A program made the position numbers and the translations under genes. A DNA stretch of 64,000 nt from an uncultured Actinomycetes bacterium (GTDB lineage: Bacteria > Actinomycetota > Acidimicrobiia > Acidimicrobiales > RAAP-2), in contig CAIYAP010000002.1 in NCBI GenBank assembly GCA_903924205.1, positions 62,001 to 126,000 on the forward strand. The letters run 5' to 3'. The notes under the pieces were generated by a model. That model worked only from the letters and a program-made list of their open reading frames with translations. It ran no database searches and had not been told where the DNA came from. Shown in pieces: positions 1 through 64,000 of the stretch. Positions within the stretch are counted from its first letter, which is position 1. Each line of letters starts with the position of its first letter.

Positions 1-828
1 GATGACGCGGCTGATGGACTCGTGCTGGAGGCGCTCGATGGCCGGGCCCGAAAAAACGGCGTGCGTGGCCATCACCCAGATGTCACCGGCGCCATTGGCC
101 TTGAGCAACTCCACCGCGGCCACGATGGTACCGGCGGTATCAATCATGTCGTCAATGAGCACGCAGTGCCGTCCGGCCACGTCACCGACGACGTCGCGGC
201 CCACCACGACATTGGCGGTGCCCTTCGGGCGGGTCTTGTGCACCAGGGCGAGATCGCTGCCGAGGTGCTGGGCGTACCGCTCCGCCACCTTCACGCGACC
301 AGCATCAGGTGCCACGACGACAACGTTGGGACCACCCGCGCGAGTGGCGAGGTAGTCAAGGAGAACCGGTGCGGCTGTGAGGTGGTCAACCGGCACGTCA
401 AAGAAACCTTGGATTTGGCCAGAGTGAAGATCAACGGACAGCAAGCGGTCGGCGCCCGCCGTCTGGAACATGTCAGCGACGAGCTTCGCGGTGATGGGTT
501 CACGACCCGTTGACTTGCGATCTTGACGCGCGTAGCCGTAGTTGGGCACCACGGCCGTAATGCGCTTGGCTGACGCTCGTTTGGCGGCGTCAATCATGAT
601 GAGCTGCTCCATCACCGCGTCATTGACGGGTGCGGCGTGCGTCTGCATGATGAAAACGTCGGCGCCACGAATGGATTCGTCAAAGCGACAATGCACTTCT
701 CCATTGGCGAATTCGCGCAAGTTAGCTTCGACGAGGTCTACCCCGAGATGAACGGCAACATCGCGGGCCAGCTGGGGATGGGTGCGTCCCGTCGCCAGTA
801 CTAATCGACGGATGGCAGGTGACTCCAC
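1..828 (-). CDS. prs: Ribose-phosphate pyrophosphokinase, 3' end cut off by window edge
   Basis: Makes PRPP from ribose 5-phosphate and ATP for nucleotide, His and Trp synthesis in the cytoplasm. The reading begins at GTG (828) with VESPAIRRLVLATGRTHPQL and shows the Prs hallmarks FANGEVHCRF, the ribose-5-phosphate/PRPP loop VLIDDMIDTAGTI and ATHAVFSGPA. 276 codons are visible; the missing C-terminus (family about 315-325 residues) lies before base 1. It follows glmU by 26 bases on the same strand, the usual glmU-prs pairing, so the two are probably co-transcribed. The GTG start is the first in-frame start giving a full N-terminus. The family call is firm. Confidence 0.93.
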   Translation of the reverse strand, partial: MESPAIRRLVLATGRTHPQLARDVAVHLGVDLVEANLREFANGEVHCRFDESIRGADVFIMQTHAAPVNDAVMEQLIMIDAAKRASAKRITAVVPNYGYARQDRKSTGREPITAKLVADMFQTAGADRLLSVDLHSGQIQGFFDVPVDHLTAAPVLLDYLATRAGGPNVVVVAPDAGRVKVAERYAQHLGSDLALVHKTRPKGTANVVVGRDVVGDVAGRHCVLIDDMIDTAGTIVAAVELLKANGAGDIWVMATHAVFSGPAIERLQHESISRVI

Positions 829-854
829 GAGGCGATGCTACAACGCCGCTCGCC

Positions 855-1928
855 CTAGGCGAGAACTCGTGTGCCGTCGGCGAGCACCGTGCCCTCGTCG
901 AGGCGAACGTAGGAGCCCACGTGACAGTCCGCCCCCAACGTGGTGCCGAGCACGGTCGCTGACTCCACTCGAGAACGCGGTCCGATCACGCTGTTCTCTA
1001 CGACGGCATTGGGTCCAAGTTCGGCTCCCGCGGCCACTGTCGTACGCCCACGAATAACAGTTCCCGGCCAGAGGGTCACCTCCGCCTCGAGTTGCGCGTC
1101 GCTATCGATGTACGTCGTATGGGGATCGCCCATAGTGACGCCCGCTCGCAGCCACTGGGCGTTGATCCGCTGGCGTAGCACCGCCTCGGCACTGGCTAGT
1201 TGCTCTCGATCATTCACCCCGGCCGCCTCGGTGGCGTCAGCAACTTCACAGGCGGCCGTGATGTGGCCACCGCGGTACAAGACATCCACGAGATCGGTGA
1301 GGTAATACTCATTTTGAGAGTTTTGACGACCCACGAGGCGAAGCGCGGGGCCGAGCATGTTGTGGCGGACCACCATGATGCCGGTATTGATTTCGGTGAT
1401 GGCCTGCTCATCCACGGATGCGTCGCGCTGTTCCACAATTTTGGCCACTTTGCCGTCACGACCACGCACGATGCGGCCGTACCCGCTGGGGTTGCCTACT
1501 CGAGCCGTCAGCACGGTCAAGGCCGCCGACTGGGCGCGATGTTGTGCGACGAGAGCTGCCACCGTGCTGCGAGTGAGAAGGGGCGTGTCGCTGGGAACGA
1601 TGATGACATCACCCTCGCGGTCCGGCATGACCTCATCCACCACCGAAAGGGCAGACATCACGGCGTGGCCCGTCCCGAGCTGTTCGCGCTGCTCGGCAAA
1701 AAAAAGTTGCGACACGTCGTTGTCGCATTCGCGCAGCACCTTCTCCACCCACAGGGCCTCGTGACCGACGACCACGATGGTGGCAACCGACTCCGGCGTG
1801 GTGGTCGCCACCATCACGTGATACGCCATTGGTCGGCCACAGATGAGGTGTAGTGGCTTTGGTCGTGGAGAGCGCATGCGCGTGCCCTCGCCCGCGGCGA
1901 GCATGACGGTGCACAGAGAGTTACTCAC
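855..1928 (-). CDS. glmU: GlmU-type UDP-N-acetylglucosamine pyrophosphorylase, short form lacking most of the acetyltransferase domain
   Basis: The N-terminal domain is a clear nucleotidyltransferase (LAAGEGTRM, PKPLH near residues 10-27; EQLGTGHAV; SGYGRIVR), which makes UDP-GlcNAc from UTP and GlcNAc-1-phosphate for peptidoglycan. The protein is 357 residues, while bifunctional GlmU is usually about 450-495. It ends after a few left-handed beta-helix turns (VIGPRSRVESATVLG), before the region holding the acetyltransferase active site (the NHLTYVGD-like motif). Only 26 bases separate its stop from prs, so no hidden 3' part exists. It therefore probably catalyses only uridylylation, and acetylation of glucosamine-1-phosphate must come from elsewhere. 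Family certain; the loss of the second activity is inference. Confidence 0.9.
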   Translation of the reverse strand: MSNSLCTVMLAAGEGTRMRSPRPKPLHLICGRPMAYHVMVATTTPESVATIVVVGHEALWVEKVLRECDNDVSQLFFAEQREQLGTGHAVMSALSVVDEVMPDREGDVIIVPSDTPLLTRSTVAALVAQHRAQSAALTVLTARVGNPSGYGRIVRGRDGKVAKIVEQRDASVDEQAITEINTGIMVVRHNMLGPALRLVGRQNSQNEYYLTDLVDVLYRGGHITAACEVADATEAAGVNDREQLASAEAVLRQRINAQWLRAGVTMGDPHTTYIDSDAQLEAEVTLWPGTVIRGRTTVAAGAELGPNAVVENSVIGPRSRVESATVLGTTLGADCHVGSYVRLDEGTVLADGTRVLA

Positions 1929-1968
1929 GGCACTTCTCTAGCAGTTCGTCGCCCTCTACGATGCGCGC

Positions 1969-2859
1969 ATGGGGCATGTGCACTACGACGAATTCTCCTT
2001 TTTTCACGAGAACGCTGCCGAGTGGGGCCTTCCCGCAAACCCGCCCGTCGTGTGTCGAGCCTCGGTCACGCTGCCCGATGGTCGATCGCTGAGTTTCTTG
2101 CGCTTCGGTGACCGTACTCCGGAGATTGTCTTTATCCATGGCGGCGCCCAGAATGCCCACACCTTTGACACCGTGAATCTCGCCCTCTCCACGTCTTCCC
2201 TCGCCCTGGACTTGCCCGGTCACGGTCACAGTGACCCCAGTCCGTACGGATTGTCGGCGGTGGTGTCGCATGCGGCTGACGTGGTCGATGCCCTTCAGCA
2301 GCTCTGCGCTCAACCCATCGTGCTCGTCGGGATGAGCCTCGGTGGATTGACCTCACTCATGGTGGCTCGCGATCTGCCCCAGCTCGTGCGCGAGCTCGTC
2401 CTCGTCGACATCACGCCGGGCATCACCGCCGCCAAGGCCAAGCACATCACCGACTTCGTCAATGGTCCGCGCACCTTCGAGGACTTCGATCAGCTGCTCG
2501 AACTCACGATTCGTTTCAATCCCACCCGCAGTGAAAGTTCCTTGCGTCGTGGCATCTTGCACAACGCCGTGCAGTTGGCGGACGAGACGTGGGTGTGGCG
2601 CCACCAGCAACACGCTCCGGCCACTGTGACCGCGCCCCCCACGGGTGATCTATGGGAGGTGCTCGCGGAGTTGACGCAGCCCGTCACGCTGGTTCGCGGC
2701 ATGGCCAGTGGATCGGTGGTCGATGATGACGATGTTCGCCGCTTTCACCAGCACTGCCCACAGGGCGTTGTCGTCAACGTCGAGGGGGCAGGGCATTCGG
2801 TGCAGGGCGACCAGCCACTCGTGCTGGCCGCTCTCTGCGCCGAGCGCCTGAGGTCTTAG
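1969..2859 (+). CDS. Alpha/beta hydrolase
   Basis: A 296-residue cytoplasmic alpha/beta-hydrolase fold protein. Visible elements are the oxyanion-hole segment FIHGGAQN, the nucleophile elbow GMSLGG with the catalytic Ser, and a C-terminal GAGHSV carrying the catalytic His. No signal peptide. It is transcribed away from glmU with a 40-base gap and ends three bases before the tRNA-Gln gene on the other strand. Substrate cannot be read from the sequence; esterase, lactonase or C-C hydrolase roles all fit. Confidence 0.82.
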   Translation: MGHVHYDEFSFFHENAAEWGLPANPPVVCRASVTLPDGRSLSFLRFGDRTPEIVFIHGGAQNAHTFDTVNLALSTSSLALDLPGHGHSDPSPYGLSAVVSHAADVVDALQQLCAQPIVLVGMSLGGLTSLMVARDLPQLVRELVLVDITPGITAAKAKHITDFVNGPRTFEDFDQLLELTIRFNPTRSESSLRRGILHNAVQLADETWVWRHQQHAPATVTAPPTGDLWEVLAELTQPVTLVRGMASGSVVDDDDVRRFHQHCPQGVVVNVEGAGHSVQGDQPLVLAALCAERLRS

Positions 2860-2861
2860 AG

Positions 2862-2934
2862 CTGGCGAGGAAGGACTCGAACCCTCAACCTCCGGGACCA
2901 AAACCCGTTGTTCTGCCAATTGAACTACTCGCCA
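2862..2934 (-). tRNA. tRNA-Gln(TTG)
   Basis: Cloverleaf read on the minus strand: acceptor TGGCGAG/CTCGCCA, D stem GTTC/GAAC, anticodon loop TTTTGGT giving anticodon TTG (codon CAA), T arm with GGTTCGAGTCC. The U1-A72 pair and discriminator G73 match bacterial glutamine tRNA identity. The 3' CCA is not encoded. The anticodon stem has an A-G mismatch at its outermost pair. Confidence 0.93.
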
Positions 2935-3031
2935 TCGGGAAAGGTTCTTTGGAATTTCTTACAAAAGTCCGCAGTTCGCCTTACGCCGAGTCATAAGACT
3001 AAACGCAACGACCCAACCCCCGGGAGACACC

Positions 3032-3727
3032 ATGAATCAGAGCCCAAATGCCCGTGTGGCCATTGTCGACGATGACGCGGCCATTCGCAGTGCGCTCTCG
3101 CGGGCTTTGCGCATGGAGAACTACGACGTCGACGGTTACGAAGATGGGACGTCGGCGCTTCGCGCCTTTCAAATCGGCGGTCACGACGCCATCATCTTGG
3201 ATCTGCAGCTACCCGATATTGACGGTGTGGAAATTTGTCAGCGCATTCGAAAGGCCGGCGATAACACTCCGATTTTGATGCTGACGGCCCGCGACGCCGT
3301 CAATGACCGAGTCGAGGGGCTCGATGCCGGCGCCGACGACTACCTCGTCAAGCCTTTCGACCTCCCCGAACTACTGGCCCGCCTTCGAGCACTCCTTCGT
3401 CGACGCGCCCCGGCGGACCTAGACGGTGGCATCTTGCGCTTCGAGGATCTGACGGTCAATTCGACCACCCGCGAAGTCACCCGTGGCGATCGGCGGGTAG
3501 AACTCACGAAAATCGAATTCGAATTACTCGAACTCCTGATTACCCACCCACGCCAAGTCCTCACTCGCGACCAAATTTTGGACCTTGTCTGGGGCTACAA
3601 CTTTGACTCGGGGACCAATTCGCTCGCGGTCTACGTGGGCTACCTTCGACGCAAGCTCGAAGAGGGCGGCGAGCCGCGCCTCGTGCAAACCATTCGCGGT
3701 GTGGGTTACGCACTGCGCGAGTCATGA
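3032..3727 (+). CDS. OmpR/PhoB-family response regulator (MprA/TcrA-like)
   Basis: A DNA-binding response regulator of 231 residues. The receiver domain (about 6-120) has the acidic pocket VDDD at 13-15, phospho-acceptor D57 in ILDLQLPD, T84 and K107 in YLVKPFD. The winged-helix C-terminal domain (about 130-230) shows the family pattern KIEFELLELL...RDQILDLVWG...GVGYALR. A GGGAGAC ribosome site lies just before the ATG. Its last four bases overlap the histidine kinase (ATGA), so the two are a cognate pair. It heads the electron-transfer operon, which suggests that operon is under its control, perhaps autoregulated; that is inference. Confidence 0.93.
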   Translation: MNQSPNARVAIVDDDAAIRSALSRALRMENYDVDGYEDGTSALRAFQIGGHDAIILDLQLPDIDGVEICQRIRKAGDNTPILMLTARDAVNDRVEGLDAGADDYLVKPFDLPELLARLRALLRRRAPADLDGGILRFEDLTVNSTTREVTRGDRRVELTKIEFELLELLITHPRQVLTRDQILDLVWGYNFDSGTNSLAVYVGYLRRKLEEGGEPRLVQTIRGVGYALRES

Positions 3728-5073
3728 GCTTTCGCCATCGCGTGATGGCGGCGGTCACCCTGACGGTCGCCGTGGGCATTGCGGCGGTGTGTTCCGTCGC
3801 GTACGCCGAAACGCGCGCATCCGTCCTCAGCTCGGTGGACCAGTCACTGCTACACAGTGCTCGCGCGAACAGTGGCGCCAGCGATCACGAGAACTTCGTG
3901 GCCGGCACGTCCTTTCAATTGGTGCTGGCAAACGGACAGGTCTACCCCCCGTCAAGTTTCGCCTTGCCTCTGGCCGTCATGTCCGTTGCCCACCAGCACG
4001 CCCCACGGGCGTTTGCCACCGTGGCATCCAAGGGTTCGATTTTCCGCATTCTGGCGGTGGCACTGCCCATCGGCAGTGAAATTCGTTGTCCGCAAGAAGA
4101 ATGCGTGACCACTGCCGACGCCGCCCAACTCTTCACCGTCGAAATCACGGGGCAAATCACGGAGCTCAAGCACCTGAAACTTCGCCTTGGGGTCATCGCC
4201 CTCATTGCCATCGTGATGGCCGGCTTTCTCGCCCTCTTGGTGTCGCGATCCGCTCTTCGCCCCCTCACTCGGGTCACCGACGACATCGAGGGTGTCGCGC
4301 AATCGGGCGACGTGTCGTATCGCCTGTCCGAACTCGGTCACGACGAATTGGGTCGGCTGCGACGGACGTTCAACTCGCTCTTGACCTCCGTTGATGACAG
4401 CCAACAGATGCAGCGCCAGCTCGTCTTGGACGCGAGTCACGAACTACGCACTCCCCTCACCAGTTTGCGCACCAACGCGCAAATGCTTCCCTACCTCTCG
4501 CGCATGTCGGCTGACGAGGTGGAGCAACTCAGTGCCGACATGACGGCCCAAGTGAATGAACTTGCCACCTTGATCACCGACCTCGGAGAACTGGCCCGGG
4601 GCGAACGGTCGGAGGGCGACATCGAGGACATTGCGGTGGACGACCTCCTGGGTGAGCTCGTGACGACCGCGCGGACTCACGCGCGCACCAAGCACATCAC
4701 GATCGAGCTGGAGAGCAGTCCCGTGACGGTGCCCGCGCGTGCCGACCGCCTCGCTCGCGCCATCAGCAACTTGTTGTCGAATGCCGTCAAGTTCTCTCCC
4801 GAGGGCGGCTCCATTCGCGTCCACCTCAGCCCCGAGCAGCTCGTTATTGAAGACTCTGGCCCGGGAATTTCGGTCGAGGAGCGGGGTCGAGTGTTTGACC
4901 GCTTTTGGCGCTCGCCGTCAGCGAGATCGCTGCCAGGTTCGGGCCTGGGGCTCGCGATAGTTGAACAGGTTGTTCGCGAAATCCATGGGAGAATCATCGT
5001 CGGAGAGTCTCAAGAACTCGGCGGTGCCGCTTTCACTTTGAAATTCCCCTCAACAGGAGGTCACGCCACATGA
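3724..5073 (+). CDS. HAMP-domain sensor histidine kinase (MprB-like)
   Basis: Membrane sensor kinase of 449 residues. Two transmembrane helices (about 8-28 and 157-177) flank an extracytoplasmic sensor of roughly 130 residues, followed by HAMP, a HisKA domain with the phosphorylated H239 in DASHELRTPL, and a HATPase domain with N box (NLLSNAVKFSP), G1 (DSGPGI), F (FDRFW) and G2 (GSGLGLAI). The start overlaps the response regulator stop by ATGA, and its own stop overlaps the next gene the same way. The sensor contains two cysteines (RCPQEEC), which could sense redox state or form a disulfide; signal unknown. Confidence 0.93.
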   Translation: MSFRHRVMAAVTLTVAVGIAAVCSVAYAETRASVLSSVDQSLLHSARANSGASDHENFVAGTSFQLVLANGQVYPPSSFALPLAVMSVAHQHAPRAFATVASKGSIFRILAVALPIGSEIRCPQEECVTTADAAQLFTVEITGQITELKHLKLRLGVIALIAIVMAGFLALLVSRSALRPLTRVTDDIEGVAQSGDVSYRLSELGHDELGRLRRTFNSLLTSVDDSQQMQRQLVLDASHELRTPLTSLRTNAQMLPYLSRMSADEVEQLSADMTAQVNELATLITDLGELARGERSEGDIEDIAVDDLLGELVTTARTHARTKHITIELESSPVTVPARADRLARAISNLLSNAVKFSPEGGSIRVHLSPEQLVIEDSGPGISVEERGRVFDRFWRSPSARSLPGSGLGLAIVEQVVREIHGRIIVGESQELGGAAFTLKFPSTGGHAT

Positions 5074-5405
5074 AGAACCGACGCACCCCTTCTACTCGTG
5101 ACCGGCAATTCGACCGCGTTCGCCACACCGCCCAAGGAATCTTGGTGCTCGCGGGCGTCGCCACCGGCACGGGGGTCGGGCTCATCGCGCACGGCGCGAA
5201 GGCCGCGACCACGTCGAGCACCGCTCCATCGACGACCACGACGACAACTCCTCCCTCAACGACCACCACGACCACGAGCTCGACCTCCACGACCACTCCA
5301 GGTCACGTGACGACGACCACCCTCTACATCCCACCGACGACGGTGCCGGTCACCACCACGACCGTGTGTTACTCCACGCCATCGGGAAATGTCCGCTGTT
5401 ATTAA
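5070..5405 (+). CDS. Small exported Thr/Ser-rich protein of unknown function
   Basis: 111 residues, no recognised domain. It has a basic N-terminus, a hydrophobic segment (about 24-45) ending in a possible signal-peptidase site (GAKA-AT), then almost only Thr, Ser and Pro (runs such as TTTTTT), and a short tail with two Cys. A strong AGGAGG at 5055-5060, nine bases before the ATG, supports translation. It overlaps the kinase gene (ATGA) and apbE (TAATG), so it is an integral operon member. Related actinobacterial loci often carry an FMN-binding-domain protein next to apbE; no such domain is visible here. It may be a wall-spanning stalk or glycosylated linker; function unknown. Confidence 0.72.
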   Translation: MKNRRTPSTRDRQFDRVRHTAQGILVLAGVATGTGVGLIAHGAKAATTSSTAPSTTTTTTPPSTTTTTTSSTSTTTPGHVTTTTLYIPPTTVPVTTTTVCYSTPSGNVRCY

Positions 5406-6301
5406 TGGAGCTGGACGTCTGGAACCTCAGCGCCTCGCTACGAGTCAGTGACCGTCGGTTCAACAACGACGCCGAGAGAATCTTTCACGAGGTCACCACG
5501 AGAGTGTCTCGCGCGGCCAACCGTTTTGACGAGACGAGCGAGATCAGCCGTCTGAACGCGACACGCGCGATGGACATGTCCGATGACTTCATGGCTCTCT
5601 GGCGCGCGGCTGACCGAGCGGTGACACTGACGAACGGCGCGTGCAATCCTGCCGTGCTCCCGGCGCTGCTCGCCTGGGGTTATGACCGAGACTTCAGTGA
5701 CATTGATCATCGCGACTTAGCGCTGAGTCCGCAAGTGGGAGCCGCGCACTTCGAGGGCATCCACGTGGACGAGGTCCACGGTCGCGTGGAGCTCGACGAT
5801 GGCGTTCTCCTTGACCTGGGGTCATCCGCCAAAGCGTGGACCTGCGATCTCATTGCCGACACCATCGCTCCCCTGTCCGGCGTGGCCGTTGAAATAGGCG
5901 GCGACGTCGCCGTTCGTGGCGCGAGCCCCGACGGCGGGACGTGGGCAATCGGCCTCTCCGATTCGCTTCTCGTCGGACCGGGTGGTCCCCGTATTGGTCT
6001 GGCACACGGCGGCGTGGCAACGAGCTCCCGCAAAGTTCGCCACTGGCGCGTCAATGGTCAGCGAGTAAACCACGTCATCGACCCGATGACCGGCTGGCCC
6101 GTGGCGGGCGAACTCGAGACCGTCACGGTCACGGCCGCGACCTGCCTCGAGGCCAATGCCTTTTCCACGGCGGCCCTCGTCTGGGGTCACCGCGACGCAC
6201 TCTCACGCATCTCGCAGCACGGCTGGTCCGCCCGGGCAGTGTGCGAGGATGGTTCTGTCATCACGGCTGGTCCCTGGCCGAGCGAGGAGACGGCCGCATG
6301 A
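5405..6301 (+). CDS. apbE: FAD:protein FMN transferase (ApbE family)
   Basis: About 298 residues when started at ATG 5405, which overlaps the previous stop (TAATG); a start 39 bases upstream would lie inside the previous gene. ApbE enzymes attach FMN covalently to Thr/Ser of partner proteins outside the cytoplasm. Family marks: DETSEISRLNA, the DLGSSAKAW version of the usual DLGGIAKGY, VEIGGDVAVRG, and HVIDPMTGWP with the metal-binding Asp/Thr region. No signal peptide or lipobox is evident, which is unusual for an extracytoplasmic ApbE. Context with a ferric-reductase-like protein and a NuoF-like protein points to flavin-based electron transfer; its target is not obvious in this window. Confidence 0.88.
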   Translation: MELDVWNLSASLRVSDRRFNNDAERIFHEVTTRVSRAANRFDETSEISRLNATRAMDMSDDFMALWRAADRAVTLTNGACNPAVLPALLAWGYDRDFSDIDHRDLALSPQVGAAHFEGIHVDEVHGRVELDDGVLLDLGSSAKAWTCDLIADTIAPLSGVAVEIGGDVAVRGASPDGGTWAIGLSDSLLVGPGGPRIGLAHGGVATSSRKVRHWRVNGQRVNHVIDPMTGWPVAGELETVTVTAATCLEANAFSTAALVWGHRDALSRISQHGWSARAVCEDGSVITAGPWPSEETAA

Positions 6302-6897
6302 TCGGCTTCACCACCCCCTACCTCTGGTATTCGTCGCGCGCCACCGGCGCGGTGTCATTGTGCCTGCTCACCCTGGTGATGGTGCTGGGCCCGCTGGTGT
6401 CCACACGCGTGGGCGGGCGACGGATTGGACGATTCGCCATCAATGAACTGCACCGCTCCGTGTCCATGGTGGCCATGCTGTTTGTCGCCATCCACGTCAC
6501 CGCAACGGTGATCGACACCTATGTGCCCATCGGCATCTTGTCCGCCTTCGTCCCCTTCACCTCGCAATATCACCGTCTACCGGTCGCCATCGGCACCGTG
6601 GCGATTGACCTCATGATTGCCGTGTGGCTCACGAGTTACTTCAAGGAAAAGTTGCGACCCGACCTGTGGCGCGCTATTCACTGGTTGAGTTATGGCTCGT
6701 TCATCGCAGCCCTGATACACGGATATCTCACCGGCACGGATGCGCACACCCGGTGGTATCTGATCTTGACGGTGGGTTGCGGCTCGGCCGGAATCGCCGC
6801 CATCGGGTGGCGTATTACCGCTCGACCCGAGCGCGCCGGTGGCCGCACTGCCCTGTCGCCTCTCGAGGCCCCCGCACCCGCCCGGAGAAAGCCGTGA
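6298..6897 (+). CDS. Ferric-reductase-like transmembrane haem protein
   Basis: 199 residues with about six hydrophobic helices. His pairs H52/H66 and H128/H141, each 13-14 apart on predicted helices, fit the bis-haem arrangement of the ferric reductase/NOX/MsrQ transmembrane domain. The start is ATG 6298 overlapping the apbE stop (ATGA). It lacks cytoplasmic FAD/NAD domains, so electrons would have to come from a partner, reasonably the NuoF-like and ferredoxin products encoded next. Its stop overlaps the following gene (GTGA). It likely passes electrons across the membrane; acceptor unknown. Confidence 0.82.
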   Translation: MIGFTTPYLWYSSRATGAVSLCLLTLVMVLGPLVSTRVGGRRIGRFAINELHRSVSMVAMLFVAIHVTATVIDTYVPIGILSAFVPFTSQYHRLPVAIGTVAIDLMIAVWLTSYFKEKLRPDLWRAIHWLSYGSFIAALIHGYLTGTDAHTRWYLILTVGCGSAGIAAIGWRITARPERAGGRTALSPLEAPAPARRKP

Positions 6898-8150
6898 GCC
6901 TGCACCGAGTCTTGACGGGAGCGCCTCGATCGACTCCCGCCACCTACCGCGAGCACATCGCACAATTCGGCGAGCTGCCACGCACCCTCGACATCACTAA
7001 GGAGTTGTTGTCGAGTGGACTCACCGGTCACGGTGGCGCCGCGTTCCCCACCGGCAAGAAGGTGGAACTGCTCAAAAACCAACGCCACGGAGTGCAGTTC
7101 TTGGTGGTCAACGCCATGGAGGGCGAACCCGCATCAATCAAAGATCGGGTCTTGCTCTCGACGAATCCCCATCTCGTGATTGATGGAGCGGTCGCCTTGG
7201 CCAACACGCTGGACGCCGATCAGGTCATCGTGTGCGTTCCTCGCGACCGGCCGAAGTTGGCCGCCATCGTGCAGCGTGCCATTGACGAACGACCGACACG
7301 GGCACGTCGTGATGCGCGCATCGAACTGCAAACCCCTCCCGGCCGTTACGTCGCGGGCGAAGAGTCCGCCTTGGTTCATTGGCTGAACGACAAAGAGACC
7401 CTGCCGCAGTATCGACCGACGCGTCCCGCCATCTTGACCATCGGCCGCTCGGCCACTTTGGTCGACAACGCCGAGACCTGCGCTCATGTGGCCCTCATTG
7501 CTCGTTACGGTGCCGAGTGGTTTCGCCAAGTGGGCACGACACACCGACCCGGCACCACCGTCGTGACCGTGTCGGGGGCGGCGAAGCCCGCCGTCACGGA
7601 AGTCCCCTACGGCACGCCCATCATCGACATCATTCGCGAATGCGGCGTCATCAACGATCCCCAGGCCTTCTTGTTAGCGGGATTTGGTGGCGTATGGATT
7701 GACGGCGCCGAGGCTCACCGCGGTTTCGACGATGACAGCCTTCGGCCGATCAAGGCGACGACGGGCGCCGGCATCGTGGTGGCCCTGCCACTGAATGCCT
7801 GTGGCATTCGTGAGACGGCACGCATTGTGCGCTGGATGGCCGGTGAATCCGCCCGTCAGTGTGGGCCCTGCGCCTTTGGCCTCCCCGCGTTGGCTGACGA
7901 CCTCGAACTACTCGCGAGTGGCCGACGCGCCGAGCAGACGCTTAGTCGCCTGCAATCTCGAGCCAGCGTCATTGAGGGCCGAGGGGCGTGCCGACACCCC
8001 GATGGGGTCGTACGCCTCGTGCGTTCGGCCTTGGAGGTCTTTGCGACCGACGTGGTGCGCCACGCCAATGGCAACCCCTGTCTGCACGCCCAATCCACGG
8101 TGGTTCACGTCCCCGTGACCCAGCGCGAGGAGGAACTCGAATGGCAATGA
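6894..8150 (+). CDS. NuoF-like NADH dehydrogenase/SLBB iron-sulfur protein
   Basis: About 418 residues from GTG 6894, which overlaps the previous stop. It resembles the 51-kDa NADH-binding subunit of complex I: FMN loop HGGAAFPTGKK, NADH/FMN motif GRYVAGEESAL, a central SLBB segment, and a C-terminal iron-sulfur domain. In NuoF the cluster is held by C-x2-C-x2-C plus a distant Cys. Here the first ligand position is A320 (ESARQCGPC), leaving C323, C326 and C366, so the cluster is either incomplete or uses another ligand. Expected to oxidise NAD(P)H and reduce the downstream ferredoxin or the haem protein. A lone NuoF outside a complex I operon supports a dedicated electron-transfer role. Confidence 0.85.
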   Translation: MSLHRVLTGAPRSTPATYREHIAQFGELPRTLDITKELLSSGLTGHGGAAFPTGKKVELLKNQRHGVQFLVVNAMEGEPASIKDRVLLSTNPHLVIDGAVALANTLDADQVIVCVPRDRPKLAAIVQRAIDERPTRARRDARIELQTPPGRYVAGEESALVHWLNDKETLPQYRPTRPAILTIGRSATLVDNAETCAHVALIARYGAEWFRQVGTTHRPGTTVVTVSGAAKPAVTEVPYGTPIIDIIRECGVINDPQAFLLAGFGGVWIDGAEAHRGFDDDSLRPIKATTGAGIVVALPLNACGIRETARIVRWMAGESARQCGPCAFGLPALADDLELLASGRRAEQTLSRLQSRASVIEGRGACRHPDGVVRLVRSALEVFATDVVRHANGNPCLHAQSTVVHVPVTQREEELEWQ

Positions 8151-8380
8151 GGAAACGAGGCGCCAGTTTTCGGCTGGTTGTCGACCCCGTTCGCTGCGAC
8201 GGCTACGGCCACTGCCACGAACTGGCCCCCGAATTGGTCACGCTGGACGAATGGGGCTATCCCATCATCACCGCTAACGCCTCTCCCGGGAATGACCGCG
8301 AGTTGATGCGCTCGGCGCAACTGGCGGTGCGCGGCTGCCCGCGCATGGCGCTCGTTATCGAGAGAATTAGCCCGCAATAA
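8141..8380 (+). CDS. Small 3Fe-4S-type ferredoxin
   Basis: 79 residues from ATG 8141, preceded by AGGAGG seven bases upstream; it overlaps the NuoF-like gene by ten bases. Cysteines C19 and C25 (RCDGYGHCHELAP) and C66 in GCP give the three-Cys pattern of actinobacterial 3Fe-4S ferredoxins, with Y22 where a fourth ligand would be. Typical partners are P450s or flavin reductases; here it is the last gene of the electron-transfer operon and probably accepts electrons from the NuoF-like protein. Its 3' end overlaps the convergent VOC gene by 14 bases. Confidence 0.88.
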   Translation: MAMRKRGASFRLVVDPVRCDGYGHCHELAPELVTLDEWGYPIITANASPGNDRELMRSAQLAVRGCPRMALVIERISPQ

Positions 8381-8723
8381 GTTCGAGGCGATTTCCCACC
8401 GGATCACCGACGTAGCAACGTCGCACATCCGCGAGGCGGGTATCGACCGTCACGTCGTAACCGTCGCGCTGCAGGAGCCTCACGACCTCGTCATAGTTCG
8501 CGAGGCGAAACGCCAAATGGCTTTTTTGGTGGGGACGAAATCCTTCCTCGACCCCAAAGTGCAGGGCTAGTGACCCCACCTGTAGCCAACAGCCCCCGTT
8601 CGGCCGCAAGGCGTCGGGTTTCTCCAGTTCCTGAGCACCGAGAAAGGTTTCGTAGAAATCCACGATGGCCGCTTCATGGCGTGGCGGAATAGATAGCTGC
8701 ACGTGGTCGAGTTCACAAGTCAC
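8367..8723 (-). CDS. VOC-family (glyoxalase/bleomycin-resistance fold) protein
   Basis: 118 residues with a single VOC module: N-terminal CELDHVQLSIP, HLAFRLANYDEV in the middle and C-terminal VGDPVGNRLELI, where His and Glu are candidate metal ligands. Cytoplasmic. The family includes glyoxalases, dioxygenases and antibiotic-binding proteins, so the reaction cannot be assigned. It runs convergently into the ferredoxin gene and shows no functional link with it. Confidence 0.8.
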   Translation of the reverse strand: MTCELDHVQLSIPPRHEAAIVDFYETFLGAQELEKPDALRPNGGCWLQVGSLALHFGVEEGFRPHQKSHLAFRLANYDEVVRLLQRDGYDVTVDTRLADVRRCYVGDPVGNRLELIAG

Positions 8724-8782
8724 TCCACCATTGTGCCGGAGATTGGCGTTCGAGGTGCTCCAGCGAGTAACGTGGTCAAACC

Positions 8783-8884
8783 ATGGGTTCTCTGATCAAA
8801 AAGCGCCGTAAGCGCATGCGCAAGAAAAAGCACAAGAAGATGCTGAAGCGCACTCGCTTCCAGCGTCGCGCCGCCGGCAAGTAA
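8783..8884 (+). CDS. Small ribosomal protein bS22 (AURKAIP1/COX24-type)
   Basis: A 33-residue, extremely basic protein beginning MGSLIKKRRKRM and ending RRAAGK, with mostly Lys and Arg in between. It closely matches the mycobacterial bS22 peptide, which binds the small ribosomal subunit near the decoding region. The gene is very short; the pattern of basic residues and length make it convincing. No clear Shine-Dalgarno is seen upstream. It lies between the VOC gene and convergent ispE. Confidence 0.85.
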   Translation: MGSLIKKRRKRMRKKKHKKMLKRTRFQRRAAGK

Positions 8885-8899
8885 GCCAGCCGACTTCTT

Positions 8900-9628
8900 T
8901 TATATCGTTTCCGTCTCGTAGACGGTCACGTCCCCCACGGGGGTACTCACCGTTGCCGTGAGTCCCGTATGCCCTTCGTAGAAACACGTCGCACCGGATC
9001 CGCACAGTTCCAACGCCTGACCAAATTCGGCCAGCCACCAGGCACGCAGCTGCTGGAGGCGCGGTTCGACCGATTCGGCCGCCGCGAGCAAGTGGTTGCG
9101 CCCCAGGCCCACTTCTCCTAATGCGTCAAAGCGCCGGTAGACCTCGGCGGTCGAGAGGGAGAAGGGGGGTACGACAATGCTGACGGGCTCTCGCACCACG
9201 TCCAGCGCTTCGAGAATCTCGCCCACTCCGGTGACCAGCGCTCGCCCACCGGCCACGCAAAAGGGCACGTCGGCGCCGAGACCTGCCGCGAGTTCCCGGT
9301 CCGTGACCTGGGCCCAGCGCAGAATTGCTGCCGCGTCGGCCGATCCGCCACCTAATCCCCCACCGTGGGGGATGTTCTTCGTCAGTTGGACATGCGCGGA
9401 GCGACCCGCGCGATCCAGCGCTCGAATCACCAAGTTGTCGGTAGTGCTGAGGCCAGCCGCGAAGTCGCCGTCAATCACCAAGGTGGTGGTGGCCGCCGGC
9501 GTGATGACGAGTTCGTCCGCCAGAGCCACGGTTCGCATCTCGCTGCGCAAGAGGTGGTAGCCGTCTAATCGTCGTCCCGTGATCTCAAGGAACCAGGTCA
9601 ACTTGGCCGGCGCTCGATACGTGCTCAT
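8900..9628 (-). CDS. ispE: 4-diphosphocytidyl-2-C-methyl-D-erythritol kinase
   Basis: GHMP kinase of the MEP isoprenoid pathway, phosphorylating CDP-methylerythritol. The N-terminus APAKLTWFLEITGRRLDGYH and the ATP-binding GGGLGGGSADAA are diagnostic, and GSGATCF near the C-terminus is motif 3. At 242 residues it is shorter than the common 280-300, with the loss apparently in the middle. The start overlaps the rsmA stop (ATGA), the conserved actinobacterial rsmA-ispE order, so expression is coupled. Confidence 0.93.
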   Translation of the reverse strand: MSTYRAPAKLTWFLEITGRRLDGYHLLRSEMRTVALADELVITPAATTTLVIDGDFAAGLSTTDNLVIRALDRAGRSAHVQLTKNIPHGGGLGGGSADAAAILRWAQVTDRELAAGLGADVPFCVAGGRALVTGVGEILEALDVVREPVSIVVPPFSLSTAEVYRRFDALGEVGLGRNHLLAAAESVEPRLQQLRAWWLAEFGQALELCGSGATCFYEGHTGLTATVSTPVGDVTVYETETI

Positions 9629-10440
9629 CGCGATTCCACCAGACGGGCGAAATCCTCCAATGTCAAGGTCTCGGGGCGAGCCGTGGGATCGACCTGAGCG
9701 CGGGCGAACACCTCGTCCGTGGCCCAGGCCTTCAGGGTGTGGCGCAACATCTTTCGACGTTGGGCGAAGGCCGTGCGTACCGCATCAAACAGCGCGGCTT
9801 CGCTGACTCGGTCAGGACTAATGAGCAGTTCATCGCGGCGAGTGACCTCTAAGAGCCCCGATTCCACCTTGGGGCGAGGTAGGAAGACGCTGGCCGGCAC
9901 CTTCCCGACTACCTTGGCGGTCGCAAAATAGGCGGTACGTAGCGACACCGCCCCAAAGGCTTCATCGTTCGCCTGGGCGGCGAAGCGTTCCGCGACTTCG
10001 AGCTGAACCATGACCAACAGGCGCGTGACCTGCGGCACCGTTTCGAGGAGGTGCAAGATCAACGGCGTGGCGACGTTGTAGGGCAGGTTGGCAACCACGA
10101 CTGCCGATCGGCCGTGAAGAATGGCCTGATAATCGGCGTGTAACGCATCGGCGTGATGGACCACGACGCCGACGGGCTCGACGACGCGTCGCAGGGGCGC
10201 GAGGAGATGGCGGTCAACCTCGATGGCTTCGACGGTGGCACCCGTTTCGGCCAACGCGAGGGTGAGGGAGCCCAGTCCCGGCCCGATCTCGAGCACGAGG
10301 TCACCCTCGTGCACGTCGGCCAGTCGGGCAATTTTGCGAACCGTATTGGGATCAACGACAAAGTTTTGGCCCAGAGCCCGCGAGGGCGAGAGGCCGAATT
10401 CTTCGAGCATCGCCGCAATGGCGGGGCGAGAGTGTGTCAC
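9625..10440 (-). CDS. rsmA: 16S rRNA (adenine1518-N6/adenine1519-N6)-dimethyltransferase
   Basis: KsgA/RsmA of 271 residues dimethylates two adjacent adenines in helix 45 of 16S rRNA. Motifs: GQNFVVDP at the N-terminus, SAM-binding EIGPGLGSLTLAL, and the catalytic ANLPYN (NLPY motif). The C-terminal region carries the family RRKMLRHTL segment. The start overlaps the stop of the RlpA-like gene by four bases, and its stop overlaps ispE, forming one translationally coupled run. Confidence 0.95.
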   Translation of the reverse strand: MTHSRPAIAAMLEEFGLSPSRALGQNFVVDPNTVRKIARLADVHEGDLVLEIGPGLGSLTLALAETGATVEAIEVDRHLLAPLRRVVEPVGVVVHHADALHADYQAILHGRSAVVVANLPYNVATPLILHLLETVPQVTRLLVMVQLEVAERFAAQANDEAFGAVSLRTAYFATAKVVGKVPASVFLPRPKVESGLLEVTRRDELLISPDRVSEAALFDAVRTAFAQRRKMLRHTLKAWATDEVFARAQVDPTARPETLTLEDFARLVESR

Positions 10441-11048
10441 CAGTACACAGCAATGGGCACGACGCCCTTAGCGAGGGGTGCCAACTGGGAGAATTGCGTC
10501 TCCGACAGGTCCACGATGTGGCTGCTGCCCGGCGCTTCAGTATCGGTCACGATGCAACTAATCGTTCGGCCGTTTCGACGGTCCCGAATGTACAGACGCA
10601 CCCCATGAGGCACGAAAGCAGCCGCACATTGCCCCGGAATGTAGTTGTACCACGTCGCAAAGCCGGTCTTGACGTGCGTGGTGTGTACCGCGCGGTGCAC
10701 GGGCGGCACCACGTGATGAACGACGGGCGGCACCACGTGATGAACGACGGGCGGCACCACGTGATGAACGACGGGCGGAACCACGTGATGAACGACCGGT
10801 GCCACGGCGTGATGAACAGGAGGCGTCGCGTGGTGAACCGGTGCGACCGGGTGGTGCACTAGCGGCGGACGGGGAGGAAGGGTTGTCGACGTCTCCGCGA
10901 AAGTGGTCGTCGTGGAAGAAACGGTGGCGGCGAGGAGCTGCTGGCCCGACAGCGAGACAGGGCGTGACGCGCTAGGTCCGCTGGCCGCGCCGAGACCCGC
11001 GAGGGGCAACACGACGGCTGCAGCGAGCACGACTACCCGTCGCACCAT
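10437..11048 (-). CDS. Exported RlpA-like double-psi beta-barrel protein with His/Val/Pro repeat linker
   Basis: A secreted protein in three parts: a signal peptide starting MVRRVVVLAAAVV, a low-complexity linker with repeats of VVHHVVPP, and a C-terminal double-psi beta-barrel of about 75 residues (FATWYNYIPGQCAA, RLYIRDRRNGR, CIVTDTE, HIVDLSETQFSQL) related to RlpA and resuscitation-promoting-factor-associated domains that act on peptidoglycan. I prefer ATG 11048, which starts directly at the basic signal-peptide n-region; a TTG at 11093 would add 15 residues. In many actinobacteria an RpfB-type gene sits at this place before rsmA, so this may be a functional stand-in. Lytic activity is inference. 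Confidence 0.82.
   Translation of the reverse strand: MVRRVVVLAAAVVLPLAGLGAASGPSASRPVSLSGQQLLAATVSSTTTTFAETSTTLPPRPPLVHHPVAPVHHATPPVHHAVAPVVHHVVPPVVHHVVPPVVHHVVPPVVHHVVPPVHRAVHTTHVKTGFATWYNYIPGQCAAAFVPHGVRLYIRDRRNGRTISCIVTDTEAPGSSHIVDLSETQFSQLAPLAKGVVPIAVYW
10701..10796. repeat. Four tandem 24-bp repeats coding VVHHVVPP
   Basis: Four direct copies of a 24-base unit (GGGCGGCACCACGTGATGAA plus CGAC), three identical and the fourth with one substitution, followed by decayed copies to about 10850. Each unit holds the palindrome CACGTG. Being a multiple of three, copy-number change keeps the reading frame of the RlpA-like gene and would only alter linker length. Confidence 0.9.
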
Positions 11049-11177
11049 GAGACGCTTCTGAGTCCTCAGATCTCCACCCTTCGCCGGGGACAATGTTCTG
11101 TCAACCTGCAGATACCTACGCTAGGCGGGGTGGGCAGGGGGTAACCCGAACTTTATTACAATGATTATATAGCCTGA

Positions 11178-12008
11178 TCAGAGGTTAAAAAGACGAGCGG
11201 TGTTCGCAGAGGTGGCCGCCGCGAATTCACGACCATCCTCTCCTCGCAGATCGGCGATGAAACGACCCACAATGGACACCCACGCCGGCTCATTGGGTTT
11301 GCCACGATGCGGTACGGGTGCCAAGAAGGGGCTGTCCGTCTCGACGTGGATGCGATCACGGGGAACAAGCCGAGCGGCGTCGCGCAGTGGTTGCGCATTT
11401 TTGAAGGTCACGACTCCCGCAATCGAGATATCGCAACCAAACTCCAAACAGGCGTCAGCTTCCGCGGGACCGCCGGTGAAGCAGTGAATCACGGTACGCG
11501 GGGGGACACCCTCGCTGCGAAAGACGTCAAAAAGGTCATCCCACGCATCGCGGGCGTGAATCACGAGGGCTTTGTCGTATTGCGTGGCGAGGGCAATGTG
11601 CTCGGCAAACACCCGGCGCTGGACATCGCGAGGACTGTGCTCGTAGTAGTAATCGAGCCCACACTCCCCTACGCCCGAGATCAGGGATGCCGATTCGGCC
11701 AGTAATTGCGCCAATTCTGTGGTCCCCGCGGTCGCCTCGTGGGGGTGGACTCCCACCGCACAGGCCAATTGAACCGGTCCTGACTGGTCGCGGACCAGTG
11801 CGACCGCCTCGCGACTCGTCGCGATATCCGTCCCAACCACGACAATCCGTGACACCCCCGCGTCGTAGGCGCGCTCAAGGGCCGACTCGATATTGAGGGT
11901 GTGTCGACCAACTCCCGCCTCCCACTCGCGAGCGTCCGGGGTGACGTCGCCGGCTGATTGGCGAGAGACGTAGCGTTCTTGGAGGTGTGAGTGGGCGTCA
12001 GTCCACAT
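11178..12008 (-). CDS. TatD-family metal-dependent hydrolase (YcfH type)
   Basis: 276 residues with the TatD metal-binding pattern: TDAHSHLQ at the N-terminus, GECGLDYYYE, VIHARDAWDD, HCFTGG and VETDSPFLAPVPHRGK near the end. These proteins are cytoplasmic 3'-5' exonucleases or phosphodiesterases with two divalent metals. It begins on the base where metG ends (12008), in the conserved metG-tatD order. A roughly 130-base gap to the RlpA-like start may hold a promoter for the rsmA run. Confidence 0.92.
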   Translation of the reverse strand: MWTDAHSHLQERYVSRQSAGDVTPDAREWEAGVGRHTLNIESALERAYDAGVSRIVVVGTDIATSREAVALVRDQSGPVQLACAVGVHPHEATAGTTELAQLLAESASLISGVGECGLDYYYEHSPRDVQRRVFAEHIALATQYDKALVIHARDAWDDLFDVFRSEGVPPRTVIHCFTGGPAEADACLEFGCDISIAGVVTFKNAQPLRDAARLVPRDRIHVETDSPFLAPVPHRGKPNEPAWVSIVGRFIADLRGEDGREFAAATSANTARLFNL

Positions 12009-13537
12009 CAGGCGGTGGCCAATCGCGGGAAGAGCGGATCACCCTTGACCACTGCTCGACCCGCCGGAAATTGTCCCCAGGTGGTGGCGTCGGCGAGGGG
12101 CACTGACGTCGGCGTGCCGTCAAGGGCGAGACGGCGCCAGATTTCGTCCGCGGTGGCCGGCATGGCGGGAGACACCAGGATGGTCACGATGCGCAGGGCC
12201 TCCAGGGCGGAACCCAGGACTGACTCCACCTCAGCTCCCGGCGCCATCTTCCACGGCGCGTTGTCTTCGAGGAAGGCGTTGGTGTCACCAATCAACTTCC
12301 ACGTCGCCTCGAGCGCGAGGTGAGGCTGGAAGTTCTCCCAAGCCGCACACGCGGCCTCCACCGCGACCGCGGCACGCTCGCCTAACACCGAGTCCAACGG
12401 CACGGCGGGGCTGAGCCCGCCACACTTTGATTCCACCACGGTGGCCACGCGAGCGGCCAAGTTACCGAGATTGTTAGCCAGGTCGGTGTTGTAACGCTGG
12501 ACCAGCGCTTCGAGCGAGAAGTCGCCATCGCTGCCCAGCGGTGTTTCGCGCAGCAGGTAGTAGCGGACGGGGTCCACCCCGTATTCCGCCACTAGCGCGT
12601 GCGGCTGAATGTCCGTCAGGCGAACCTGGCCCTGTTGCGCCATGGTCTTGGAGAGTTTTTGGCCGCCGACCAGGAGCCAGCCGTGCACCTGCACGTGGGC
12701 GGGGGGCTCAATGCCGGCTGCCATACACATGGCCGGCCACCACACGCAGTGGAAACGGATGATTTCCTTGCCGATGAGGTGATTCACCGATGGCCACCAC
12801 GAGTCGGCGCGGGCATCGTCAGTGCCATAGCCAATGGCGGTCAGATAGTTAATCAGCGCGTCGTACCACACGTAAAAGACATGATTGCTGTCCCACGGGA
12901 CGGGCACGCCCCACGAAATGGAGGTGCGGGTAATCGAAATATCCCGTAGACCACCCTTGATGAAGCTAAGAGCCTCATTGCGCTTCGTGCTGGGGGTCAC
13001 GTTGCCCGGCGCGGCGTCGTACCACTCGAGCAGGCGATCTTGGAAGGCGGAGAGCTTGAAGAACCAGTTCTCTTCTTCCATCTCGGTGAGCGGCTTGCCG
13101 TGGATGGGGCAGGTGCCGTCCGGGGCGCTCTCGGTCGTGAAGTAGTCCTCGCAGCTCACGCAGTACTGGCCGGAGTAGGTGTCTTTATAGATGTAGCCGT
13201 TCTCGTAAATCGTGGTGAGAAAAGCCTGCACCGCCACCGCATGACGTGGTTCGGTCGTGCGAATGAAGTCGTCGTAGTTGATGTTGAGTGCCGTCCACGC
13301 CTCGCGGAATCGTGCGCTTGTGCGGTCGGTCCACTCCTGCGGGTCCACCCCGTTGGCCGCAGCGGCGTCCGCCACTTTTTGACCGTGTTCATCAGTTCCC
13401 GTCAAGAAAAAGGTGTCATCACCGCGCAAGCGATGAAAACGCGCCAGGGCGTCGGCATTGACCGTGCAGTAGGCGTGGCCGGCGTGCGGCGCATCGTTGA
13501 CGTAATAAATGGGAGTGGTGATATAGAAGCGCGGCAC
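12008..13537 (-). CDS. metG: Methionine--tRNA ligase
   Basis: Class I aminoacyl-tRNA synthetase of 509 residues charging initiator and elongator tRNA-Met. It has the HIGH-type motif HAGH at 18-21, a connective-peptide metal site (CVSC...CPIH), the methionine-pocket region FYVWYDALINY, and a KMSKS loop that reads KLSKTMAQ, a variant in its second and fifth positions. The C-terminal anticodon domain is present, and there is no extra EMAP-like tRNA-binding domain. It heads the metG-tatD pair. Confidence 0.95.
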   Translation of the reverse strand: MPRFYITTPIYYVNDAPHAGHAYCTVNADALARFHRLRGDDTFFLTGTDEHGQKVADAAAANGVDPQEWTDRTSARFREAWTALNINYDDFIRTTEPRHAVAVQAFLTTIYENGYIYKDTYSGQYCVSCEDYFTTESAPDGTCPIHGKPLTEMEEENWFFKLSAFQDRLLEWYDAAPGNVTPSTKRNEALSFIKGGLRDISITRTSISWGVPVPWDSNHVFYVWYDALINYLTAIGYGTDDARADSWWPSVNHLIGKEIIRFHCVWWPAMCMAAGIEPPAHVQVHGWLLVGGQKLSKTMAQQGQVRLTDIQPHALVAEYGVDPVRYYLLRETPLGSDGDFSLEALVQRYNTDLANNLGNLAARVATVVESKCGGLSPAVPLDSVLGERAAVAVEAACAAWENFQPHLALEATWKLIGDTNAFLEDNAPWKMAPGAEVESVLGSALEALRIVTILVSPAMPATADEIWRRLALDGTPTSVPLADATTWGQFPAGRAVVKGDPLFPRLATA

Positions 13538-13561
13538 GGTTAAAGCGTAGTTAGACGGCGC

Positions 13562-14401
13562 TCACTCGTCGCGCGACAGTTCGAGGGCGATTTGGTACAC
13601 CTCGCGATGTGCGCGACCCGTGAGATCCGACACGCGCCGCGCCACGTCGCGAACCGACTGACCGGCCGATAAGAGACCCGCGATTTCTTCGCGCAGTAGG
13701 TCATCGCTGACGTGCTCGACAAGCTCGTGACCCCCGAGGACCAGCACGATCTCGCCCTTGATATCGCGATCGGCATAGGCATCGTGGACCTTGATGGCTG
13801 AGCCCCGCACCACTTCTTCGTGCAATTTGGTCAGTTCTCGGCACACGGCAATGGGCCAGGTGGGGTCAATAGCCACCACGGCGCTCAAGGTGTCGAGCAA
13901 ACGCTGCGGTGATTCGTAGCACACGATGGTTCGCGGTTCTCGATGCCAGAGGGCCAGCTGAGTTCGCTTTTCGTGCGCCGCTCTCGCCACAAATCCCTCC
14001 ATGACGAAGCGCTCCATCGGGAGACCACTGACCGTCAAGGCGGCAATCACCGCCGAGGGACCCGGCACCGTGGTCACCACGAGTCCGGCGTCAGCCACGG
14101 CCGCCACCACGCGCTGGCCGGGGTCCGAGACGCCCGGCGTTCCCGCATCTGTAATCAGCGCCACGCGGCGACCATCAAAGACCCAGCGAACCACTTCGAT
14201 GGCCATTTCGGCCTCATTGTGCTCGTGCAGGGCCTTCAGGCGTCCGCCCGCCGGGATCTGCGCCGCTGACAACAGGCCGGCGGAATGGCGAGTGTCCTCA
14301 CAGCAAATGACGTCACAGTCCCGCAAGACCTCGACGGCGCGTGGCGCCAGGTCACCCAAGTTTCCAATCGGCGTCGCCACCAAAATCAGTTCGCCAGCCA
14401 T
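13562..14401 (-). CDS. rsmI: 16S rRNA (cytidine1402-2'-O)-methyltransferase
   Basis: RsmI of about 279 residues. The tetrapyrrole-methylase fold is shown by ILVATPIGNLGD, CEDTRHSAGL, ALITDAGTPGVSDPG and TVPGPSAVIAAL. It methylates the ribose of C1402 in the decoding centre. I place the start at ATG 14401, which overlaps the preceding TGA as TGATG; a start 24 bases further upstream would overlap the phosphodiesterase gene more deeply. The C-terminal RsmI extension is present. Same direction as metG with a 24-base gap. Confidence 0.94.
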   Translation of the reverse strand: MAGELILVATPIGNLGDLAPRAVEVLRDCDVICCEDTRHSAGLLSAAQIPAGGRLKALHEHNEAEMAIEVVRWVFDGRRVALITDAGTPGVSDPGQRVVAAVADAGLVVTTVPGPSAVIAALTVSGLPMERFVMEGFVARAAHEKRTQLALWHREPRTIVCYESPQRLLDTLSAVVAIDPTWPIAVCRELTKLHEEVVRGSAIKVHDAYADRDIKGEIVLVLGGHELVEHVSDDLLREEIAGLLSAGQSVRDVARRVSDLTGRAHREVYQIALELSRDE

Positions 14402-15267
14402 CAGATGCCGAGACGTCCGTCCCACGCCACGCCACGTTCACGCAGCACCGTCACCAGTTCGGACGGACGGTCGCTGATTAACCCGTCGACGTCCAGATCC
14501 AACAAACGGTTCATTTCGTCGCGATCGTTGATGGTCCACACGTGCACCGCGATGCCGTGACGGTGCGCGGTGGAGACGAAGAGTTCGTCGACCACGGTGA
14601 TGCCCTCCCAGTCGGCGGGTACTTGCAGCGCGACCGGAATGAAGTTGTCCGGACAACGCCCCTCACGCGACGCGAAGTAAAACTCGGCGGTTTCACTCGT
14701 GGCGCCGCTCGTGAGAAATTCGGGGGCGTAGTCGCGAAAAGCGTTAATCGCCGCATCATTAAACGACGCCACAATGACCGACTCTTGCCGTTCGAGGCGT
14801 CTCAATTCGTCAGCGAGTAGTTCTTCGTACGGCTCGACTTCCGGGCTGGTGCGCTTGATGTCCATATTCAACGGCACCGAGGGAAAGGCGGTGGCTACTT
14901 CCGCCAAGGTGGCAATTCCAAAACGCCGATCCGACGCGGCGCGGCCGCGATGGAGGTAGGCCTCATCGGGCTGTCCCGGATTCACATCCGAGCCGGGCGT
15001 GAACCAAAAGGAAAAGTCCATCTCACGAAGCTCCGCCAAGGTGTAATCGCAAATCTGACCCTGCTGATTGGTGGTGCGGTCAACGGTTTCGTCGTGGCAG
15101 ACGACAATCTGGCGATCTTTCGTGGCGTGTACGTCCAACTCAATGGCGGTGGCTCCTGCTGCCAGGCACTTCTCAATCGCGTACAGGGTCGACGACGGTG
15201 CTTCGTGGGCCCCGCCTTGATGGGCAAACGCCACCACTCGGCGCTCACGCCAGGCGCTGGTGGTCAT
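14401..15267 (-). CDS. Glycerophosphodiester phosphodiesterase family protein
   Basis: A GDPD TIM-barrel protein of 288 residues from ATG 15267, which overlaps the upstream stop (ATGA). Substrate/metal motifs are present in variant form: FAHQGGAHEAPSST in place of the usual HRG...ENT, then ELDVHATKDRQIVVCHDE with the metal-binding Glu/Asp and the general-acid His. The C-terminal HVWTINDRDEMNRLL is typical. It hydrolyses glycerophosphodiesters to glycerol-3-phosphate and an alcohol. No signal peptide from this start, so probably cytoplasmic. The Arg-to-Gln change after the first His could alter substrate. Confidence 0.88.
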   Translation of the reverse strand: MTTSAWRERRVVAFAHQGGAHEAPSSTLYAIEKCLAAGATAIELDVHATKDRQIVVCHDETVDRTTNQQGQICDYTLAELREMDFSFWFTPGSDVNPGQPDEAYLHRGRAASDRRFGIATLAEVATAFPSVPLNMDIKRTSPEVEPYEELLADELRRLERQESVIVASFNDAAINAFRDYAPEFLTSGATSETAEFYFASREGRCPDNFIPVALQVPADWEGITVVDELFVSTAHRHGIAVHVWTINDRDEMNRLLDLDVDGLISDRPSELVTVLRERGVAWDGRLGI

Positions 15268-15590
15268 CGGGCGTACTTCTTCGCGATGTAGCCCTTCATC
15301 CAAAAGGCCAGTCCAGGAATGAAACCGCAAAGCAGCATGGCGATGAGGTCGTACCACTTCACGCGAGACGCGATAGCGAAGTTGAACGCGACGATGAGAT
15401 AGATGGGATACAGAATCACGCCGTGTCCCATGCCGATAATCACGCGGGGAATCTTGAGGTCATTCCAGACCGACAACGACACCCAATGCAGGTCGACCAG
15501 GCCCTTCACCGCGAGTAACGCGATAAGGAGAAGCAGCGTCACCCCCGTGAGGGTGGACATGAATTGGTATCGGCGCTGGGCGGCAGTCAT
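15264..15590 (-). CDS. DUF3817-type small membrane protein
   Basis: About 108 residues with three hydrophobic segments (LTGVTLLLLIALLAVKGL, GHGVILYPIYLIVAFNFAI, LIAMLLCGFIPGLAFWM), matching the DUF3817 actinobacterial membrane family in which a conserved His lies in the second helix. The start at ATG 15590 overlaps the preceding stop as TGATG. Function unknown. It is translationally coupled on both sides, so it belongs to a four-gene run ending in rsmI. Confidence 0.75.
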   Translation of the reverse strand: MTAAQRRYQFMSTLTGVTLLLLIALLAVKGLVDLHWVSLSVWNDLKIPRVIIGMGHGVILYPIYLIVAFNFAIASRVKWYDLIAMLLCGFIPGLAFWMKGYIAKKYAR

Positions 15591-15964
15591 CAGTGTCCCC
15601 ACAATTTCTTCTTCGGTTGGTCCGCTAAACGTGCGAGTTCGTCGTTATAGGCCTTGAGCTCGGGGTCCTCGTCGGCCACGGCGGCGGCCCGGGCGGCGGC
15701 GGCCTCGGCGCGCATCTTGGCTTCGTACTCTCGTCGCGCCTGTTCTTGCGCTTCGGAAATCTTCTCGAGGTGCAGCAGCGACCACCAGCCAAAGAACCCG
15801 AGAATGGCGAAGACGGGCCATTCAATGGAATAGAGGTAGCTCAGCGAGTTACCGGACGCCGCGCGACCAAACTGCCACCACGCAGCGGCCGTGCACCCCA
15901 ACAGCCACGTCACGAGCAACCCGTGCAGCAGCAAGGCTCGCGGCGAAAAGAAACGTGACTTCAC
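15590..15964 (-). CDS. Two-helix membrane protein with charged coiled C-terminal tail
   Basis: 124 residues, not a named family I can fix. Two hydrophobic helices (about 12-32 and 47-65) are followed by a highly charged Ala/Glu/Arg-rich stretch (EAQEQARREYEAKMR) likely to form a cytoplasmic coiled coil. The arrangement resembles short actinobacterial membrane proteins that travel with DUF3817 genes. It is the first gene of the run 15964-13562. Role unknown. Confidence 0.65.
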   Translation of the reverse strand: MKSRFFSPRALLLHGLLVTWLLGCTAAAWWQFGRAASGNSLSYLYSIEWPVFAILGFFGWWSLLHLEKISEAQEQARREYEAKMRAEAAAARAAAVADEDPELKAYNDELARLADQPKKKLWGH

Positions 15965-15999
15965 ACTGCCACGATACTGAGCGAACTCCCGTGGGTGGC

Positions 16000-17445
16000 T
16001 CAGGCCACCGTGAGAGTGACGGGCACCGAGGCCGGAGAATTACCGGCCGCGTTTTGTGCCACCACCACAAAAGTCACGCTGGTTCCCGAGGTGAGGCCCG
16101 TGACGGTGCAGGAGGTCGACGCGCTCTGGCATTGGGTGCCCGTACTGGCCGCCACGATGTAGTTCGTGATGGGCGATCCGCCCACCCAGCTCGGCGCGAC
16201 CCAATTCACCGTCACCGTGCCCGGCGACGACGAGGTGGCCATCACGTTGGTGGGTGCACCGGCGGGACCAATGGGCGTGATGGTCAGCGCTGCCGATGGC
16301 ACTGACGTGCCCATCACGTTGGTGGCGGTCACGGTGAAGGTCTGGGCCAGTCCCGGACGGAGCGAATTGATAACGCACCAGGTCTGTGATCCAGGCACGG
16401 TGCACCCTTGACCCTGGCCATTAGAGACGCTGTAGGAACTGATGGCGAGGCCCACGTTGGCGTAGGGGTTCGTCCAGGTCAATACCACCGCCCCCACTCC
16501 GGCCGCGCTGTAACCGAATGTGGGAGCCGACGGCGCCGAGCCCACCTGCGACCACACGGGCGCCGACCAGGCGCCGCTACCCACCGCATTCTGCGAGTAA
16601 ATCTGAATCTGCTGGATGGAACCCACCGGCAACATCCACACGGTGCACGACAAGCCCGGCGAGTCACAAGCCGGCTTCCCGTTCAGCGCGACCACCGTAT
16701 TGGTGACCGGCCAACCGCCGTTATCCGCGGGCAGGGCCCAGTTGACGGTCAAGTTGCCATTCGCGGTACTCCACGACACGAAGGTGGGTATACCCGGCAC
16801 CGTCACTGTCGACACCACCACCGTGGTCGGGTACGACGCCCACGACTTACCGAGCGCGTTGAGCGCCACGACCGTCACGGTGTACGTCGTGTTATTGATC
16901 AGCCCCGTCAAGGTGCAGGTAGTGGACGTCGTCTGACAGCTGTCACCGGCATTGTCGGTAACGAGGTAGCCCGTGACGGGAAGCCCGCTGTAGTACGGAG
17001 ACGGCGTCCACGACACGACGGACTGGCCATTACCGGGACGAGCCAAGACGTTGTACGGGCTACCGGGGATTCCCACGGCGGTCGCCGTCACTGTCGTGGA
17101 GCACGGGGAGGTTCCAGCGGTCGTCACGGCGCTCACGCAGAAGTTGTAGTCCTGGCCGGGGTGCAGGTTTGGCACGACCAGCCACTGGTTGGTGATGCCC
17201 GTCCACTCCTGACCAGCACCGTCAACGGTGTAGCTAACGACGCTACTGCCCGCCGGCGCCACTGCCGGCGACCAGAGAACGAGAAGCGTGCCGGTGTAAT
17301 AGGTGCCGTTCAGCGACGACGACACGGTCACCGTGGCGGGTGGCGCCACGGCGACGGCCGCATTGGCGACTGCTACTGGGCCCGCAATTAATAACGACAG
17401 CACGGCCACGGAGACGGCGGCAATTCGATTCTTCAATGACTTCAT
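16000..17445 (-). CDS. Exported protein with five fibronectin type III domains
   Basis: 481 residues from ATG 17445. A signal peptide (KSLKNRIAAVSVAVLSLLIA, cleaved near VANA) is followed by five tandem FN3-like modules of about 88 residues, each with a conserved Trp (VNW, LTW or similar) and Tyr/Thr pattern, and nothing else. Modules 2-5 each contain a close Cys pair spaced about 6-8 residues, probably a small disulfide loop. No catalytic domain, sorting motif or C-terminal anchor is visible, so it is likely released or held by other wall components. FN3 arrays commonly mediate binding to polysaccharides or cells. A GTG at 17460 is an alternative start. Confidence 0.82.
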   Translation of the reverse strand: MKSLKNRIAAVSVAVLSLLIAGPVAVANAAVAVAPPATVTVSSSLNGTYYTGTLLVLWSPAVAPAGSSVVSYTVDGAGQEWTGITNQWLVVPNLHPGQDYNFCVSAVTTAGTSPCSTTVTATAVGIPGSPYNVLARPGNGQSVVSWTPSPYYSGLPVTGYLVTDNAGDSCQTTSTTCTLTGLINNTTYTVTVVALNALGKSWASYPTTVVVSTVTVPGIPTFVSWSTANGNLTVNWALPADNGGWPVTNTVVALNGKPACDSPGLSCTVWMLPVGSIQQIQIYSQNAVGSGAWSAPVWSQVGSAPSAPTFGYSAAGVGAVVLTWTNPYANVGLAISSYSVSNGQGQGCTVPGSQTWCVINSLRPGLAQTFTVTATNVMGTSVPSAALTITPIGPAGAPTNVMATSSSPGTVTVNWVAPSWVGGSPITNYIVAASTGTQCQSASTSCTVTGLTSGTSVTFVVVAQNAAGNSPASVPVTLTVA

Positions 17446-17531
17446 TCTCAATCCCGACACTTTTTAGCGATATTGAGGAGCGAGTTTGGTATGGCCCCGC
17501 TAGACAGTGGTATTCAGGAAATGACGTTGTA

Positions 17532-18371
17532 ATGAAAGTGTCACACATGCTCATGCCAGAAAAATTCTCGTGGTCACACTTGGGATCGACCCAATGTGGC
17601 GTCTGGCCAATGGCGCTCTTCATCCTGAGCAGCGTGGCGTACGTTTACGCCGCACGTCGCCACGGTGCCTGGAGTGGCGCGAGAACGGCGAACTGGTTCG
17701 CCGCGGTGGCCGTGGCAATCATCGCTACACAATCAGTCATCGGCGTGTACGACATGTACCTCTTCGCGGACCACATGATTCAGCACTTGCTCCTGATCAT
17801 GGTCGCCGGTCCCCTCTTTGCCGCCGCGGCCCCTCTGGACTTGATCCGAGACTCGTCGTCGCGCATCGACCGCTGGTGCGACGCGACGATCGGACGCGTC
17901 GCTCTCAGCCCCGTTTTTGCTTTTGGCCTGTACGCCGTCTTTATTCCCTTGACGCATCTCACCGGTTTGTTCAATGCGATGTTGGAACACATGTGGTTAC
18001 ACCACCTCGAACAATTCTTGTTCCTGGTCGTCGGGTACTTGTTCTTTCGCCACGTCTTGGGTAACGAGCGCGGAACCACCTTGCACCCCGGACTCGGCCT
18101 CGTCTACGTCATGGCGGCGGTGCCCGTCGACACTGTGTCGGGACTCAGTTTGGTGATGACGAAGGCCAACCCCTTCCCCGCCTACAACCTCATGCACCCC
18201 ATGTGGGCGTCATCGATCATTTCGGACATCCATCTCGGTGGGGCCATCATGTGGATTGGCGGCGACTTTTTGATGTTGGCCTGGCTGGCGCCCATCGTGG
18301 TGCGATGGTTGAAGTTCGAAGCCCGCACTACCAAGATCATCGACGCGGAATTAGACCGCCTCGGCCTTTAG
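17532..18371 (+). CDS. Cytochrome c oxidase assembly factor CtaG-like membrane protein
   Basis: About 279 residues with seven or so transmembrane helices and several helix-embedded His and Met residues (DHMIQHLLLIM, MLEHMWLHHLEQF, SDIHLGGAIMWIGGDF) typical of the caa3_CtaG family implicated in copper delivery to haem-copper oxidase. ATG 17532 is chosen; AGGA lies about 12 bases upstream, and ATGs at 17547 and 17553 are alternatives. Its last four bases overlap convergent adenosine kinase. No oxidase genes are in this window. Confidence 0.87.
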   Translation: MKVSHMLMPEKFSWSHLGSTQCGVWPMALFILSSVAYVYAARRHGAWSGARTANWFAAVAVAIIATQSVIGVYDMYLFADHMIQHLLLIMVAGPLFAAAAPLDLIRDSSSRIDRWCDATIGRVALSPVFAFGLYAVFIPLTHLTGLFNAMLEHMWLHHLEQFLFLVVGYLFFRHVLGNERGTTLHPGLGLVYVMAAVPVDTVSGLSLVMTKANPFPAYNLMHPMWASSIISDIHLGGAIMWIGGDFLMLAWLAPIVVRWLKFEARTTKIIDAELDRLGL

Positions 18372-19411
18372 AGCAAGCCGGCTTCTTCGCACAGTGCGCG
18401 CAGATCAGTCTCCGGTCGCGGTCCGAAGTGGGTGATGATCTCGCCCGCACACACGGCGCCCAAGCGAGTGGCCTCGACCGGGTCGGCACCTTCCGACAAT
18501 CCATAGAGAAAACCGGCCGCGAAGACGTCGCCGGCGCCGTTTTGGTCGAGAACCAGGTGGTCAGGCACGTTGGGTGCGTCGACGTGGTGTCGTGCACCCA
18601 TGGTCGCCACCATGGCGCCCTCGGGGCCGTAGGTCACCACCGTCAAGATGCCCAGCTCTTCAACGGCGGACAGCGCGGCGTCGAGAGTGGCCACCTGAAA
18701 CAGGCTGGTGATTTCACCGAGGTTGGCAATCAAAATGTCAACGTCGTCGCTCACGAGCGCAAGGAAGTCATCGCGGTGACGCTCCACGCAAAATGAGTCG
18801 GACAGAGTCAGGGCGACGAGTCCGTCATGATCGTGCGCGGTACGAATGACCTTGCGGAAGGCCTCCTTGGCCGGCGGCAAGTCGAAAAGGTAGCCCTCGA
18901 GAAAGGTGATGTCGGCACGAGAGAAGAGGTCGTCGCCGACATCCTCCGGCTGCAGCTGATTGGCCGCGCCCAGATAGGTCGCCATGGTGCGCTGAGCGTC
19001 ATCGGTGACAAAAACGTGACAACGGCCCGTTCCGATAACGGACGCGTCGGCGTACGCGAGGTCGACTTCGGCGCCCAGAGACTTGAGGTCGTGCGCAAAG
19101 ACTTCACCGAAATTGTCATTCGATACTTTGCCCGCGAATCCGGCGCTTCCGCCCAAAGCGGCGACGCCGGCAATGGTGTTAGCGGCAGAACCGCCCGAGG
19201 TTTCCCGTGCGGGACCCATGTGGGAGTAGATCTCGCGAGCACGCTCGAGATCCACCAAGTTCATGGCGCCCTTCACGAGGCCGAGGCGCTCGTGATTTCC
19301 GTCGTGATCTTCGGTCGTGATATCGAGCAGCGCGTTACCCACTCCGGCGACCGCGAGGCGCTCGGGCTGGGGCTTTGCGCCCAAAGAAACGGGGGTTGGC
19401 TCGAAACTCAC
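18368..19411 (-). CDS. PfkB-family adenosine kinase
   Basis: 347 residues. N-terminal sugar-binding motif GGSAANTIAGVAALGG, and the C-terminal PfkB signature reads DQNGAGDVFAAGF, with the catalytic Asp at its end (usual form DTxGAGD). The length and N-terminal region (VAGVGNALLDI) match the adenosine-kinase branch rather than ribokinase. Adenosine salvage would complement ahcY at the end of this window, whose reaction releases adenosine. Convergent with CtaG and divergent from the M1 aminopeptidase. Confidence 0.87.
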   Translation of the reverse strand: MSFEPTPVSLGAKPQPERLAVAGVGNALLDITTEDHDGNHERLGLVKGAMNLVDLERAREIYSHMGPARETSGGSAANTIAGVAALGGSAGFAGKVSNDNFGEVFAHDLKSLGAEVDLAYADASVIGTGRCHVFVTDDAQRTMATYLGAANQLQPEDVGDDLFSRADITFLEGYLFDLPPAKEAFRKVIRTAHDHDGLVALTLSDSFCVERHRDDFLALVSDDVDILIANLGEITSLFQVATLDAALSAVEELGILTVVTYGPEGAMVATMGARHHVDAPNVPDHLVLDQNGAGDVFAAGFLYGLSEGADPVEATRLGAVCAGEIITHFGPRPETDLRALCEEAGLL

Positions 19412-19450
19412 GCGAGAACCCTAGACCAAGTCGACCTAAGGTAGTCACTT

Positions 19451-21943
19451 ATGACGAACCCTTACCGTTTGCCCGACACTGTGAGTCCCGAGCGCTACAT
19501 TCTGCGCTTCGTGCCGGACCTCGAATCTGCCACTTTCGCCGGTGACGCCACCATAGAGCTCGAGGTGCGCGCCGCCACCTCGACCGTCACCTTTAACGCC
19601 CTGGAACTGGAACTCGGCGAGGTCACCGTCACGGACGCCCTCGGTAGCCAGAGCGCGACCGCCGTCTTCAATGACGAGTTTCAGACCGCCACTATCTCGC
19701 TCGCTCGCGAACTGGTGACCGGCCCCGCCCGTTTATCGGTGTCGTTCACGGGCATCTTGAACGACAAGCTCGCCGGGTTCTACCGCTCGACCTTCGTCGA
19801 CAATGAGGGTGTTACCCAGACCATCGCCACCACGCAGTTGCAGGCCACCGACGCTCGTCGGGCCTTCCCCTGCTGGGACGAACCCGTCTTCAAGGCCGTC
19901 TTTGACATCACCTTGGTGGTTCCGGAGCATCTCGCCGCCTACTCCAACTCCCCCGTCGTGAGCGAGACGTCCAATGGCGATGGCACCCGAACGGTGGTCT
20001 ACGGGCCCACTATGAAGATGTCCACGTACATCGTCGCCTTCGTCGTCGGGCCCTTCGAGGCAACCGCGGCGGTCGATGTCGACGGGGTACCACTGCGAGT
20101 CGTCTACCCCACTGGCAAGGGCCACTTGGCCAATTTCGCTCTCGAGGCGGGTGCTTTCGCCCTGCGCTGGTTCACTCAGTACTTCGACATCCCCTACCCG
20201 GGCGACAAGGTCGACATGATCGCGGTCCCGGACTTCGCCTTCGGCGCCATGGAGAATCTTGGCTGCATTACCTATCGCGAGACCGCCCTCCTCGTCGACC
20301 CCGCGACCGCCAGCCACGTGGAAATTGCTCGCGTCGCCGAGGTCGTGGCGCACGAACTCGCCCACATGTGGTTCGGCGACCTGGTCACCATGCAGTGGTG
20401 GGAAGGCATCTGGCTGAACGAAGCCTTCGCGACCTTCATGGCCACGGCCTGCATCGATGCCTTCCGCCCCGAGTGGAAGACCTGGGACGACTTCGGCATT
20501 TCGCGCGACGCCTCACTGCAGGTTGACGGCCTGCACTCGACTCGTCCCATCGAGTTCGAGGTCATTCACCCCGCTGAAGCCCAGGGCATGCTTGACCTGC
20601 TCACCTACGAAAAGGGTGGCTCGGTGCTGCGAATGTTGGAGCAGTTCCTCGGTGAAGAGGTTTACCGCGACGGCATCCGCATCTATTTGAAGAAGCACGC
20701 CTACGCCAACACGGTGACCAATGACCTCTGGTCAGCCTTCGAGCAGGCCTCGGGCCAGCCGGTGGGCGAGATTATGAACACCTGGATTCTGCAAGGTGGT
20801 CACCCCCTGATCACCCTCGAGAGCGGCGTTATTTCCCAGTCGCCCTTCTCGTACCGCGCGGCGTCGGGCGAGAGCGCCATTGGCTCTCACTGGCTCGTTC
20901 CCTTATCGGTTCGCAACGTCACGGGTGGCGACACGACGAAGGTCTTGCTGCGCGGTGAGTCGATGACCTCGCCGATTGCGGGTCCCGTCCTGGTGAACGC
21001 CGGCGGCTCGGGTGTCTATCGCTCGCGGTACGGCACGTCCGAACTGGCAGCCCTCATCCCCCACCTCAACACCCTCACCGAGTTGGAGCGTGCCACGGTG
21101 GTCGCCGACGCGTGGGCGGCGCTGTTTGCCGGCAAGTCCCACTTTGCGGACTTCGTGGCGGTGGCGAAGGGTCTCGGTGACCTTGATGAGCCGGCCACCT
21201 GGAGCCCCGTCATCAACGCGCTGGAGTGGGCGATGCGGGCCGCCAAGCCTGGCCAGCGTCCGGCGCTCTCACAAATCGTGCGTGAAATCTTGCGCCCCCA
21301 GTACGACCGACTCGGGTACGACCCGCGCGAGAGTGACAGCGAGCTCACCGCACAGGTGCGCGCCGCGGTCATTTCGACCTTGGGCGTCATCGGGCAAGAT
21401 CCCGACGTGCGCGCGGCCGCCAATGAGCGTTTCGCTGCCGGCGAGCTCACGGGCGACACCGCCCGCGCGACCTTGCGCGTGGTGGCTGACCAGAACGAGC
21501 ACGGAACCTACGAGAAGTATCTCGAGTCGTACCGCAGCGCGACGAGCCCTCAGGGGCAGGTCCGCTACTTGTACGCCTTGGCGGACTTCCCAGACCCGCA
21601 GATCATCATGGACGCCTTCGAGAAGTGTTTCACCGAATTCCGTTCACAAGACGCGGTGTACTTCATCTCTACCTTGCTGTCGAACACGCAAGCCGGCGGC
21701 CAGGTATGGCGCGCGTTGACGTCGCGGTGGGATGAGGCGCTCGCTCGCTTCCCCTCTAATGCCCACGCGCGCATGGTGGGTGGCATCACCACCTTCATCA
21801 CCGATGCGGAGCTCATCGCCGACGTCGAAACTTTCATCGCCGAGCACCCTCTCGCCGGCGGTCAGCGAACCGTGACACAATTCCTCGAACGCCTGCATAT
21901 CGGACAGGCGTTTGCTCAGACTATTCAAAGTGAACTGGAGTAG
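19451..21943 (+). CDS. M1-family metalloaminopeptidase
   Basis: A gluzincin aminopeptidase of 830 residues. It has the substrate-binding GAMEN at 265-269 and the zinc site HELAH (301-305) with third ligand E324 in WLNEAF; E302 is the catalytic base. The N-terminal beta domain and the C-terminal ERAP1-like helical domain are both present, matching puromycin-sensitive-type aminopeptidases. No signal peptide, so cytoplasmic. It starts 39 bases from the adenosine kinase start on the other strand and is followed three bases later by the GDT1 gene. Confidence 0.95.
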   Translation: MTNPYRLPDTVSPERYILRFVPDLESATFAGDATIELEVRAATSTVTFNALELELGEVTVTDALGSQSATAVFNDEFQTATISLARELVTGPARLSVSFTGILNDKLAGFYRSTFVDNEGVTQTIATTQLQATDARRAFPCWDEPVFKAVFDITLVVPEHLAAYSNSPVVSETSNGDGTRTVVYGPTMKMSTYIVAFVVGPFEATAAVDVDGVPLRVVYPTGKGHLANFALEAGAFALRWFTQYFDIPYPGDKVDMIAVPDFAFGAMENLGCITYRETALLVDPATASHVEIARVAEVVAHELAHMWFGDLVTMQWWEGIWLNEAFATFMATACIDAFRPEWKTWDDFGISRDASLQVDGLHSTRPIEFEVIHPAEAQGMLDLLTYEKGGSVLRMLEQFLGEEVYRDGIRIYLKKHAYANTVTNDLWSAFEQASGQPVGEIMNTWILQGGHPLITLESGVISQSPFSYRAASGESAIGSHWLVPLSVRNVTGGDTTKVLLRGESMTSPIAGPVLVNAGGSGVYRSRYGTSELAALIPHLNTLTELERATVVADAWAALFAGKSHFADFVAVAKGLGDLDEPATWSPVINALEWAMRAAKPGQRPALSQIVREILRPQYDRLGYDPRESDSELTAQVRAAVISTLGVIGQDPDVRAAANERFAAGELTGDTARATLRVVADQNEHGTYEKYLESYRSATSPQGQVRYLYALADFPDPQIIMDAFEKCFTEFRSQDAVYFISTLLSNTQAGGQVWRALTSRWDEALARFPSNAHARMVGGITTFITDAELIADVETFIAEHPLAGGQRTVTQFLERLHIGQAFAQTIQSELE

Positions 21944-21946
21944 GAC

Positions 21947-22534
21947 ATGGTTCTCACGGCCTTATGGATTTTCGGCTTGATGTTCGTTCTGGAACTGCCG
22001 GACAAGACGATGTTCGCGACGGTGATTATGGCCAGTCGGGCACGAGCGCGAAATGTCGTCATCGGTGCGTCCGCGGCTTTCACGGTGCACATGGCGATCG
22101 CGGTCGGTGCGGGAGGACTCCTCAAGTTGCTCCACCCCACCCCCAAGGGCATCATCATGGCAATTTTGTTCCTGGGAGGCGCGGCGTATCTGCTTTTCGT
22201 TCCGGAAAAGGAAGAGGAAGAGGAAGGTACGCGCGAGGGTGAAGAGGAGCAGTCCGGAACAACGTGGCGCGAAATTGCGGGTGCCTTCGGCGTTATCTTC
22301 ATTGGCGAGTTCGGTGATCTCACGCAAATCCAGGCGGCCAACTTGGCCGCCAAGCACAACTGGGCCCTGGTCTTCATTCCCTCGACTCTCGCGCTCGCGC
22401 TCATCGCCGTCATCGGTGCCTATGGCGGCAAGTGGATCACCAGCCGCTTGCCCTTGGCGTGGATTCGCCGTGGTGGCGGGCTCATCTTCGCGGGCCTCGG
22501 CGTCTACACCATCTTTGACCTCCTGACGGCATGA
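21947..22534 (+). CDS. GDT1/TMEM165 (UPF0016) family cation transporter
   Basis: 195 residues with two homologous halves, each holding the family signature: LELPDKTMFA near the N-terminus and IGEFGDLTQIQ in the second half, which match E-x-G-D-(K/R)-(T/S). A charged, Glu-rich cytoplasmic loop (about 86-100) separates them. Family members move Mn2+ or Ca2+ out of the cytoplasm. Its ATG lies four bases past the aminopeptidase stop and its stop overlaps the methyltransferase (ATGA). Confidence 0.88.
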   Translation: MVLTALWIFGLMFVLELPDKTMFATVIMASRARARNVVIGASAAFTVHMAIAVGAGGLLKLLHPTPKGIIMAILFLGGAAYLLFVPEKEEEEEGTREGEEEQSGTTWREIAGAFGVIFIGEFGDLTQIQAANLAAKHNWALVFIPSTLALALIAVIGAYGGKWITSRLPLAWIRRGGGLIFAGLGVYTIFDLLTA

Positions 22535-23163
22535 GCACTCGGGCCGAGCAGCTGCGCGCGCTCGCTCGCGAGGTGAAGGGCTTCATGCCCGATGATGAGG
22601 GTGATGCCCTTACCCAACTGGGTCGCGAGGTCGGATCTCAGTTTCCCGGAGGTTCGTGGTTAGAAGTCGGTGCGTGGTGTGGCAAGTCCGCGGTGTACCT
22701 CGGCCTCGCCGCGGAAGAAACCGGCTGCGTTCTCTACTCCTTGGATCACCATCACGGCTCGGAGGAGAACCAGAGCGGTTGGGAGCACTTCGATCCGGAT
22801 CTCATCGACGCCGCCGACGGGCGCCTCAACACGCTCCCGCACTGGCAACGCACCATTGCCCGTGCTCAACTCGAAGACACCGTGGTGGGCTTGGTCGGCC
22901 CCTCGGTGACGATTGCGTCACACTTCGCCACCCCCCTCGACCTTCTCTTCATCGATGGTGGACACGGCCACGAGGTGGCATGGGCGGACTACTACGCGTG
23001 GACGCCGGCCGTTCGCGACGGTGGCTGGCTGCTGATCCACGACGTCTTTCCCGATCCCGCCGACGGCGGTCGACCGCCCTACGAGATCTATCTCGCAGCG
23101 CTGGCGAATGGATTTAGCGAAGTGGCCGCGGTGGGTTCACTGCGTGCGCTGCGACGCGATTAG
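22531..23163 (+). CDS. Class I SAM-dependent methyltransferase (Methyltransf_24 type)
   Basis: 210 residues. Motif I is WLEVGAWCGKSAVYLG and a later motif is DLLFIDGGHGHEV, the pattern of the cephalosporin-hydroxylase/macrocin-O-methyltransferase-like group; LLIHDVFPDP continues it. Cytoplasmic and of unknown substrate. It overlaps the GDT1 gene by four bases and converges on the toroid-protein gene with a four-base overlap. Confidence 0.8.
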   Translation: MSTRAEQLRALAREVKGFMPDDEGDALTQLGREVGSQFPGGSWLEVGAWCGKSAVYLGLAAEETGCVLYSLDHHHGSEENQSGWEHFDPDLIDAADGRLNTLPHWQRTIARAQLEDTVVGLVGPSVTIASHFATPLDLLFIDGGHGHEVAWADYYAWTPAVRDGGWLLIHDVFPDPADGGRPPYEIYLAALANGFSEVAAVGSLRALRRD

Positions 23164-24230
23164 CGATCGAGTGGGCAGGACTGCCCGATGGCCGGGTGTC
23201 GCGCCTGGTCAAAGCGATGAGAAAAAGTGTCGTGACCGGCCGTGGACTTCGTGAGCGCATCCCACGCCAAAATGATCGCGGCGGCGGTATACGACGAGGT
23301 CTCGGCATCGGGAAAGGTCACCTCGTCGGGATAGGCGATGCCCGTCCAATAGGCCCCGTCGTCACGACGGTGTCGACGAGTGGCCGACAAGATATCGAGG
23401 GCCCGATCCTCCCAGCCCACCGCAACTAAGGCCAAGGCGCACTCGGCCGTTTCCGCGGCGGTCACCCAGTCGTTAGTGGACACGCAGCGCACGCCGCGAA
23501 AGTCCAGAACGTGACGATCAAAACCGTCACTCAGTCGTTGACGCGCCGCCGACATGGGCAACACTCCGGCGAGTACGGGGTAATACCAGTCCATGGCGAA
23601 TTGGTTTTTGGGGGCGAAGGCGCCCGGGTGATGCGCCAAGGCGTGGCCCAAGCGGTCTGCGACCGACGTCCAATCGCAAGACGACTCGCCGAGAACCTCG
23701 GCCAACCTCACGCCACAGCGAAGAGAGTGATAGATCGAACTGCTACCCGTTAGGAGGGCGTAGCGCTCGGGGTGGCCCGCGGCGTCAAGAGACCACCGGA
23801 TTGTGCCGTCATCCATTTGCCATCTCGCAATGAAGTCCAAGGCCTTCGCCACGACGGGAAACATCTCTCGCGCAAAGACGAGATCGCCGGTGACCGCCAC
23901 GTAGTGCCACACGCCCGCGGCGACGTAGGCACAGACGTTGGTGTCGATGCGTGCGTCCTTGACGGTTTCGCCGAGGTAGTAGTTAAACCAGCTGCCGTCG
24001 CCGAGTTGACGTGCGGCCAACCAGCGGTAGGCCGCGTGCGCTTCGTCCACGTGACCCGCCACCACCAGTGCCATGGCCGCCTCCACGTGATTCCACGGAT
24101 CGCAGTGACCACCGGGGAACCAGGGAATCTGCCCTGACGGCAATTGCAGCGAGACAAGGTGGCGCGCGGTGGCGCCTACCTCGTCGCCGGTAATCACACC
24201 GGGCAGGTCGGCGACCGTCCTCACGCTCAC
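23160..24230 (-). CDS. Prenyltransferase/squalene-cyclase-like alpha-alpha toroid protein
   Basis: 356 residues with repeated toroid motifs (GQIPWFPGG, GDGSWFNYY, DDGTIRWSL, DDGAYWTGI), the kind often annotated as prenyltransferase but lacking the Asp-rich DCTA motif of squalene cyclases. The fold also occurs in glycoside hydrolases. It is the third gene in an overlapping operon behind a GT4 glycosyltransferase and a methyltransferase, so a role in making or trimming a surface glycolipid or glycan is a fair inference. Start overlaps the upstream stop (ATGA). Confidence 0.7.
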   Translation of the reverse strand: MSVRTVADLPGVITGDEVGATARHLVSLQLPSGQIPWFPGGHCDPWNHVEAAMALVVAGHVDEAHAAYRWLAARQLGDGSWFNYYLGETVKDARIDTNVCAYVAAGVWHYVAVTGDLVFAREMFPVVAKALDFIARWQMDDGTIRWSLDAAGHPERYALLTGSSSIYHSLRCGVRLAEVLGESSCDWTSVADRLGHALAHHPGAFAPKNQFAMDWYYPVLAGVLPMSAARQRLSDGFDRHVLDFRGVRCVSTNDWVTAAETAECALALVAVGWEDRALDILSATRRHRRDDGAYWTGIAYPDEVTFPDAETSSYTAAAIILAWDALTKSTAGHDTFSHRFDQARHPAIGQSCPLDR

Positions 24231-24940
24231 GCCGGCTTCACCGAATAAATGATCATCGACTTACCCATGAGCGGCGACAGGATTTTCTCCGCGGTGCGCG
24301 TAATCCACGGACCCTTCACGATGTCCCAGACCAAGAGACGGTGGTACGCCTTCACCGCCCAGTGCGTGTCATTCGTGGTGCCGACGGCACACTTGAGCCA
24401 CCAATAGGGGCTGTGCAGTCCGTGGGCGTAGGCGTGTCCGGTCACGGTGACGCCCGCGTCACCGAGGCGTGACTCAACGACGGAACGGCGATAGATGCGC
24501 ACGTGCCCACCTTTAATCATGTGGTATTCGTCCGACAGGGCCCAGTTGATGAGTTCCGGAAAAAAGCGAGGAATGGTCACGGCCATCGTGCCCCCGGGAC
24601 GCAAAACACGCACCAACTCGGCCATTGCGGCCGAGTCTTGGGGGATGTGCTCGAGCACTTCGGAGCAAATGACGTGGTCAAAGTGGTTATCGGGGAAGGG
24701 CAGGTGCAACGCATCACCCTGGATAACCGCGACCTTGGCGTCACGCGACAGCTCCCCCGCTTCGATCATGAGCGCGAAGGTGCCGAGTACGCCTTCCACT
24801 TCGTCACGACCGGCATCCAAGGTGACCACGTGGGCACCACGGCGCGCGGCTTCGTAGGCGTGACGACCAAAGCCGCAACCCACATCCAAAATCTTCTCAC
24901 CGGACTTGAGGCCCAGAACGTCGTAATCAGCAGTCAGCAT
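24227..24940 (-). CDS. Class I SAM-dependent methyltransferase (Methyltransf_11)
   Basis: 237 residues. SAM-binding motif I is ILDVGCGFGRHAYEAARRG, followed by the acidic strand VVTLDAG, VIQGDALHLPFPDNHFDHVICSE and LRPGGTMAVTIP. It acts in the cytoplasm, probably on a sugar, lipid or polyketide-like substrate linked to the neighbouring glycosyltransferase. The ATG overlaps the GT4 stop on one base and its own stop overlaps the toroid gene, so the three are translationally coupled. Confidence 0.87.
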   Translation of the reverse strand: MLTADYDVLGLKSGEKILDVGCGFGRHAYEAARRGAHVVTLDAGRDEVEGVLGTFALMIEAGELSRDAKVAVIQGDALHLPFPDNHFDHVICSEVLEHIPQDSAAMAELVRVLRPGGTMAVTIPRFFPELINWALSDEYHMIKGGHVRIYRRSVVESRLGDAGVTVTGHAYAHGLHSPYWWLKCAVGTTNDTHWAVKAYHRLLVWDIVKGPWITRTAEKILSPLMGKSMIIYSVKPA

Positions 24941-26310
24941 TAGTCAAACTCCACAGATTCAGGAAGGGGTTGGCCGGTCAAGATGGCGTCGTAGCAAGCC
25001 GCCGTCCCGCGGGCGGTGACTTGCCACGTAAAGCGCTCGATCACTCGCTGACGACCATTGGCGCCGAGGCGGGCGGCCAGTTCGCGGTCATCGAGCAAGG
25101 TGCGAATGGCGTCGACGAGGGCGTCGGGGTCGTTCGGGGTGACGAGCAGCCCCGTCTCGCCACTAGTTCCCACTACCTCGGGAATCGCCCCGCCCGTGGT
25201 GCCGACGACCGGTACGCCGCAGCTCATCGCTTCAATGGCGGGCAGCGAGAAACCTTCGTAGAGGGACGGGACGATGGCGACTTCGGCCTCGCCGTAGAGG
25301 CGAGCGAGTTCTTCGTCACTGACGCCCGAGACGGTGCGCACGATGTCGGTGAGCCCGAGACGTTCCATGGTGGTGGCCACGCGGCCGCCGGGACGAGGCT
25401 TGCCAATGACCACGAGTTCAATGTTTCGCTCGGTACGCAACTTCGCCACGGCTTCGAGCAGGGGCACCAGCCCCTTCATGGGAACGTCCGAACTACTGGT
25501 GACCATGAGGCGGCCCGGTACGGCCGTGACTCCCTCGTAGGGACGGAACACTTGGGCATCGACACCCACCGGCACCACGGTCATGCGGTCCAGGGGCACC
25601 TTCATCTGCGCGTTGATGTCCACCTTGGAGTTGTGTGACACCGTCAGCAGCGCCGGCATGTTCTTCGCCACCCGCACCTGCATGCGTAAGAAGCCGAACC
25701 AGCGACGCGTGGTGAATCGCTTCCACGCAGTGTCGGCATGGTCGAGCGCAATAGAACGGTCCACGGTGATCGGGTGGTGCAAAGTCTCCAGGAGGGGCCA
25801 ACCGTCCTTCACCAATCCCGCGATTCCCGTGCCGAGGCATTGGTTGTCGTGGATGATGTCAAAGTCGGCGCGACGCGAGCGCATGATCTTGCGAATTCGC
25901 GTCGAGAAAGCCAACGGCTCACCGAAGCCGGCCGCCATCATGATGAGAAATTCCGTCCAGTCGGCCCACGTTTTAAATTCACGCAGTGCGGGCACGCGGA
26001 AAGGATCGGGGTCCCGATAGAGGTCAAGGCCCGGCACCGGCGTAAAACCCACACCCTCATCGAGCTCCGGCCACGGCTGACCAGCGAATACTTCGACTTG
26101 ATGGCCCAAGGCCACGAGTTCACGAGTGAGGTGACGGGTGTACACACCCTGACCGCCACAGGTGGGGTTACCGCGATACACGAAGAACGCCACGCGGTGC
26201 TTTCCGGGCTGCGCCGGTCGGGCCGACACATGTGCCGGAATGGTGATGTGGCGCGACCGTTCCCACGACGCGCGGGTATCGGTCCATGACTGTTTCAGGC
26301 TCTTGCCCAC
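24940..26310 (-). CDS. GT4-family glycosyltransferase
   Basis: 456 residues of GT-B fold. The N-terminal half shows GGQGVYTRHLTRELVALGH and the C-terminal nucleotide-sugar domain shows VIGKPRPGG, the E-x7-E signature region PSLYEGFSLPAIEAMSCGVP, and GLLVTPNDPDALV. Retaining glycosyltransferases of this type act at the inner membrane face. First gene of the operon with a methyltransferase and a toroid protein; no lipid-carrier or flippase genes are adjacent, so product and acceptor are unknown. Confidence 0.9.
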   Translation of the reverse strand: MGKSLKQSWTDTRASWERSRHITIPAHVSARPAQPGKHRVAFFVYRGNPTCGGQGVYTRHLTRELVALGHQVEVFAGQPWPELDEGVGFTPVPGLDLYRDPDPFRVPALREFKTWADWTEFLIMMAAGFGEPLAFSTRIRKIMRSRRADFDIIHDNQCLGTGIAGLVKDGWPLLETLHHPITVDRSIALDHADTAWKRFTTRRWFGFLRMQVRVAKNMPALLTVSHNSKVDINAQMKVPLDRMTVVPVGVDAQVFRPYEGVTAVPGRLMVTSSSDVPMKGLVPLLEAVAKLRTERNIELVVIGKPRPGGRVATTMERLGLTDIVRTVSGVSDEELARLYGEAEVAIVPSLYEGFSLPAIEAMSCGVPVVGTTGGAIPEVVGTSGETGLLVTPNDPDALVDAIRTLLDDRELAARLGANGRQRVIERFTWQVTARGTAACYDAILTGQPLPESVEFD

Positions 26311-26409
26311 GTAACTCCCTTACTGCGGGGTAACCATTATCCCCCATCGGGCCACCCGGGTGCGACGGACCCGTTCTCGGGGGTCAATTGGCTCGCTAAT
26401 CTTGCCCCC

Positions 26410-27639
26410 ATGGACCTTTCCTACCCCGTTGAATCAGAAGCATTCCGCGCCGAAGTACGCGCTTGGCTAGAGGCGAACCTCCCTGAGGGATGGGGCCAGC
26501 CCGGCTTTTCCATGACCTCCGAGGAGCGCCACGCTTTTAACGCGAACTGGCCCGAGAAGCTCTTCGCGGGCGGTTGGATATGCGCCGGCTGGCCAAAGGA
26601 ATACGGCGGCAAGGGCCTCAGCCTCATCGAGCAGGTCGTCGCGAACGAAGAATTTGCTCGTCTCGAGGCACCACTGCGCGCCGACTTCTTCGGTGACACT
26701 CTCGTTGGTCCCACCATTTTGCAGTGGGGCACCGAGGAGCAGAAGCAGGAGTTCATCCCCGGCATTTTGCAGGGCAAGATTGCCTGGTGTCAGGGCTTCT
26801 CGGAGCCGAACTCGGGCTCAGACCTCGCCAGCCTCGGCACCACCGCCGTCCTCGATGGCGATGAGTGGGTCATCAACGGCCAGAAGGTGTGGACCACCCA
26901 GGCCCAGCACGCCGACTACGTGTTCCTCCTCTGTCGCACCGACCCCAGCGCGCCGCAGCACTCGGGAATTAGCTACCTCTTAGTGCCCATGCACCAGCCG
27001 GGCGTGGAAGTTCGTCCCATCATTCAGGTGGACGGCACCGCGGAGTTCAACGAGGTGTTCTTCACCGACGCTCGTTGTTCCAAAGACAACGTCGTGGGAG
27101 GCGTGAACAATGGCTGGAAGGTGGCCATGACCACTCTCGGATTCGAGCGTGGCTCCTCCTCCACCACTGGTTACCGCCGCTTCCTCAAGGAATGGGAAGC
27201 CATCGTTCGTGCCGCCAAGCGCACTGGCGCCAATGGAAATCCCCTGGTTCGCGACCGCATCGTTCAGTCGTGGGAGAAGATCAAGATTATGCAGATCAAC
27301 GGATGGCGTTCGCTGACCGATGGTCTGAACGGCACACACCACACGGCCTTGCTCGGTGCGACGAACAAGATGTTCTGGTCCGAAGCACACCGTGACACGA
27401 TGGAACTCGCGCTCGACGTACTCGGCATGGACGCACAGATCCTGACCGGATCGGGCGAGGCCGAGGGCACCGTGCCCGGTAGCCGTCGTGGTCGCGATGA
27501 CTACCCCGTGTCGGACCTTCAGGCATCGTTCTTCTTCAGCCGCTCCGAAACGATCTGGGGTGGCACCGCAGAGATCCAGCGCAACATCATTGGCGAGCGC
27601 GCTCTCGGACTTCCGAAGGAACCCAAGCCCGCGAAGTAG
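26410..27639 (+). CDS. Acyl-CoA dehydrogenase
   Basis: FAD enzyme of 409 residues oxidising acyl-CoA to enoyl-CoA. Features: N-terminal helical domain, GFSEPNSGSDLASLGT in the flavin/substrate-binding middle domain, FNEVFFTDARC, and the C-terminal IWGGTAEIQRNIIGERALGLP. The length and FSEPNSGSD form fit the long branch-chain or steroid-type FadE proteins of actinobacteria. Stands alone; no Shine-Dalgarno is obvious before the ATG. Confidence 0.92.
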   Translation: MDLSYPVESEAFRAEVRAWLEANLPEGWGQPGFSMTSEERHAFNANWPEKLFAGGWICAGWPKEYGGKGLSLIEQVVANEEFARLEAPLRADFFGDTLVGPTILQWGTEEQKQEFIPGILQGKIAWCQGFSEPNSGSDLASLGTTAVLDGDEWVINGQKVWTTQAQHADYVFLLCRTDPSAPQHSGISYLLVPMHQPGVEVRPIIQVDGTAEFNEVFFTDARCSKDNVVGGVNNGWKVAMTTLGFERGSSSTTGYRRFLKEWEAIVRAAKRTGANGNPLVRDRIVQSWEKIKIMQINGWRSLTDGLNGTHHTALLGATNKMFWSEAHRDTMELALDVLGMDAQILTGSGEAEGTVPGSRRGRDDYPVSDLQASFFFSRSETIWGGTAEIQRNIIGERALGLPKEPKPAK

Positions 27640-27687
27640 TTGCCCCATGCAATAAAGAACCCCGTGCCTTCGTACCGAAAGCACGAA

Positions 27688-27725
27688 GTTCACGAATTGC
27701 ATTGTTCCAAAGATTGTTCGTGAAC
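27688..27725. repeat. Perfect 9-bp inverted repeat GTTCACGAA/TTCGTGAAC
   Basis: GTTCACGAA at 27688-27696 is mirrored by TTCGTGAAC at 27717-27725 with a 20-base loop. A second small hairpin (CTTCGT...ACGAAG, about 27668-27688) precedes it. It sits between the convergent acyl-CoA dehydrogenase and zinc-ribbon genes at the left edge of the AT-richer patch, so it could be a bidirectional transcription terminator, although no U-tract follows, or a relic of an insertion boundary. Confidence 0.6.
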
Positions 27726-27741
27726 GAAAGTTTTGAATCGC

Positions 27742-28353
27742 CTAGAAGGCCGACAACACAATTCCGACCACAACAGCACCAACAAGTGACATTCCAATTT
27801 GCTTCGCGGGATTCTCCGACTTGGCACTGGCCTTCCAGTCTCGGTACATGAGCACAATTGCCCCCACGCCAGCCGCAACTCCAAGAATCGAAACAAGCGG
27901 ACCAAAACTGATGCTGTAAGAGACTTGACTTGTCGAGGAAAAACTCGCCGTCATTCCGAAGAAAATGTCAACGGCCACAATCACTGTTGAAACAGTAGGC
28001 CTTGAGAAATTCTCTTTCTCGGCTCCAAAAATTCCGAGAAGCCGCAGACCGTCAAAGGCCATTACTAAGGCCATGATCAAGATGATTGGGCCGGGCGCGA
28101 GAGTCATCGATAGGTTCTTACCGAATTGGAAGGCATTTCTAGTAATGCTGTAATACCCAAGAGAAGCGCTCACCCACGGCAATGCCGTACCTATTGCTAC
28201 TAAGGCTGCTCCGGCAATCATCATGATGCCTGCATTTTTTCTATTGGAAGTCAAGACCGTCGTGGAGCTGCTCGTTATCGATTTGTACTCGGCGCCGCAC
28301 GTTGGGCAGTACTGCTGCTGCGGAGTCATTTCATGGTTGTTAGCACACTGCAT
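27742..28353 (-). CDS. Zinc-ribbon membrane protein of unknown function
   Basis: 203 residues. The N-terminus is a zinc ribbon of the form CANNHEMTPQQQYCPTCG, in which Cys/His pairs could bind Zn. Four or five hydrophobic helices follow (for example IMMIAGAALVAIGTALPW, LAPGPIILIMALVMAF, VVVGIVLSA). AGGGAGCG precedes the ATG. Base composition is visibly more AT-rich than the surroundings, suggesting recent acquisition. No family assignment beyond the zinc-ribbon-plus-membrane architecture. Confidence 0.68.
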   Translation of the reverse strand: MQCANNHEMTPQQQYCPTCGAEYKSITSSSTTVLTSNRKNAGIMMIAGAALVAIGTALPWVSASLGYYSITRNAFQFGKNLSMTLAPGPIILIMALVMAFDGLRLLGIFGAEKENFSRPTVSTVIVAVDIFFGMTASFSSTSQVSYSISFGPLVSILGVAAGVGAIVLMYRDWKASAKSENPAKQIGMSLVGAVVVGIVLSAF

Positions 28354-28409
28354 TTTCGCTCCCTAAAGGGTTAAATACTTAATTCAATCCTAGCCAAGTA
28401 AAGTGGTTA

Positions 28410-28985
28410 TCATGGCAAATTTTTGGGGCAAGCTTTGGCGCTAGGCAATGAGATTGACTGCTTAATGAAAACAGAGAGTTTCTTCCCTTTAGATACATAG
28501 AAAATAGTTGCACCGTCGATTTTCCAAGGGTGCTCAATTGGATGTAATAATTTCGCCTGGACGACGATGAAGTACCACTCGTGGGGAAGCGCTTCAACTT
28601 TAACTCTTCCATTCTTCGTCTTAAGGCGAATTCCTGATTTCATCGCTTCAAGGTTTTGCGACATTGCAATCTCGCCAGTGTTGGTACCTGTTTCGAATTT
28701 CAGAACCTCAAAACCTAGATCGAGTTGTTTGAAATGTTCTGTCTTTAGCTTTACATCAGTGATGTAAACCGAGCCACCCCCTTTCACTATGAATCCAAGA
28801 TTCCCATCGCTAACCTCACAACTCGATAGGTCGCTGAAACGGTAGTCGTATCCTTTGTTCCAATTTCCAACTGCGACCAACTGTGAAATTCGAGGATGTG
28901 GCGTCTTATTTGACTCGGCGCCCCAGACGATAAGCAACATGACAACTGCGACCATCGGAAGGGAAATCTTTAAACTTTTCACCAT
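28410..28985 (-). CDS. Exported protein of unknown function
   Basis: 191 residues. A short basic start and hydrophobic segment (SLKISLPMVAVVMLLIVWGA) form a signal peptide or single anchor. The remainder is a soluble, beta-rich looking domain without recognised motifs, containing two Cys (SSCEVSDG and a C-terminal AKACPKN). Its AT-rich codon use matches the zinc-ribbon neighbour and differs from the flanking genes. Same strand as the neighbour with a 56-base gap, so possibly co-transcribed. Confidence 0.6.
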   Translation of the reverse strand: MVKSLKISLPMVAVVMLLIVWGAESNKTPHPRISQLVAVGNWNKGYDYRFSDLSSCEVSDGNLGFIVKGGGSVYITDVKLKTEHFKQLDLGFEVLKFETGTNTGEIAMSQNLEAMKSGIRLKTKNGRVKVEALPHEWYFIVVQAKLLHPIEHPWKIDGATIFYVSKGKKLSVFIKQSISLPSAKACPKNLP

Positions 28986-29050
28986 TTCTTCATACCACAG
29001 AAGTGGTGTAATTTTGTATACGTCCTATCTCTTTGGGCTCTGCCTCCCGA

Positions 29051-30316
29051 CTATCGCTTTGCGACTTTCCCATGACATTCTGTCTGGCTTTCTGCCGTCT
29101 CTGACTTCCGTGCCTTCACCGTCAAAAGCATCCCCACCACCAAAGTGGAGATGGATCCCACGAGTAACCCCACCCGGGGGCTCGTCGCGGCAACGATGGC
29201 ACCCACAATCGGTGCCCCAATAGGGGTGGTGCCGAGGAAAGCGATGCCGTGCAAACTCATCACGCGACCGCGATATTCCTCGCGTGAGTTGAGCTGCAGC
29301 GTCGCGTTACACGTCGAGACAAACGCGATGGAGCTCGCACCCGTCACGACGAGTGCGAGCGCCGCCACCAACATCGTGGGGGCAAGAGCTACCACGGTCA
29401 TTGACACCCCAAAGGTGAGGCCGAGACCGGCGAGCAGGGCGACAGTTGGTCGTGATCGACGAGCGACGTACAGCCCGCCCATGACCGCGCCGAGCCCCAT
29501 GGCGCCGAGGAGAAAACCGTAGGCGGACGCGTGTTCGTCATGGAAGGTGACCTGGACCAAGAGGGGCAAGGTCGTGGTGAAGTTGAAAGCGAAGGTACCC
29601 ACCATCACCACCGAGAGCAACACGGTCCGAATCAGCGGTGTGCCCCACGCATATCTCAGGCCGCTACGCAATTGCCCCTTGCGTGGACGCTCTCGGCGAA
29701 TGGGCGTCAGTTCGCTGTCGCGCATCGCCACGAGGGCAGTAATCACGGCGAGATAGCTCACCGAATTGGCGATAAAGCAACCGGCGGTGCCCGTGAGGGC
29801 AATGAAGAGCGTCGCGATGGCCGGGCCTATGAGTCGGCCGGCATTCATGATCACGCTGTTCAAGCTGACGGCGTTGGCAATCAGATCTCGACCAACCATC
29901 TCCTGGACGAATGACTGACGGGCCGGCACATCAAAGAGATTGGCTATTCCGTTCAGGATGGCAATAGTGAATACCAGCGGAATCGATACCGCATGAACGA
30001 GAACGCAGATGCCCAGCACGAGGGCCAAGATTCCTGACGAACCTTGAGTGGCGTACAAAATGACTCGCTTGTTGTAGCGGTCGGCCAGCACTCCCCCGTA
30101 CGAGCCGAACAGCAGCATCGGGAGGTATTGCAGCGCAATGGATACTCCCAGTAAAAATGCGTCGTGGTGCGTTATTTGCAGTATCAACCAACCCTGGGCC
30201 ACTGACTGCATCCAGGTGCCCGACACGCTGATGATCTGGCCAATGAAATAGAGGCGGAAGTTGCGAACCACCAGAGCCGCGAAGGTCTGACTGGCTAGTC
30301 GGCGGGCCGCACTCAT
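29051..30316 (-). CDS. MFS efflux transporter (MFS_3/EntS-like)
   Basis: 421 residues, about 12 transmembrane helices. The N-terminus (FAALVVRNFRLYFIGQIISVSGTW) and the loop GGVLADRYNKR after helix 2 are typical of the enterobactin-exporter-like MFS_3 group used for drug or metabolite export. The start overlaps the MarR stop (ATGA), so the regulator and pump are one operon, a usual arrangement for inducible efflux. Confidence 0.88.
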   Translation of the reverse strand: MSAARRLASQTFAALVVRNFRLYFIGQIISVSGTWMQSVAQGWLILQITHHDAFLLGVSIALQYLPMLLFGSYGGVLADRYNKRVILYATQGSSGILALVLGICVLVHAVSIPLVFTIAILNGIANLFDVPARQSFVQEMVGRDLIANAVSLNSVIMNAGRLIGPAIATLFIALTGTAGCFIANSVSYLAVITALVAMRDSELTPIRRERPRKGQLRSGLRYAWGTPLIRTVLLSVVMVGTFAFNFTTTLPLLVQVTFHDEHASAYGFLLGAMGLGAVMGGLYVARRSRPTVALLAGLGLTFGVSMTVVALAPTMLVAALALVVTGASSIAFVSTCNATLQLNSREEYRGRVMSLHGIAFLGTTPIGAPIVGAIVAATSPRVGLLVGSISTLVVGMLLTVKARKSETAESQTECHGKVAKR

Positions 30317-30744
30317 GCGTCACCCACGAGGTGCTCGAGTAGCCGGGCCAATTTGGGGAGTAAGTGGCGGTCGCCATCACTGAGTTGCGCCAGGCGCATG
30401 GCCAGATACTCCGTCTTTCGTTCACGAATCTGCGCCACCTCGCGGCGACCGTGAGGGGTCAAGCTGACTCGCTGACAGCGTCGATCATTTTCATCAGTGA
30501 TGCGCTGAACAAGTCCCATCTCTTCGAGCGCCGTCACCAATCGGGTCACGGTAGGCGGCTGGACCTGTTCGCGAGCCGCCAGGTCTCCCAAGGTGGCATT
30601 ACCCAAGATGTCCACCGATGCCAGCAGCGAGGCTTGCGCCGGCGAGACTCCGCCGAGCGAATTCTGACGCAGTCGGCGATTTAGCCGCGTCACCGATCGA
30701 CGCAGTTCGCTGGCGATCTCGTTAGTGTCAGACGGCTTTTTCAT
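30313..30744 (-). CDS. MarR-family transcriptional regulator
   Basis: 143 residues with the winged helix (LGDLAAREQVQPPTVTRLVTALEEMGLVQRI, then DRRCQRVSLTPHGR). It precedes and overlaps an MFS pump, so it most likely represses its own operon until a ligand binds. Just upstream of its ATG lies an AT-rich block with partly symmetric TTAGTTAG/TAATTA elements (about 30748-30768) that could be its operator; this is a guess from position. Confidence 0.88.
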   Translation of the reverse strand: MKKPSDTNEIASELRRSVTRLNRRLRQNSLGGVSPAQASLLASVDILGNATLGDLAAREQVQPPTVTRLVTALEEMGLVQRITDENDRRCQRVSLTPHGRREVAQIRERKTEYLAMRLAQLSDGDRHLLPKLARLLEHLVGDA

Positions 30745-30807
30745 TACTTACCCTAACTAACTAATTACAGCCTAGACGACGCGGTGATCGAGTTCATCAG
30801 GAATCTC

Positions 30808-31140
30808 TTACAGGTTGCGGTAACGCGGCACGTAGCCGCCCGTGCCGAGACCGGCTGACACTTCGGGGTCGACTGAGTCATCCAGGCCACCGATGACCTC
30901 GGTCACCCACGACAAGCGATCCTTCAAGATGCGCTCCACTCCCCCGTGCAGAGTGTCCGAGGAAATCGCGCAGCTCGTGCAGGCGCCGGCAAGTTGAACC
31001 TCGACCACACCCGTCTCCACGTCGGCAGACCGCAGCAGCAAGTCTCCGCCATCAGCCTGAACGGAGGGCCGCAACAAATCCAAGAGCTTGGTGAGAGCGT
31101 TCAGGCGCTCGGCGCGTTCGGTATCGGTCAAAGTGCTCAC
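30808..31140 (-). CDS. NifU-like C-terminal domain protein (Fe-S scaffold/carrier)
   Basis: 110 residues from GTG 31140; GTG 31146 would add two residues, and longer frames upstream would read into non-homologous sequence. It has the NifU/Nfu core LLDLLRPSVQADGGDLLL and the cluster-binding CxxC in GACTSCAISSDTL. Such proteins carry a 4Fe-4S cluster to apo-enzymes. It is divergent from the P450 gene, with about 97 bases between them holding the promoters. Confidence 0.85.
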   Translation of the reverse strand: MSTLTDTERAERLNALTKLLDLLRPSVQADGGDLLLRSADVETGVVEVQLAGACTSCAISSDTLHGGVERILKDRLSWVTEVIGGLDDSVDPEVSAGLGTGGYVPRYRNL

Positions 31141-31237
31141 CCTCACAGTATGCCGGTTTTTTCTTGATTTACGACAAGTCTCATGTGAGAAAGTCGCTAT
31201 TCCGCCGAAAATACAGCCCTGCCGATACCCTTGGCGC

Positions 31238-32500
31238 ATGACTTCGCCAGACTTTCCGCTCAGTGCCATTGATCTGTCCGATATGGATTTTTGGCGCCGG
31301 CCATGGTCCGAGCGTTACGCCGCTTTCGCCACCTTGCGCCGCGACTCGCCCATCACCAAATTCGCCGATCCCGAAGTCGTGGGTACCACGATGGAGTTCC
31401 CACCGTCCAACGGATATTGGGCACTGTCACGCCATGTCGACGTCGCCCACGCATCTCGTCACCCCGACATTTTTCTCTCGGGCCCCGGTGCTGTGTCGAC
31501 CATGGATCTCCCCGAGGAAATGGTCGAGTACTTCTCCGGCATGATCTCGACGGACAACCCCAAGCACGCCCGACTTCGCCGTATCGTGTCGAACGCGTTT
31601 AACCCTCGCAACGTGCGAGCGGTCGAAGACACCATTGAGCGTGTCGCCGCCGAAACGGTGACGCGCGCTGAGGGGGCCGGCACGGGCGACTTTGTCACCG
31701 ACATTGCGGCGCCCTTCCCCCTGCAAATCATTTGCGACATGATGGGCGTGTCGCCGAGCGACTACGCGACCGTGCTCGCCTGCTCCAACGTGATTTTGTC
31801 CATGGGCGACCCGGACATCATTCCTGCCGGCACCGACCCCATCGTGGCCGTCCTCGAGGCGGGGGCCACGTTGACCGCCCTTATGGAGGACCTCGGTCGA
31901 TTCCGCGTGGAAAACCCCATTGACGACATCACCAGTGCATTAGTCAACGCCGAGATTGAGAGCGAGAAACTCACGGGTCAAGAGCTCGCGTCGTTCTTTG
32001 TCCTGCTGGTCACGGCGGGTAACGAGACCACCCGGACGGCCATCGCGCACGGTCTGCACGTGCTCACCCAATTCCCGGAACAAAAGCAGCGTTGGATCGA
32101 CGATCTCGACGGACTGACCTCGACAGCGGTGGACGAGATTGTCCGCTGGGCCTCACCGGTGACGTGGATGCGTCGCACTCTGTCGCAGGACTACACCCTG
32201 TCGGGCGTCGACCTGTCGGCCGGCGACAAGGTCTTGCTGTTTTACAACAGCGCGAATCGTGACGAATCCGCCTTCGTCAATCCCGAGCTCTTTGACCTCG
32301 GGCGGTCGCCCAACGACCACTACGGCTTTGGTGCCCCCGGGCCTCACTTCTGCCTCGGCGCGCACCTCGCCCGTCGTGAAATTTCCGTGATGTTCCGCGA
32401 ACTACTGACCCGCCACCCCGACATCGTTTCCGTGGGCGCGCCGGCGCAACTCGAGTCGTCGTTCGTGAACGGAATTAAGCGTCTGGCGTATCGCTGGTAG
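31238..32500 (+). CDS. Cytochrome P450
   Basis: 420 residues from ATG 31238. It has the oxygen-binding I-helix TAGNETTRTAI, the E-x-x-R helix (in EIVRWASPVTWMRR context) and the haem loop FGAPGPHFCLGAHLAR with the thiolate C372. The sequence style matches actinobacterial P450s of the CYP124/125/142 group that hydroxylate sterol or branched lipid chains, but substrate cannot be fixed. No redox partner adjoins it; the ferredoxin at 8.1 kb is not linked. Its 3' end overlaps the convergent AhpD-like gene. Confidence 0.92.
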   Translation: MTSPDFPLSAIDLSDMDFWRRPWSERYAAFATLRRDSPITKFADPEVVGTTMEFPPSNGYWALSRHVDVAHASRHPDIFLSGPGAVSTMDLPEEMVEYFSGMISTDNPKHARLRRIVSNAFNPRNVRAVEDTIERVAAETVTRAEGAGTGDFVTDIAAPFPLQIICDMMGVSPSDYATVLACSNVILSMGDPDIIPAGTDPIVAVLEAGATLTALMEDLGRFRVENPIDDITSALVNAEIESEKLTGQELASFFVLLVTAGNETTRTAIAHGLHVLTQFPEQKQRWIDDLDGLTSTAVDEIVRWASPVTWMRRTLSQDYTLSGVDLSAGDKVLLFYNSANRDESAFVNPELFDLGRSPNDHYGFGAPGPHFCLGAHLARREISVMFRELLTRHPDIVSVGAPAQLESSFVNGIKRLAYRW

Positions 32501-32831
32501 CGAGTTCATCGTAGAACGCCAAGGCTCGCGGACCCCAGACGGTTCCGGGACCACCATTCATCAAGATCGCTACTCCGCAGGTCTCGGCAATTTCTTGACG
32601 AGTCGCGCCGGCACGCCTCGCGCCCCTGACGTGGGCCAGGACGCAACCATCGCATTCACGGGTGATCGCAATGCCGAGAGCAACGAGTTCTTTGTGTTTC
32701 ACGGACAGCTCACCCTCGGCCATCGCGGCGCGGCTGAGATCGGCGAATCCGCGCAGGACGTCGGGAATGAGGCCACGCAACTCGCGAGCGGCGAGCTTCA
32801 ATTCATCGTCAATGTCGTGCACGTGGGCCAT
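32475..32831 (-). CDS. Carboxymuconolactone decarboxylase/AhpD-like protein
   Basis: 118 residues. The AhpD core with redox cysteines and His is seen in ECDGCVLAHVRGARRAGAT (C-x2-C-x3-H). Such proteins act as alkylhydroperoxidases or, in another branch, lactone decarboxylases. Third gene of the acs-GNAT run, ten bases after the GNAT stop; peroxide defence during lipid metabolism would fit but is inference. Confidence 0.85.
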   Translation of the reverse strand: MAHVHDIDDELKLAARELRGLIPDVLRGFADLSRAAMAEGELSVKHKELVALGIAITRECDGCVLAHVRGARRAGATRQEIAETCGVAILMNGGPGTVWGPRALAFYDELATSDTPDA

Positions 32832-32840
32832 GCCCGCACG

Positions 32841-33290
32841 CTAGCCCTCCAGCAGCTTCTTAAACCCGCCATGGCCGTGCGTGTAGCCCTCGCGCAGATA
32901 GAAACGGTGAGCATCTAGGCGAGCCAGATTGCTCGTGAGTTGCACCCGATACGCCCCGACTCGGCGAGACAGGTTTTCCGCGTCGGCGAGCAGCAACTTG
33001 CCAATTCCTTGGCTTCGCCGATCAGAGCGAACATGAAAACTCTCGAGTTCCACGCAGATGCTCCCGCGGTGCTGAAAATGGGTCAGCACCATGACCTGCA
33101 CCACACCCACCACGTCGGCGCCATCACGAGCGACCAAGACATCGCCGCCCGTCGCTCGAGTCGCCAGAACCGCACGCCAGTATGCCTCCTCGTCGAGGGG
33201 GTTCTCGGCCTCCGGCGTAAAACTCCCCGCCTCCACCAATGAGGCCGCCACGCCCACTTCGTGGCGCTCAATGGGTCCGGTAGAGATCAC
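32841..33290 (-). CDS. GNAT-family N-acetyltransferase
   Basis: 149 residues. Acetyl-CoA-binding motif A is seen as VRSDRRSQGIGKLLLADAE, followed by RRVGAYRVQLTSN and the C-terminal AHRFYLREGYTHG. Its start overlaps the acs stop (ATGA), so it is translated with acetyl-CoA synthetase. In several bacteria a GNAT of the Pat type acetylates Acs to control it; this one is short and lacks a regulatory domain, so that link is only suggestive. Confidence 0.86.
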   Translation of the reverse strand: MISTGPIERHEVGVAASLVEAGSFTPEAENPLDEEAYWRAVLATRATGGDVLVARDGADVVGVVQVMVLTHFQHRGSICVELESFHVRSDRRSQGIGKLLLADAENLSRRVGAYRVQLTSNLARLDAHRFYLREGYTHGHGGFKKLLEG

Positions 33291-35248
33291 TCGTCGTCCG
33301 ATGAGTGAGCATTCATGAGGTCGCCAATCATGTTGACAACGTTGGGATCAGTCAAAGTCGTCACGTCACCCAGCGCCCGGTGCTCGGCCACATCGCGCAA
33401 GAGGCGGCGCATGATTTTTCCGGAGCGAGTCTTCGGCAGGTCCGGTGTGAAGACGATTTGGCGAGGTTTAGCAATGGGCGAAATCGTGGCGGCGATGTGG
33501 GCGCGCAACTCGCCAATCAGCTCTTCGTGTGGTCGGTCCGCAAACTCTTGCTTGAGCGTGACGAAGGCGACGATTGCCTGGCCCGTGGTGTCGTCACTCG
33601 CCCCCACCACCGCCGCCTCGGCGACACAGTGGTGACCCACGAGCGCGTGTTCTACTTCCGTGGTCGAGATACGGTGGCCGGAGATGTTCATGACGTCATC
33701 GACTCGACCCAGCAACCAGATGTCGCCATCGTCGTCTCGCTTGGCGCCATCGCCGGCGAAGTAGGCGTTGTCGAAACGCGACCAGTACGTCTCGATGAAA
33801 CGTTCCGGATCGCCCCAGATGCCGCGGGTCATCGCGGGCCAGGGCTGAGTGATGACCAGGAACCCTCCCTCACCATTACCGACACTCTTGCCGTCATGAT
33901 CGACGACGTCAATGGAAATGCCGGGCAGGGCGCGCATGGCAGCCCCCGGTTTGGCGGCGGCAATGCCCGGTAGCGGCGTCATCATCATGCCGCCCGTTTC
34001 GGTCTGCCACCACGTATCAATCACCGGACAACGCGAGCCCCCAATGGTCTCGTAAAACCAAATCCACGCCTCGGGGTTAATGGGTTCTCCGACCGACCCC
34101 AAGAGTCGCAGTGAGCGCAGATCGTGCGCCTGGGGGTACTCGTTACCCCACTTCATGAAGGTGCGAATGGCCGTGGGCGCGGTGTAGAGAATGGTGACTT
34201 TGTACTCCTCGATGATTCGCCACCAACGATCGCGCCCTCCCGCGTCGGGCGTGCCTTCGTACATCACCTGCGTGGCGCCATTAGCGAGCGGGCCGTAGAC
34301 GATGTAGCTGTGGCCCGTTACCCACCCAATATCCGCGCTGGTCCAGCAGACGTCAGTCTCGGGCTTCAAGTCGTGCGCGTACCAGTGCGTCGTCGCGACC
34401 TGGGTGAGATAGCCACCGGTGCTGTGCATAATGCCTTTGGGACGAGCCGTCGTCCCCGAGGTGTACATGATGTAGAGAGGCTGCTCGGCGGGGAAACTCT
34501 CCGGCACATGCTCCGTCGATTGCCGGCCAACGAGTTCGTGCCACCAATAGTCGCGACCGGCCACGACGTCGACGTCTTGCCCCGTGCGACGCACCACTAA
34601 CACACCCGTGACTCCGGGGCAGTCGGCGAGTGCCTCATCGACGGTGGGCTTGAGAGCGGCCGGCGCGCCGCGGCGAAAGCCACCGTCGGCAGTGATTACC
34701 ACGCGGCAGTCCGCGTCACGAATACGGTCGGACAGTGCGTCGGCGGCGAAGCCTCCGAACACCACCGAGTGCGCCGCACCCAGTCGGGCACAGGCCAACA
34801 TGGCGACGACCGCTTCAGGGATCATGGGCATATAGATAGCGACGCGGTCACCGGCCCGAATTCCCATCTCCGTGAGCGCGTGAGCGGCCTGCGACACCAT
34901 GGCGAGCAAATCGCGATAGGTGATAGTGCGCGTGTCACCCTCGCGCTCTCCGACCCAGTGAAAGGCGACTCGATCACCTAGACCATTCGCGACGTGCCTA
35001 TCGACGCAGTTCACGCTGGCATTCAGTCGGCCATCGGCGAACCAGGTGGCGAAGGGACGGTTCCACGAGAGCGTCTCGGTGGGTGCGACATCCCAGGTCA
35101 GTCGATCGGCCTGCTCTCGCCACCACGCGACGGGATCGGCGCTGGCCTCGTCGTAAATCGATGGCTGGGCGTTAGCGGCGGCCGCAAAGGCGGCCGGCGG
35201 GGCGAAGCGACGAGTTTCGTGAAGCAGAGCTTCGAGATCTGATGACAT
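33287..35248 (-). CDS. acs: Acetyl-CoA synthetase (acetate--CoA ligase)
   Basis: AMP-forming ligase of 653 residues turning acetate, ATP and CoA into acetyl-CoA. The P-loop-like YTSGTTARPKG, the acetate-pocket WWQTETGG, the hinge DVMNISGHRISTTEVE and the catalytic Lys (K611 in KTRSGKIMRR), the known acetylation site of Acs, are all present. Length is typical. Heads a run with a GNAT and an AhpD-like protein. Confidence 0.95.
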   Translation of the reverse strand: MSSDLEALLHETRRFAPPAAFAAAANAQPSIYDEASADPVAWWREQADRLTWDVAPTETLSWNRPFATWFADGRLNASVNCVDRHVANGLGDRVAFHWVGEREGDTRTITYRDLLAMVSQAAHALTEMGIRAGDRVAIYMPMIPEAVVAMLACARLGAAHSVVFGGFAADALSDRIRDADCRVVITADGGFRRGAPAALKPTVDEALADCPGVTGVLVVRRTGQDVDVVAGRDYWWHELVGRQSTEHVPESFPAEQPLYIMYTSGTTARPKGIMHSTGGYLTQVATTHWYAHDLKPETDVCWTSADIGWVTGHSYIVYGPLANGATQVMYEGTPDAGGRDRWWRIIEEYKVTILYTAPTAIRTFMKWGNEYPQAHDLRSLRLLGSVGEPINPEAWIWFYETIGGSRCPVIDTWWQTETGGMMMTPLPGIAAAKPGAAMRALPGISIDVVDHDGKSVGNGEGGFLVITQPWPAMTRGIWGDPERFIETYWSRFDNAYFAGDGAKRDDDGDIWLLGRVDDVMNISGHRISTTEVEHALVGHHCVAEAAVVGASDDTTGQAIVAFVTLKQEFADRPHEELIGELRAHIAATISPIAKPRQIVFTPDLPKTRSGKIMRRLLRDVAEHRALGDVTTLTDPNVVNMIGDLMNAHSSDDE

Positions 35249-35275
35249 CGGTCCTCCTTGACCACTGCCCCAAAT

Positions 35276-36925
35276 CTAGAACGGGCTGGCAGGCTTATTC
35301 GGCTGATACGTGAGTGGGGTGGCGTAGGTGTTGAGGGAGTAGTTGGAGAACCACGACGTACGCCAGCCATAGGCCTGGAGGGTGCCCAGGGTGTAGTTGC
35401 TCATCGGAATGCCATTGACGAACTTTCCCTTGACGGCGTAGGGGTTCCACACGCCGAGGTCGTACCCGATGTACCAGACCCGCGGATGATGTTGGCGAAG
35501 CGTCTTCAGCTGCGTGTCATAGCCCGTCCAGTTAATCGGGAAGATCACTCGCGGATCGTCTGACACCACGCGGAAACCTTGCGGCCACTGTTTCGCGTCG
35601 CCCACCACCACGTGCCAGGGCGTCAGCCCTTCATTCGCCCAGGTGTAGGTCACAAACGCGGGCACCACGATGACGTCCCCGGGCTTCCACTGTTTCAGGA
35701 CCATGGCGTAGAGATTGCGCACATCGATCTTCGGATAGAGCGCCGGACTACGCCAAAACACATCCACGCCCGCCACGACGGCGACGATGGCCACGACGGC
35801 CGAGACCCGTCGCCACGACCACCCACGTCGCATCACCGCTCGTCGCAGGACATCTTGCGCGACGAGCACCAGAATGACCGCGATCGCGGGATAAAAGACA
35901 ATGTCCGTGCGGCCATCACCGAAGGGAAAGGCGTCCACGACCGAGGCCAGAAAACTCACGGGGACCACCCACGCCACCGGTGAGATGGCATCGCGTCGTT
36001 CGACGTCGAGGCAACGAACACGCCAGATGACCAGAGCGGTCACGATGAGCGTGACGATGGCCACTCCCCACACGGCGGGGTAATTCACGCCCGCCGCAAA
36101 TCGCGAACTGAAGCCGTAGTTGACGAAGGCGTGGGTGAAGCCCGCGAATATCTGAATGACATTGTGCAGAAAACGATGGGCGGAGTCGTAACCGAACATG
36201 TACCCACGATTGACCCAGTTGTCACCCAATGACGGGGGGCGATTGATGACGTACGGCACCATGACGGCCGCACTGAGGACTGCGGTCATGGCTCCGCCGG
36301 CCAGCACGCGCATGCGAGCGGTGGCGTCACGACGAACTCGCCACGCAATGACCAGCCACAAGGTCGCCACCGTGGACAACAACGCGAAACTGACCGCGAC
36401 ACTCGCCACGCTCGCCAGCGCCAACGCGACGACGGCACGCCGGCTCAGATCTCGACGTGTCCGATCGGCCATGAAGTAGAGGCCGATGGCAATCAGCATT
36501 TCGGCGGTGTACGGCTTCACGCGGGTGCTGTAGGCAGTGATCATGGGACTCACCGCAAGGAGGCTGGTGCCAATGGCGGCCGACCACCGTGACGCACCGA
36601 AACGACGAAGGAGTGGATAGACGAGAAGACTGGCCGCGGCGCCGCACAGATAAGGAGGGATTTGGCTCCACATCGTGGAGTGGGGGTTCAGCAAGATCCA
36701 CCACCGCTCCACCATCGTCCATACCGGGGTCGATACCGACATCTGTAGTGCGGTCCCGACATTCACGTGTGACGGTAACGCCGCCCACGCGTCGTCGAAA
36801 AACAAACTGTGCGACGTAAAACCATTGGCTCGTCGAATGAGGGCCGCCACCAACGTGGCGGCGATAAGCACATACGGGCCGACGCGATGACAACGGGCGG
36901 TCACTGAGCTTCGCACGCCACCCAA
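35276..36925 (-). CDS. GT39-like polytopic glycosyltransferase
   Basis: 549 residues with about ten transmembrane helices. The first extracytoplasmic loop carries FFDDAW, the acidic pair used by ArnT/PMT-type GT-C transferases that take sugars from polyprenyl phosphate. Later helices and a C-terminal soluble domain follow. Starts at TTG 36925 two bases after the amidase stop; GTGs at 36916 and 36904 are alternatives. Substrate unknown; protein O-glycosylation or lipid-linked glycan transfer are both possible. Confidence 0.75.
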   Translation of the reverse strand: MGGVRSSVTARCHRVGPYVLIAATLVAALIRRANGFTSHSLFFDDAWAALPSHVNVGTALQMSVSTPVWTMVERWWILLNPHSTMWSQIPPYLCGAAASLLVYPLLRRFGASRWSAAIGTSLLAVSPMITAYSTRVKPYTAEMLIAIGLYFMADRTRRDLSRRAVVALALASVASVAVSFALLSTVATLWLVIAWRVRRDATARMRVLAGGAMTAVLSAAVMVPYVINRPPSLGDNWVNRGYMFGYDSAHRFLHNVIQIFAGFTHAFVNYGFSSRFAAGVNYPAVWGVAIVTLIVTALVIWRVRCLDVERRDAISPVAWVVPVSFLASVVDAFPFGDGRTDIVFYPAIAVILVLVAQDVLRRAVMRRGWSWRRVSAVVAIVAVVAGVDVFWRSPALYPKIDVRNLYAMVLKQWKPGDVIVVPAFVTYTWANEGLTPWHVVVGDAKQWPQGFRVVSDDPRVIFPINWTGYDTQLKTLRQHHPRVWYIGYDLGVWNPYAVKGKFVNGIPMSNYTLGTLQAYGWRTSWFSNYSLNTYATPLTYQPNKPASPF

Positions 36926-36926
36926 T

Positions 36927-38324
36927 CTACCGAGGGTCGATTGGCGTAATGATGCCCCACGCGTCTTGGATGGCTTCGGCCGCGTTCAGCGCGAGGTCTT
37001 CGCGCAGTCGACGAGTGATGACTTGAATACCGGTAGGAAGTCCATTGATGACGCCCGTCGGCACGCAGGCGGCGGGGAGGCCGAAGAGGTTCGCCGGCAA
37101 GACGAAGCGGAAGGTCTCGATGACCTTGAGCGCCGATTCGGGCGATTCAATGTCAAAACCGTGGGTGAATGGTCGATGCGTCCACACGGGACCCACGATG
37201 TACGGGTACTGCAGCATGAAGGCATTCCAGGTCGTGAACGCTTGCTCAAAGGCGGCGAAGGCCAGCTGAACGCTTTCGTGCGTGGGGGCCGGAAACAGAC
37301 CGCCCGTGAGATCCAGGAAGCGCCGTCCGCCCTCACCCATCAGCGGCTGACTTTGTTCGGCAAAAATCATGCCACCCGCGGTAATGAGCTCACTCCACGT
37401 CAACATGGTTTCGAAGAACGCGGGTATCTCCACTTCTTCCACCTCGTAACCCGCATCGGAAAGTGCTGATCCGGCGCGACGCACTCCCTCGGCCACCTCG
37501 GGGTCAGTCGTTCCGTAGGCGGGCTCCGCCACGAGAGCCACGCGACGAGCGACCGCCGGTCCATCAAGAGGCAGATCTACCGCGAGGGGATCACGCGGAT
37601 GTGAGCCCATGGCGACCTGCAGGCCCGCTCGAACGTCGCGAATGTCACGGGCCATCACGCCCTGCTGCAACAAAAGTTGCTGGTGCATGAGTCGCGGAAG
37701 AAGTGATGTCTCGTTCCCCTCGGGAATGCGGCCCACACCCGGCTTAATCGACGCGATGCCATTGCAGTAGGCCGGATTGCGGACTGAACCGCCAATGTCG
37801 TTCCCGAGTCCGAGGGGGCTTTGACCACTGGCGATGGCCGCGCCCTCGCCACCAGACGACCCCCCAGCCGTCACCGAGGAGTCCCAGGGATTCTTGGTCA
37901 AACCGTGCAGCGAGGAATCAGTGTGAATGCGCAGCCCAAAGTCGGGCATATTGGTGCGTCCCAGCACCACGCCGCCGCCGGCGCGCATCTTTTCGACCGC
38001 GGGAGCGTCACTCATCGCGATGCGCTCGGCAAAGGCCACCACACCTTCAGTGGTGGCATAACCCCTCACGTCGATGTTCACCTTCACCGTGAAAGGAACG
38101 CCGTGAAGTGCACTGCGAGGTCCCGAACTCTTGAGGTCACGGTCAGCCCGGGCGGCTTCCGCCACCACCTCGTCGGGGCGAAGCTCCACGATGGCATTCA
38201 GCGAGCCGTTCACCTGCTCAATACGCTCCAAGTGACTTTCTGCCACCTCAACGGCACTGGTCTCGCCTGTCGCAATGGCACGGCCAAGTTCTACGGCGCT
38301 CAGGCGCCACCATTCAGTCGACAT
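36927..38324 (-). CDS. Amidase-signature family amidase
   Basis: 465 residues. The Ser-cisSer-Lys triad is complete: K81 (FTVKVNIDVRG), cis-Ser S156 in TAGGSSGGEGAA, and nucleophile S180 in NDIGGSVRNPA. Members hydrolyse amides or act as GatA; the absence of gatB/gatC nearby and the divergent C-terminus favour a general amidase. AAAGGGGG precedes the ATG. Possibly co-transcribed with the GT39-like gene, two bases downstream. Confidence 0.9.
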   Translation of the reverse strand: MSTEWWRLSAVELGRAIATGETSAVEVAESHLERIEQVNGSLNAIVELRPDEVVAEAARADRDLKSSGPRSALHGVPFTVKVNIDVRGYATTEGVVAFAERIAMSDAPAVEKMRAGGGVVLGRTNMPDFGLRIHTDSSLHGLTKNPWDSSVTAGGSSGGEGAAIASGQSPLGLGNDIGGSVRNPAYCNGIASIKPGVGRIPEGNETSLLPRLMHQQLLLQQGVMARDIRDVRAGLQVAMGSHPRDPLAVDLPLDGPAVARRVALVAEPAYGTTDPEVAEGVRRAGSALSDAGYEVEEVEIPAFFETMLTWSELITAGGMIFAEQSQPLMGEGGRRFLDLTGGLFPAPTHESVQLAFAAFEQAFTTWNAFMLQYPYIVGPVWTHRPFTHGFDIESPESALKVIETFRFVLPANLFGLPAACVPTGVINGLPTGIQVITRRLREDLALNAAEAIQDAWGIITPIDPR

Positions 38325-38375
38325 GGTCCCCCTTTGGACGAGATGAGGCTACCGCCTGCACCCCGCCCGGCAGGA

Positions 38376-39221
38376 TCAACCGAAGCGTCCGCGGATGTAG
38401 TCGAGGGTACGAGAGTCGTCCGGGTCGTTGAAAATCTTGGAGGTCGGGCCGACTTCGATCTGAACGCCCGCACGGTCATCTGCCATGAGCAAGAAAGCCG
38501 TCTGGTCAGAGACGCGAGCGGCTTGCTGCATGTTGTGCGTCACGATCACAATCGTGACGTGGTTCTTGATCTGCCCGATCAACTCCTCAATCGACGCTGT
38601 CGAAATAGGGTCGAGGGCCGACGTGGGCTCATCCATGAGCAAAACTTCCGGCTCAACGGCCAAGGCGCGCGCGATACACAGACGCTGCTGCTGACCACCG
38701 GACAAGGTGGAGCCGTGTGCCTTGAGGCGGTCTTTGACTTCATCCCAGATGGCGGCGGCGGTCAAAGCTTGCTCGCAGGCGTCGTCCAAAATGGACTTCT
38801 TCTTCACGCCGTTGAAGCGCAGGCCCGAGACGACGTTGTCGTACAGCGACATCGTCGGGAAGGGGTTCGGACGCTGGAACACCATGCCAATACGGCTGCG
38901 CAGCACGGTGGTCGGAATGGTGCCGCCGTATACGTCAATGTCGCCGAGTTTGACGTCACCGGTGACGACCGCTCCCTTGGTGAGGTCGTGAAGGCGGTTG
39001 AGGGCGCGCAGCAAAGTGGTCTTGCCCGAGCCTGATGGTCCAATCAGTGCAGTGACGGCATTTTGGGGGACATCGAAGTTCACATCGCGCACCGCAGTGC
39101 GCCCGTTGAACGCGACCGACACGTTACGTAACGACATGGCCACAGGGGCGTTCGCGAACGACGCGCTCTCGGCAACCTGCGCCATGGAAATGTCATTCAC
39201 CGTTGACTCTTGGTTGCTCAT
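38376..39221 (-). CDS. pstB: Phosphate ABC transporter ATP-binding protein
   Basis: 281 residues. Walker A GPSGSGKT at 61-68, signature [16 protein letters not shown], Walker [13 protein letters not shown], with the PstB-specific [15 protein letters not shown] 25-residue N-terminal extension precedes the usual start of the fold. Drives high-affinity phosphate import with PstSCA. Overlaps the pstA stop (ATGA). No phoU follows. Confidence 0.95.
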
Positions 39222-40138
39222 CGGCGCTCCTTTTGCTTGCTATTTGCCCAGATGCGAGCGGTCAGACTGAGTACGAACACGACGATCACAATGAACAGGG
39301 CGATGCCCCAGGCTTGGGCACGCTGAGCAGGGTAACTCGAACTAGCATCCTGATAAATCATCAAAGGTAATGCCTGGCCGAAGTCTCCGGCCTTCCAGGT
39401 AAAGGCCTGCGAACCACCAATAACGAGCAGAACGGGCGCTGTTTCACCGATGGCGCGAGAAATGGCCAAAATGGCGCCGCTCACGATGCCCGTGATGGCG
39501 GCCGGGAGGACAATCCGAAGAGACGTGGTGGACTTTTTTGCGCCCAGGGCCAAGCCGGCCTCCCGCAGCGTGGCCGGGACATTGCGAACCGCAATTTCTG
39601 TCGACGCGGCCAGAACGGGCAGCATCATCGTTCCGATGGCAAATGCGCCCGCCAAAATGCAAAAGCCGAATCCAAATTGAACCACGACGAGGCCGAAAGC
39701 AAACAAGCCCATCAAGATCGACGGTGCCCCCACCATGGTGGCAACGACCAGACGGAGAACTATCGCAAAACGCGAATCCGATTCAGCGTTGTAGACACCG
39801 ATGCCAATACCAATAGGCAACGCGCCAAGGAGCGCATATCCCAAAATCACGCCCGAACCAACAATGGCATTTGACACCCCACCGACGGCATCAGGCGAGA
39901 AGAGGGTCGGCTGGGCGGGAAGTTGCGAGTAGAACGCCCAACTGGACACAGACGCCCACCCATGAATGAAGAGATTGATGATCACGTCGCCGAGGGGTAG
40001 TGCGGCCAGAGCAATAGCGACCCAGCACAGAGCAATCATGAGTCGAGATACGAATTGGCGACGTTTAACAGTCGCCGAGGCGCGCTCTCGGAGGTGTTCA
40101 CGGATGTGGTGCGAGTTATCAAGAGGAAGAGTCGTCAT
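39218..40138 (-). CDS. pstA: Phosphate ABC transporter permease PstA
   Basis: 306 residues, about six transmembrane helices. The EAA-type cytoplasmic loop is [27 protein letters not shown], then [13 protein letters not shown] and the C-terminal MIYQDAS typical of PstA. Forms the membrane channel with PstC. Starts 12 bases after pstC. Confidence 0.94.
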
Positions 40139-40150
40139 GCGAATGAACTC

Positions 40151-41143
40151 CTAAAGGGTCGCCGCTCGGCGCTGGCGAGCCACGAGCCGATTCGAAATGA
40201 GGGACATCGACAGGCTGACCACCATCAGAATCACGCCTAAGGCGAAGAGTGCGGGAACCTGGCTAGAGCCTTGCGCCTCACCCCACTGAGTGGCGATCCA
40301 CCCCGCCAATGTGGCACCCGGCTTCAGTAGCTGATAGTTGGTAGAGAGAGCGGATCCCAGAACCATCGACATCGCTACCGTCTCGCCGATGGCGCGGCCC
40401 AACGCTAAGGTGCCCGCACCAAAAAGTCCGATACGAGCGGTGGGGATAACTGTCTTCCAGAGGGTTTGCCATTGGGTGGCGCCCAGCGAGAGGCTGGCTT
40501 CGATGAGCTCCTTGGAGACTGAATTAATAACTTCACGACCAATAGCGACGTACGAGGGCAGAATCATGGCGCCGAGGACCAGGCCCGCGAGGAGATAGCA
40601 CTGCCCTCCCGCCGTTGTACCAAACAGCCACGCGAATCCGGGAATCCCCGCGAGCCACGGACCCACGGTGTACTGAAACCACGGAGTGAGAACGACCAGT
40701 CCCCAGATGCCGTACACCACGCTCGGGACAGCGGCGAGAAGTTCAATGAGTGTCGCCGCGACAGTCCGCAGGCGAGTAGGGAGAAGAAAGCTGATTGCCA
40801 ACGCAGTGCCCGTACCGACGATGACGGCAATCAAAATGGCTATGCCAGAGGTTATGAGGGTACCGATAATCATCGAGAGGCTGCCGAACTGCGAGGGAAC
40901 AGCAGGGTCAAAACTGGCGTTCCACATGGCGTTCGAGAAAAACCCGAAGCCTTGTTCACGAAATGCCGGGACCGCACGCCAGATAACGGTTCCGACAAAA
41001 TAAGCGGCGATCAGAGCAAAGAGGCTTGCTGCCGCCAACAACACGTATTCGTAGGGCCCACGAGACGATGTGGAGGGGCGCTGGCGCCCCTCCACATACG
41101 TCACGGGAGTTGGAGAAGAGACAGTCAAAAGATTTTCGGACAT
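40151..41143 (-). CDS. pstC: Phosphate ABC transporter permease PstC
   Basis: 330 residues, about six helices after a cytoplasmic N-terminus. Shows the PstC pattern AAVPSVVYGIWGL, the EAA loop SLGATQWQTLWKTVIPTA, and GRAIGETVAMSMVLG. It lies 27 bases after pstS in the same operon. Confidence 0.94.
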   Translation of the reverse strand: MSENLLTVSSPTPVTYVEGRQRPSTSSRGPYEYVLLAAASLFALIAAYFVGTVIWRAVPAFREQGFGFFSNAMWNASFDPAVPSQFGSLSMIIGTLITSGIAILIAVIVGTGTALAISFLLPTRLRTVAATLIELLAAVPSVVYGIWGLVVLTPWFQYTVGPWLAGIPGFAWLFGTTAGGQCYLLAGLVLGAMILPSYVAIGREVINSVSKELIEASLSLGATQWQTLWKTVIPTARIGLFGAGTLALGRAIGETVAMSMVLGSALSTNYQLLKPGATLAGWIATQWGEAQGSSQVPALFALGVILMVVSLSMSLISNRLVARQRRAATL

Positions 41144-41170
41144 ATCTCTCTTCCCACAGTTTCCGTTTAA

Positions 41171-42340
41171 CTACTTCTTCTGGCTGACGAGGACCTTGCC
41201 GGTGCTGTCCTTGACAGCGGCGAGGGCCTTGTGGTCAGCCGTCTGGATGGCCTTCGGCAGGGCAACGAAACCGTTAGCCGAAGCCGAGAGCTGTCCACCC
41301 TGGACGAAGTAGTCGAGGAACTTCACGGCCAACTCACCCTTAGCGGCGTCAGTCTGAACATTCTTGATGATTGCCCAGGTGTAGGTCGCGAAAGGCCAGA
41401 CGTTCTTGCCGGGCAGGTAGGTGATCGAGAAGTTCTCGGTCGTGATGGTCTTCAGCGCAGCAGTCGCAGCGTTGCCGATGTTGGTCAACGTCGGGGCAAT
41501 GTACGCGCCAGCGGCGTCCTGCAACTGAGCAGCCTGGATGTGGTTGCCCGGAACGAGGAGGTACGAGTACTCGAGGTAGCCAATCGCCCCTACGGTTCCG
41601 TTGATCTGCGTTGCCATCGCCGCGTTGTTTGACGCCGGAGCAACGGTGCCGGTCGTGCCGGCACCCCACAGCTTGCCAGAGCCTTCCATCACCGCGCTGG
41701 ATGCACCGGTCGGGGTCTTACCCTGGGTGGCACGAGCGAGGTAATCGGTGAAGGCGTAGGTGGTACCCGATGATGCCGAGCGGTACTCAACGGTGATCGT
41801 CGTGTTCGGGAGGCTCACGCCGGGGTTCGTCGCCTTGATGGCATTGTCGTCCCACTTGGTGATCTTGCCGTTGTAGATCAAGGCGATCGTCGACGCCGAG
41901 AGCTTCAAGTTGTTCGCGCCGGGGAGGTTGTACGCCACCACAGCGCCACCGAGGGCCAGAGGGATCTGGGTGTAGTCAGCCACGTTCACGCCGGAGGGCA
42001 AGGTGCCTGCCGCCAAGTTCATGGGCTGGTCCGAGAAACCAATCTGGTACGTACCACCGGTCACGCCCGAGCGGCCGTCACCCGAGCCAGCGGCCGAGTC
42101 GGTGCCGAAGGTGGCGTTAGGGTTCACGTAGGCACCCTTGTTGGCCTTGTTCGCCATGAAAGTGACGAAGGGGGCGCTGAACGACGAACCACCGAACGCG
42201 ATGCTCGCGGTCGGGGAAACGAGGTCGATGTCACCCTTCTTGCCGTCACCCTGGGCAGCACCGGCAACGCCGGCGATAATTGTCGAGGCAGACATTGCGG
42301 CGATGGCCACAATGCTGGCACCCTTGAAGGTCTTCTTCAT
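41171..42340 (-). CDS. pstS: Phosphate-binding protein PstS
   Basis: 389 residues. A signal peptide (KGASIVAIAAMSASTIIAGV) leads the phosphate-binding domain: IAFGGSSFSAPF, TYQIGFSDQPM, RSASSGTTYAFTDYL, GAIGYLEYSYL. No lipobox Cys is present, so anchoring differs from the typical lipoprotein PstS. AGGAGG at 42350-42355, nine bases before ATG, gives a strong translation start. First gene of pstSCAB, which is normally induced by phosphate starvation. Confidence 0.93.
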   Translation of the reverse strand: MKKTFKGASIVAIAAMSASTIIAGVAGAAQGDGKKGDIDLVSPTASIAFGGSSFSAPFVTFMANKANKGAYVNPNATFGTDSAAGSGDGRSGVTGGTYQIGFSDQPMNLAAGTLPSGVNVADYTQIPLALGGAVVAYNLPGANNLKLSASTIALIYNGKITKWDDNAIKATNPGVSLPNTTITVEYRSASSGTTYAFTDYLARATQGKTPTGASSAVMEGSGKLWGAGTTGTVAPASNNAAMATQINGTVGAIGYLEYSYLLVPGNHIQAAQLQDAAGAYIAPTLTNIGNAATAALKTITTENFSITYLPGKNVWPFATYTWAIIKNVQTDAAKGELAVKFLDYFVQGGQLSASANGFVALPKAIQTADHKALAAVKDSTGKVLVSQKK

Positions 42341-42450
42341 TAAAACTTTCCTCCTAAAGAAAGTATGCAGTTGATGGTTCGCTCAAGCTCTCAGCGGAGG
42401 GTCACCCCCGGCCGTCGGCCATTGCGTTCCGTGGAGAAACCTACGGGGGC

Positions 42451-42470
42451 ATGGTTAACCAAAGGTGACA
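42451..42470 (-). promoter_or_regulatory. Possible PhoP-type site upstream of pstS
   Basis: On the minus strand the stretch reads TGTCACCTTTGGTTAACCAT, two imperfect GTTAACC/GTCACC-like elements about 11 bases apart, roughly 110 bases ahead of pstS. Actinobacterial PhoP boxes are direct repeats of GTTCACC-type units. The match is loose and the call rests mainly on position. Confidence 0.3.
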
Positions 42471-42536
42471 GCGACCTCGCCGGAGTATGAAATCTCTGGA
42501 AACTGTCAGGGCAGCAATCGCGGGTAAGTTCCCCCC

Positions 42537-43223
42537 GTGTTCATTCTTCTTCCCTCTAGCGAAGGCAAATCGCCCGGCGGGGTGGGCAAATGGTTGCCCG
42601 GAGCAGGTTCTTTTGGTCGTCAACTACGTACGGCGCGCCGGACCGTTGCCCACGAACTGAACAATTCCTCAGCCTCTCAGTTGAAAATTCCGAAGACATT
42701 GGTAACGGCTGCGGAGGTTGCTAATGCTCGTCTCTTGACGGGTTCGCCCTGTCTTCCCGCATCGCGTCGCTACCGCGGGGTGGTCTTCAATGGTCTCGAC
42801 GCACTCAATCTCGAGGGAGAAGAGAAGTCGACCGCCGACGAACGAATTGTCGTGGTGTCAGGGCTCCTCGGGCTCGTCGGATTCACCGATCCCACGCCCG
42901 ATTACCGAGCTCCGGTCGACGCGACGACACCGGGATTAGGCAATCTCGCCTCATGGTGGCGACCCACCTTGACACGCGCGGTATATCAACTAGAGGGCGA
43001 GATCGTCGACATTCTCCCGCAATCGCATCGCCACGCCGTGGTGTTGCCGCCCGGTCGAGGCTGGACGGTGAATCTCGTGCACGGCAACGTCCGCGGGGGC
43101 CACGATGCCAAGTACGCCAAGGGTCGTTTCGCGCGCTGGTTGCTCACCCACGACATTCGGTCGTGGAAGAAGTGGAGTGACGATGGGTGGCGCGTCGAGG
43201 TCGCACCCCCCACGAGGACCTAG
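42537..43223 (+). CDS. YaaA/DUF328-family peroxide-stress-type protein
   Basis: 228 residues beginning at GTG 42537 with VFILLPSSEGKSPGG, the family N-terminus (LLPPSEGK), then RYRGVVFNGLDALNL, VVSGLLGLVGFTDPTPDYR and NLVHGNVRGG with a positively charged region. E. coli YaaA lowers intracellular free iron in peroxide stress and binds DNA. No neighbours in the same direction; it converges on the ABC exporter with a four-base overlap. Confidence 0.85.
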   Translation: MFILLPSSEGKSPGGVGKWLPGAGSFGRQLRTARRTVAHELNNSSASQLKIPKTLVTAAEVANARLLTGSPCLPASRRYRGVVFNGLDALNLEGEEKSTADERIVVVSGLLGLVGFTDPTPDYRAPVDATTPGLGNLASWWRPTLTRAVYQLEGEIVDILPQSHRHAVVLPPGRGWTVNLVHGNVRGGHDAKYAKGRFARWLLTHDIRSWKKWSDDGWRVEVAPPTRT

Positions 43224-45112
43224 GACTCCTGGCCCGCAAACTGCGTTTCGTACAGATCGCGGTAGAGGCCACCGAGGGCGTATAACTCCTCATGGGTCCC
43301 CCGCTGCACAATGCGCCCCGACTCGATGACGAGAATCTGGTCGGCATTACGAATAGTCGACAATCGGTGCGCAATGACCAAAGAGGTGCGGTCGGTCATG
43401 GTCGCATCCAACGCTCGCTGCACCGCGGCTTCGCTTTCGGCGTCGAGGTGTGCGGTGGCTTCATCAAGCACCACCAGTTTGGGCGACTTGAGCAAGAGGC
43501 GCGCCAACGCGATTCTTTGCTTCTCTCCACCCGACAGTCGATACCCGCGCTCCCCCACCACCGTGTCCAGCCCCTGGGGCAACGCGGTCACCATGTCGAG
43601 AATTTGAGCGGCGTCGAGCGCTCGGAAAATCTCGTCATCGGTCGCGTCGGGCCGAGCAAAGCGCAAGTTCGCACCCAGCGTTTCATGAAAGAGGTGAACA
43701 TCTTGTGTGACGACGCCGACCGCGTCGCGCAGGGACTTAAAGCTGAGGCGTCGCACATCAACACCATTCAGCATCACCGAACCGCCAATGACGTCGTACA
43801 GGCGAGACACGAGTAATGACATGGTCGTCTTACCTGCCCCGCTGGGTCCCACCAAAGCGGTCATCGTTCCGGGCAAGACGGCGAAGCTCACATCGTGCAG
43901 CACGGGCGTGCGGGCAATTCTTTCTAAGCGCGCGACGGCTTCCAGCGAGGCCAACGACACATCTTCAGCACCGGGATACGTGAAGTCCACGTGGTCGAAA
44001 GTCAAGGTCACGGGCCCGTCGGGAAGATCAACGGGTGATTCATCTTCGCCAATCATGGGCTCAAGATCCAAGATCTCGAAAAGTCGCTCGAAGCTCACCA
44101 TCGCGGACATGTAGTCGATGTTGAGGTTAGACAACTGCGTTAAAGGCGCATACAAACGGCTGAGGTAGGCCGTGATGGCGACCACCGTTCCCACCGCGAG
44201 CACTCCGTGCAAGGCGGCCACGCCGCCAAACCCGTAGGCGAATGCGGTGGCGAGCGACGCGGTCAGCGAGAGGGCTACGAAGTAGAAGCGCGAGAAGGTG
44301 GCTTGCGTAATGCCAATATCGCGAACCTGCGACGCGCGGCTTTCGAAGTAATGCACTTCATCTTCCGGACGACCAAAGAGTTTGGCCAACATGGCTCCGG
44401 AGACATTGAAGCGCTCGGTCATCACCATGTTCATTTCGGCGTTGAGTTCCATCCCACGCTTAAACATGGCACCGAGGCGGGCGCCCACTTTGCGCGCCGG
44501 CAAGATGAAGACGGGAAGCAGGACGAGGGACACCAGGGTGATTTGCCAGCTCAGCGCGAACATGGCACCGAGAACGAGCGCCACTAAGACGATGTTTCCC
44601 ACCACGTTGGAAAACAGGTCAGTGAATGCCTGCTGCGCGCCGACGACGTCGCCGTTGAGACGACTGATGAGGGCGCCCGTTTGCGTGCGCGAAAAAAATG
44701 CGATGGGCATCTGCTGAATGTGGCGATACACCCGAGATCGCAGTTCAAAAATCAGTCCTTCACCGATGATTGATGACAATCGACGCTGAAAGAGTGACAG
44801 CCCGGCATCGATAATGGCGAGGCCGGCGGTGAGCGCCGATAGACCAATGATTAGCCCTTCTCGGTGATGGGCGATGCCCTGGTCAATGATGTCGCGCAAA
44901 ATCAGCGGCGAGATCGCCGCCACCACGGCGTCCAGCACCACCGCGATAAGAAAGATGACCAATCGGCCGCGATACTTGGATGCGAAGCCGAGCATGCGCC
45001 GCAGGGTGCCTTTCTTGACTTTGTGCTCCAAGATGGCGCGGTCTTTTTGCAGCCCGCGAAGAGCCAACATGCCACCGGCGCGTCCACCCGCGCCACCACC
45101 GTGCATCGACAT
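43220..45112 (-). CDS. ABC exporter (fused permease and ATPase)
   Basis: 630 residues: six transmembrane helices (about 50-350), then the ATPase with Walker A GPSGAGKT, signature LSGGEKQRIALARLLL and Walker B LVVLDEATAHLD. The N-terminal region is Gly-rich (GGGAGGRAGG). This MsbA/LmrA-type half-transporter probably homodimerises to export a lipid or drug. A second half-transporter gene is not adjacent. Confidence 0.9.
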   Translation of the reverse strand: MSMHGGGAGGRAGGMLALRGLQKDRAILEHKVKKGTLRRMLGFASKYRGRLVIFLIAVVLDAVVAAISPLILRDIIDQGIAHHREGLIIGLSALTAGLAIIDAGLSLFQRRLSSIIGEGLIFELRSRVYRHIQQMPIAFFSRTQTGALISRLNGDVVGAQQAFTDLFSNVVGNIVLVALVLGAMFALSWQITLVSLVLLPVFILPARKVGARLGAMFKRGMELNAEMNMVMTERFNVSGAMLAKLFGRPEDEVHYFESRASQVRDIGITQATFSRFYFVALSLTASLATAFAYGFGGVAALHGVLAVGTVVAITAYLSRLYAPLTQLSNLNIDYMSAMVSFERLFEILDLEPMIGEDESPVDLPDGPVTLTFDHVDFTYPGAEDVSLASLEAVARLERIARTPVLHDVSFAVLPGTMTALVGPSGAGKTTMSLLVSRLYDVIGGSVMLNGVDVRRLSFKSLRDAVGVVTQDVHLFHETLGANLRFARPDATDDEIFRALDAAQILDMVTALPQGLDTVVGERGYRLSGGEKQRIALARLLLKSPKLVVLDEATAHLDAESEAAVQRALDATMTDRTSLVIAHRLSTIRNADQILVIESGRIVQRGTHEELYALGGLYRDLYETQFAGQES

Positions 45113-45230
45113 GTAGATCTCCTCGTCTGGAGCGAATTCGCGAGCGCATCAGGCCCATTGGGTTTTCGTCACGCGCCCCGTGTGAGACTAGGCGCGATAG
45201 CCACGCAGCCCCCGTTACCGAGGCTGAGCC

Positions 45231-47288
45231 TTACGCGCCACCCGAGTTCGCCAGGGGATGGACGTTGGCCCCCGTCACGTTGAGGGCGTTGGCGAGGGCG
45301 CGGCCGAGATACGTCGAGTATTCGGGCGTGAGGTGGGCCCCGTCATAAAAGGGAATGAGACCATTGATCACGCTCGGGCAGCGCGACGCGCGACAGAACC
45401 AGCCGAAGACGTTCACGAACTGCGAGTGACTGGCTCGGGCCACGTCAGCGGACTCGTGATTGAGGCGAACAACGAGGGGCCGCAGCCGCTTCAGACAGGT
45501 GCCCTGCGTCGCTCCTCGCGTCAGGAGACAATCGACGGGCGACCCAATCCACGGGGTGTCGGAGAGCAAGATAACCCGAGGGGCGTAACGGTGGAGATCG
45601 GTGAGCACCTGAATCTGCCCCTGCTTCCACCACGTCGTATTGGCGTAGGTCCCCATCACAATGACGTCCGGATGTATCCGAGCAATTTGCTGAAGCGCCC
45701 AGTGATACCAGAGCGTGCACTGATTATTGGCCGGTAATTGATGGCGATAGTTGACGTACCAGTCGTACCCGCAGGCTTCTTTCACGACCGGGAAGAACTG
45801 CCAATGCTCGCGGGTGGCCACCACCTGAAGCGCCGGTGTCCACATCACCGAGTGTGAGTCGCCAAAAAGCACGACGCGGTGATGACCTCTCGCATCCCCC
45901 ATCTGGCAAATGCGAGAGGTCAGTGCTTGATACGCACTGCACTTCCCGAGCCGCACCCAGTCAGTGGATGCCGTCAGGAGTGACGGACTCGTCGCGTGTG
46001 GCACCGCATCTCCCGACAGCCCCGCCTGAACGGCCGCGTCCACCGCCGCGATGGGAGCGAGAGAGGTCGTAGGTCCAATTCTCGAGGCGTAGGACAACGT
46101 GGGTGTCACGATCTGGGCAACCACCAAGACCACCCCCACCGTGATTGGCCACCACACAAAACCCCGCGACGAGCGACGAGATGTCCAGGACGAATGGCGA
46201 ATGGGGTTTTCGATGAGGTGATACGACATTACAGAAAGTGCGACAACGGCAAGGACCACCATGACGCGCCACGGCGTGGTGAAGCGTGCTCCCATCACGT
46301 CACCCACCACAATCAGGACCGGGAAGTGCCAGAGATAGAGAGAGTAGGAAATGTCTCCGAGATAGCGGAGGGGTTGGCGACTGAGCAACTCATTCCCACC
46401 ACCTCGCGGTGAGCCCGTTCCACCGATAATGACGGCGGCCGCCGAGAGCACCGGCAGGAGAGCCGCGCGGCCGGGAAAGGGCGTCGCCGAGGTGAATCGA
46501 AGGCAGGACACCATGATTCCGGCCAGACCCACATACGTCATGGATGCACGCATTACCGGTGGCAATCGCCCCCACAGGCCCGGCCCCAGAAGCGCAATGG
46601 AGACCCCCACTCCTAGCTCCCAGGCGCGATCTGCCGTTCCGAAGTAGGCCGCTGTCGGGTTCGTATGGGTGTGATGGATAGACCAGCACAGCGAAAGGAA
46701 CGTTCCCGTGACCGCCGCGGCCACGACGCAGACGCGCTGATTTACTTTCACCCGTCGAGCAGCGCTGATAACGATGAGCAAGACGACCGGCCACACCACA
46801 TAAAACTGCTCTTCCACGGCCAGGGACCAGTAATGCTGCAAAGGACTGGTGCTGGCGACACTCTGCGTGAAGTAGTTCACGCCGACATGCGCGAAATGGA
46901 TATTGACAAAAAACGCCACCGCCCACCACGCATCCTGCTTCACACTTTGGGTCTGCAGGAGCGGCAGCCAATGAGAGCCAGCCCACAGCGTCGCGATGAG
47001 CACCACGGCAGCGACGGGCAGGATCCGAATCGCGCGGCGCGCGTAAAAGTCCATCAGACTAAATAATCGATGTGCGTCGCTGCTGGACATCAACACCGTC
47101 GTGATGATGAATCCGGAGATTACGAAAAACACGTCAACGCCGACGAAACCACCGTGAAAGTCCAAGAGTTGCGCGTGATCGAGGATGACCGCCGAGACGG
47201 CAATTGCCCGAAGGCCTTGGATGTCGGCTCGAAACAACCGACGCGAGGTCGAGCTATCAGTCGTCGATGGTGGGGAATTGTCAGTCAT
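45231..47288 (-). CDS. OafA-type acyltransferase with C-terminal SGNH domain
   Basis: About 685 residues from ATG 47288 (GTG 47291 is adjacent). The N-terminal half is an acyltransferase-3 membrane domain (IQGLRAIAVSAVILDH, DVFFVISGFIIT, SLAVEEQFYVVWP). The C-terminal half is an extracytoplasmic SGNH hydrolase-like domain with block I VVLFGDSHSVMW and the late DGAHLT supplying Asp/His. Such fused proteins O-acetylate surface polysaccharide or peptidoglycan. It stands alone. Confidence 0.9.
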   Translation of the reverse strand: MTDNSPPSTTDSSTSRRLFRADIQGLRAIAVSAVILDHAQLLDFHGGFVGVDVFFVISGFIITTVLMSSSDAHRLFSLMDFYARRAIRILPVAAVVLIATLWAGSHWLPLLQTQSVKQDAWWAVAFFVNIHFAHVGVNYFTQSVASTSPLQHYWSLAVEEQFYVVWPVVLLIVISAARRVKVNQRVCVVAAAVTGTFLSLCWSIHHTHTNPTAAYFGTADRAWELGVGVSIALLGPGLWGRLPPVMRASMTYVGLAGIMVSCLRFTSATPFPGRAALLPVLSAAAVIIGGTGSPRGGGNELLSRQPLRYLGDISYSLYLWHFPVLIVVGDVMGARFTTPWRVMVVLAVVALSVMSYHLIENPIRHSSWTSRRSSRGFVWWPITVGVVLVVAQIVTPTLSYASRIGPTTSLAPIAAVDAAVQAGLSGDAVPHATSPSLLTASTDWVRLGKCSAYQALTSRICQMGDARGHHRVVLFGDSHSVMWTPALQVVATREHWQFFPVVKEACGYDWYVNYRHQLPANNQCTLWYHWALQQIARIHPDVIVMGTYANTTWWKQGQIQVLTDLHRYAPRVILLSDTPWIGSPVDCLLTRGATQGTCLKRLRPLVVRLNHESADVARASHSQFVNVFGWFCRASRCPSVINGLIPFYDGAHLTPEYSTYLGRALANALNVTGANVHPLANSGGA

Positions 47289-47423
47289 CACGCGACGTTG
47301 AGCATAGAAAGAATTCGTGTCCGTGCGGAGTGAACGATGTTCGACCTTCCCCCTTTTTCTTCTACCCCGTGCTTACACTTGGCGCGACGCCTGTCGTCAC
47401 CCCAATGGATCAAAGGAGATTCA

Positions 47424-48128
47424 ATGTTACGAAAGATTGCCGCCGAATTCATCGGCACCGCCATATTGGTTTTCATCGCGTGCGGCGTCGCCGTCCTCAC
47501 TCTCGGAAGCTGGCACTCTGGCTTCGGCGTGGGCGCGGGCATCATCGCCACCTCACTGGCCTTCGGCCTGGTGTTGGCCGGTCTCGCGTACGGGCTCGGC
47601 CCCATCTCGGGCTGTCACGTGAACCCCGCGGTGACCTTGGGTGCATTACTCGCCGGAAGAATCGGCATCAATGATGCACTTGGATACTGGGTGGCCCAGT
47701 TCGCCGGCGGTATCGCCGGCGCGGGACTTCTCGATGCCATCTTTCGCTCCAGCCCGGACTGGACGACCTCCATCGGTCTTGGTGCGGACGGTTTCGGTAG
47801 TGCGTCGATGATCCACATCTCTGCCACTGGCGCCTTCCTGACGGAAGTCATTCTGACGGCGATCTTCGTCTTCGTGATATTGGTCGTCACCGGCAAGAAC
47901 GGCCCAACCGCTGTCCCCGGCCTCATCATTGGCTTGACTCTCACCGTGGTTCACCTTTTCGGTATTGCCGTGACAGGAACGTCGGTAAACCCCGCTCGAT
48001 CATTTGGACCGGCCCTCCTTCTCGGCGGAATCGCCCTTCACCAGGCGTGGCTTTTCATTATTGCCCCGCTGGTGGGTGGCGCCGTCGCGGCGATGACGCA
48101 TCGCCTCTTGAAGGCTGACGCCCAATAG
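47424..48128 (+). CDS. Aquaporin (MIP family, AqpZ-like)
   Basis: 234 residues from ATG 47424, six bases after AAAGGAGA; an upstream ATG in frame lacks a ribosome site and would extend into non-homologous sequence. Both NPA motifs are intact (NPAVTLGALL, NPARSFGPAL) and the second carries the pore Arg (NPAR), so a water-selective channel is likely. Followed by a strong terminator and a convergent tRNA-Arg. Confidence 0.92.
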   Translation: MLRKIAAEFIGTAILVFIACGVAVLTLGSWHSGFGVGAGIIATSLAFGLVLAGLAYGLGPISGCHVNPAVTLGALLAGRIGINDALGYWVAQFAGGIAGAGLLDAIFRSSPDWTTSIGLGADGFGSASMIHISATGAFLTEVILTAIFVFVILVVTGKNGPTAVPGLIIGLTLTVVHLFGIAVTGTSVNPARSFGPALLLGGIALHQAWLFIIAPLVGGAVAAMTHRLLKADAQ

Positions 48129-48140
48129 GTGCTTTCACGC

Positions 48141-48175
48141 AAAAGCCCGGCTCGAGAAACTCGAGCCGGGCTTTT
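48141..48175 (+). terminator. Rho-independent terminator after aquaporin
   Basis: A perfect 16-base stem (AAAGCCCGGCTCGAG-type arm, AAA loop, CTCGAGCCGGGCTTT arm) followed by TTTTGTTGT, 13 bases past the aquaporin stop. On the minus strand the stem ends in AAAAGC and could equally end the tRNA transcript with a T run. Confidence 0.9.
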
Positions 48176-48196
48176 GTTGTCTGTCACACGTTCTCG

Positions 48197-48268
48197 TGCC
48201 CCCGGCAGGATTCGAACCTGCGCTCACGGTTTAGGAAACCGATGCTCTATCCCCTGAGCTACGGGGGC
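48197..48268 (-). tRNA. tRNA-Arg(CCT)
   Basis: Minus-strand cloverleaf of 72 bases: acceptor GCCCCCG/CGGGGGC, D stem GCTC/GAGC, anticodon loop TTCCTAA with anticodon CCT (codon AGG), T stem GCAGG/CCTGC with loop TTCGAAT, discriminator A. CCA is not encoded. Confidence 0.93.
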
Positions 48269-48379
48269 GAGACCGCACCGTTCTCCGGGAAAGTGAATTT
48301 CCCCCAGAACAAGATGCAGGTGAGACTGGACGTAAGCGTACCCCCCGTCACTTCCTTAGCGAGTCTTCGAGTGAAACAA

Positions 48380-48412
48380 CGAACGCTCCGGTTCAAAGAA
48401 CCGGAGCGTTCG
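48380..48412 (-). terminator. Hairpin downstream of the Gly-rich gene
   Basis: A perfect 15-base stem CGAACGCTCCGGTTC, loop AAA, and its complement, about 35 bases past the stop of the minus-strand Gly-rich/OmpA gene. On that strand the stem is followed by TTGTTTC, a weak T tract, so it is a likely terminator though less canonical than the one at 48141. Confidence 0.65.
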
Positions 48413-48446
48413 CATCCACGCGTCACAGCGCCAGCATGGCGAGCGT

Positions 48447-49676
48447 TTAGCTGGCCGTTACCACCACGCAGTTGTCACCCGAACCGTCTAGTCCGTGGTT
48501 CTTGCTGAATTTGGCAGTGTTCGAGCCCGATATTGATATGGCCGAGCTGAGCGTCACGTTCAAAGATCGAAGTTGGGTCGTCAGGAATTGAGCCGCGGCA
48601 TTGGCGCGAGCCAGACTGAGCTGACTCGGTGCGCCCGGATTGGCGTAGCCGTGGATCGAGAGCGTCGTGTAGCCCTGAGCCTTCATCGCTGTGGCCTGTG
48701 CAACCAACTGAGTCTTGATGGCCACCGACAGAATTGATCGTCCATAACCAAAGTTGCCGACGTTACTGACGCTGCACATAGTGAAGGGATCAATTTCGAC
48801 CGCGCCATTGCCTCGTCCCGAATGCCCCTTCCACTCAGTTGACACATTGGTGGCGTTCGAGGCCGCAAAACCAGAACCGCCGCCGCCGCCACTTCCCGAG
48901 TCGTCACCCCACATCGGCATCCCCATCATGCTCGAGCCGCCGCCGCCGCCGCCGCCGAAGTAGCCACCGCCACCACCGCCACCGCCTTCGCGACCGGTCG
49001 AGCCGCCAGCTCCTCCGTTACCGCTGGTACCAGCCGTTCCCGGTGCGTTGGGGTCGCCAACGCCGCCCGCGCCACCCGCCATCAGAGTCCCGCCATCGCC
49101 TCCCGAGGCATTTGAACCCATGCCATACGTCGTGGGGTCACCAGCAGCGCCAGGTTGATTCACATTTCCGCCAGCGCCACCCACTGGATCTGCATCAAGG
49201 GCACCAGCACCACCACCACCGCCCGCAATGACGAGTGCCGACGTTCCGTCATAGACGCCCGACAGACCGCCGCCGCTGCCCGACGCCCCCGTTCCCGCGC
49301 CACCGCCGCCGTAGACGGCACCCGGGGTGTTACCGCTGTAACCGATGTACCCAAAACCACCGATCGAGCCCACCACTACCGAGAGTGTTGAGCCCGGCGT
49401 GACCAGTACGGTGGCGGAGCCAACGCCACCGACACCGCCAAGACCGCCGTTGTAGTCCGTTCCACCCTCGCCGCCGGCGACGTAGATCGTGACAGCGCAG
49501 ACATTTGACGGCACGGCGTAGGTCTGGCCAGAACCGGTGTAAGAGAATGAGGTGCCGGCAGGCAAAGTCGCTGCCGACGAGGCCAAGGGGGAAAGAATTC
49601 CCTCCGCGCCCAACAGGGCCATCGCAGCGATGGCGCCCACTGCCGACCTTTTCAATGCGAAACGAAGTCTTAACAT
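48447..49676 (-). CDS. Exported Gly-rich protein with C-terminal OmpA-like domain
   Basis: 409 residues. A signal peptide is followed by a short N-terminal beta part (SFSYTGSGQTYAVPSNVCAV), a very glycine-rich stretch to about residue 285 with runs such as GGGGGGGG, and a C-terminal segment resembling OmpA/MotB peptidoglycan-binding domains (TTLSIHGYANPGAPSQLSLARANAAAQFL, ending near Cys-Val-Val). A polyglycine-plus-OmpA layout is uncommon in a Gram-positive. AGGGAGAG precedes the ATG. It faces the ice-binding gene across a roughly 385-base gap. Probably wall-attached; function unknown. Confidence 0.78.
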   Translation of the reverse strand: MLRLRFALKRSAVGAIAAMALLGAEGILSPLASSAATLPAGTSFSYTGSGQTYAVPSNVCAVTIYVAGGEGGTDYNGGLGGVGGVGSATVLVTPGSTLSVVVGSIGGFGYIGYSGNTPGAVYGGGGAGTGASGSGGGLSGVYDGTSALVIAGGGGGAGALDADPVGGAGGNVNQPGAAGDPTTYGMGSNASGGDGGTLMAGGAGGVGDPNAPGTAGTSGNGGAGGSTGREGGGGGGGGYFGGGGGGGSSMMGMPMWGDDSGSGGGGGSGFAASNATNVSTEWKGHSGRGNGAVEIDPFTMCSVSNVGNFGYGRSILSVAIKTQLVAQATAMKAQGYTTLSIHGYANPGAPSQLSLARANAAAQFLTTQLRSLNVTLSSAISISGSNTAKFSKNHGLDGSGDNCVVVTAS

Positions 49677-50061
49677 CTTCTCTCCCTGTCATGGCGGCCA
49701 TTCCGCCGATCAGCAGGGATGCTATCAGTGAGAAGAATTGATGAGGGCTAGAAAACTGAAAGTTGCCTTTTGGATTTCTGTTGAGTTGGTGATACCGCTT
49801 CGAGCACGCGGTGACAACGGCTTCTTCCTGGCGGTCATACGACCTCCGCGACTGAGTTGAAGGCCAGCGCCCTTTCGGCCCGACGCCGCGTCGACCTCGC
49901 GTGATACTGCTGACGTCTCGTGGAGGTGAATCCATCGCAAAGTGACTATGTCCCCTGGTCCCGCCCCGGTGCGCCTCCGCCCGGAGGGCTGCGGTTCCGT
50001 CACGTCCACTATTTGGCGCATCTCACGTCAAAATAACCATGGACGGCATGGAAGGACTCAT
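49677..50061. other. 385-base intergenic region, no gene seen
   Basis: Lies between the divergent Gly-rich and ice-binding genes and must hold both promoters. Its only open frames are short and without family features or ribosome sites. CGCAAAG (near 49937) and GGAGGTGAATCC (near 49923) recall pieces of known riboswitches, but the conserved cores do not assemble. GC-rich hairpins occur near 49980-50000 (CTCCGCCCGGAGG). Nothing firm can be named. Confidence 0.5.
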
Positions 50062-50685
50062 ATGTCCACGGTCGGCCGTCGAGTTTCTGGCTTGTCTTCA
50101 CTTTCCCAACAATCTCTGGTCGATCACAATCCGCGGCGACACGGACGTCGTATCGCACTTTCGACAGGCGCCGCGTTGTCACTAGTGGCCGCTGGATCAT
50201 TGGCGACTGCGCTTTTTGCGTCCCCCGCTTTCGCCGTCCCCAGTTCGGTGGACCTGGGTTCAGCTACCTCGTATGCCGTCATAGGAGGTAGCACCATTAC
50301 CAACACCGGACCTTCCGTGATCACGGGTGACCTCGCGCTCGATCCGGGTTCGGCCGTGACTGGTTTCCCACCGGGAACGATTACCGGGGCCACCAACGTA
50401 TCGAACGCTGCTTCCTTGGCAGCCCAGGGTGACGTCACCACCGCGTTTAACGATGCGGCTGGGCGTAGTTCCACCATGTCGATTAGCGCAGACCTCGCCG
50501 GGAGCACGTTGACGCCGGGCGTCTACACCGCCTCCAGCAGCATGGCGCTCAGTGGCGCTCTGACACTCAATGGTCAAGGTAATCCTGATGCCGTTTTCAT
50601 CTTTCAGGCTGGCTCAACGTTGACAACTCACTCGGGGAGCAGTGTCATTCTTGAAGATGGCGCACAGGCGTGCCACGTCTTTTAG
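50062..50685 (+). CDS. Ice-binding (DUF3494) exported protein, stopped early by in-frame TAG
   Basis: 207 residues from ATG 50062, five bases after AAGGA. A long signal peptide (basic, then ALSTGAALSLVAAGSLATALF, cleaved after AFA) is followed by the DUF3494 fold: DLGSATSYAVIGG, ITGDLALDPGS, AASLAAQGDVTTAFNDAA, TLTPGVYTASSS, NPDAVFIFQAGSTL, ILEDGAQACHVF. The frame then hits TAG at 50683-50685, where family members have Trp (VFW-Q-VGSSA). The same frame continues as intact sequence, so the stop is an apparent nonsense change, a read-through site or a sequencing error. Made as is, the protein would lack the end of the domain and its wall anchor. Confidence 0.82.
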   Translation: MSTVGRRVSGLSSLSQQSLVDHNPRRHGRRIALSTGAALSLVAAGSLATALFASPAFAVPSSVDLGSATSYAVIGGSTITNTGPSVITGDLALDPGSAVTGFPPGTITGATNVSNAASLAAQGDVTTAFNDAAGRSSTMSISADLAGSTLTPGVYTASSSMALSGALTLNGQGNPDAVFIFQAGSTLTTHSGSSVILEDGAQACHVF

Positions 50686-51069
50686 GAAGTTGGTTCGTCC
50701 GCAACCATTGGCACCACCACCTCCTTCATCGGCACGGTTCTCGCGCTCACTTCCATCTCGCTCCTCACGGGCGCCACTGTTCAAGGTCGCATGCTTGCTC
50801 GCAACGGAGCCGTGACCTTGGATACGAACACCATCACCGTTCCTACCTGCGCGGTCCCGACGAGTTCGACCACTGAATCGTCAACAATCCCCACTGGACC
50901 ACCGGCGACGGGTTTCGGTGGTGCAGCTCCCCACAGCAGTGCGTTCCTGCGTGACCTGACAGTGTCGGCGACGGCAATATTCGTGACGAGCGCCATTGGT
51001 GCCGTCGCGATGCAGCGTCGGCAGACTCGCCGTGCTCGCCACCTCTTTTCCAAGAGCCGTGGCCGCTAG
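50686..51069 (+). pseudogene. Detached 3' part of the ice-binding gene with sortase-sorting signal
   Basis: Directly after TAG 50685 the same frame reads EVGSSATIGTTTSFIGTVLAL, then GATVQGRMLARNGAVTLD and NTITVPTC, the expected end of a DUF3494 domain. After it comes a Thr/Ser/Pro linker, PPATGF (50899-50916; an LPxTG-like motif), a hydrophobic helix (about LTVSATAIFVTSAIGAVAM) and a basic tail (RRQTRRARHLF). This is a complete cell-wall sorting signal. Codon use and frame are intact over 127 codons, arguing that the break is recent or conditional. The following gene is a sortase. Confidence 0.82.
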
Positions 51070-51691
51070 GGCGGCACTGAGCGCGAGCGGCCGTCTGGGC
51101 ATGATCTCGGCCCTCGCGCTGCTGACGGCAATTCTGGCCGCCACCGCAGAGTCTCGAGACGTAGGTTCAGCCACCACCATTCCCCACTACCCGCCCGTAA
51201 ACGTGGGGACCTTGTCAGCCCATTCGCCCCTGCCACAGCGGTCACCGCCCGTCAGGCTCATCATTCCCGCACTTCACATGTCAACGAAAGTGAGCTCACT
51301 CGGCCTCACCGCGACGGGAGAAGTACAGGTTCCCTCCACCGCCACCACCGTGGGCTGGTACCGCTGGGGATCGACTCCCGGTCAGCGGGGTGCCGCAGTT
51401 ATTTTGGGGCACGTCGACTCGTATCTGGGCCCCGGTGTCTTCTATCACCTAGATCGCCTTGTTCCCGGGCAACAGATACGGGTCGTTCTGGCCAATGGCG
51501 AGTCAGTCCGGTTTCGAGTTATCCGAATTCGCGAATATCTCAAAACGGCGTTTCCGAATCGCTTGGTATATCTCGCCGCTCGTGGGCGATGGCTGAATTT
51601 AGTGACCTGTGGCGGAAAATTCGATCGCGCGACTGGGCATTACCTCTCCGACATCGTCGTCTTCACGTCCTACGTCTCGATGCAGCGTTAG
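51059..51691 (+). CDS. Class F sortase
   Basis: 210 residues from GTG 51059 (ATG 51101 is an alternative), overlapping the end of the ice-binding frame. A hydrophobic N-terminal anchor (MISALALLTAILAAT) and a Pro-rich linker lead the sortase barrel: RLIIPALHM, GWYRWGSTPGQRGAAVILGH with catalytic H118, and LVTCGG with nucleophile C184, followed by Arg in KFDRATGHY. Class F sortases in actinobacteria anchor LPxTG-like proteins to peptidoglycan; the adjacent PPATG protein is the obvious substrate. Confidence 0.9.
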   Translation: MAARAALSASGRLGMISALALLTAILAATAESRDVGSATTIPHYPPVNVGTLSAHSPLPQRSPPVRLIIPALHMSTKVSSLGLTATGEVQVPSTATTVGWYRWGSTPGQRGAAVILGHVDSYLGPGVFYHLDRLVPGQQIRVVLANGESVRFRVIRIREYLKTAFPNRLVYLAARGRWLNLVTCGGKFDRATGHYLSDIVVFTSYVSMQR

Positions 51692-51722
51692 GTACGCGTT
51701 CAGCGTGTACCGCCTCGTGCGC

Positions 51723-52139
51723 TCAGGCGCCGCCGAGCAATTCCGACAGAAGATCATCGACTCGATTCTTTATTTCATCACGAATCGCTCGCACCTCGTC
51801 CACCGGCTTGCCGGCAGGGTCAGTGAGAGGCCAATCGAGATAGCGCTTACCGAGATACACCGGACAGGCGTCACCACAGCCCATCGTGATAATCACGTCT
51901 GACGATAAGCCCATGGCCTCCGTCAAGACCTGGGGCTTCTGCTCGCGGATGTCAATACCGACTTCGAGCATGGCCTCGACCACTGCGGGATTGAGGTGCT
52001 CCCCGGGGGCCGTGCCGGCCGAGTGGATGACGACTCGGTCTCCGCCGAGTTGGCGAGCGAAGCCCGCTGCCATCTGCGATCGTCCGGCGTTGTGCACACA
52101 GAGAAAGAGAATCTCGGGGCGGCGAGTTGATTCGGTCAT
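51723..52139 (-). CDS. arsC: Arsenate reductase, low-molecular-weight phosphatase type
   Basis: 138 residues. The P-loop CVHNAGRSQ (C-x5-R type: Cys followed by RS) and later DVIITMGCGDACPVYLGKRYLDWPLTDPAGK with the resolving Cys pair match the ArsC family coupled to thioredoxin or mycothiol. Converts arsenate to arsenite in the cytoplasm. Three bases after the aquaporin gene, in the ars cluster. Confidence 0.93.
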   Translation of the reverse strand: MTESTRRPEILFLCVHNAGRSQMAAGFARQLGGDRVVIHSAGTAPGEHLNPAVVEAMLEVGIDIREQKPQVLTEAMGLSSDVIITMGCGDACPVYLGKRYLDWPLTDPAGKPVDEVRAIRDEIKNRVDDLLSELLGGA

Positions 52140-52142
52140 AAC

Positions 52143-52835
52143 CTACTTCTCCTGAGGTTGTTGAGCGGGATACAGCACGAGAGCGAGACCTAGACCGACC
52201 AGCGCTCCCAGCACTTGAGCTCCGATGAAGGCGGGTGCTGATGAGGGGGCGATTCCGGCGAAAGTATTCGAGAACATTCGACCCACCGTGATCGCGGGGT
52301 TCGCGAAGCTGGTGGAGCTCGTGAAGAAGTAAGCCGCACCGATGTAACACGCCACCGCCGCGGCGCACAGCTCGGAGCGATGCGAACGTGTCAGAGCAAA
52401 GATCGTGGCAATGAGCCCTGCGGAGGCAATCACTTCCGACACGAGATGTGCACCCGTCGCCCGCTGATGCGTGGAGATCGATATTGCCGCCTGGGCAAAC
52501 ATCACGTTTGCCGTGACGGCTCCGCTCACGCATCCGGCCACCTGGGCGATGAAATACGTCGGCACGTCAGACCACTTGAGTGAGCCCGTGACCGCGCTCA
52601 CGCCACTGACCAGCGGGTTGAAATGTGCCCCCGAGACCGGGCCAAAGACGTTGATGAGTACGTAGAGGCCCACCGCCGTCACCGCCGCGTTTTCGAGAAG
52701 CTGAAGTCCAATATCCGTGGGCGATAACTGCTGGGCCGCAATGCCCGAGCCAATCACGATGCAGGCCAACAGCGCACTGCCCACGTATTCAGCAAGCAGG
52801 CGTCGAGAGAGGGTCGGCCAGGGCGACGTCGTCAT
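52143..52835 (-). CDS. Aquaporin-type channel of the ars cluster (AqpS-like)
   Basis: 230 residues, six transmembrane helices of the MIP fold. The first NPA is changed to NPL (HFNPLVSG) and the second is intact (FANPAITVG) but lacks the Arg that follows it in water channels (here Ile). Those changes suit passage of a larger neutral solute such as arsenite. Located between ArsC and the ArsI-like gene; in Sinorhizobium an ars-operon AqpS releases arsenite made by ArsC, and the same role fits here. Some annotators may call it an ArsB-less exporter. Confidence 0.88.
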   Translation of the reverse strand: MTTSPWPTLSRRLLAEYVGSALLACIVIGSGIAAQQLSPTDIGLQLLENAAVTAVGLYVLINVFGPVSGAHFNPLVSGVSAVTGSLKWSDVPTYFIAQVAGCVSGAVTANVMFAQAAISISTHQRATGAHLVSEVIASAGLIATIFALTRSHRSELCAAAVACYIGAAYFFTSSTSFANPAITVGRMFSNTFAGIAPSSAPAFIGAQVLGALVGLGLALVLYPAQQPQEK

Positions 52836-52842
52836 GTCTGTC

Positions 52843-53286
52843 CTAACAGCAAGTGGGCGAGGCGAGGTTCACTGCGGGTGTGGGGGCGCAGCACAGGTCA
52901 CCACGTGAGTCCACCACGTCTGGCGAGTCGGCCAGAACGGTATAGACCTCCCAGCGCGAACTGTCAGGTCCGGTGACCCACACCTTGTTCTGCACGGCGT
53001 AGCAACAGTCAGTCCCCATCTCGATGTCGGTCGCGAGACCGGCATCGGCGAGGTAGGTGGTGGCGTCGACCACCTCTGCCGAGGTGAAGACCTCCACTCC
53101 GAGGTGATTGATGGTGCCGCCGTCGGTGGTGTTTTCCATCAACACCAACTTGAGTGGAGGTTCGGCGATGGCGAAGTTGGCGTATCCCGGTCGGACTTTC
53201 GCGGGTGGTGTCTTGAAGAACGTGGTGTAAAACTCGATGGCCTCATCGAGGTTCGACACGTTCAGGGCTAGTTGTAGGCGTGACAT
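52843..53286 (-). CDS. ArsI/CadI-family VOC protein
   Basis: 147 residues from ATG 53286, preceded by GGGAGAC; an earlier in-frame start would place 19 non-homologous residues before it. VOC core SRLQLALNVSNLDEAIEFY, TDCCYAVQNKVWVTGPDSS with the vicinal Cys pair, and a Cys-rich tail (DLCCAPTP, PTCC). ArsI enzymes cleave the C-As bond of methylarsenite and need the Cys pair and Fe; CadI relatives are cadmium-inducible. Function as C-As lyase is inference from those residues. First gene of arsI-aqpS-arsC. Confidence 0.85.
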   Translation of the reverse strand: MSRLQLALNVSNLDEAIEFYTTFFKTPPAKVRPGYANFAIAEPPLKLVLMENTTDGGTINHLGVEVFTSAEVVDATTYLADAGLATDIEMGTDCCYAVQNKVWVTGPDSSRWEVYTVLADSPDVVDSRGDLCCAPTPAVNLASPTCC

Positions 53287-53342
53287 CGTGTCTCCCTTCA
53301 CGGCTACCGACCGTGGCTCGCTGTTGCGAGGAAAGTAGCACA

Positions 53343-53364
53343 TACATTGATATCTATCAATGTA
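53343..53364. promoter_or_regulatory. ArsR operator palindrome
   Basis: TACATTGATA-TC-TATCAATGTA, a perfect ten-base inverted repeat with a two-base spacer, lies between divergent arsI and arsR and covers a possible upstream ATG. ArsR/SmtB proteins bind just such A/T-rich palindromes, so one site probably controls both directions. Confidence 0.85.
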
Positions 53365-53374
53365 TTATGACACC

Positions 53375-53719
53375 ATGGTTCGATCCCCCCTAGTACCTCT
53401 CCGCACCTCAGCGACGGCGTGTTGTCAGAGCCTCGGTAACGGCGTGATGGCCAACAGCGATGCCGAAGGCATGGCTCGGATATTCGCCGCTCTGAGCGAT
53501 CCCGTTCGGCTCCGCCTCTTATCGATGATTGCGGCCGCGGGGGAAATTTGCTCGTGTGACCTCCAGGCGCCCCTCGGGAAGAGCCAGCCCACGATTTCTC
53601 ACCACACTCGCATCCTCGTCGACGTGGGGCTCATTGTGGGTGAGAAGCGCGGCCGCTGGACGTGGTGGCACGTCGCACCCGACCAATTGCAGGCCGTGGC
53701 TCGGATCTTGTCGGCTTGA
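53375..53719 (+). CDS. arsR: ArsR-family arsenic-responsive repressor
   Basis: 114 residues from ATG 53375. ATG 53360 is in frame but lies inside the operator palindrome. Winged helix: IFAALSDPVRLRLLSMI, then GEICSCDLQAPLGKSQPTISHH (the ELCVCDL-like metal site with two Cys), VDVGLIVGEKRGRW. An N-terminal TACCQ, typical of actinobacterial ArsR proteins, supports including residues before the fold. Derepresses when arsenite binds. Divergent from the arsenic genes. Confidence 0.92.
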   Translation: MVRSPLVPLRTSATACCQSLGNGVMANSDAEGMARIFAALSDPVRLRLLSMIAAAGEICSCDLQAPLGKSQPTISHHTRILVDVGLIVGEKRGRWTWWHVAPDQLQAVARILSA

Positions 53720-53763
53720 GCTCGACTCGGACGTCGGCACCACAATCGGGCTATCTTGCCCAC

Positions 53764-54771
53764 ATGACCTTCCTTCGACGATTAGTCGCCATCGTCCTCC
53801 TGGTGGGTGTCGCAACGTGGGGCACCTACTACGTCACCCATCGCCACACCTCGCTACCCACCACGACCACGACGACCACCGCCCCCGTTGCGGTGGCGCC
53901 CCTGTCCGGACAGTCCGACCCCAGCGGAGCGTCACTCACGCGACCCGCGCTCACCGTCAAAATTGAGAACACTCCCGGGGCGCGGCCGCTGTGGGGCGTC
54001 GACCAAGCTGACGTTGTCTATGAGGAAATCGTTAACGGGGGAATTACGCGACTCGCGGCGATGTTCAATCTCCACCTGCCCACTCGCGTGGGTCCGGTGC
54101 GGTCCGTGCGACCCACCGACGTGGGCGTGGTGTCTCCCGTGGGCGGCATCTTCGCGTACTCCGGTGGAGCGCCATATGCCATCAGGGCCATTCAAAAAGC
54201 GCCGGTCACCTTGGTGGATGAGACTCGGTCGCTGCGACACGCCGGCATGTTCCGTGATCACACGCGCTTCGCACCCGAAAATCTCTATCTCATCGCGCCA
54301 CGCATCGTCGCTTTCGGTGGCGCACCCGTTCCGCCCCCCGCGCTCTTCACCTATCGCTCTCCCCGTTCGCGTATTACCGGCGTTCCGGCACGCACTCTGA
54401 CCGTGAACTTGCCGAGCATCTATGCGCCCACCTTCACGTGGAATCCCATAACGAAGACGTGGGACCGGTCGATTTTCGGACGGCCCGACATCACGGCCAC
54501 TCATGTTCGTATTTCACCCAAAAATGTCATCGTCATGTGGATCAACTACGCCGGTGGCGTCGGCACCATGAACTCAGTGGGTCAACTGGTCGGCTCGGGG
54601 CCCGCGGCGGTCTTTCAAGACGGAAAAGAAATTCCCGGAAGTTGGAGTCGCAGCGCGATCACCCACCCTACGGTTTATCGAAATGCGAAGGGCAAAGTCA
54701 TTTCCATGTTGCCGGGCCAGACGTGGATAGTTCTCCCCGCTCTGGGCGAAAAGATGCCCGTCGCGCCATAG
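53764..54771 (+). CDS. DUF3048-domain exported protein (YerB-like)
   Basis: 335 residues from ATG 53764. One N-terminal helix (FLRRLVAIVLLVGVATWGTYY), a short Thr-rich spacer, then DUF3048: LTVKIENTPGARPLWGVDQADVVYEE, AAMFNLHLPTRVGPVRSVRPTD, with a C-terminal YerB part (MNSVGQLVGSGPAAVFQDGKEIPG). YerB proteins are extracytoplasmic and of uncertain function, sometimes lipoproteins. It begins 44 bases after arsR in the same direction but is probably unrelated to it. Confidence 0.87.
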   Translation: MTFLRRLVAIVLLVGVATWGTYYVTHRHTSLPTTTTTTTAPVAVAPLSGQSDPSGASLTRPALTVKIENTPGARPLWGVDQADVVYEEIVNGGITRLAAMFNLHLPTRVGPVRSVRPTDVGVVSPVGGIFAYSGGAPYAIRAIQKAPVTLVDETRSLRHAGMFRDHTRFAPENLYLIAPRIVAFGGAPVPPPALFTYRSPRSRITGVPARTLTVNLPSIYAPTFTWNPITKTWDRSIFGRPDITATHVRISPKNVIVMWINYAGGVGTMNSVGQLVGSGPAAVFQDGKEIPGSWSRSAITHPTVYRNAKGKVISMLPGQTWIVLPALGEKMPVAP

Positions 54772-54785
54772 AGCGAGATCCAGTC

Positions 54786-56000
54786 TTATCGTTCGTCGTC
54801 GCCCCAGCTCAACCGTGACAGGTGAGAAAAAGAGCACAGATAGATATCGTCGTGGTCACCGGGGGCTCCGAAGAGCACTGATTGCACGATGCTGTCGCTG
54901 TGATGCCGTGACAACTCCTCACCACTTCGCGAGTCGAGAATGACCACATCGTCGTGTCCGGCATCGACGTGCCAGTCATTCATCACGAGGAGGTCACCGT
55001 TATTCAGAATCATGGGGTGGCAGCCGTGATTAAGGGGGCGCGACCAAGCCACGTTGCCCTGTCGATAGTTAAATGCGGTGACGACACCATTTCCACTGTC
55101 GTAGCCCACCACGAGCTCGTGCTGAGGAATGACGGCGGGCGGATTCGCGACGAGGCCCCCAGATTCATGGTGAACGAGAAATCGCGAGAGCGTTCCATCG
55201 GCAAGAGACACCGACACCACTTCTTGACCGGCGGTCGCCACACCCTTACCCCGCAGAGATCCGTCATAGCGCTCACTACCGGCGCCATTGGTTAAGAACC
55301 ACGCGCGTCCGTCGGCGATCACCGCATCCCAGCCGTAGCCACCACCGTCGCGGCGATACGGCACGGACAGTTTCTCTACGAAACCTTCATCGGTCAGCGA
55401 CCATACCCACAGGCGCTGGACTCCCACCACGACGACGTCATTTCCGATGGCACTCACTCGCGCCACGGACCCGTCGGGGATCGTGACGGATGCCACCGTG
55501 GCTAACGACACAGGGTCGAGCGCGAGCAACTCGCAACTCTCGGACGTAAAGTTCACGTCCTCACCCGGCCGTGCTCCGCCAAAGTCCTTGGTCACTAGAG
55601 CGCCGTTCTCTAGTTCGACAAAGGAGTTATAGGGGCGATCACGAGGCAATTCACCTACCTGGACAACGTCGAGATCTGTGGTGAGACGGTGGACGTGGCG
55701 TCCGAAAACCACCACGAGATCGCCAGAGTTAATGATCGCACCACCTCCGGGCCAGACGGGTCCACCACGCAAGTCGGGCGATCGGCGACGAATTTCCAAA
55801 GTCAGCGGATCGAACTCTTCGACGAAGCCAGTGGCACCCTCGCCGGCAGTGTGTCCGATGAGGTAGTAGCGATTGCCAGCAGCCACCACCATGGTCGCCG
55901 CAATGACGAGGCGAGAGAGACTATGAGGGGTGCCGGTCACATCCCAGTGTCGGGGGTCACCCGCCTGACGCGAGGCTCCCCCGTCTTCTGCCGACCACAT
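54786..56000 (-). CDS. Protein of unknown function, propeller-like repeats
   Basis: 404 residues without a signal peptide or firm family. Repeated beta segments (for example GNRYYLIGH, SGDLVVVFGRH, NDVVVVGVQRLWVW, HELVVGYDSGNGVVTAFN, GDLLVMNDWHVDAG) resemble the blades of PQQ-type beta-propellers. It is convergent with the DUF3048 gene and is followed upstream by the Thr-rich gene, two bases away. Function not known. Confidence 0.6.
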   Translation of the reverse strand: MWSAEDGGASRQAGDPRHWDVTGTPHSLSRLVIAATMVVAAGNRYYLIGHTAGEGATGFVEEFDPLTLEIRRRSPDLRGGPVWPGGGAIINSGDLVVVFGRHVHRLTTDLDVVQVGELPRDRPYNSFVELENGALVTKDFGGARPGEDVNFTSESCELLALDPVSLATVASVTIPDGSVARVSAIGNDVVVVGVQRLWVWSLTDEGFVEKLSVPYRRDGGGYGWDAVIADGRAWFLTNGAGSERYDGSLRGKGVATAGQEVVSVSLADGTLSRFLVHHESGGLVANPPAVIPQHELVVGYDSGNGVVTAFNYRQGNVAWSRPLNHGCHPMILNNGDLLVMNDWHVDAGHDDVVILDSRSGEELSRHHSDSIVQSVLFGAPGDHDDIYLCSFSHLSRLSWGDDER

Positions 56001-56002
56001 AT

Positions 56003-56338
56003 CTAGCGATCGTAACCTTCCGATTCGCCCTCACCGTCACCCTGGTTGTCGTCGCCGTGATACACGGTGGTCGACGTCGACGGCGATGCGGGTGGCCTGG
56101 TGGTAGTCGGCGACGTACTCGTCGTCGTTGACGACGTCGCGCTGGTGGAAGTAGTTCGTGTGCCGGCGGGCGTGACCGGCGTCGCCGGCGCGTTGACCGC
56201 CGGCGTGGTCGTGCTGGTGGGCGCGACCACGGACGACGCGCCCGGGGTGCTGCGGCTGATCGTGATGGCCGCCCCTGTCGACGCGACCACCGCGATGGTG
56301 CCCGATATGAACCAGCTAGCAATTCCGTGACGTGTCAT
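56003..56338 (-). CDS. Small exported Thr/Ser/Pro-rich protein
   Basis: 111 residues. A single N-terminal hydrophobic stretch (WFISGTIAVVASTGAAITI) is followed by a Thr/Ser/Pro/Ala-rich region (TSTTTPAVNAPATP, SPTTTRPPASPST) and an acidic tail (DDNQGDGEGESEG). Layout and length match the Thr-rich gene at 5070, though composition of the tail differs. No domain seen. Translated two bases ahead of the propeller gene, so probably one operon. Confidence 0.6.
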   Translation of the reverse strand: MTRHGIASWFISGTIAVVASTGAAITISRSTPGASSVVAPTSTTTPAVNAPATPVTPAGTRTTSTSATSSTTTSTSPTTTRPPASPSTSTTVYHGDDNQGDGEGESEGYDR

Positions 56339-56395
56339 GACATCAGATTATGGAGCCCGTCACGACCATTCCAGTCGTGCGCTATGGCCATCGTA

Positions 56396-57337
56396 TTAAT
56401 CGCGTAAGAAGTCGTTAAGACGTGCCAGACGCTCATGCAGCAGCGCCGTGAATCGAGCTCGGTCGACACTCGCTCCCACTCGATGGTTCGACTGGCGGTC
56501 GACACCTCGGCGATCAAAAATCGTCATTCCTCGTGCAAAGTCTCCCCCGCATTCGACATTGACTCCGGCCACATCACTCGAGATCGCGCCCGGCGCGATG
56601 ACCTCGTAAATAGCGAGCGCGTCGTGCATGATGGTGTGGCGAACTCCCGTCACCGATTCGTAAAAATTGGCGTAGGGGCGCAGCATGCCGGCGAGTCGAT
56701 CGCCGAGCTCGGTACCCCAGCTGCCGAACACGTCAATGTCGTGGTCATCAAGCCAGACTTGGTGCGTGACGTCGAGAGGCAGCCACGTGACCGGCCACTC
56801 TTGCGCCGCGACCACCGCGGCGGCTTCCGGGTCTGCCCAGACGTTGAATTCAGCAACGGCCGTGACGTTGCCCATAAACGATGCGCCACCCATGATGACG
56901 ACACGCTCCAGCTTGGCGACCGTCTCCGGGCGGCGACGAACCAATTCAGCCAAGTTTGTCAATGGTCCAATAGCGATCAACGTCAGCGGACCCTCGTCGG
57001 CCAGATCGCTAATGAGGTCAACCGCATCACGAGAGTCGATCGAGATGGACGGTTCCTCCCATGAGAGGTCGCCGAGCCCGTCGTTACCGTGCACTTGCGC
57101 GGCGTGCTCGACCGGTCCCCCGAGAGGAACGGCGGCCCCCGCAGCAATGGGGACATGAGAGGCTCTCGCCAATTCCAGCAAGCGACGAGCGTTAGTAGTC
57201 GTGAGGTCGACCGCCACGTTGCCATTGACGGTCGTGATGCCCACCACGTCGAGCTCGGGGCTCGCCACCGCCAGCAAGATCGCAACGGCGTCATCGACGC
57301 CCGGATCCGTATCGATTACCACCCGCGTGCGAGCCAT
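56396..57337 (-). CDS. Inosine/uridine-preferring-type nucleoside hydrolase
   Basis: 313 residues. The Ca2+-binding N-terminus DTDPGVDDA (residues about 9-17), ITTVNGNV and IMGGASFMGNVTAVAEFNVWADPEAA are the nucleoside hydrolase signatures, and HDALAIYEV supplies the late catalytic His. Hydrolyses nucleosides to free ribose and base. Its start overlaps the end of the ribokinase-like gene by 22 bases. No signal peptide, so it acts on imported nucleosides. Confidence 0.92.
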   Translation of the reverse strand: MARTRVVIDTDPGVDDAVAILLAVASPELDVVGITTVNGNVAVDLTTTNARRLLELARASHVPIAAGAAVPLGGPVEHAAQVHGNDGLGDLSWEEPSISIDSRDAVDLISDLADEGPLTLIAIGPLTNLAELVRRRPETVAKLERVVIMGGASFMGNVTAVAEFNVWADPEAAAVVAAQEWPVTWLPLDVTHQVWLDDHDIDVFGSWGTELGDRLAGMLRPYANFYESVTGVRHTIMHDALAIYEVIAPGAISSDVAGVNVECGGDFARGMTIFDRRGVDRQSNHRVGASVDRARFTALLHERLARLNDFLRD

Positions 57338-58167
57338 GTCTCTACCTCTTTCACTGTCGGAAGATGCCCACGAGCACCAGGTCCAGTTGTCGCGAGCGAA
57401 CCCGTGGCGGCCGCAAATCTCAAAATCTCAATCGGGCTATCGCCGAGAGCAAAACGCCACGTGGCCGCGGCACTGAACGCGTCACCTGCGCCCACCGCAT
57501 CGGTAACGTCGACGGGCGGGGCGGCAACTTCCGCCACCACCTCTCCGCCGTGCACCCACCGCGCCCCTCGTGCCCCCAAGGTCACGATCGCGGGGCCAGT
57601 CACGGACGCGCCCACCGCCGCCCACTCCGTTTCGTTAGCGATAACAAGATCGGCGGCCGCGACGAGCTGCGGGGCCACGGTGTTGGCCGGCGCCACGTTG
57701 AGCACGAACAATCTGGCCGACTGTGCCGCTCTCGCCACGACGTCATGAGGGATCTCCAGCTGTGCCAACAAGACGTCACACGCGCCAATTACCTCCGCAT
57801 CGGCAGTGGCGTGCACATTGGCTCCTGGTGACACGACGATTTGGTTGTCGCCATCAAAGCCCACGGCAATGAGGGCCACGCCGGTCGGGGTCGCCACTCG
57901 AGTGACGTGAGAAACGTCCACGCCGAGTTGGCCGAGAGCCGACAGCGCATCATCGCCGTCGCGGTCGGCGCCGACCGCACCGAGGAAAGTCGTGGCGACA
58001 CCGAGAGACGCGGCCACGGCCGCTTGATTGGCACCCTTGCCACCCATGACGCGCATGACGTCACCGCCCACCACCGTTTCTCCCGCGGTGGGCAAATTCG
58101 CTACGCGAACGACGTAGTCAACGTTGGCGCTGCCGAGAACCGCGAGATGCGGGGACTTTCCGCTCAC
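57316..58167 (-). CDS. PfkB-family ribokinase-like sugar kinase
   Basis: 283 residues from GTG 58167, which overlaps the preceding stop (TAGTG). N-terminal VLGSANVDYVVRV and the sugar-binding GGKGANQAAVAASLG, then the C-terminal PfkB signature DAVGAGDAFSAAATW with catalytic Asp. These match ribokinase. The next gene is a nucleoside hydrolase, which releases ribose, so ribose-5-phosphate formation is the natural reading. Confidence 0.9.
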   Translation of the reverse strand: MSGKSPHLAVLGSANVDYVVRVANLPTAGETVVGGDVMRVMGGKGANQAAVAASLGVATTFLGAVGADRDGDDALSALGQLGVDVSHVTRVATPTGVALIAVGFDGDNQIVVSPGANVHATADAEVIGACDVLLAQLEIPHDVVARAAQSARLFVLNVAPANTVAPQLVAAADLVIANETEWAAVGASVTGPAIVTLGARGARWVHGGEVVAEVAAPPVDVTDAVGAGDAFSAAATWRFALGDSPIEILRFAAATGSLATTGPGARGHLPTVKEVETWLARGW

Positions 58168-59168
58168 TACGGGAGGTACTTGTTGGTGAAGTACGACGAC
58201 GCCGGTGACACGCTGCTCGTCACAGCCACGCCCTTCAGCGCGGTCGCGATGGTGGTCCACTGCTGGGGCGTCTGCACGAAGTACTTACCCTGCGCGTTGG
58301 TGAGATACGGAATGGTGAGTTTCCAGCCCAGCGCGTTGTACTGGTTGGTGTAGCCCGACTTCGGGTAGGCCTTGTCGAACAGCGTCGCCGCATCGGCCGG
58401 GTGCGAGACGGCCCACTCGGTGCCCCGCTTCACGGCGGCCAAGAACTTGGTCACTTTGTCGGGGTTCTTCTTGCCCCACTCACCCATCACCGAGTACACC
58501 CACACCGGCACGTTGGGAGCGCCGACGGAGGTACCCATGATCATCTCCGGCTTCTGCGTGGTGACGTCGGCGAAGCCGGCCAGTTCGTAGTTGGTGGTCG
58601 AGGTGGAGACGTCGACCTTGCCATTCAAGATCAGCGGAATGTCATTGATACCCGAGGTGATAGTGATGTCCTTGGTGGTGAGACCCGCCTTCTTCAGGAC
58701 GAAGGACAACATGGCTTCGGTCCAGGTGTCGCCGTAGGAAAAGACCGTCTTGCCCTTGAGGGTCGACAGGCTGAGTGGCGTCCCGGGCTTCGTGAACAGC
58801 GCCCAGTTGTTGCTCATGGAGTAATTGGCCACTGAGACCAGGGGGATCTTGTTGGCGACCGCGACGGCCATGTCGGTGGTGGTCACAAAACCAATGTCAC
58901 CGGCACCCTGAGAGAGTTCGAGCGCCGTGGTCGAGGTCGTCGGCGGGAAGGACACGTTGACGGTGAGGCCCTGATCCGCGAAGTAGCCCTTTTCCTTAGC
59001 CACGACGAGAGGAATGAGCGCGAAGTCGGGGCCCGGGAAGTCGTACACAAAGCGAATTGTCGCCGTGGAGGAACTCTGCGAGCTGTTATTCCCCAGGCTG
59101 ATGCCCACCACAGTGAGGGCGCCGACGGTCAACACACCGAGGGCAATAAAGGGTATAAAACGACGCAC
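58167..59168 (-). CDS. NMT1/THI5-like ABC transporter substrate-binding protein
   Basis: 333 residues. A hydrophobic signal/anchor (IPFIALGVLTVGALTVVG) precedes the periplasmic-binding fold: RFVYDFPGPDFALIPLVVAKEKGYFADQGL, LSQGAGDIGFVTTTDMAVAVA, and LILNGKVDVSTSTTNYE. Typical ligands are pyrimidine precursors, sulfonates, nitrate or riboflavin. No lipobox Cys. First gene after the permease of the importer; neighbouring nucleoside hydrolase suggests a nucleoside or base as ligand. Confidence 0.87.
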   Translation of the reverse strand: MRRFIPFIALGVLTVGALTVVGISLGNNSSQSSSTATIRFVYDFPGPDFALIPLVVAKEKGYFADQGLTVNVSFPPTTSTTALELSQGAGDIGFVTTTDMAVAVANKIPLVSVANYSMSNNWALFTKPGTPLSLSTLKGKTVFSYGDTWTEAMLSFVLKKAGLTTKDITITSGINDIPLILNGKVDVSTSTTNYELAGFADVTTQKPEMIMGTSVGAPNVPVWVYSVMGEWGKKNPDKVTKFLAAVKRGTEWAVSHPADAATLFDKAYPKSGYTNQYNALGWKLTIPYLTNAQGKYFVQTPQQWTTIATALKGVAVTSSVSPASSYFTNKYLP

Positions 59169-59221
59169 GACGCACTCCTTTGTTGACGTAGTGCCGAGGC
59201 TACCGGAGTCGCCTCAACTCC

Positions 59222-60001
59222 TTACGCTTTGTATCGACGAGCCGTGGAACGACGTTGCCAGGGGGTGACGGCGTATTCGATAGCGGACACCACGGCGAAG
59301 CACGCGATGCCGATGAGGGCCATCACGATGGTGGTGCCGTAGACGACCTGCGTCTGAAAATTCGTGGCCGCATCGTGTTGATACTGGGCCAAGGTCGCGC
59401 CGCCGCCGGTGGCCGCCTCACCAATAATGGCGCCGGTCACGGCGTAGGTGGCCCCGATGCGAAGTCCGGAAAACAGTGGTGTCACGATGGCCGGCAGCTC
59501 AATGACGGCAAAGGTGCGCGATGGTTTCGCACCGAGAACGGTGGCCAGTTGGTGATAATCGCGGTCCACGTGGGTCAGCCCATCCACCGCCGCCACCGTG
59601 ACGGGGAAAAACACGATCCACGCGACGACCAAAATCTTGGGTGTCATCGAGAACGCGAAAATCAACACCAGGGGCGGCGCGAGGGCGATGACCGGAATGG
59701 CCTGCGAAAAGACCAGTAAGGGATACAGCATCTTGTTGATGATGGGCACCTTGGCCATGGCCAGGGCGAGCACGAAGCCCACACCCGCACCCGCGAGGAA
59801 TCCGTACACGGTTTCGCATATCGTCGTCCAGGTCAGTGGCCAGATCTGTGACCACTGAGAGAAGATGGCCGACAACGCGGCCGCGGGGCGCGGGGCGATG
59901 TAGGGCGGCACGTGGCCGAACACGATGATGCCCTGCCAGATGGCAATAACGATGGCGAGACCGATCAACGGGAAAGCGATTTGCTGAAAGAGCTTCTTCA
60001 T
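59222..60001 (-). CDS. ABC importer permease (SsuC/ThiX type)
   Basis: 259 residues, about six transmembrane helices. The EAA loop reads YHQLATVLGAKPSRTFAVIELPAIVTPLFSGLRIG, typical of BPD_transp_1 permeases of the nitrate/sulfonate/THI5 group. Its start overlaps the ATPase stop (ATGA) and it precedes the binding protein by 54 bases. Confidence 0.9.
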   Translation of the reverse strand: MKKLFQQIAFPLIGLAIVIAIWQGIIVFGHVPPYIAPRPAAALSAIFSQWSQIWPLTWTTICETVYGFLAGAGVGFVLALAMAKVPIINKMLYPLLVFSQAIPVIALAPPLVLIFAFSMTPKILVVAWIVFFPVTVAAVDGLTHVDRDYHQLATVLGAKPSRTFAVIELPAIVTPLFSGLRIGATYAVTGAIIGEAATGGGATLAQYQHDAATNFQTQVVYGTTIVMALIGIACFAVVSAIEYAVTPWQRRSTARRYKA

Positions 60002-60756
60002 CGTGTGGCCTCGGGGTGAAGCAGCGACAAGACCTCGGCCTTCAGTCGCATGAACTCTGGCGAGGTCAAGGTGTCGAGGGTGCGCGGACGGCCGTACGTC
60101 ACCGACAGGTCGGCCACGATGCGTCCTGGTCGTGGCGACATCACCACGACTCGGTCTGCCAGAAACAGAGCTTCGTCGACATCATGCGTCACGAACAGCA
60201 CGGTTCGCTGAGCGGACTCCCAGACCTCGAGCAGCCAGCGCTGCATCTCGAAACGAGTTTGGGCATCGAGGGCGCCGAAAGGCTCATCGAGCAAAAGGAG
60301 GGATTGATGGGTCGCCAGAGTGCGCATGAACGCCACTCGCTGGCGCATGCCCCCGGACAGCGCGTGGGGGTAGTGGCGAAGGAATTCACCCAGTCCGTAA
60401 CGCGTCGCCATTTCACGGGCGGCCACGCGATCCATGGGCTGCACCCCTCGGGTGAGGTGGGCGGCCAACAAGATGTTGTCTTCCACGGTGCGCCACGGCA
60501 CGAGCAAGTCTTTCTGCAGCATGTAGCCGACGTGGCCCGTGCAGCCGGCAATGTCGACGCCTTTCAGCGTCACGCTGCCCTCGTCCGCGGTTTGGAGTCC
60601 CGCGATGACGTTGAACAGGGTCGACTTGCCGCATCCCGATGGGCCGAGAAGGGCCACGAACGACCCCGTCTCGACCTCGAGGCTGGCGCGCGAGAGTGCG
60701 ACCGTGTCACCGAAGCGTCGCGTGACATCGCGCACACGGAGAAGGTTCTCGGTCAT
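59998..60756 (-). CDS. ABC importer ATP-binding protein (SsuB/ThiZ type)
   Basis: 252 residues from ATG 60756; an open frame reaches further upstream into the ychF promoter area, but this start fits the family. Walker A GPSGCGKS, signature LSGGMRQRVAFMRTLA, Walker B LLLLDEPFGALD and the VTHDVDEALFLADR H-loop mark the nitrate/sulfonate/taurine group. First gene of the operon: ATPase, permease, binding protein, ribokinase-like, nucleoside hydrolase. Confidence 0.9.
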   Translation of the reverse strand: MTENLLRVRDVTRRFGDTVALSRASLEVETGSFVALLGPSGCGKSTLFNVIAGLQTADEGSVTLKGVDIAGCTGHVGYMLQKDLLVPWRTVEDNILLAAHLTRGVQPMDRVAAREMATRYGLGEFLRHYPHALSGGMRQRVAFMRTLATHQSLLLLDEPFGALDAQTRFEMQRWLLEVWESAQRTVLFVTHDVDEALFLADRVVVMSPRPGRIVADLSVTYGRPRTLDTLTSPEFMRLKAEVLSLLHPEATR

Positions 60757-60799
60757 AGAGGTCAGCGTAATTCGCCGCGCACTAGCCTTCCCCTTTGTT

Positions 60800-61876
60800 A
60801 TGGGACTTTCTATTGGCATCGTCGGCCTGCCTAACGTCGGCAAATCAACCCTCTTTAATGCGCTGACGAAGAACAATGTCTTGGCCGCGAATTACCCCTT
60901 CGCCACCATTGAACCGAATGTCGGCGTGGTGGCGGTTCCGGACGCACGCCTGCATGTTCTCGCGGAGATATTTGGCTCCGAACGCGAACTTCCCGCGGTG
61001 GTCAACTTCGTCGACATTGCCGGCATCGTGCGAGGTGCCTCTGAAGGTGAAGGCCTCGGCAACCAGTTCCTCGCCGCCATCCGAGAATCGGACGCCATTT
61101 GCGAAGTGGTGCGCGCGTTTGAAGATGACGACGTGATTCACGTCGATGGCCGCGTCGATCCCGCGAGTGACATCGCCACCATCGAAACGGAGCTCATCCT
61201 CGCCGACTTGCAGACTGTCGACAAGGCCATTTCACGCGTCGAACGCGAGGCGAAGCGCGGCGGTGACGCCGCCATCAAGCTGGCCGAACTGACCAAAGTT
61301 CGCGACCTGCTCAATGGCGGCAAGACAGTCTCATCAGATCGCTCTATCGATGCCGACGCCATCGCGGAACTCCACCTGTTGACGGCTAAGCCCTTCATTT
61401 ACGTCTTCAACGTCGACGAGAACACCATTGGCGACCACGACGCCTGCGCCGCCATCGCGGCACGCGTCGCGCCCGCACCGGCCATCGTGCTCTGCGCCGC
61501 CCTCGAGGCCGAACTCTCACAGTTGGACGACGAGGCCGCCGCGGAAATGCTCGAGTCCTATGGCTACACCGAGTCCGGGCTCGCGCAGCTCACGAAGGTC
61601 GGCTTTGCCACCCTGGGATTGCAGACCTACCTCACGGCCGGACCTAAAGAAGCACGCGCCTGGACCATTCACCAGGGCGACACCGCGCCGGTCGCGGCAT
61701 CTGTTATTCACACTGATTTTCAAAAGCACTTCATCAAGGCCGAAGTCATCGCTTTTGACGATCTCGTCGACGCCGGCTCCATCGCCGCGGCCCGCGCCGC
61801 CGGCAAGGCCCGCATCGAAGGCAAGGAATACGTCATGCGCGATGGTGACGTTGTCGAATTTCGCATCGGCCAGTGA
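60800..61876 (+). CDS. ychF: Redox-regulated ATPase YchF (Obg-like)
   Basis: 358 residues from ATG 60800. G1 GLPNVGKST, the switch region NYPFATIEPNVG, G3 DIAGIVRGASEGEG, and the G4 position with NVDE in place of NKxD, the change that makes YchF prefer ATP. The C-terminal TGS-type domain follows (AWTIHQGDTAPVAASVIHTDFQKHFIKAEV and DVVEFRI). Binds ribosomes; conserved everywhere. Its stop overlaps the GNAT gene (GTGA). Confidence 0.95.
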   Translation: MGLSIGIVGLPNVGKSTLFNALTKNNVLAANYPFATIEPNVGVVAVPDARLHVLAEIFGSERELPAVVNFVDIAGIVRGASEGEGLGNQFLAAIRESDAICEVVRAFEDDDVIHVDGRVDPASDIATIETELILADLQTVDKAISRVEREAKRGGDAAIKLAELTKVRDLLNGGKTVSSDRSIDADAIAELHLLTAKPFIYVFNVDENTIGDHDACAAIAARVAPAPAIVLCAALEAELSQLDDEAAAEMLESYGYTESGLAQLTKVGFATLGLQTYLTAGPKEARAWTIHQGDTAPVAASVIHTDFQKHFIKAEVIAFDDLVDAGSIAAARAAGKARIEGKEYVMRDGDVVEFRIGQ

Positions 61877-62415
61877 CCACCCTCGAGACCGACCGCCTCA
61901 TTCTGCGCCGATTTGAGGGGCGCGACCTCGACCCCATGGTCGCGCTGCACCTCGATGAAGAAGTCATGCGCTTTCTCGGGCCGCTGTTACTCCCGGAGCA
62001 GACCAACGATTTTCTCTACCGAGTCGTGAACGCCTTTGATGAGCGGGGCTGGGGTCTGTGGTGCGCCGAACTGAAATCCATCTCTCGCTGTATCGGCTTC
62101 ATCGGCCTGAACGAGCCCACCTTTGATGCTGCCTTCACCCCCTGCGTGGAAATTGGCTGGCGACTGGCAACGGCCCAGTGGAATCAGGGACTCGCCACCG
62201 AAGGGGCGCGAGAAATTCGCCGTTTTGCGCACGAGGACCTCGCCCTCGCGGAGATTGTCTCCATGACCAGCACGGCCAACCTGGCCTCACAGCGAGTCAT
62301 GGAGAAGATTGGCCTCATTCGCGATCCGGATGGTGACTTCCGTCACCCCCAGTTGTCGCCCGATGACCCCTTAGCGCCCCACGTTCTTTTCCGAAGCCAC
62401 TCGTCAGCCACCTGA
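61873..62415 (+). CDS. GNAT-family N-acetyltransferase (RimJ/RimL type)
   Basis: 180 residues from GTG 61873 overlapping the ychF stop. TDRLILRRFEGRDLD is the RimJ/RimL-like start; EIGWRLATAQWNQGLATEGAREI binds acetyl-CoA; ANLASQRVMEKIGL ends the motif. Substrate unknown; ribosomal or amino-acid acetylation are typical. Confidence 0.87.
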   Translation: MTTLETDRLILRRFEGRDLDPMVALHLDEEVMRFLGPLLLPEQTNDFLYRVVNAFDERGWGLWCAELKSISRCIGFIGLNEPTFDAAFTPCVEIGWRLATAQWNQGLATEGAREIRRFAHEDLALAEIVSMTSTANLASQRVMEKIGLIRDPDGDFRHPQLSPDDPLAPHVLFRSHSSAT

Positions 62416-62528
62416 ACCCCCTGCCGTTCGCAACACGTGGCGGGAACCATTACAGTTTCTTCTGGCGACATGAAATCGACAGAGGTCGAACGCCATCGTT
62501 CATATACCTATTTATTTAAAGGACACTG

Positions 62529-63974
62529 ATGACCTCTACCCCTTTTGACTTCAAGGTGGCTGACCTCTCGCTCGCGCCCTTCGGCCGTGCGGAAATCCAG
62601 CTGGCGGAACACGAAATGCCTGGCCTCATGGCTATGCGCGCCGAGTTCGGAGCCGCCAAGCCCCTCGCGGGCGCCCGTATCACGGGTTCCTTACACATGA
62701 CCATTCAGACGGCCGTATTGATCGAGACTCTCGTGGAACTCGGTGCGGACATTCGCTGGGTCTCCTGCAACATCTTCTCGACGCAAGACCACGCCGCGGC
62801 GGCGGTCGTTGTCGGCCCGAACGGCACGGCGGAGAAGCCTGCCGGCGTGCCGGTCTTTGCCTGGAAGGGTGAGACCCTTGACGAGTACTGGTGGTGCACC
62901 GAGCAGGCTCTGCGTTGGCCCGGCCACGCGGGCCCGAACATGCTGCTCGACGATGGTGGCGACGCCACGTTGCTGATCCACAAGGGTGTCGAGTTCGAGA
63001 AGGCGGGCTACGTGCCCTCCCCCGAGACGGCCGACTCCGAGGAGTACGCCATCATCCTGCAGCTGCTTGACAAGATGATCAAGGAAGACGGCTCGTTCTT
63101 CACCAACCTCGCACCCCACGTCCTCGGCGTGTCCGAGGAGACCACGACGGGCGTGCACCGCCTCTACGAGATGGAGCGTGCCGGCACCTTGCTGTTCCCC
63201 GCCATCAACGTGAACGACGCCGTGACCAAGTCGAAGTTCGACAACAAGTACGGCTGCCGCCACTCGCTCATTGACGGTCTCAACCGCGCCACTGACGTCC
63301 TGATCGGTGGCAAGGTTGCCATCGTCTGCGGCTACGGCGACGTGGGTAAGGGTTCCGCCGAGTCACTGCGTGGCCAGGGTGCCCGCGTCATCGTGACCGA
63401 GATTGACCCCATCTGCGCCTTGCAGGCGGCCATGGACGGCTACCAGGTCACGACCTTGGAAGACGCTCTGCCATACGCGGACATCATCATCACCGCCACC
63501 GGTAACAAGAACATCGTCACCGTCGAGCACATGCAGGCCATGAAGCCGAACGCCATCTTGGCGAACATCGGCCACTTCGACAACGAGATCGACATGGCGG
63601 GACTCACCGCACTGACGACCGTGCGTCGCGAGACGATCAAGCCGCAGGTGGACAAGTGGACCTTTGCTGACGGCAAGTCGATCATCATCTTGTCGGAAGG
63701 CCGTTTGTTCAACCTTGGCAACGCCACCGGTCACCCCAGCTTCGTGATGAGCAACTCCTTCACGAACCAGACCATGGCCCAGATCGAAATCTTCACTCGC
63801 CACCAGGAGTACGAGAAGAAGGTCTACGTGTTGCCGAAGCACCTCGACGAGAAGGTGGCACGTCTGCACCTCGACGCCCTCGGCGTGAAGCTCACCGAGC
63901 TGTCGAAGGACCAGGCCGAGTACATCGGTGTGGATGTCGCGGGCCCGTACAAGCCCGACACCTACCGCTACTAA
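62529..63974 (+). CDS. ahcY: Adenosylhomocysteinase
   Basis: 481 residues. Hydrolyses S-adenosylhomocysteine to homocysteine and adenosine, using NAD. The substrate region ([29 protein letters not shown]), the NAD-binding [17 protein letters not shown] and the C-terminal [11 protein letters not shown] are all typical. AAAGGA lies five bases before the ATG. About 110 bases separate it from the GNAT gene. Adenosine kinase at 18-19 kb would recycle its product. Confidence 0.96.
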
Positions 63975-64000
63975 GCCGCATCACTCACAATCCCCCCGCC

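Follow-up and report, generated by a model that had tools for sequence, protein, structure and literature searches.

How should an in-frame stop codon be read when it falls inside a conserved domain and the frame behind it stays open? The question is raised by one gene in the window, the stretch of 64,000 nucleotides of actinobacterial DNA analysed here. A frame of 335 codons on the forward strand (50062-51069, with its ATG at 50062) is interrupted by a TAG at codon 208, after which 127 codons remain open in the same frame up to a terminal TAG (51067-51069). The product of the complete frame is an ice-binding protein of the PF11999/DUF3494 family with a PPATG-type sorting signal (Table 1). The original prediction offered three readings of the internal TAG: a recent nonsense mutation, an assembly error and programmed read-through. 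We weighed these against the relatives of the gene, its source genome and structure models of its product.

Table 1 Features of the interrupted ice-binding gene and the adjoining sortase gene, in window positions
Feature	Position	Strand	Evidence
First 207 codons: signal-peptide-like N terminus and first three quarters of the DUF3494 domain	50062-50682	+	PF11999 positions 1-156
In-frame TAG, codon 208; Trp in 86 of 87 relatives	50683-50685	+	
Continuation of 127 codons and stop: remainder of the domain, Thr/Ser-rich linker, sorting signal	50686-51069	+	PF11999 positions 159-208
PPATG sorting motif, codons 280-284, inside GPPATGFGG	50899-50913	+	
Hydrophobic stretch of the sorting signal and Arg-rich tail	50962-51066	+	Hydropathy scan; modelled helix 311-333
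Class-F-like sortase gene	51059-51691	+	Pfam Sortase, E = 1.5e-16

The domain runs directly across the stop, as the segment before it matches the Pfam profile over positions 1-156 of 208 (E = 1.2e-36) and the segment after it over positions 159-208 (E = 3.9e-15). Taken together, the two segments cover profile positions 1-208 (E = 4.2e-58) with a single TAG inside. Ahead of the domain, roughly codons 1-58 look like a signal peptide when read by eye. The domain is followed by a linker rich in Thr and Ser, by the sequence GPPATGFGG and by a hydrophobic stretch with an Arg-rich tail, so that the frame ends with the PxTG motif, hydrophobic stretch and basic tail of a sortase substrate. The tail matches the NF058571 sorting domain only weakly (21.5 bits, under the cut-off of 29), and the helix modelled in it has block means of 58-79 pLDDT. 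Pfam and the hydropathy scan thus bear out the predicted arrangement, in which a DUF3494 domain is cut by TAG at codon 208 and the next 127 codons complete it and add the PPATG motif, a hydrophobic stretch and a basic tail. This sorting signal would be made only if the stop were absent or read through. The length of the open stretch means little by itself, because 42 of 401 sampled open reading frames (ORFs) have as much in-frame open sequence past their own stops, some of them probably owing to a neighbouring gene; homology that continues across the stop, by contrast, is beyond chance. The source genome (G000; 1.66 Mb in 7 contigs) has one PF11999 match, and a DNA search of that genome with the ice-binding region returned one match, the region itself.

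The original prediction also held that relatives carry Trp where this gene has TAG, and alignment confirmed it. Across 91 compared loci, column 208 holds 89 Trp, one Leu (in a distant relative) and one stop, the window's own copy. With that copy and three known duplicates set aside, Trp occurs in 86 of 87 loci, Leu in one and a stop in none, and all 41 loci that share one alignment with the window have Trp in this column. The closest relative (L032, CAISIU010000085.1, which contains the G093 locus), a metagenome-assembled genome (MAG) of an uncultured actinobacterium, has TGG at this column and 83% protein identity. Its neighbourhood is the same, with a Gly-rich gene on one side and sortase, arsenate-reductase-like and aquaporin-like genes on the other. 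The TAG is therefore a disabling change relative to intact homologues, the mark of a pseudogene.

A survey of the genus gave 58 PF11999 matches in 55 of 99 genomes, and only two genomes are listed as having matches with internal stops: the source genome and, in one piece of its match, G098. In the latter (L220, G098:C17:9500-14000) the gene is a frameshifted relic: its two pieces, 72 and 77% identical, lie in different frames and lack the ends, but Trp is still present at column 208. None of seven other genes of the window locus, the sortase included, was matched in the 4.5 kb read around this relic. The remaining 44 of the 99 genomes, many of them incomplete, have no PF11999 match. Both the relic and these 44 genomes make loss of the gene plausible. 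A separate break was seen in locus L002 (genome G002), where the ice-binding domain and a GAPQTGFGG signal lie in different frames, with the frame changing where a repetitive Thr/Pro linker begins; either this is a second genome that has lost the link between domain and anchor, or the assembly slipped in the repeat.

If the stop were old, the sequence behind it should have drifted. We compared the gene with L032 by Nei-Gojobori counts, which give rough values here since dS is near or above 1. The part of the domain before the stop (codons 58-207) gave dN 0.065, dS 1.36 and dN/dS 0.048, and the part after it (codons 209-258) gave dN 0.019, dS 0.83 and dN/dS 0.023. Elsewhere, codons 1-57 gave a ratio of 0.220, the linker and tail one of 0.146 and the sortase one of 0.167. 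The post-stop part of the domain was thus held as tightly as the pre-stop part through most of the period after the divergence from L032, which agrees with the claim that the downstream part is undamaged and means either that the stop is recent or that its effect is avoided. With 26 outgroup sequences to assign changes to branches, codons 209-260 show one amino-acid change on the window branch and none on that of L032. About 44 nonsynonymous changes would be expected without constraint over the whole branch (some 106 sites times half of 0.83). The count observed was one, with a 95% upper limit of 4.7, and the age of the stop would then be under about one tenth of the branch. In the tail, the same outgroups assign nine changes to the window, three to L032 and leave seven unassigned (9 of 12, P = 0.15). 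We also took the columns at which the window and L032 differ while 22 or more outgroups are in agreement: codons 75, 92, 190, 196, 199 and 269 depart in the window only, 74 and 318 in both, and none in L032 only. The six window-only departures, which exclude the stop itself, give P = 0.03 but were picked after the fact; they are a weak hint of some relaxed constraint before or around the stop.

A single-base change inside an open, constrained frame is also what an error looks like. The TAG could stem from a wrong consensus base, or from a variant of a minor strain chosen by the assembler, with the gene intact in the population, and the setting lends this some weight: the genome consists of 7 contigs, its completeness is estimated at 97.48%, and several named relatives are titled as MAGs. 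We looked at how often genes of this assembly are broken by comparing ORFs of G093 with 864 kb of this genome. Before filtering, 79 of 250 ORFs had stops, mostly in frames opposite to or overlapping others. The comparison then kept non-overlapping ORFs whose differences were mostly at third positions and whose best match covered at least 60% of the query, a threshold that undercounts badly broken genes. Of the 142 genes retained (50,348 codons), six had stops. In four of these the stops lay only ahead of the well-conserved part, as over-long start calls give; another (L183 2458-2952) shows high identity up to its stop, yet an ORF with a weak, sub-cut-off DUF3040 match is found opposite it. The ice-binding gene alone has a clear interior nonsense codon, and none of the orthologues of the 142 genes was flagged as frameshifted in this genome. 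The reverse comparison accepted 139 genes, five of them listed with stops in G093. The assembly is not littered with errors, and we regard an error or minor variant at this one base as unlikely, though it is an explanation to be taken seriously. A codon-usage scan for interrupted genes in 464 kb was of no help: the initial version detected no interrupted gene, not even the ice-binding gene, and the loosened version returned 23 of 1,158 pairs, in 22 of which an ATG or GTG lay no more than 15 codons from the stop, and missed the gene again.

What would the truncated product be? We built a full-length model with the stop read as Trp, which represents the read-through form and not the form predicted by the DNA. 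It has a mean pLDDT of 81.2, with block means of 96-99 over residues 61-260, and 20 strands, seven of which start after codon 205. The best 25 rows of a structure comparison are all ice-binding or antifreeze proteins of the DUF3494 type (Z 31.2-37.3, aligned over about residues 57-263). The whole fold, a beta-solenoid with a bracing helix, is shared with PDB 6eio, 7bwx and 7bwy (Z 36.5-37.3, rmsd 0.7-0.9 over 201-209 residues), the highest score being to 7bwy. At the sequence level, 6eio matches with E = 3.3e-56 and has Trp at the codon 208 column; the window gene differs from these solved proteins in having TAG at the Trp column and a C-terminal sorting signal. In published descriptions, the DUF3494 fold is a solenoid that is discontinuous and has a helix as its brace (PMC9957290, PMC12337378).

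On the full-length model, the truncated protein would lose seven of the 20 strands, the first in part, along with the whole anchor, and the domain left behind would probably be unstable or inactive. An AlphaFold2 model of the truncated form is nevertheless a confident solenoid (mean pLDDT 82.2, block means of 92-97 over residues 61-207), and this could be taken to favour a shortened protein that works, a secreted, unanchored ice-binding protein newly arisen by truncation. AlphaFold2 is insensitive to truncation, and as a test of function the model cannot separate a working from a broken protein. Against a functional short form, the solved DUF3494 relatives include the missing segment in their fold, and this segment was constrained as strongly as the one that is kept. 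Moreover, none of 30 other genus loci ends inside the domain, a sample that comprises the best-scoring 30 of the 58 matches and is biased to whole genes; a weaker match outside it, in G015, covers profile positions 1-183 only. We consider a functional truncated protein very improbable.

In the third reading, the TAG is read through, by programme or by tolerance, so that a minority of the protein is full-length and anchored to the wall and the majority is short and secreted. The downstream frame, open and constrained, is the one feature of the gene that favours this, and a recent stop explains it; the intact sortase next door can also be counted in its favour. The stop itself is not conserved, as TAG occurs in none of the 87 relatives, in contrast to what programmed read-through would predict. 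Nor does the genome appear equipped to decode it. The 45 tRNA genes found in a genome 97.48% complete, of which some 2.5% may thus be missing, include Trp CCA, Gln CTG and TTG and Tyr GTA anticodons and no CTA anticodon. Release factor 1, which reads UAG, is present (463 bits, cut-off 423), and the pyrrolysine synthetase model gave only a sub-cut-off match (19.6 bits against 178.15). TAG ends 127 of the 401 stop-ending ORFs in a 464-kb sample and is therefore a normal terminator here, so a genome-wide sense reading of TAG is in practice excluded. The RNA from the stop onwards folds no better than shuffled sequences (z = 0.13 over 100 bases and 1.21 over 60 bases). A terminator-like hairpin just ahead of the TAG (50658-50675) is within chance, with two such sites against 1.7 expected in the stretch. 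The predicted switch between a secreted and a wall-bound protein also fails at its short end, because a product that lacks seven strands would not be a clean secreted isoform. Read-through of this kind is hardly credible, and a variant in which near-cognate tRNAs give low-level read-through, leaving mostly short secreted and a little wall-anchored protein in a species-specific switch kept by selection, is if anything harder still to credit. Among the matches listed in searches of the literature on read-through and on ice-binding pseudogenes, nothing resembled this case.

The three readings originally offered have thus fared differently: read-through finds no support, an assembly error keeps some probability and a recent nonsense mutation fits the evidence well. 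We conclude that the TAG is probably an ordinary, very recent nonsense mutation that causes loss of function. A point mutation would have replaced the conserved Trp at codon 208 by TAG in this genome, and translation would most likely end there. The resulting DUF3494 protein would lack the end of the solenoid together with the linker and sorting signal. Such a protein could not be anchored by a sortase. The stop probably also lowers translation of the sortase, because the sortase gene starts before the ice-binding frame has ended. The case resembles bacterial nonsense pseudogenes as reviewed (PMC11078800) in its premature stop, its intact homologues, the single match in the genome and the more decayed relic in a related genome (G098); it is unlike them in that the window gene has no further decay yet, so the TAG may be an allele that still segregates, or an error. 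As a further nonsense allele or a single erroneous base in one genome, the stop itself matters little; it would matter only if the TAG were decoded.

More interesting than the stop is its setting, a pairing of ice-binding gene and sortase across the genus. The sortase gene next to the ice-binding gene, which the original prediction did not include, is intact and overlaps the end of the ice-binding frame by 11 bases. The overlap is the same in L032, and the start codon chosen is the one common to both. Candidate His, Cys and Arg residues are present by eye. The assignment to class F is by likeness only: NF033748 was the best of three families listed, at 152 bits under its curated cut-off of 166. 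The ice-binding protein resembles sortase-anchored surface proteins in its PxTG-type motif, hydrophobic stretch, basic tail and adjoining sortase gene, and differs from them in that its motif is GPPATGFGG and not LPXTG or LAXTG, the motifs given for classes A and E (PMC5148588).

The pairing was read in 30 genus loci besides the window (L002-L031), the best-scoring of the 58 PF11999 matches. In three (L005, L013 and L015) a contig edge lies past the domain, and of the 27 that remain, 22 have a relative of the window sortase downstream on the same strand. Among these 22, G-x-P-x-T-G-(F/Y/L/E)-G is in frame in 21, L002 having its motif in another frame. The five loci with no sortase match in the 1.1-1.25 kb or so downstream have G-x-P-x-T-G-A-G-G in four cases and LPHTG in one. 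Motif and sortase are associated (Fisher's exact test, 7e-5, for 22 and 4 loci), in a post hoc test that ignores kinship, counts L002 by its out-of-frame motif and leaves out L023. Two loci outside the 30 depart from the rule: L047 (Pseudonocardia) combines GHPETGAGG with a downstream sortase match, and L048, with GAPKTGEGG, shows no such match in 2.5 kb. The rule thus holds at best within the genus.

In the source genome, a second sortase on another contig (C7:189718-190071) is a stronger match (113 bits) and perhaps serves LPxTG proteins on other stretches; a scan of 864 kb found two proteins with LPxTG tails. The same 864 kb contained no PxTGFGG tail other than that of the ice-binding protein, and this, with the adjoining position, suggests that the window sortase may be dedicated to the ice-binding protein. 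A scan of viral contigs with the sortase found no relative, and none of the papers in the library searched mentions DUF3494, ice-binding protein and sortase jointly. The genus may therefore be one in which a neighbouring, perhaps dedicated, sortase puts an ice-binding domain on the wall, a testable case of ice adhesion by anchoring for which this locus would offer a natural loss-of-anchor allele.

Several further genes lie around the pair. Divergent from the ice-binding gene, on the reverse strand, a Gly-rich protein of 409 amino acids (48447-49676) looks secreted by eye and matches only a Pfam glycine-rich domain (E = 8e-6); its gene is whole in L032 and has 89% identity over the part present in L029. 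An aquaporin-like gene (47337-48128) matches Pfam MIP, and a second, recognized by eye (52143-52835), completes a pair that flanks the region. Beside the latter lies an arsenate-reductase-like gene with sub-cut-off NCBIfam matches.
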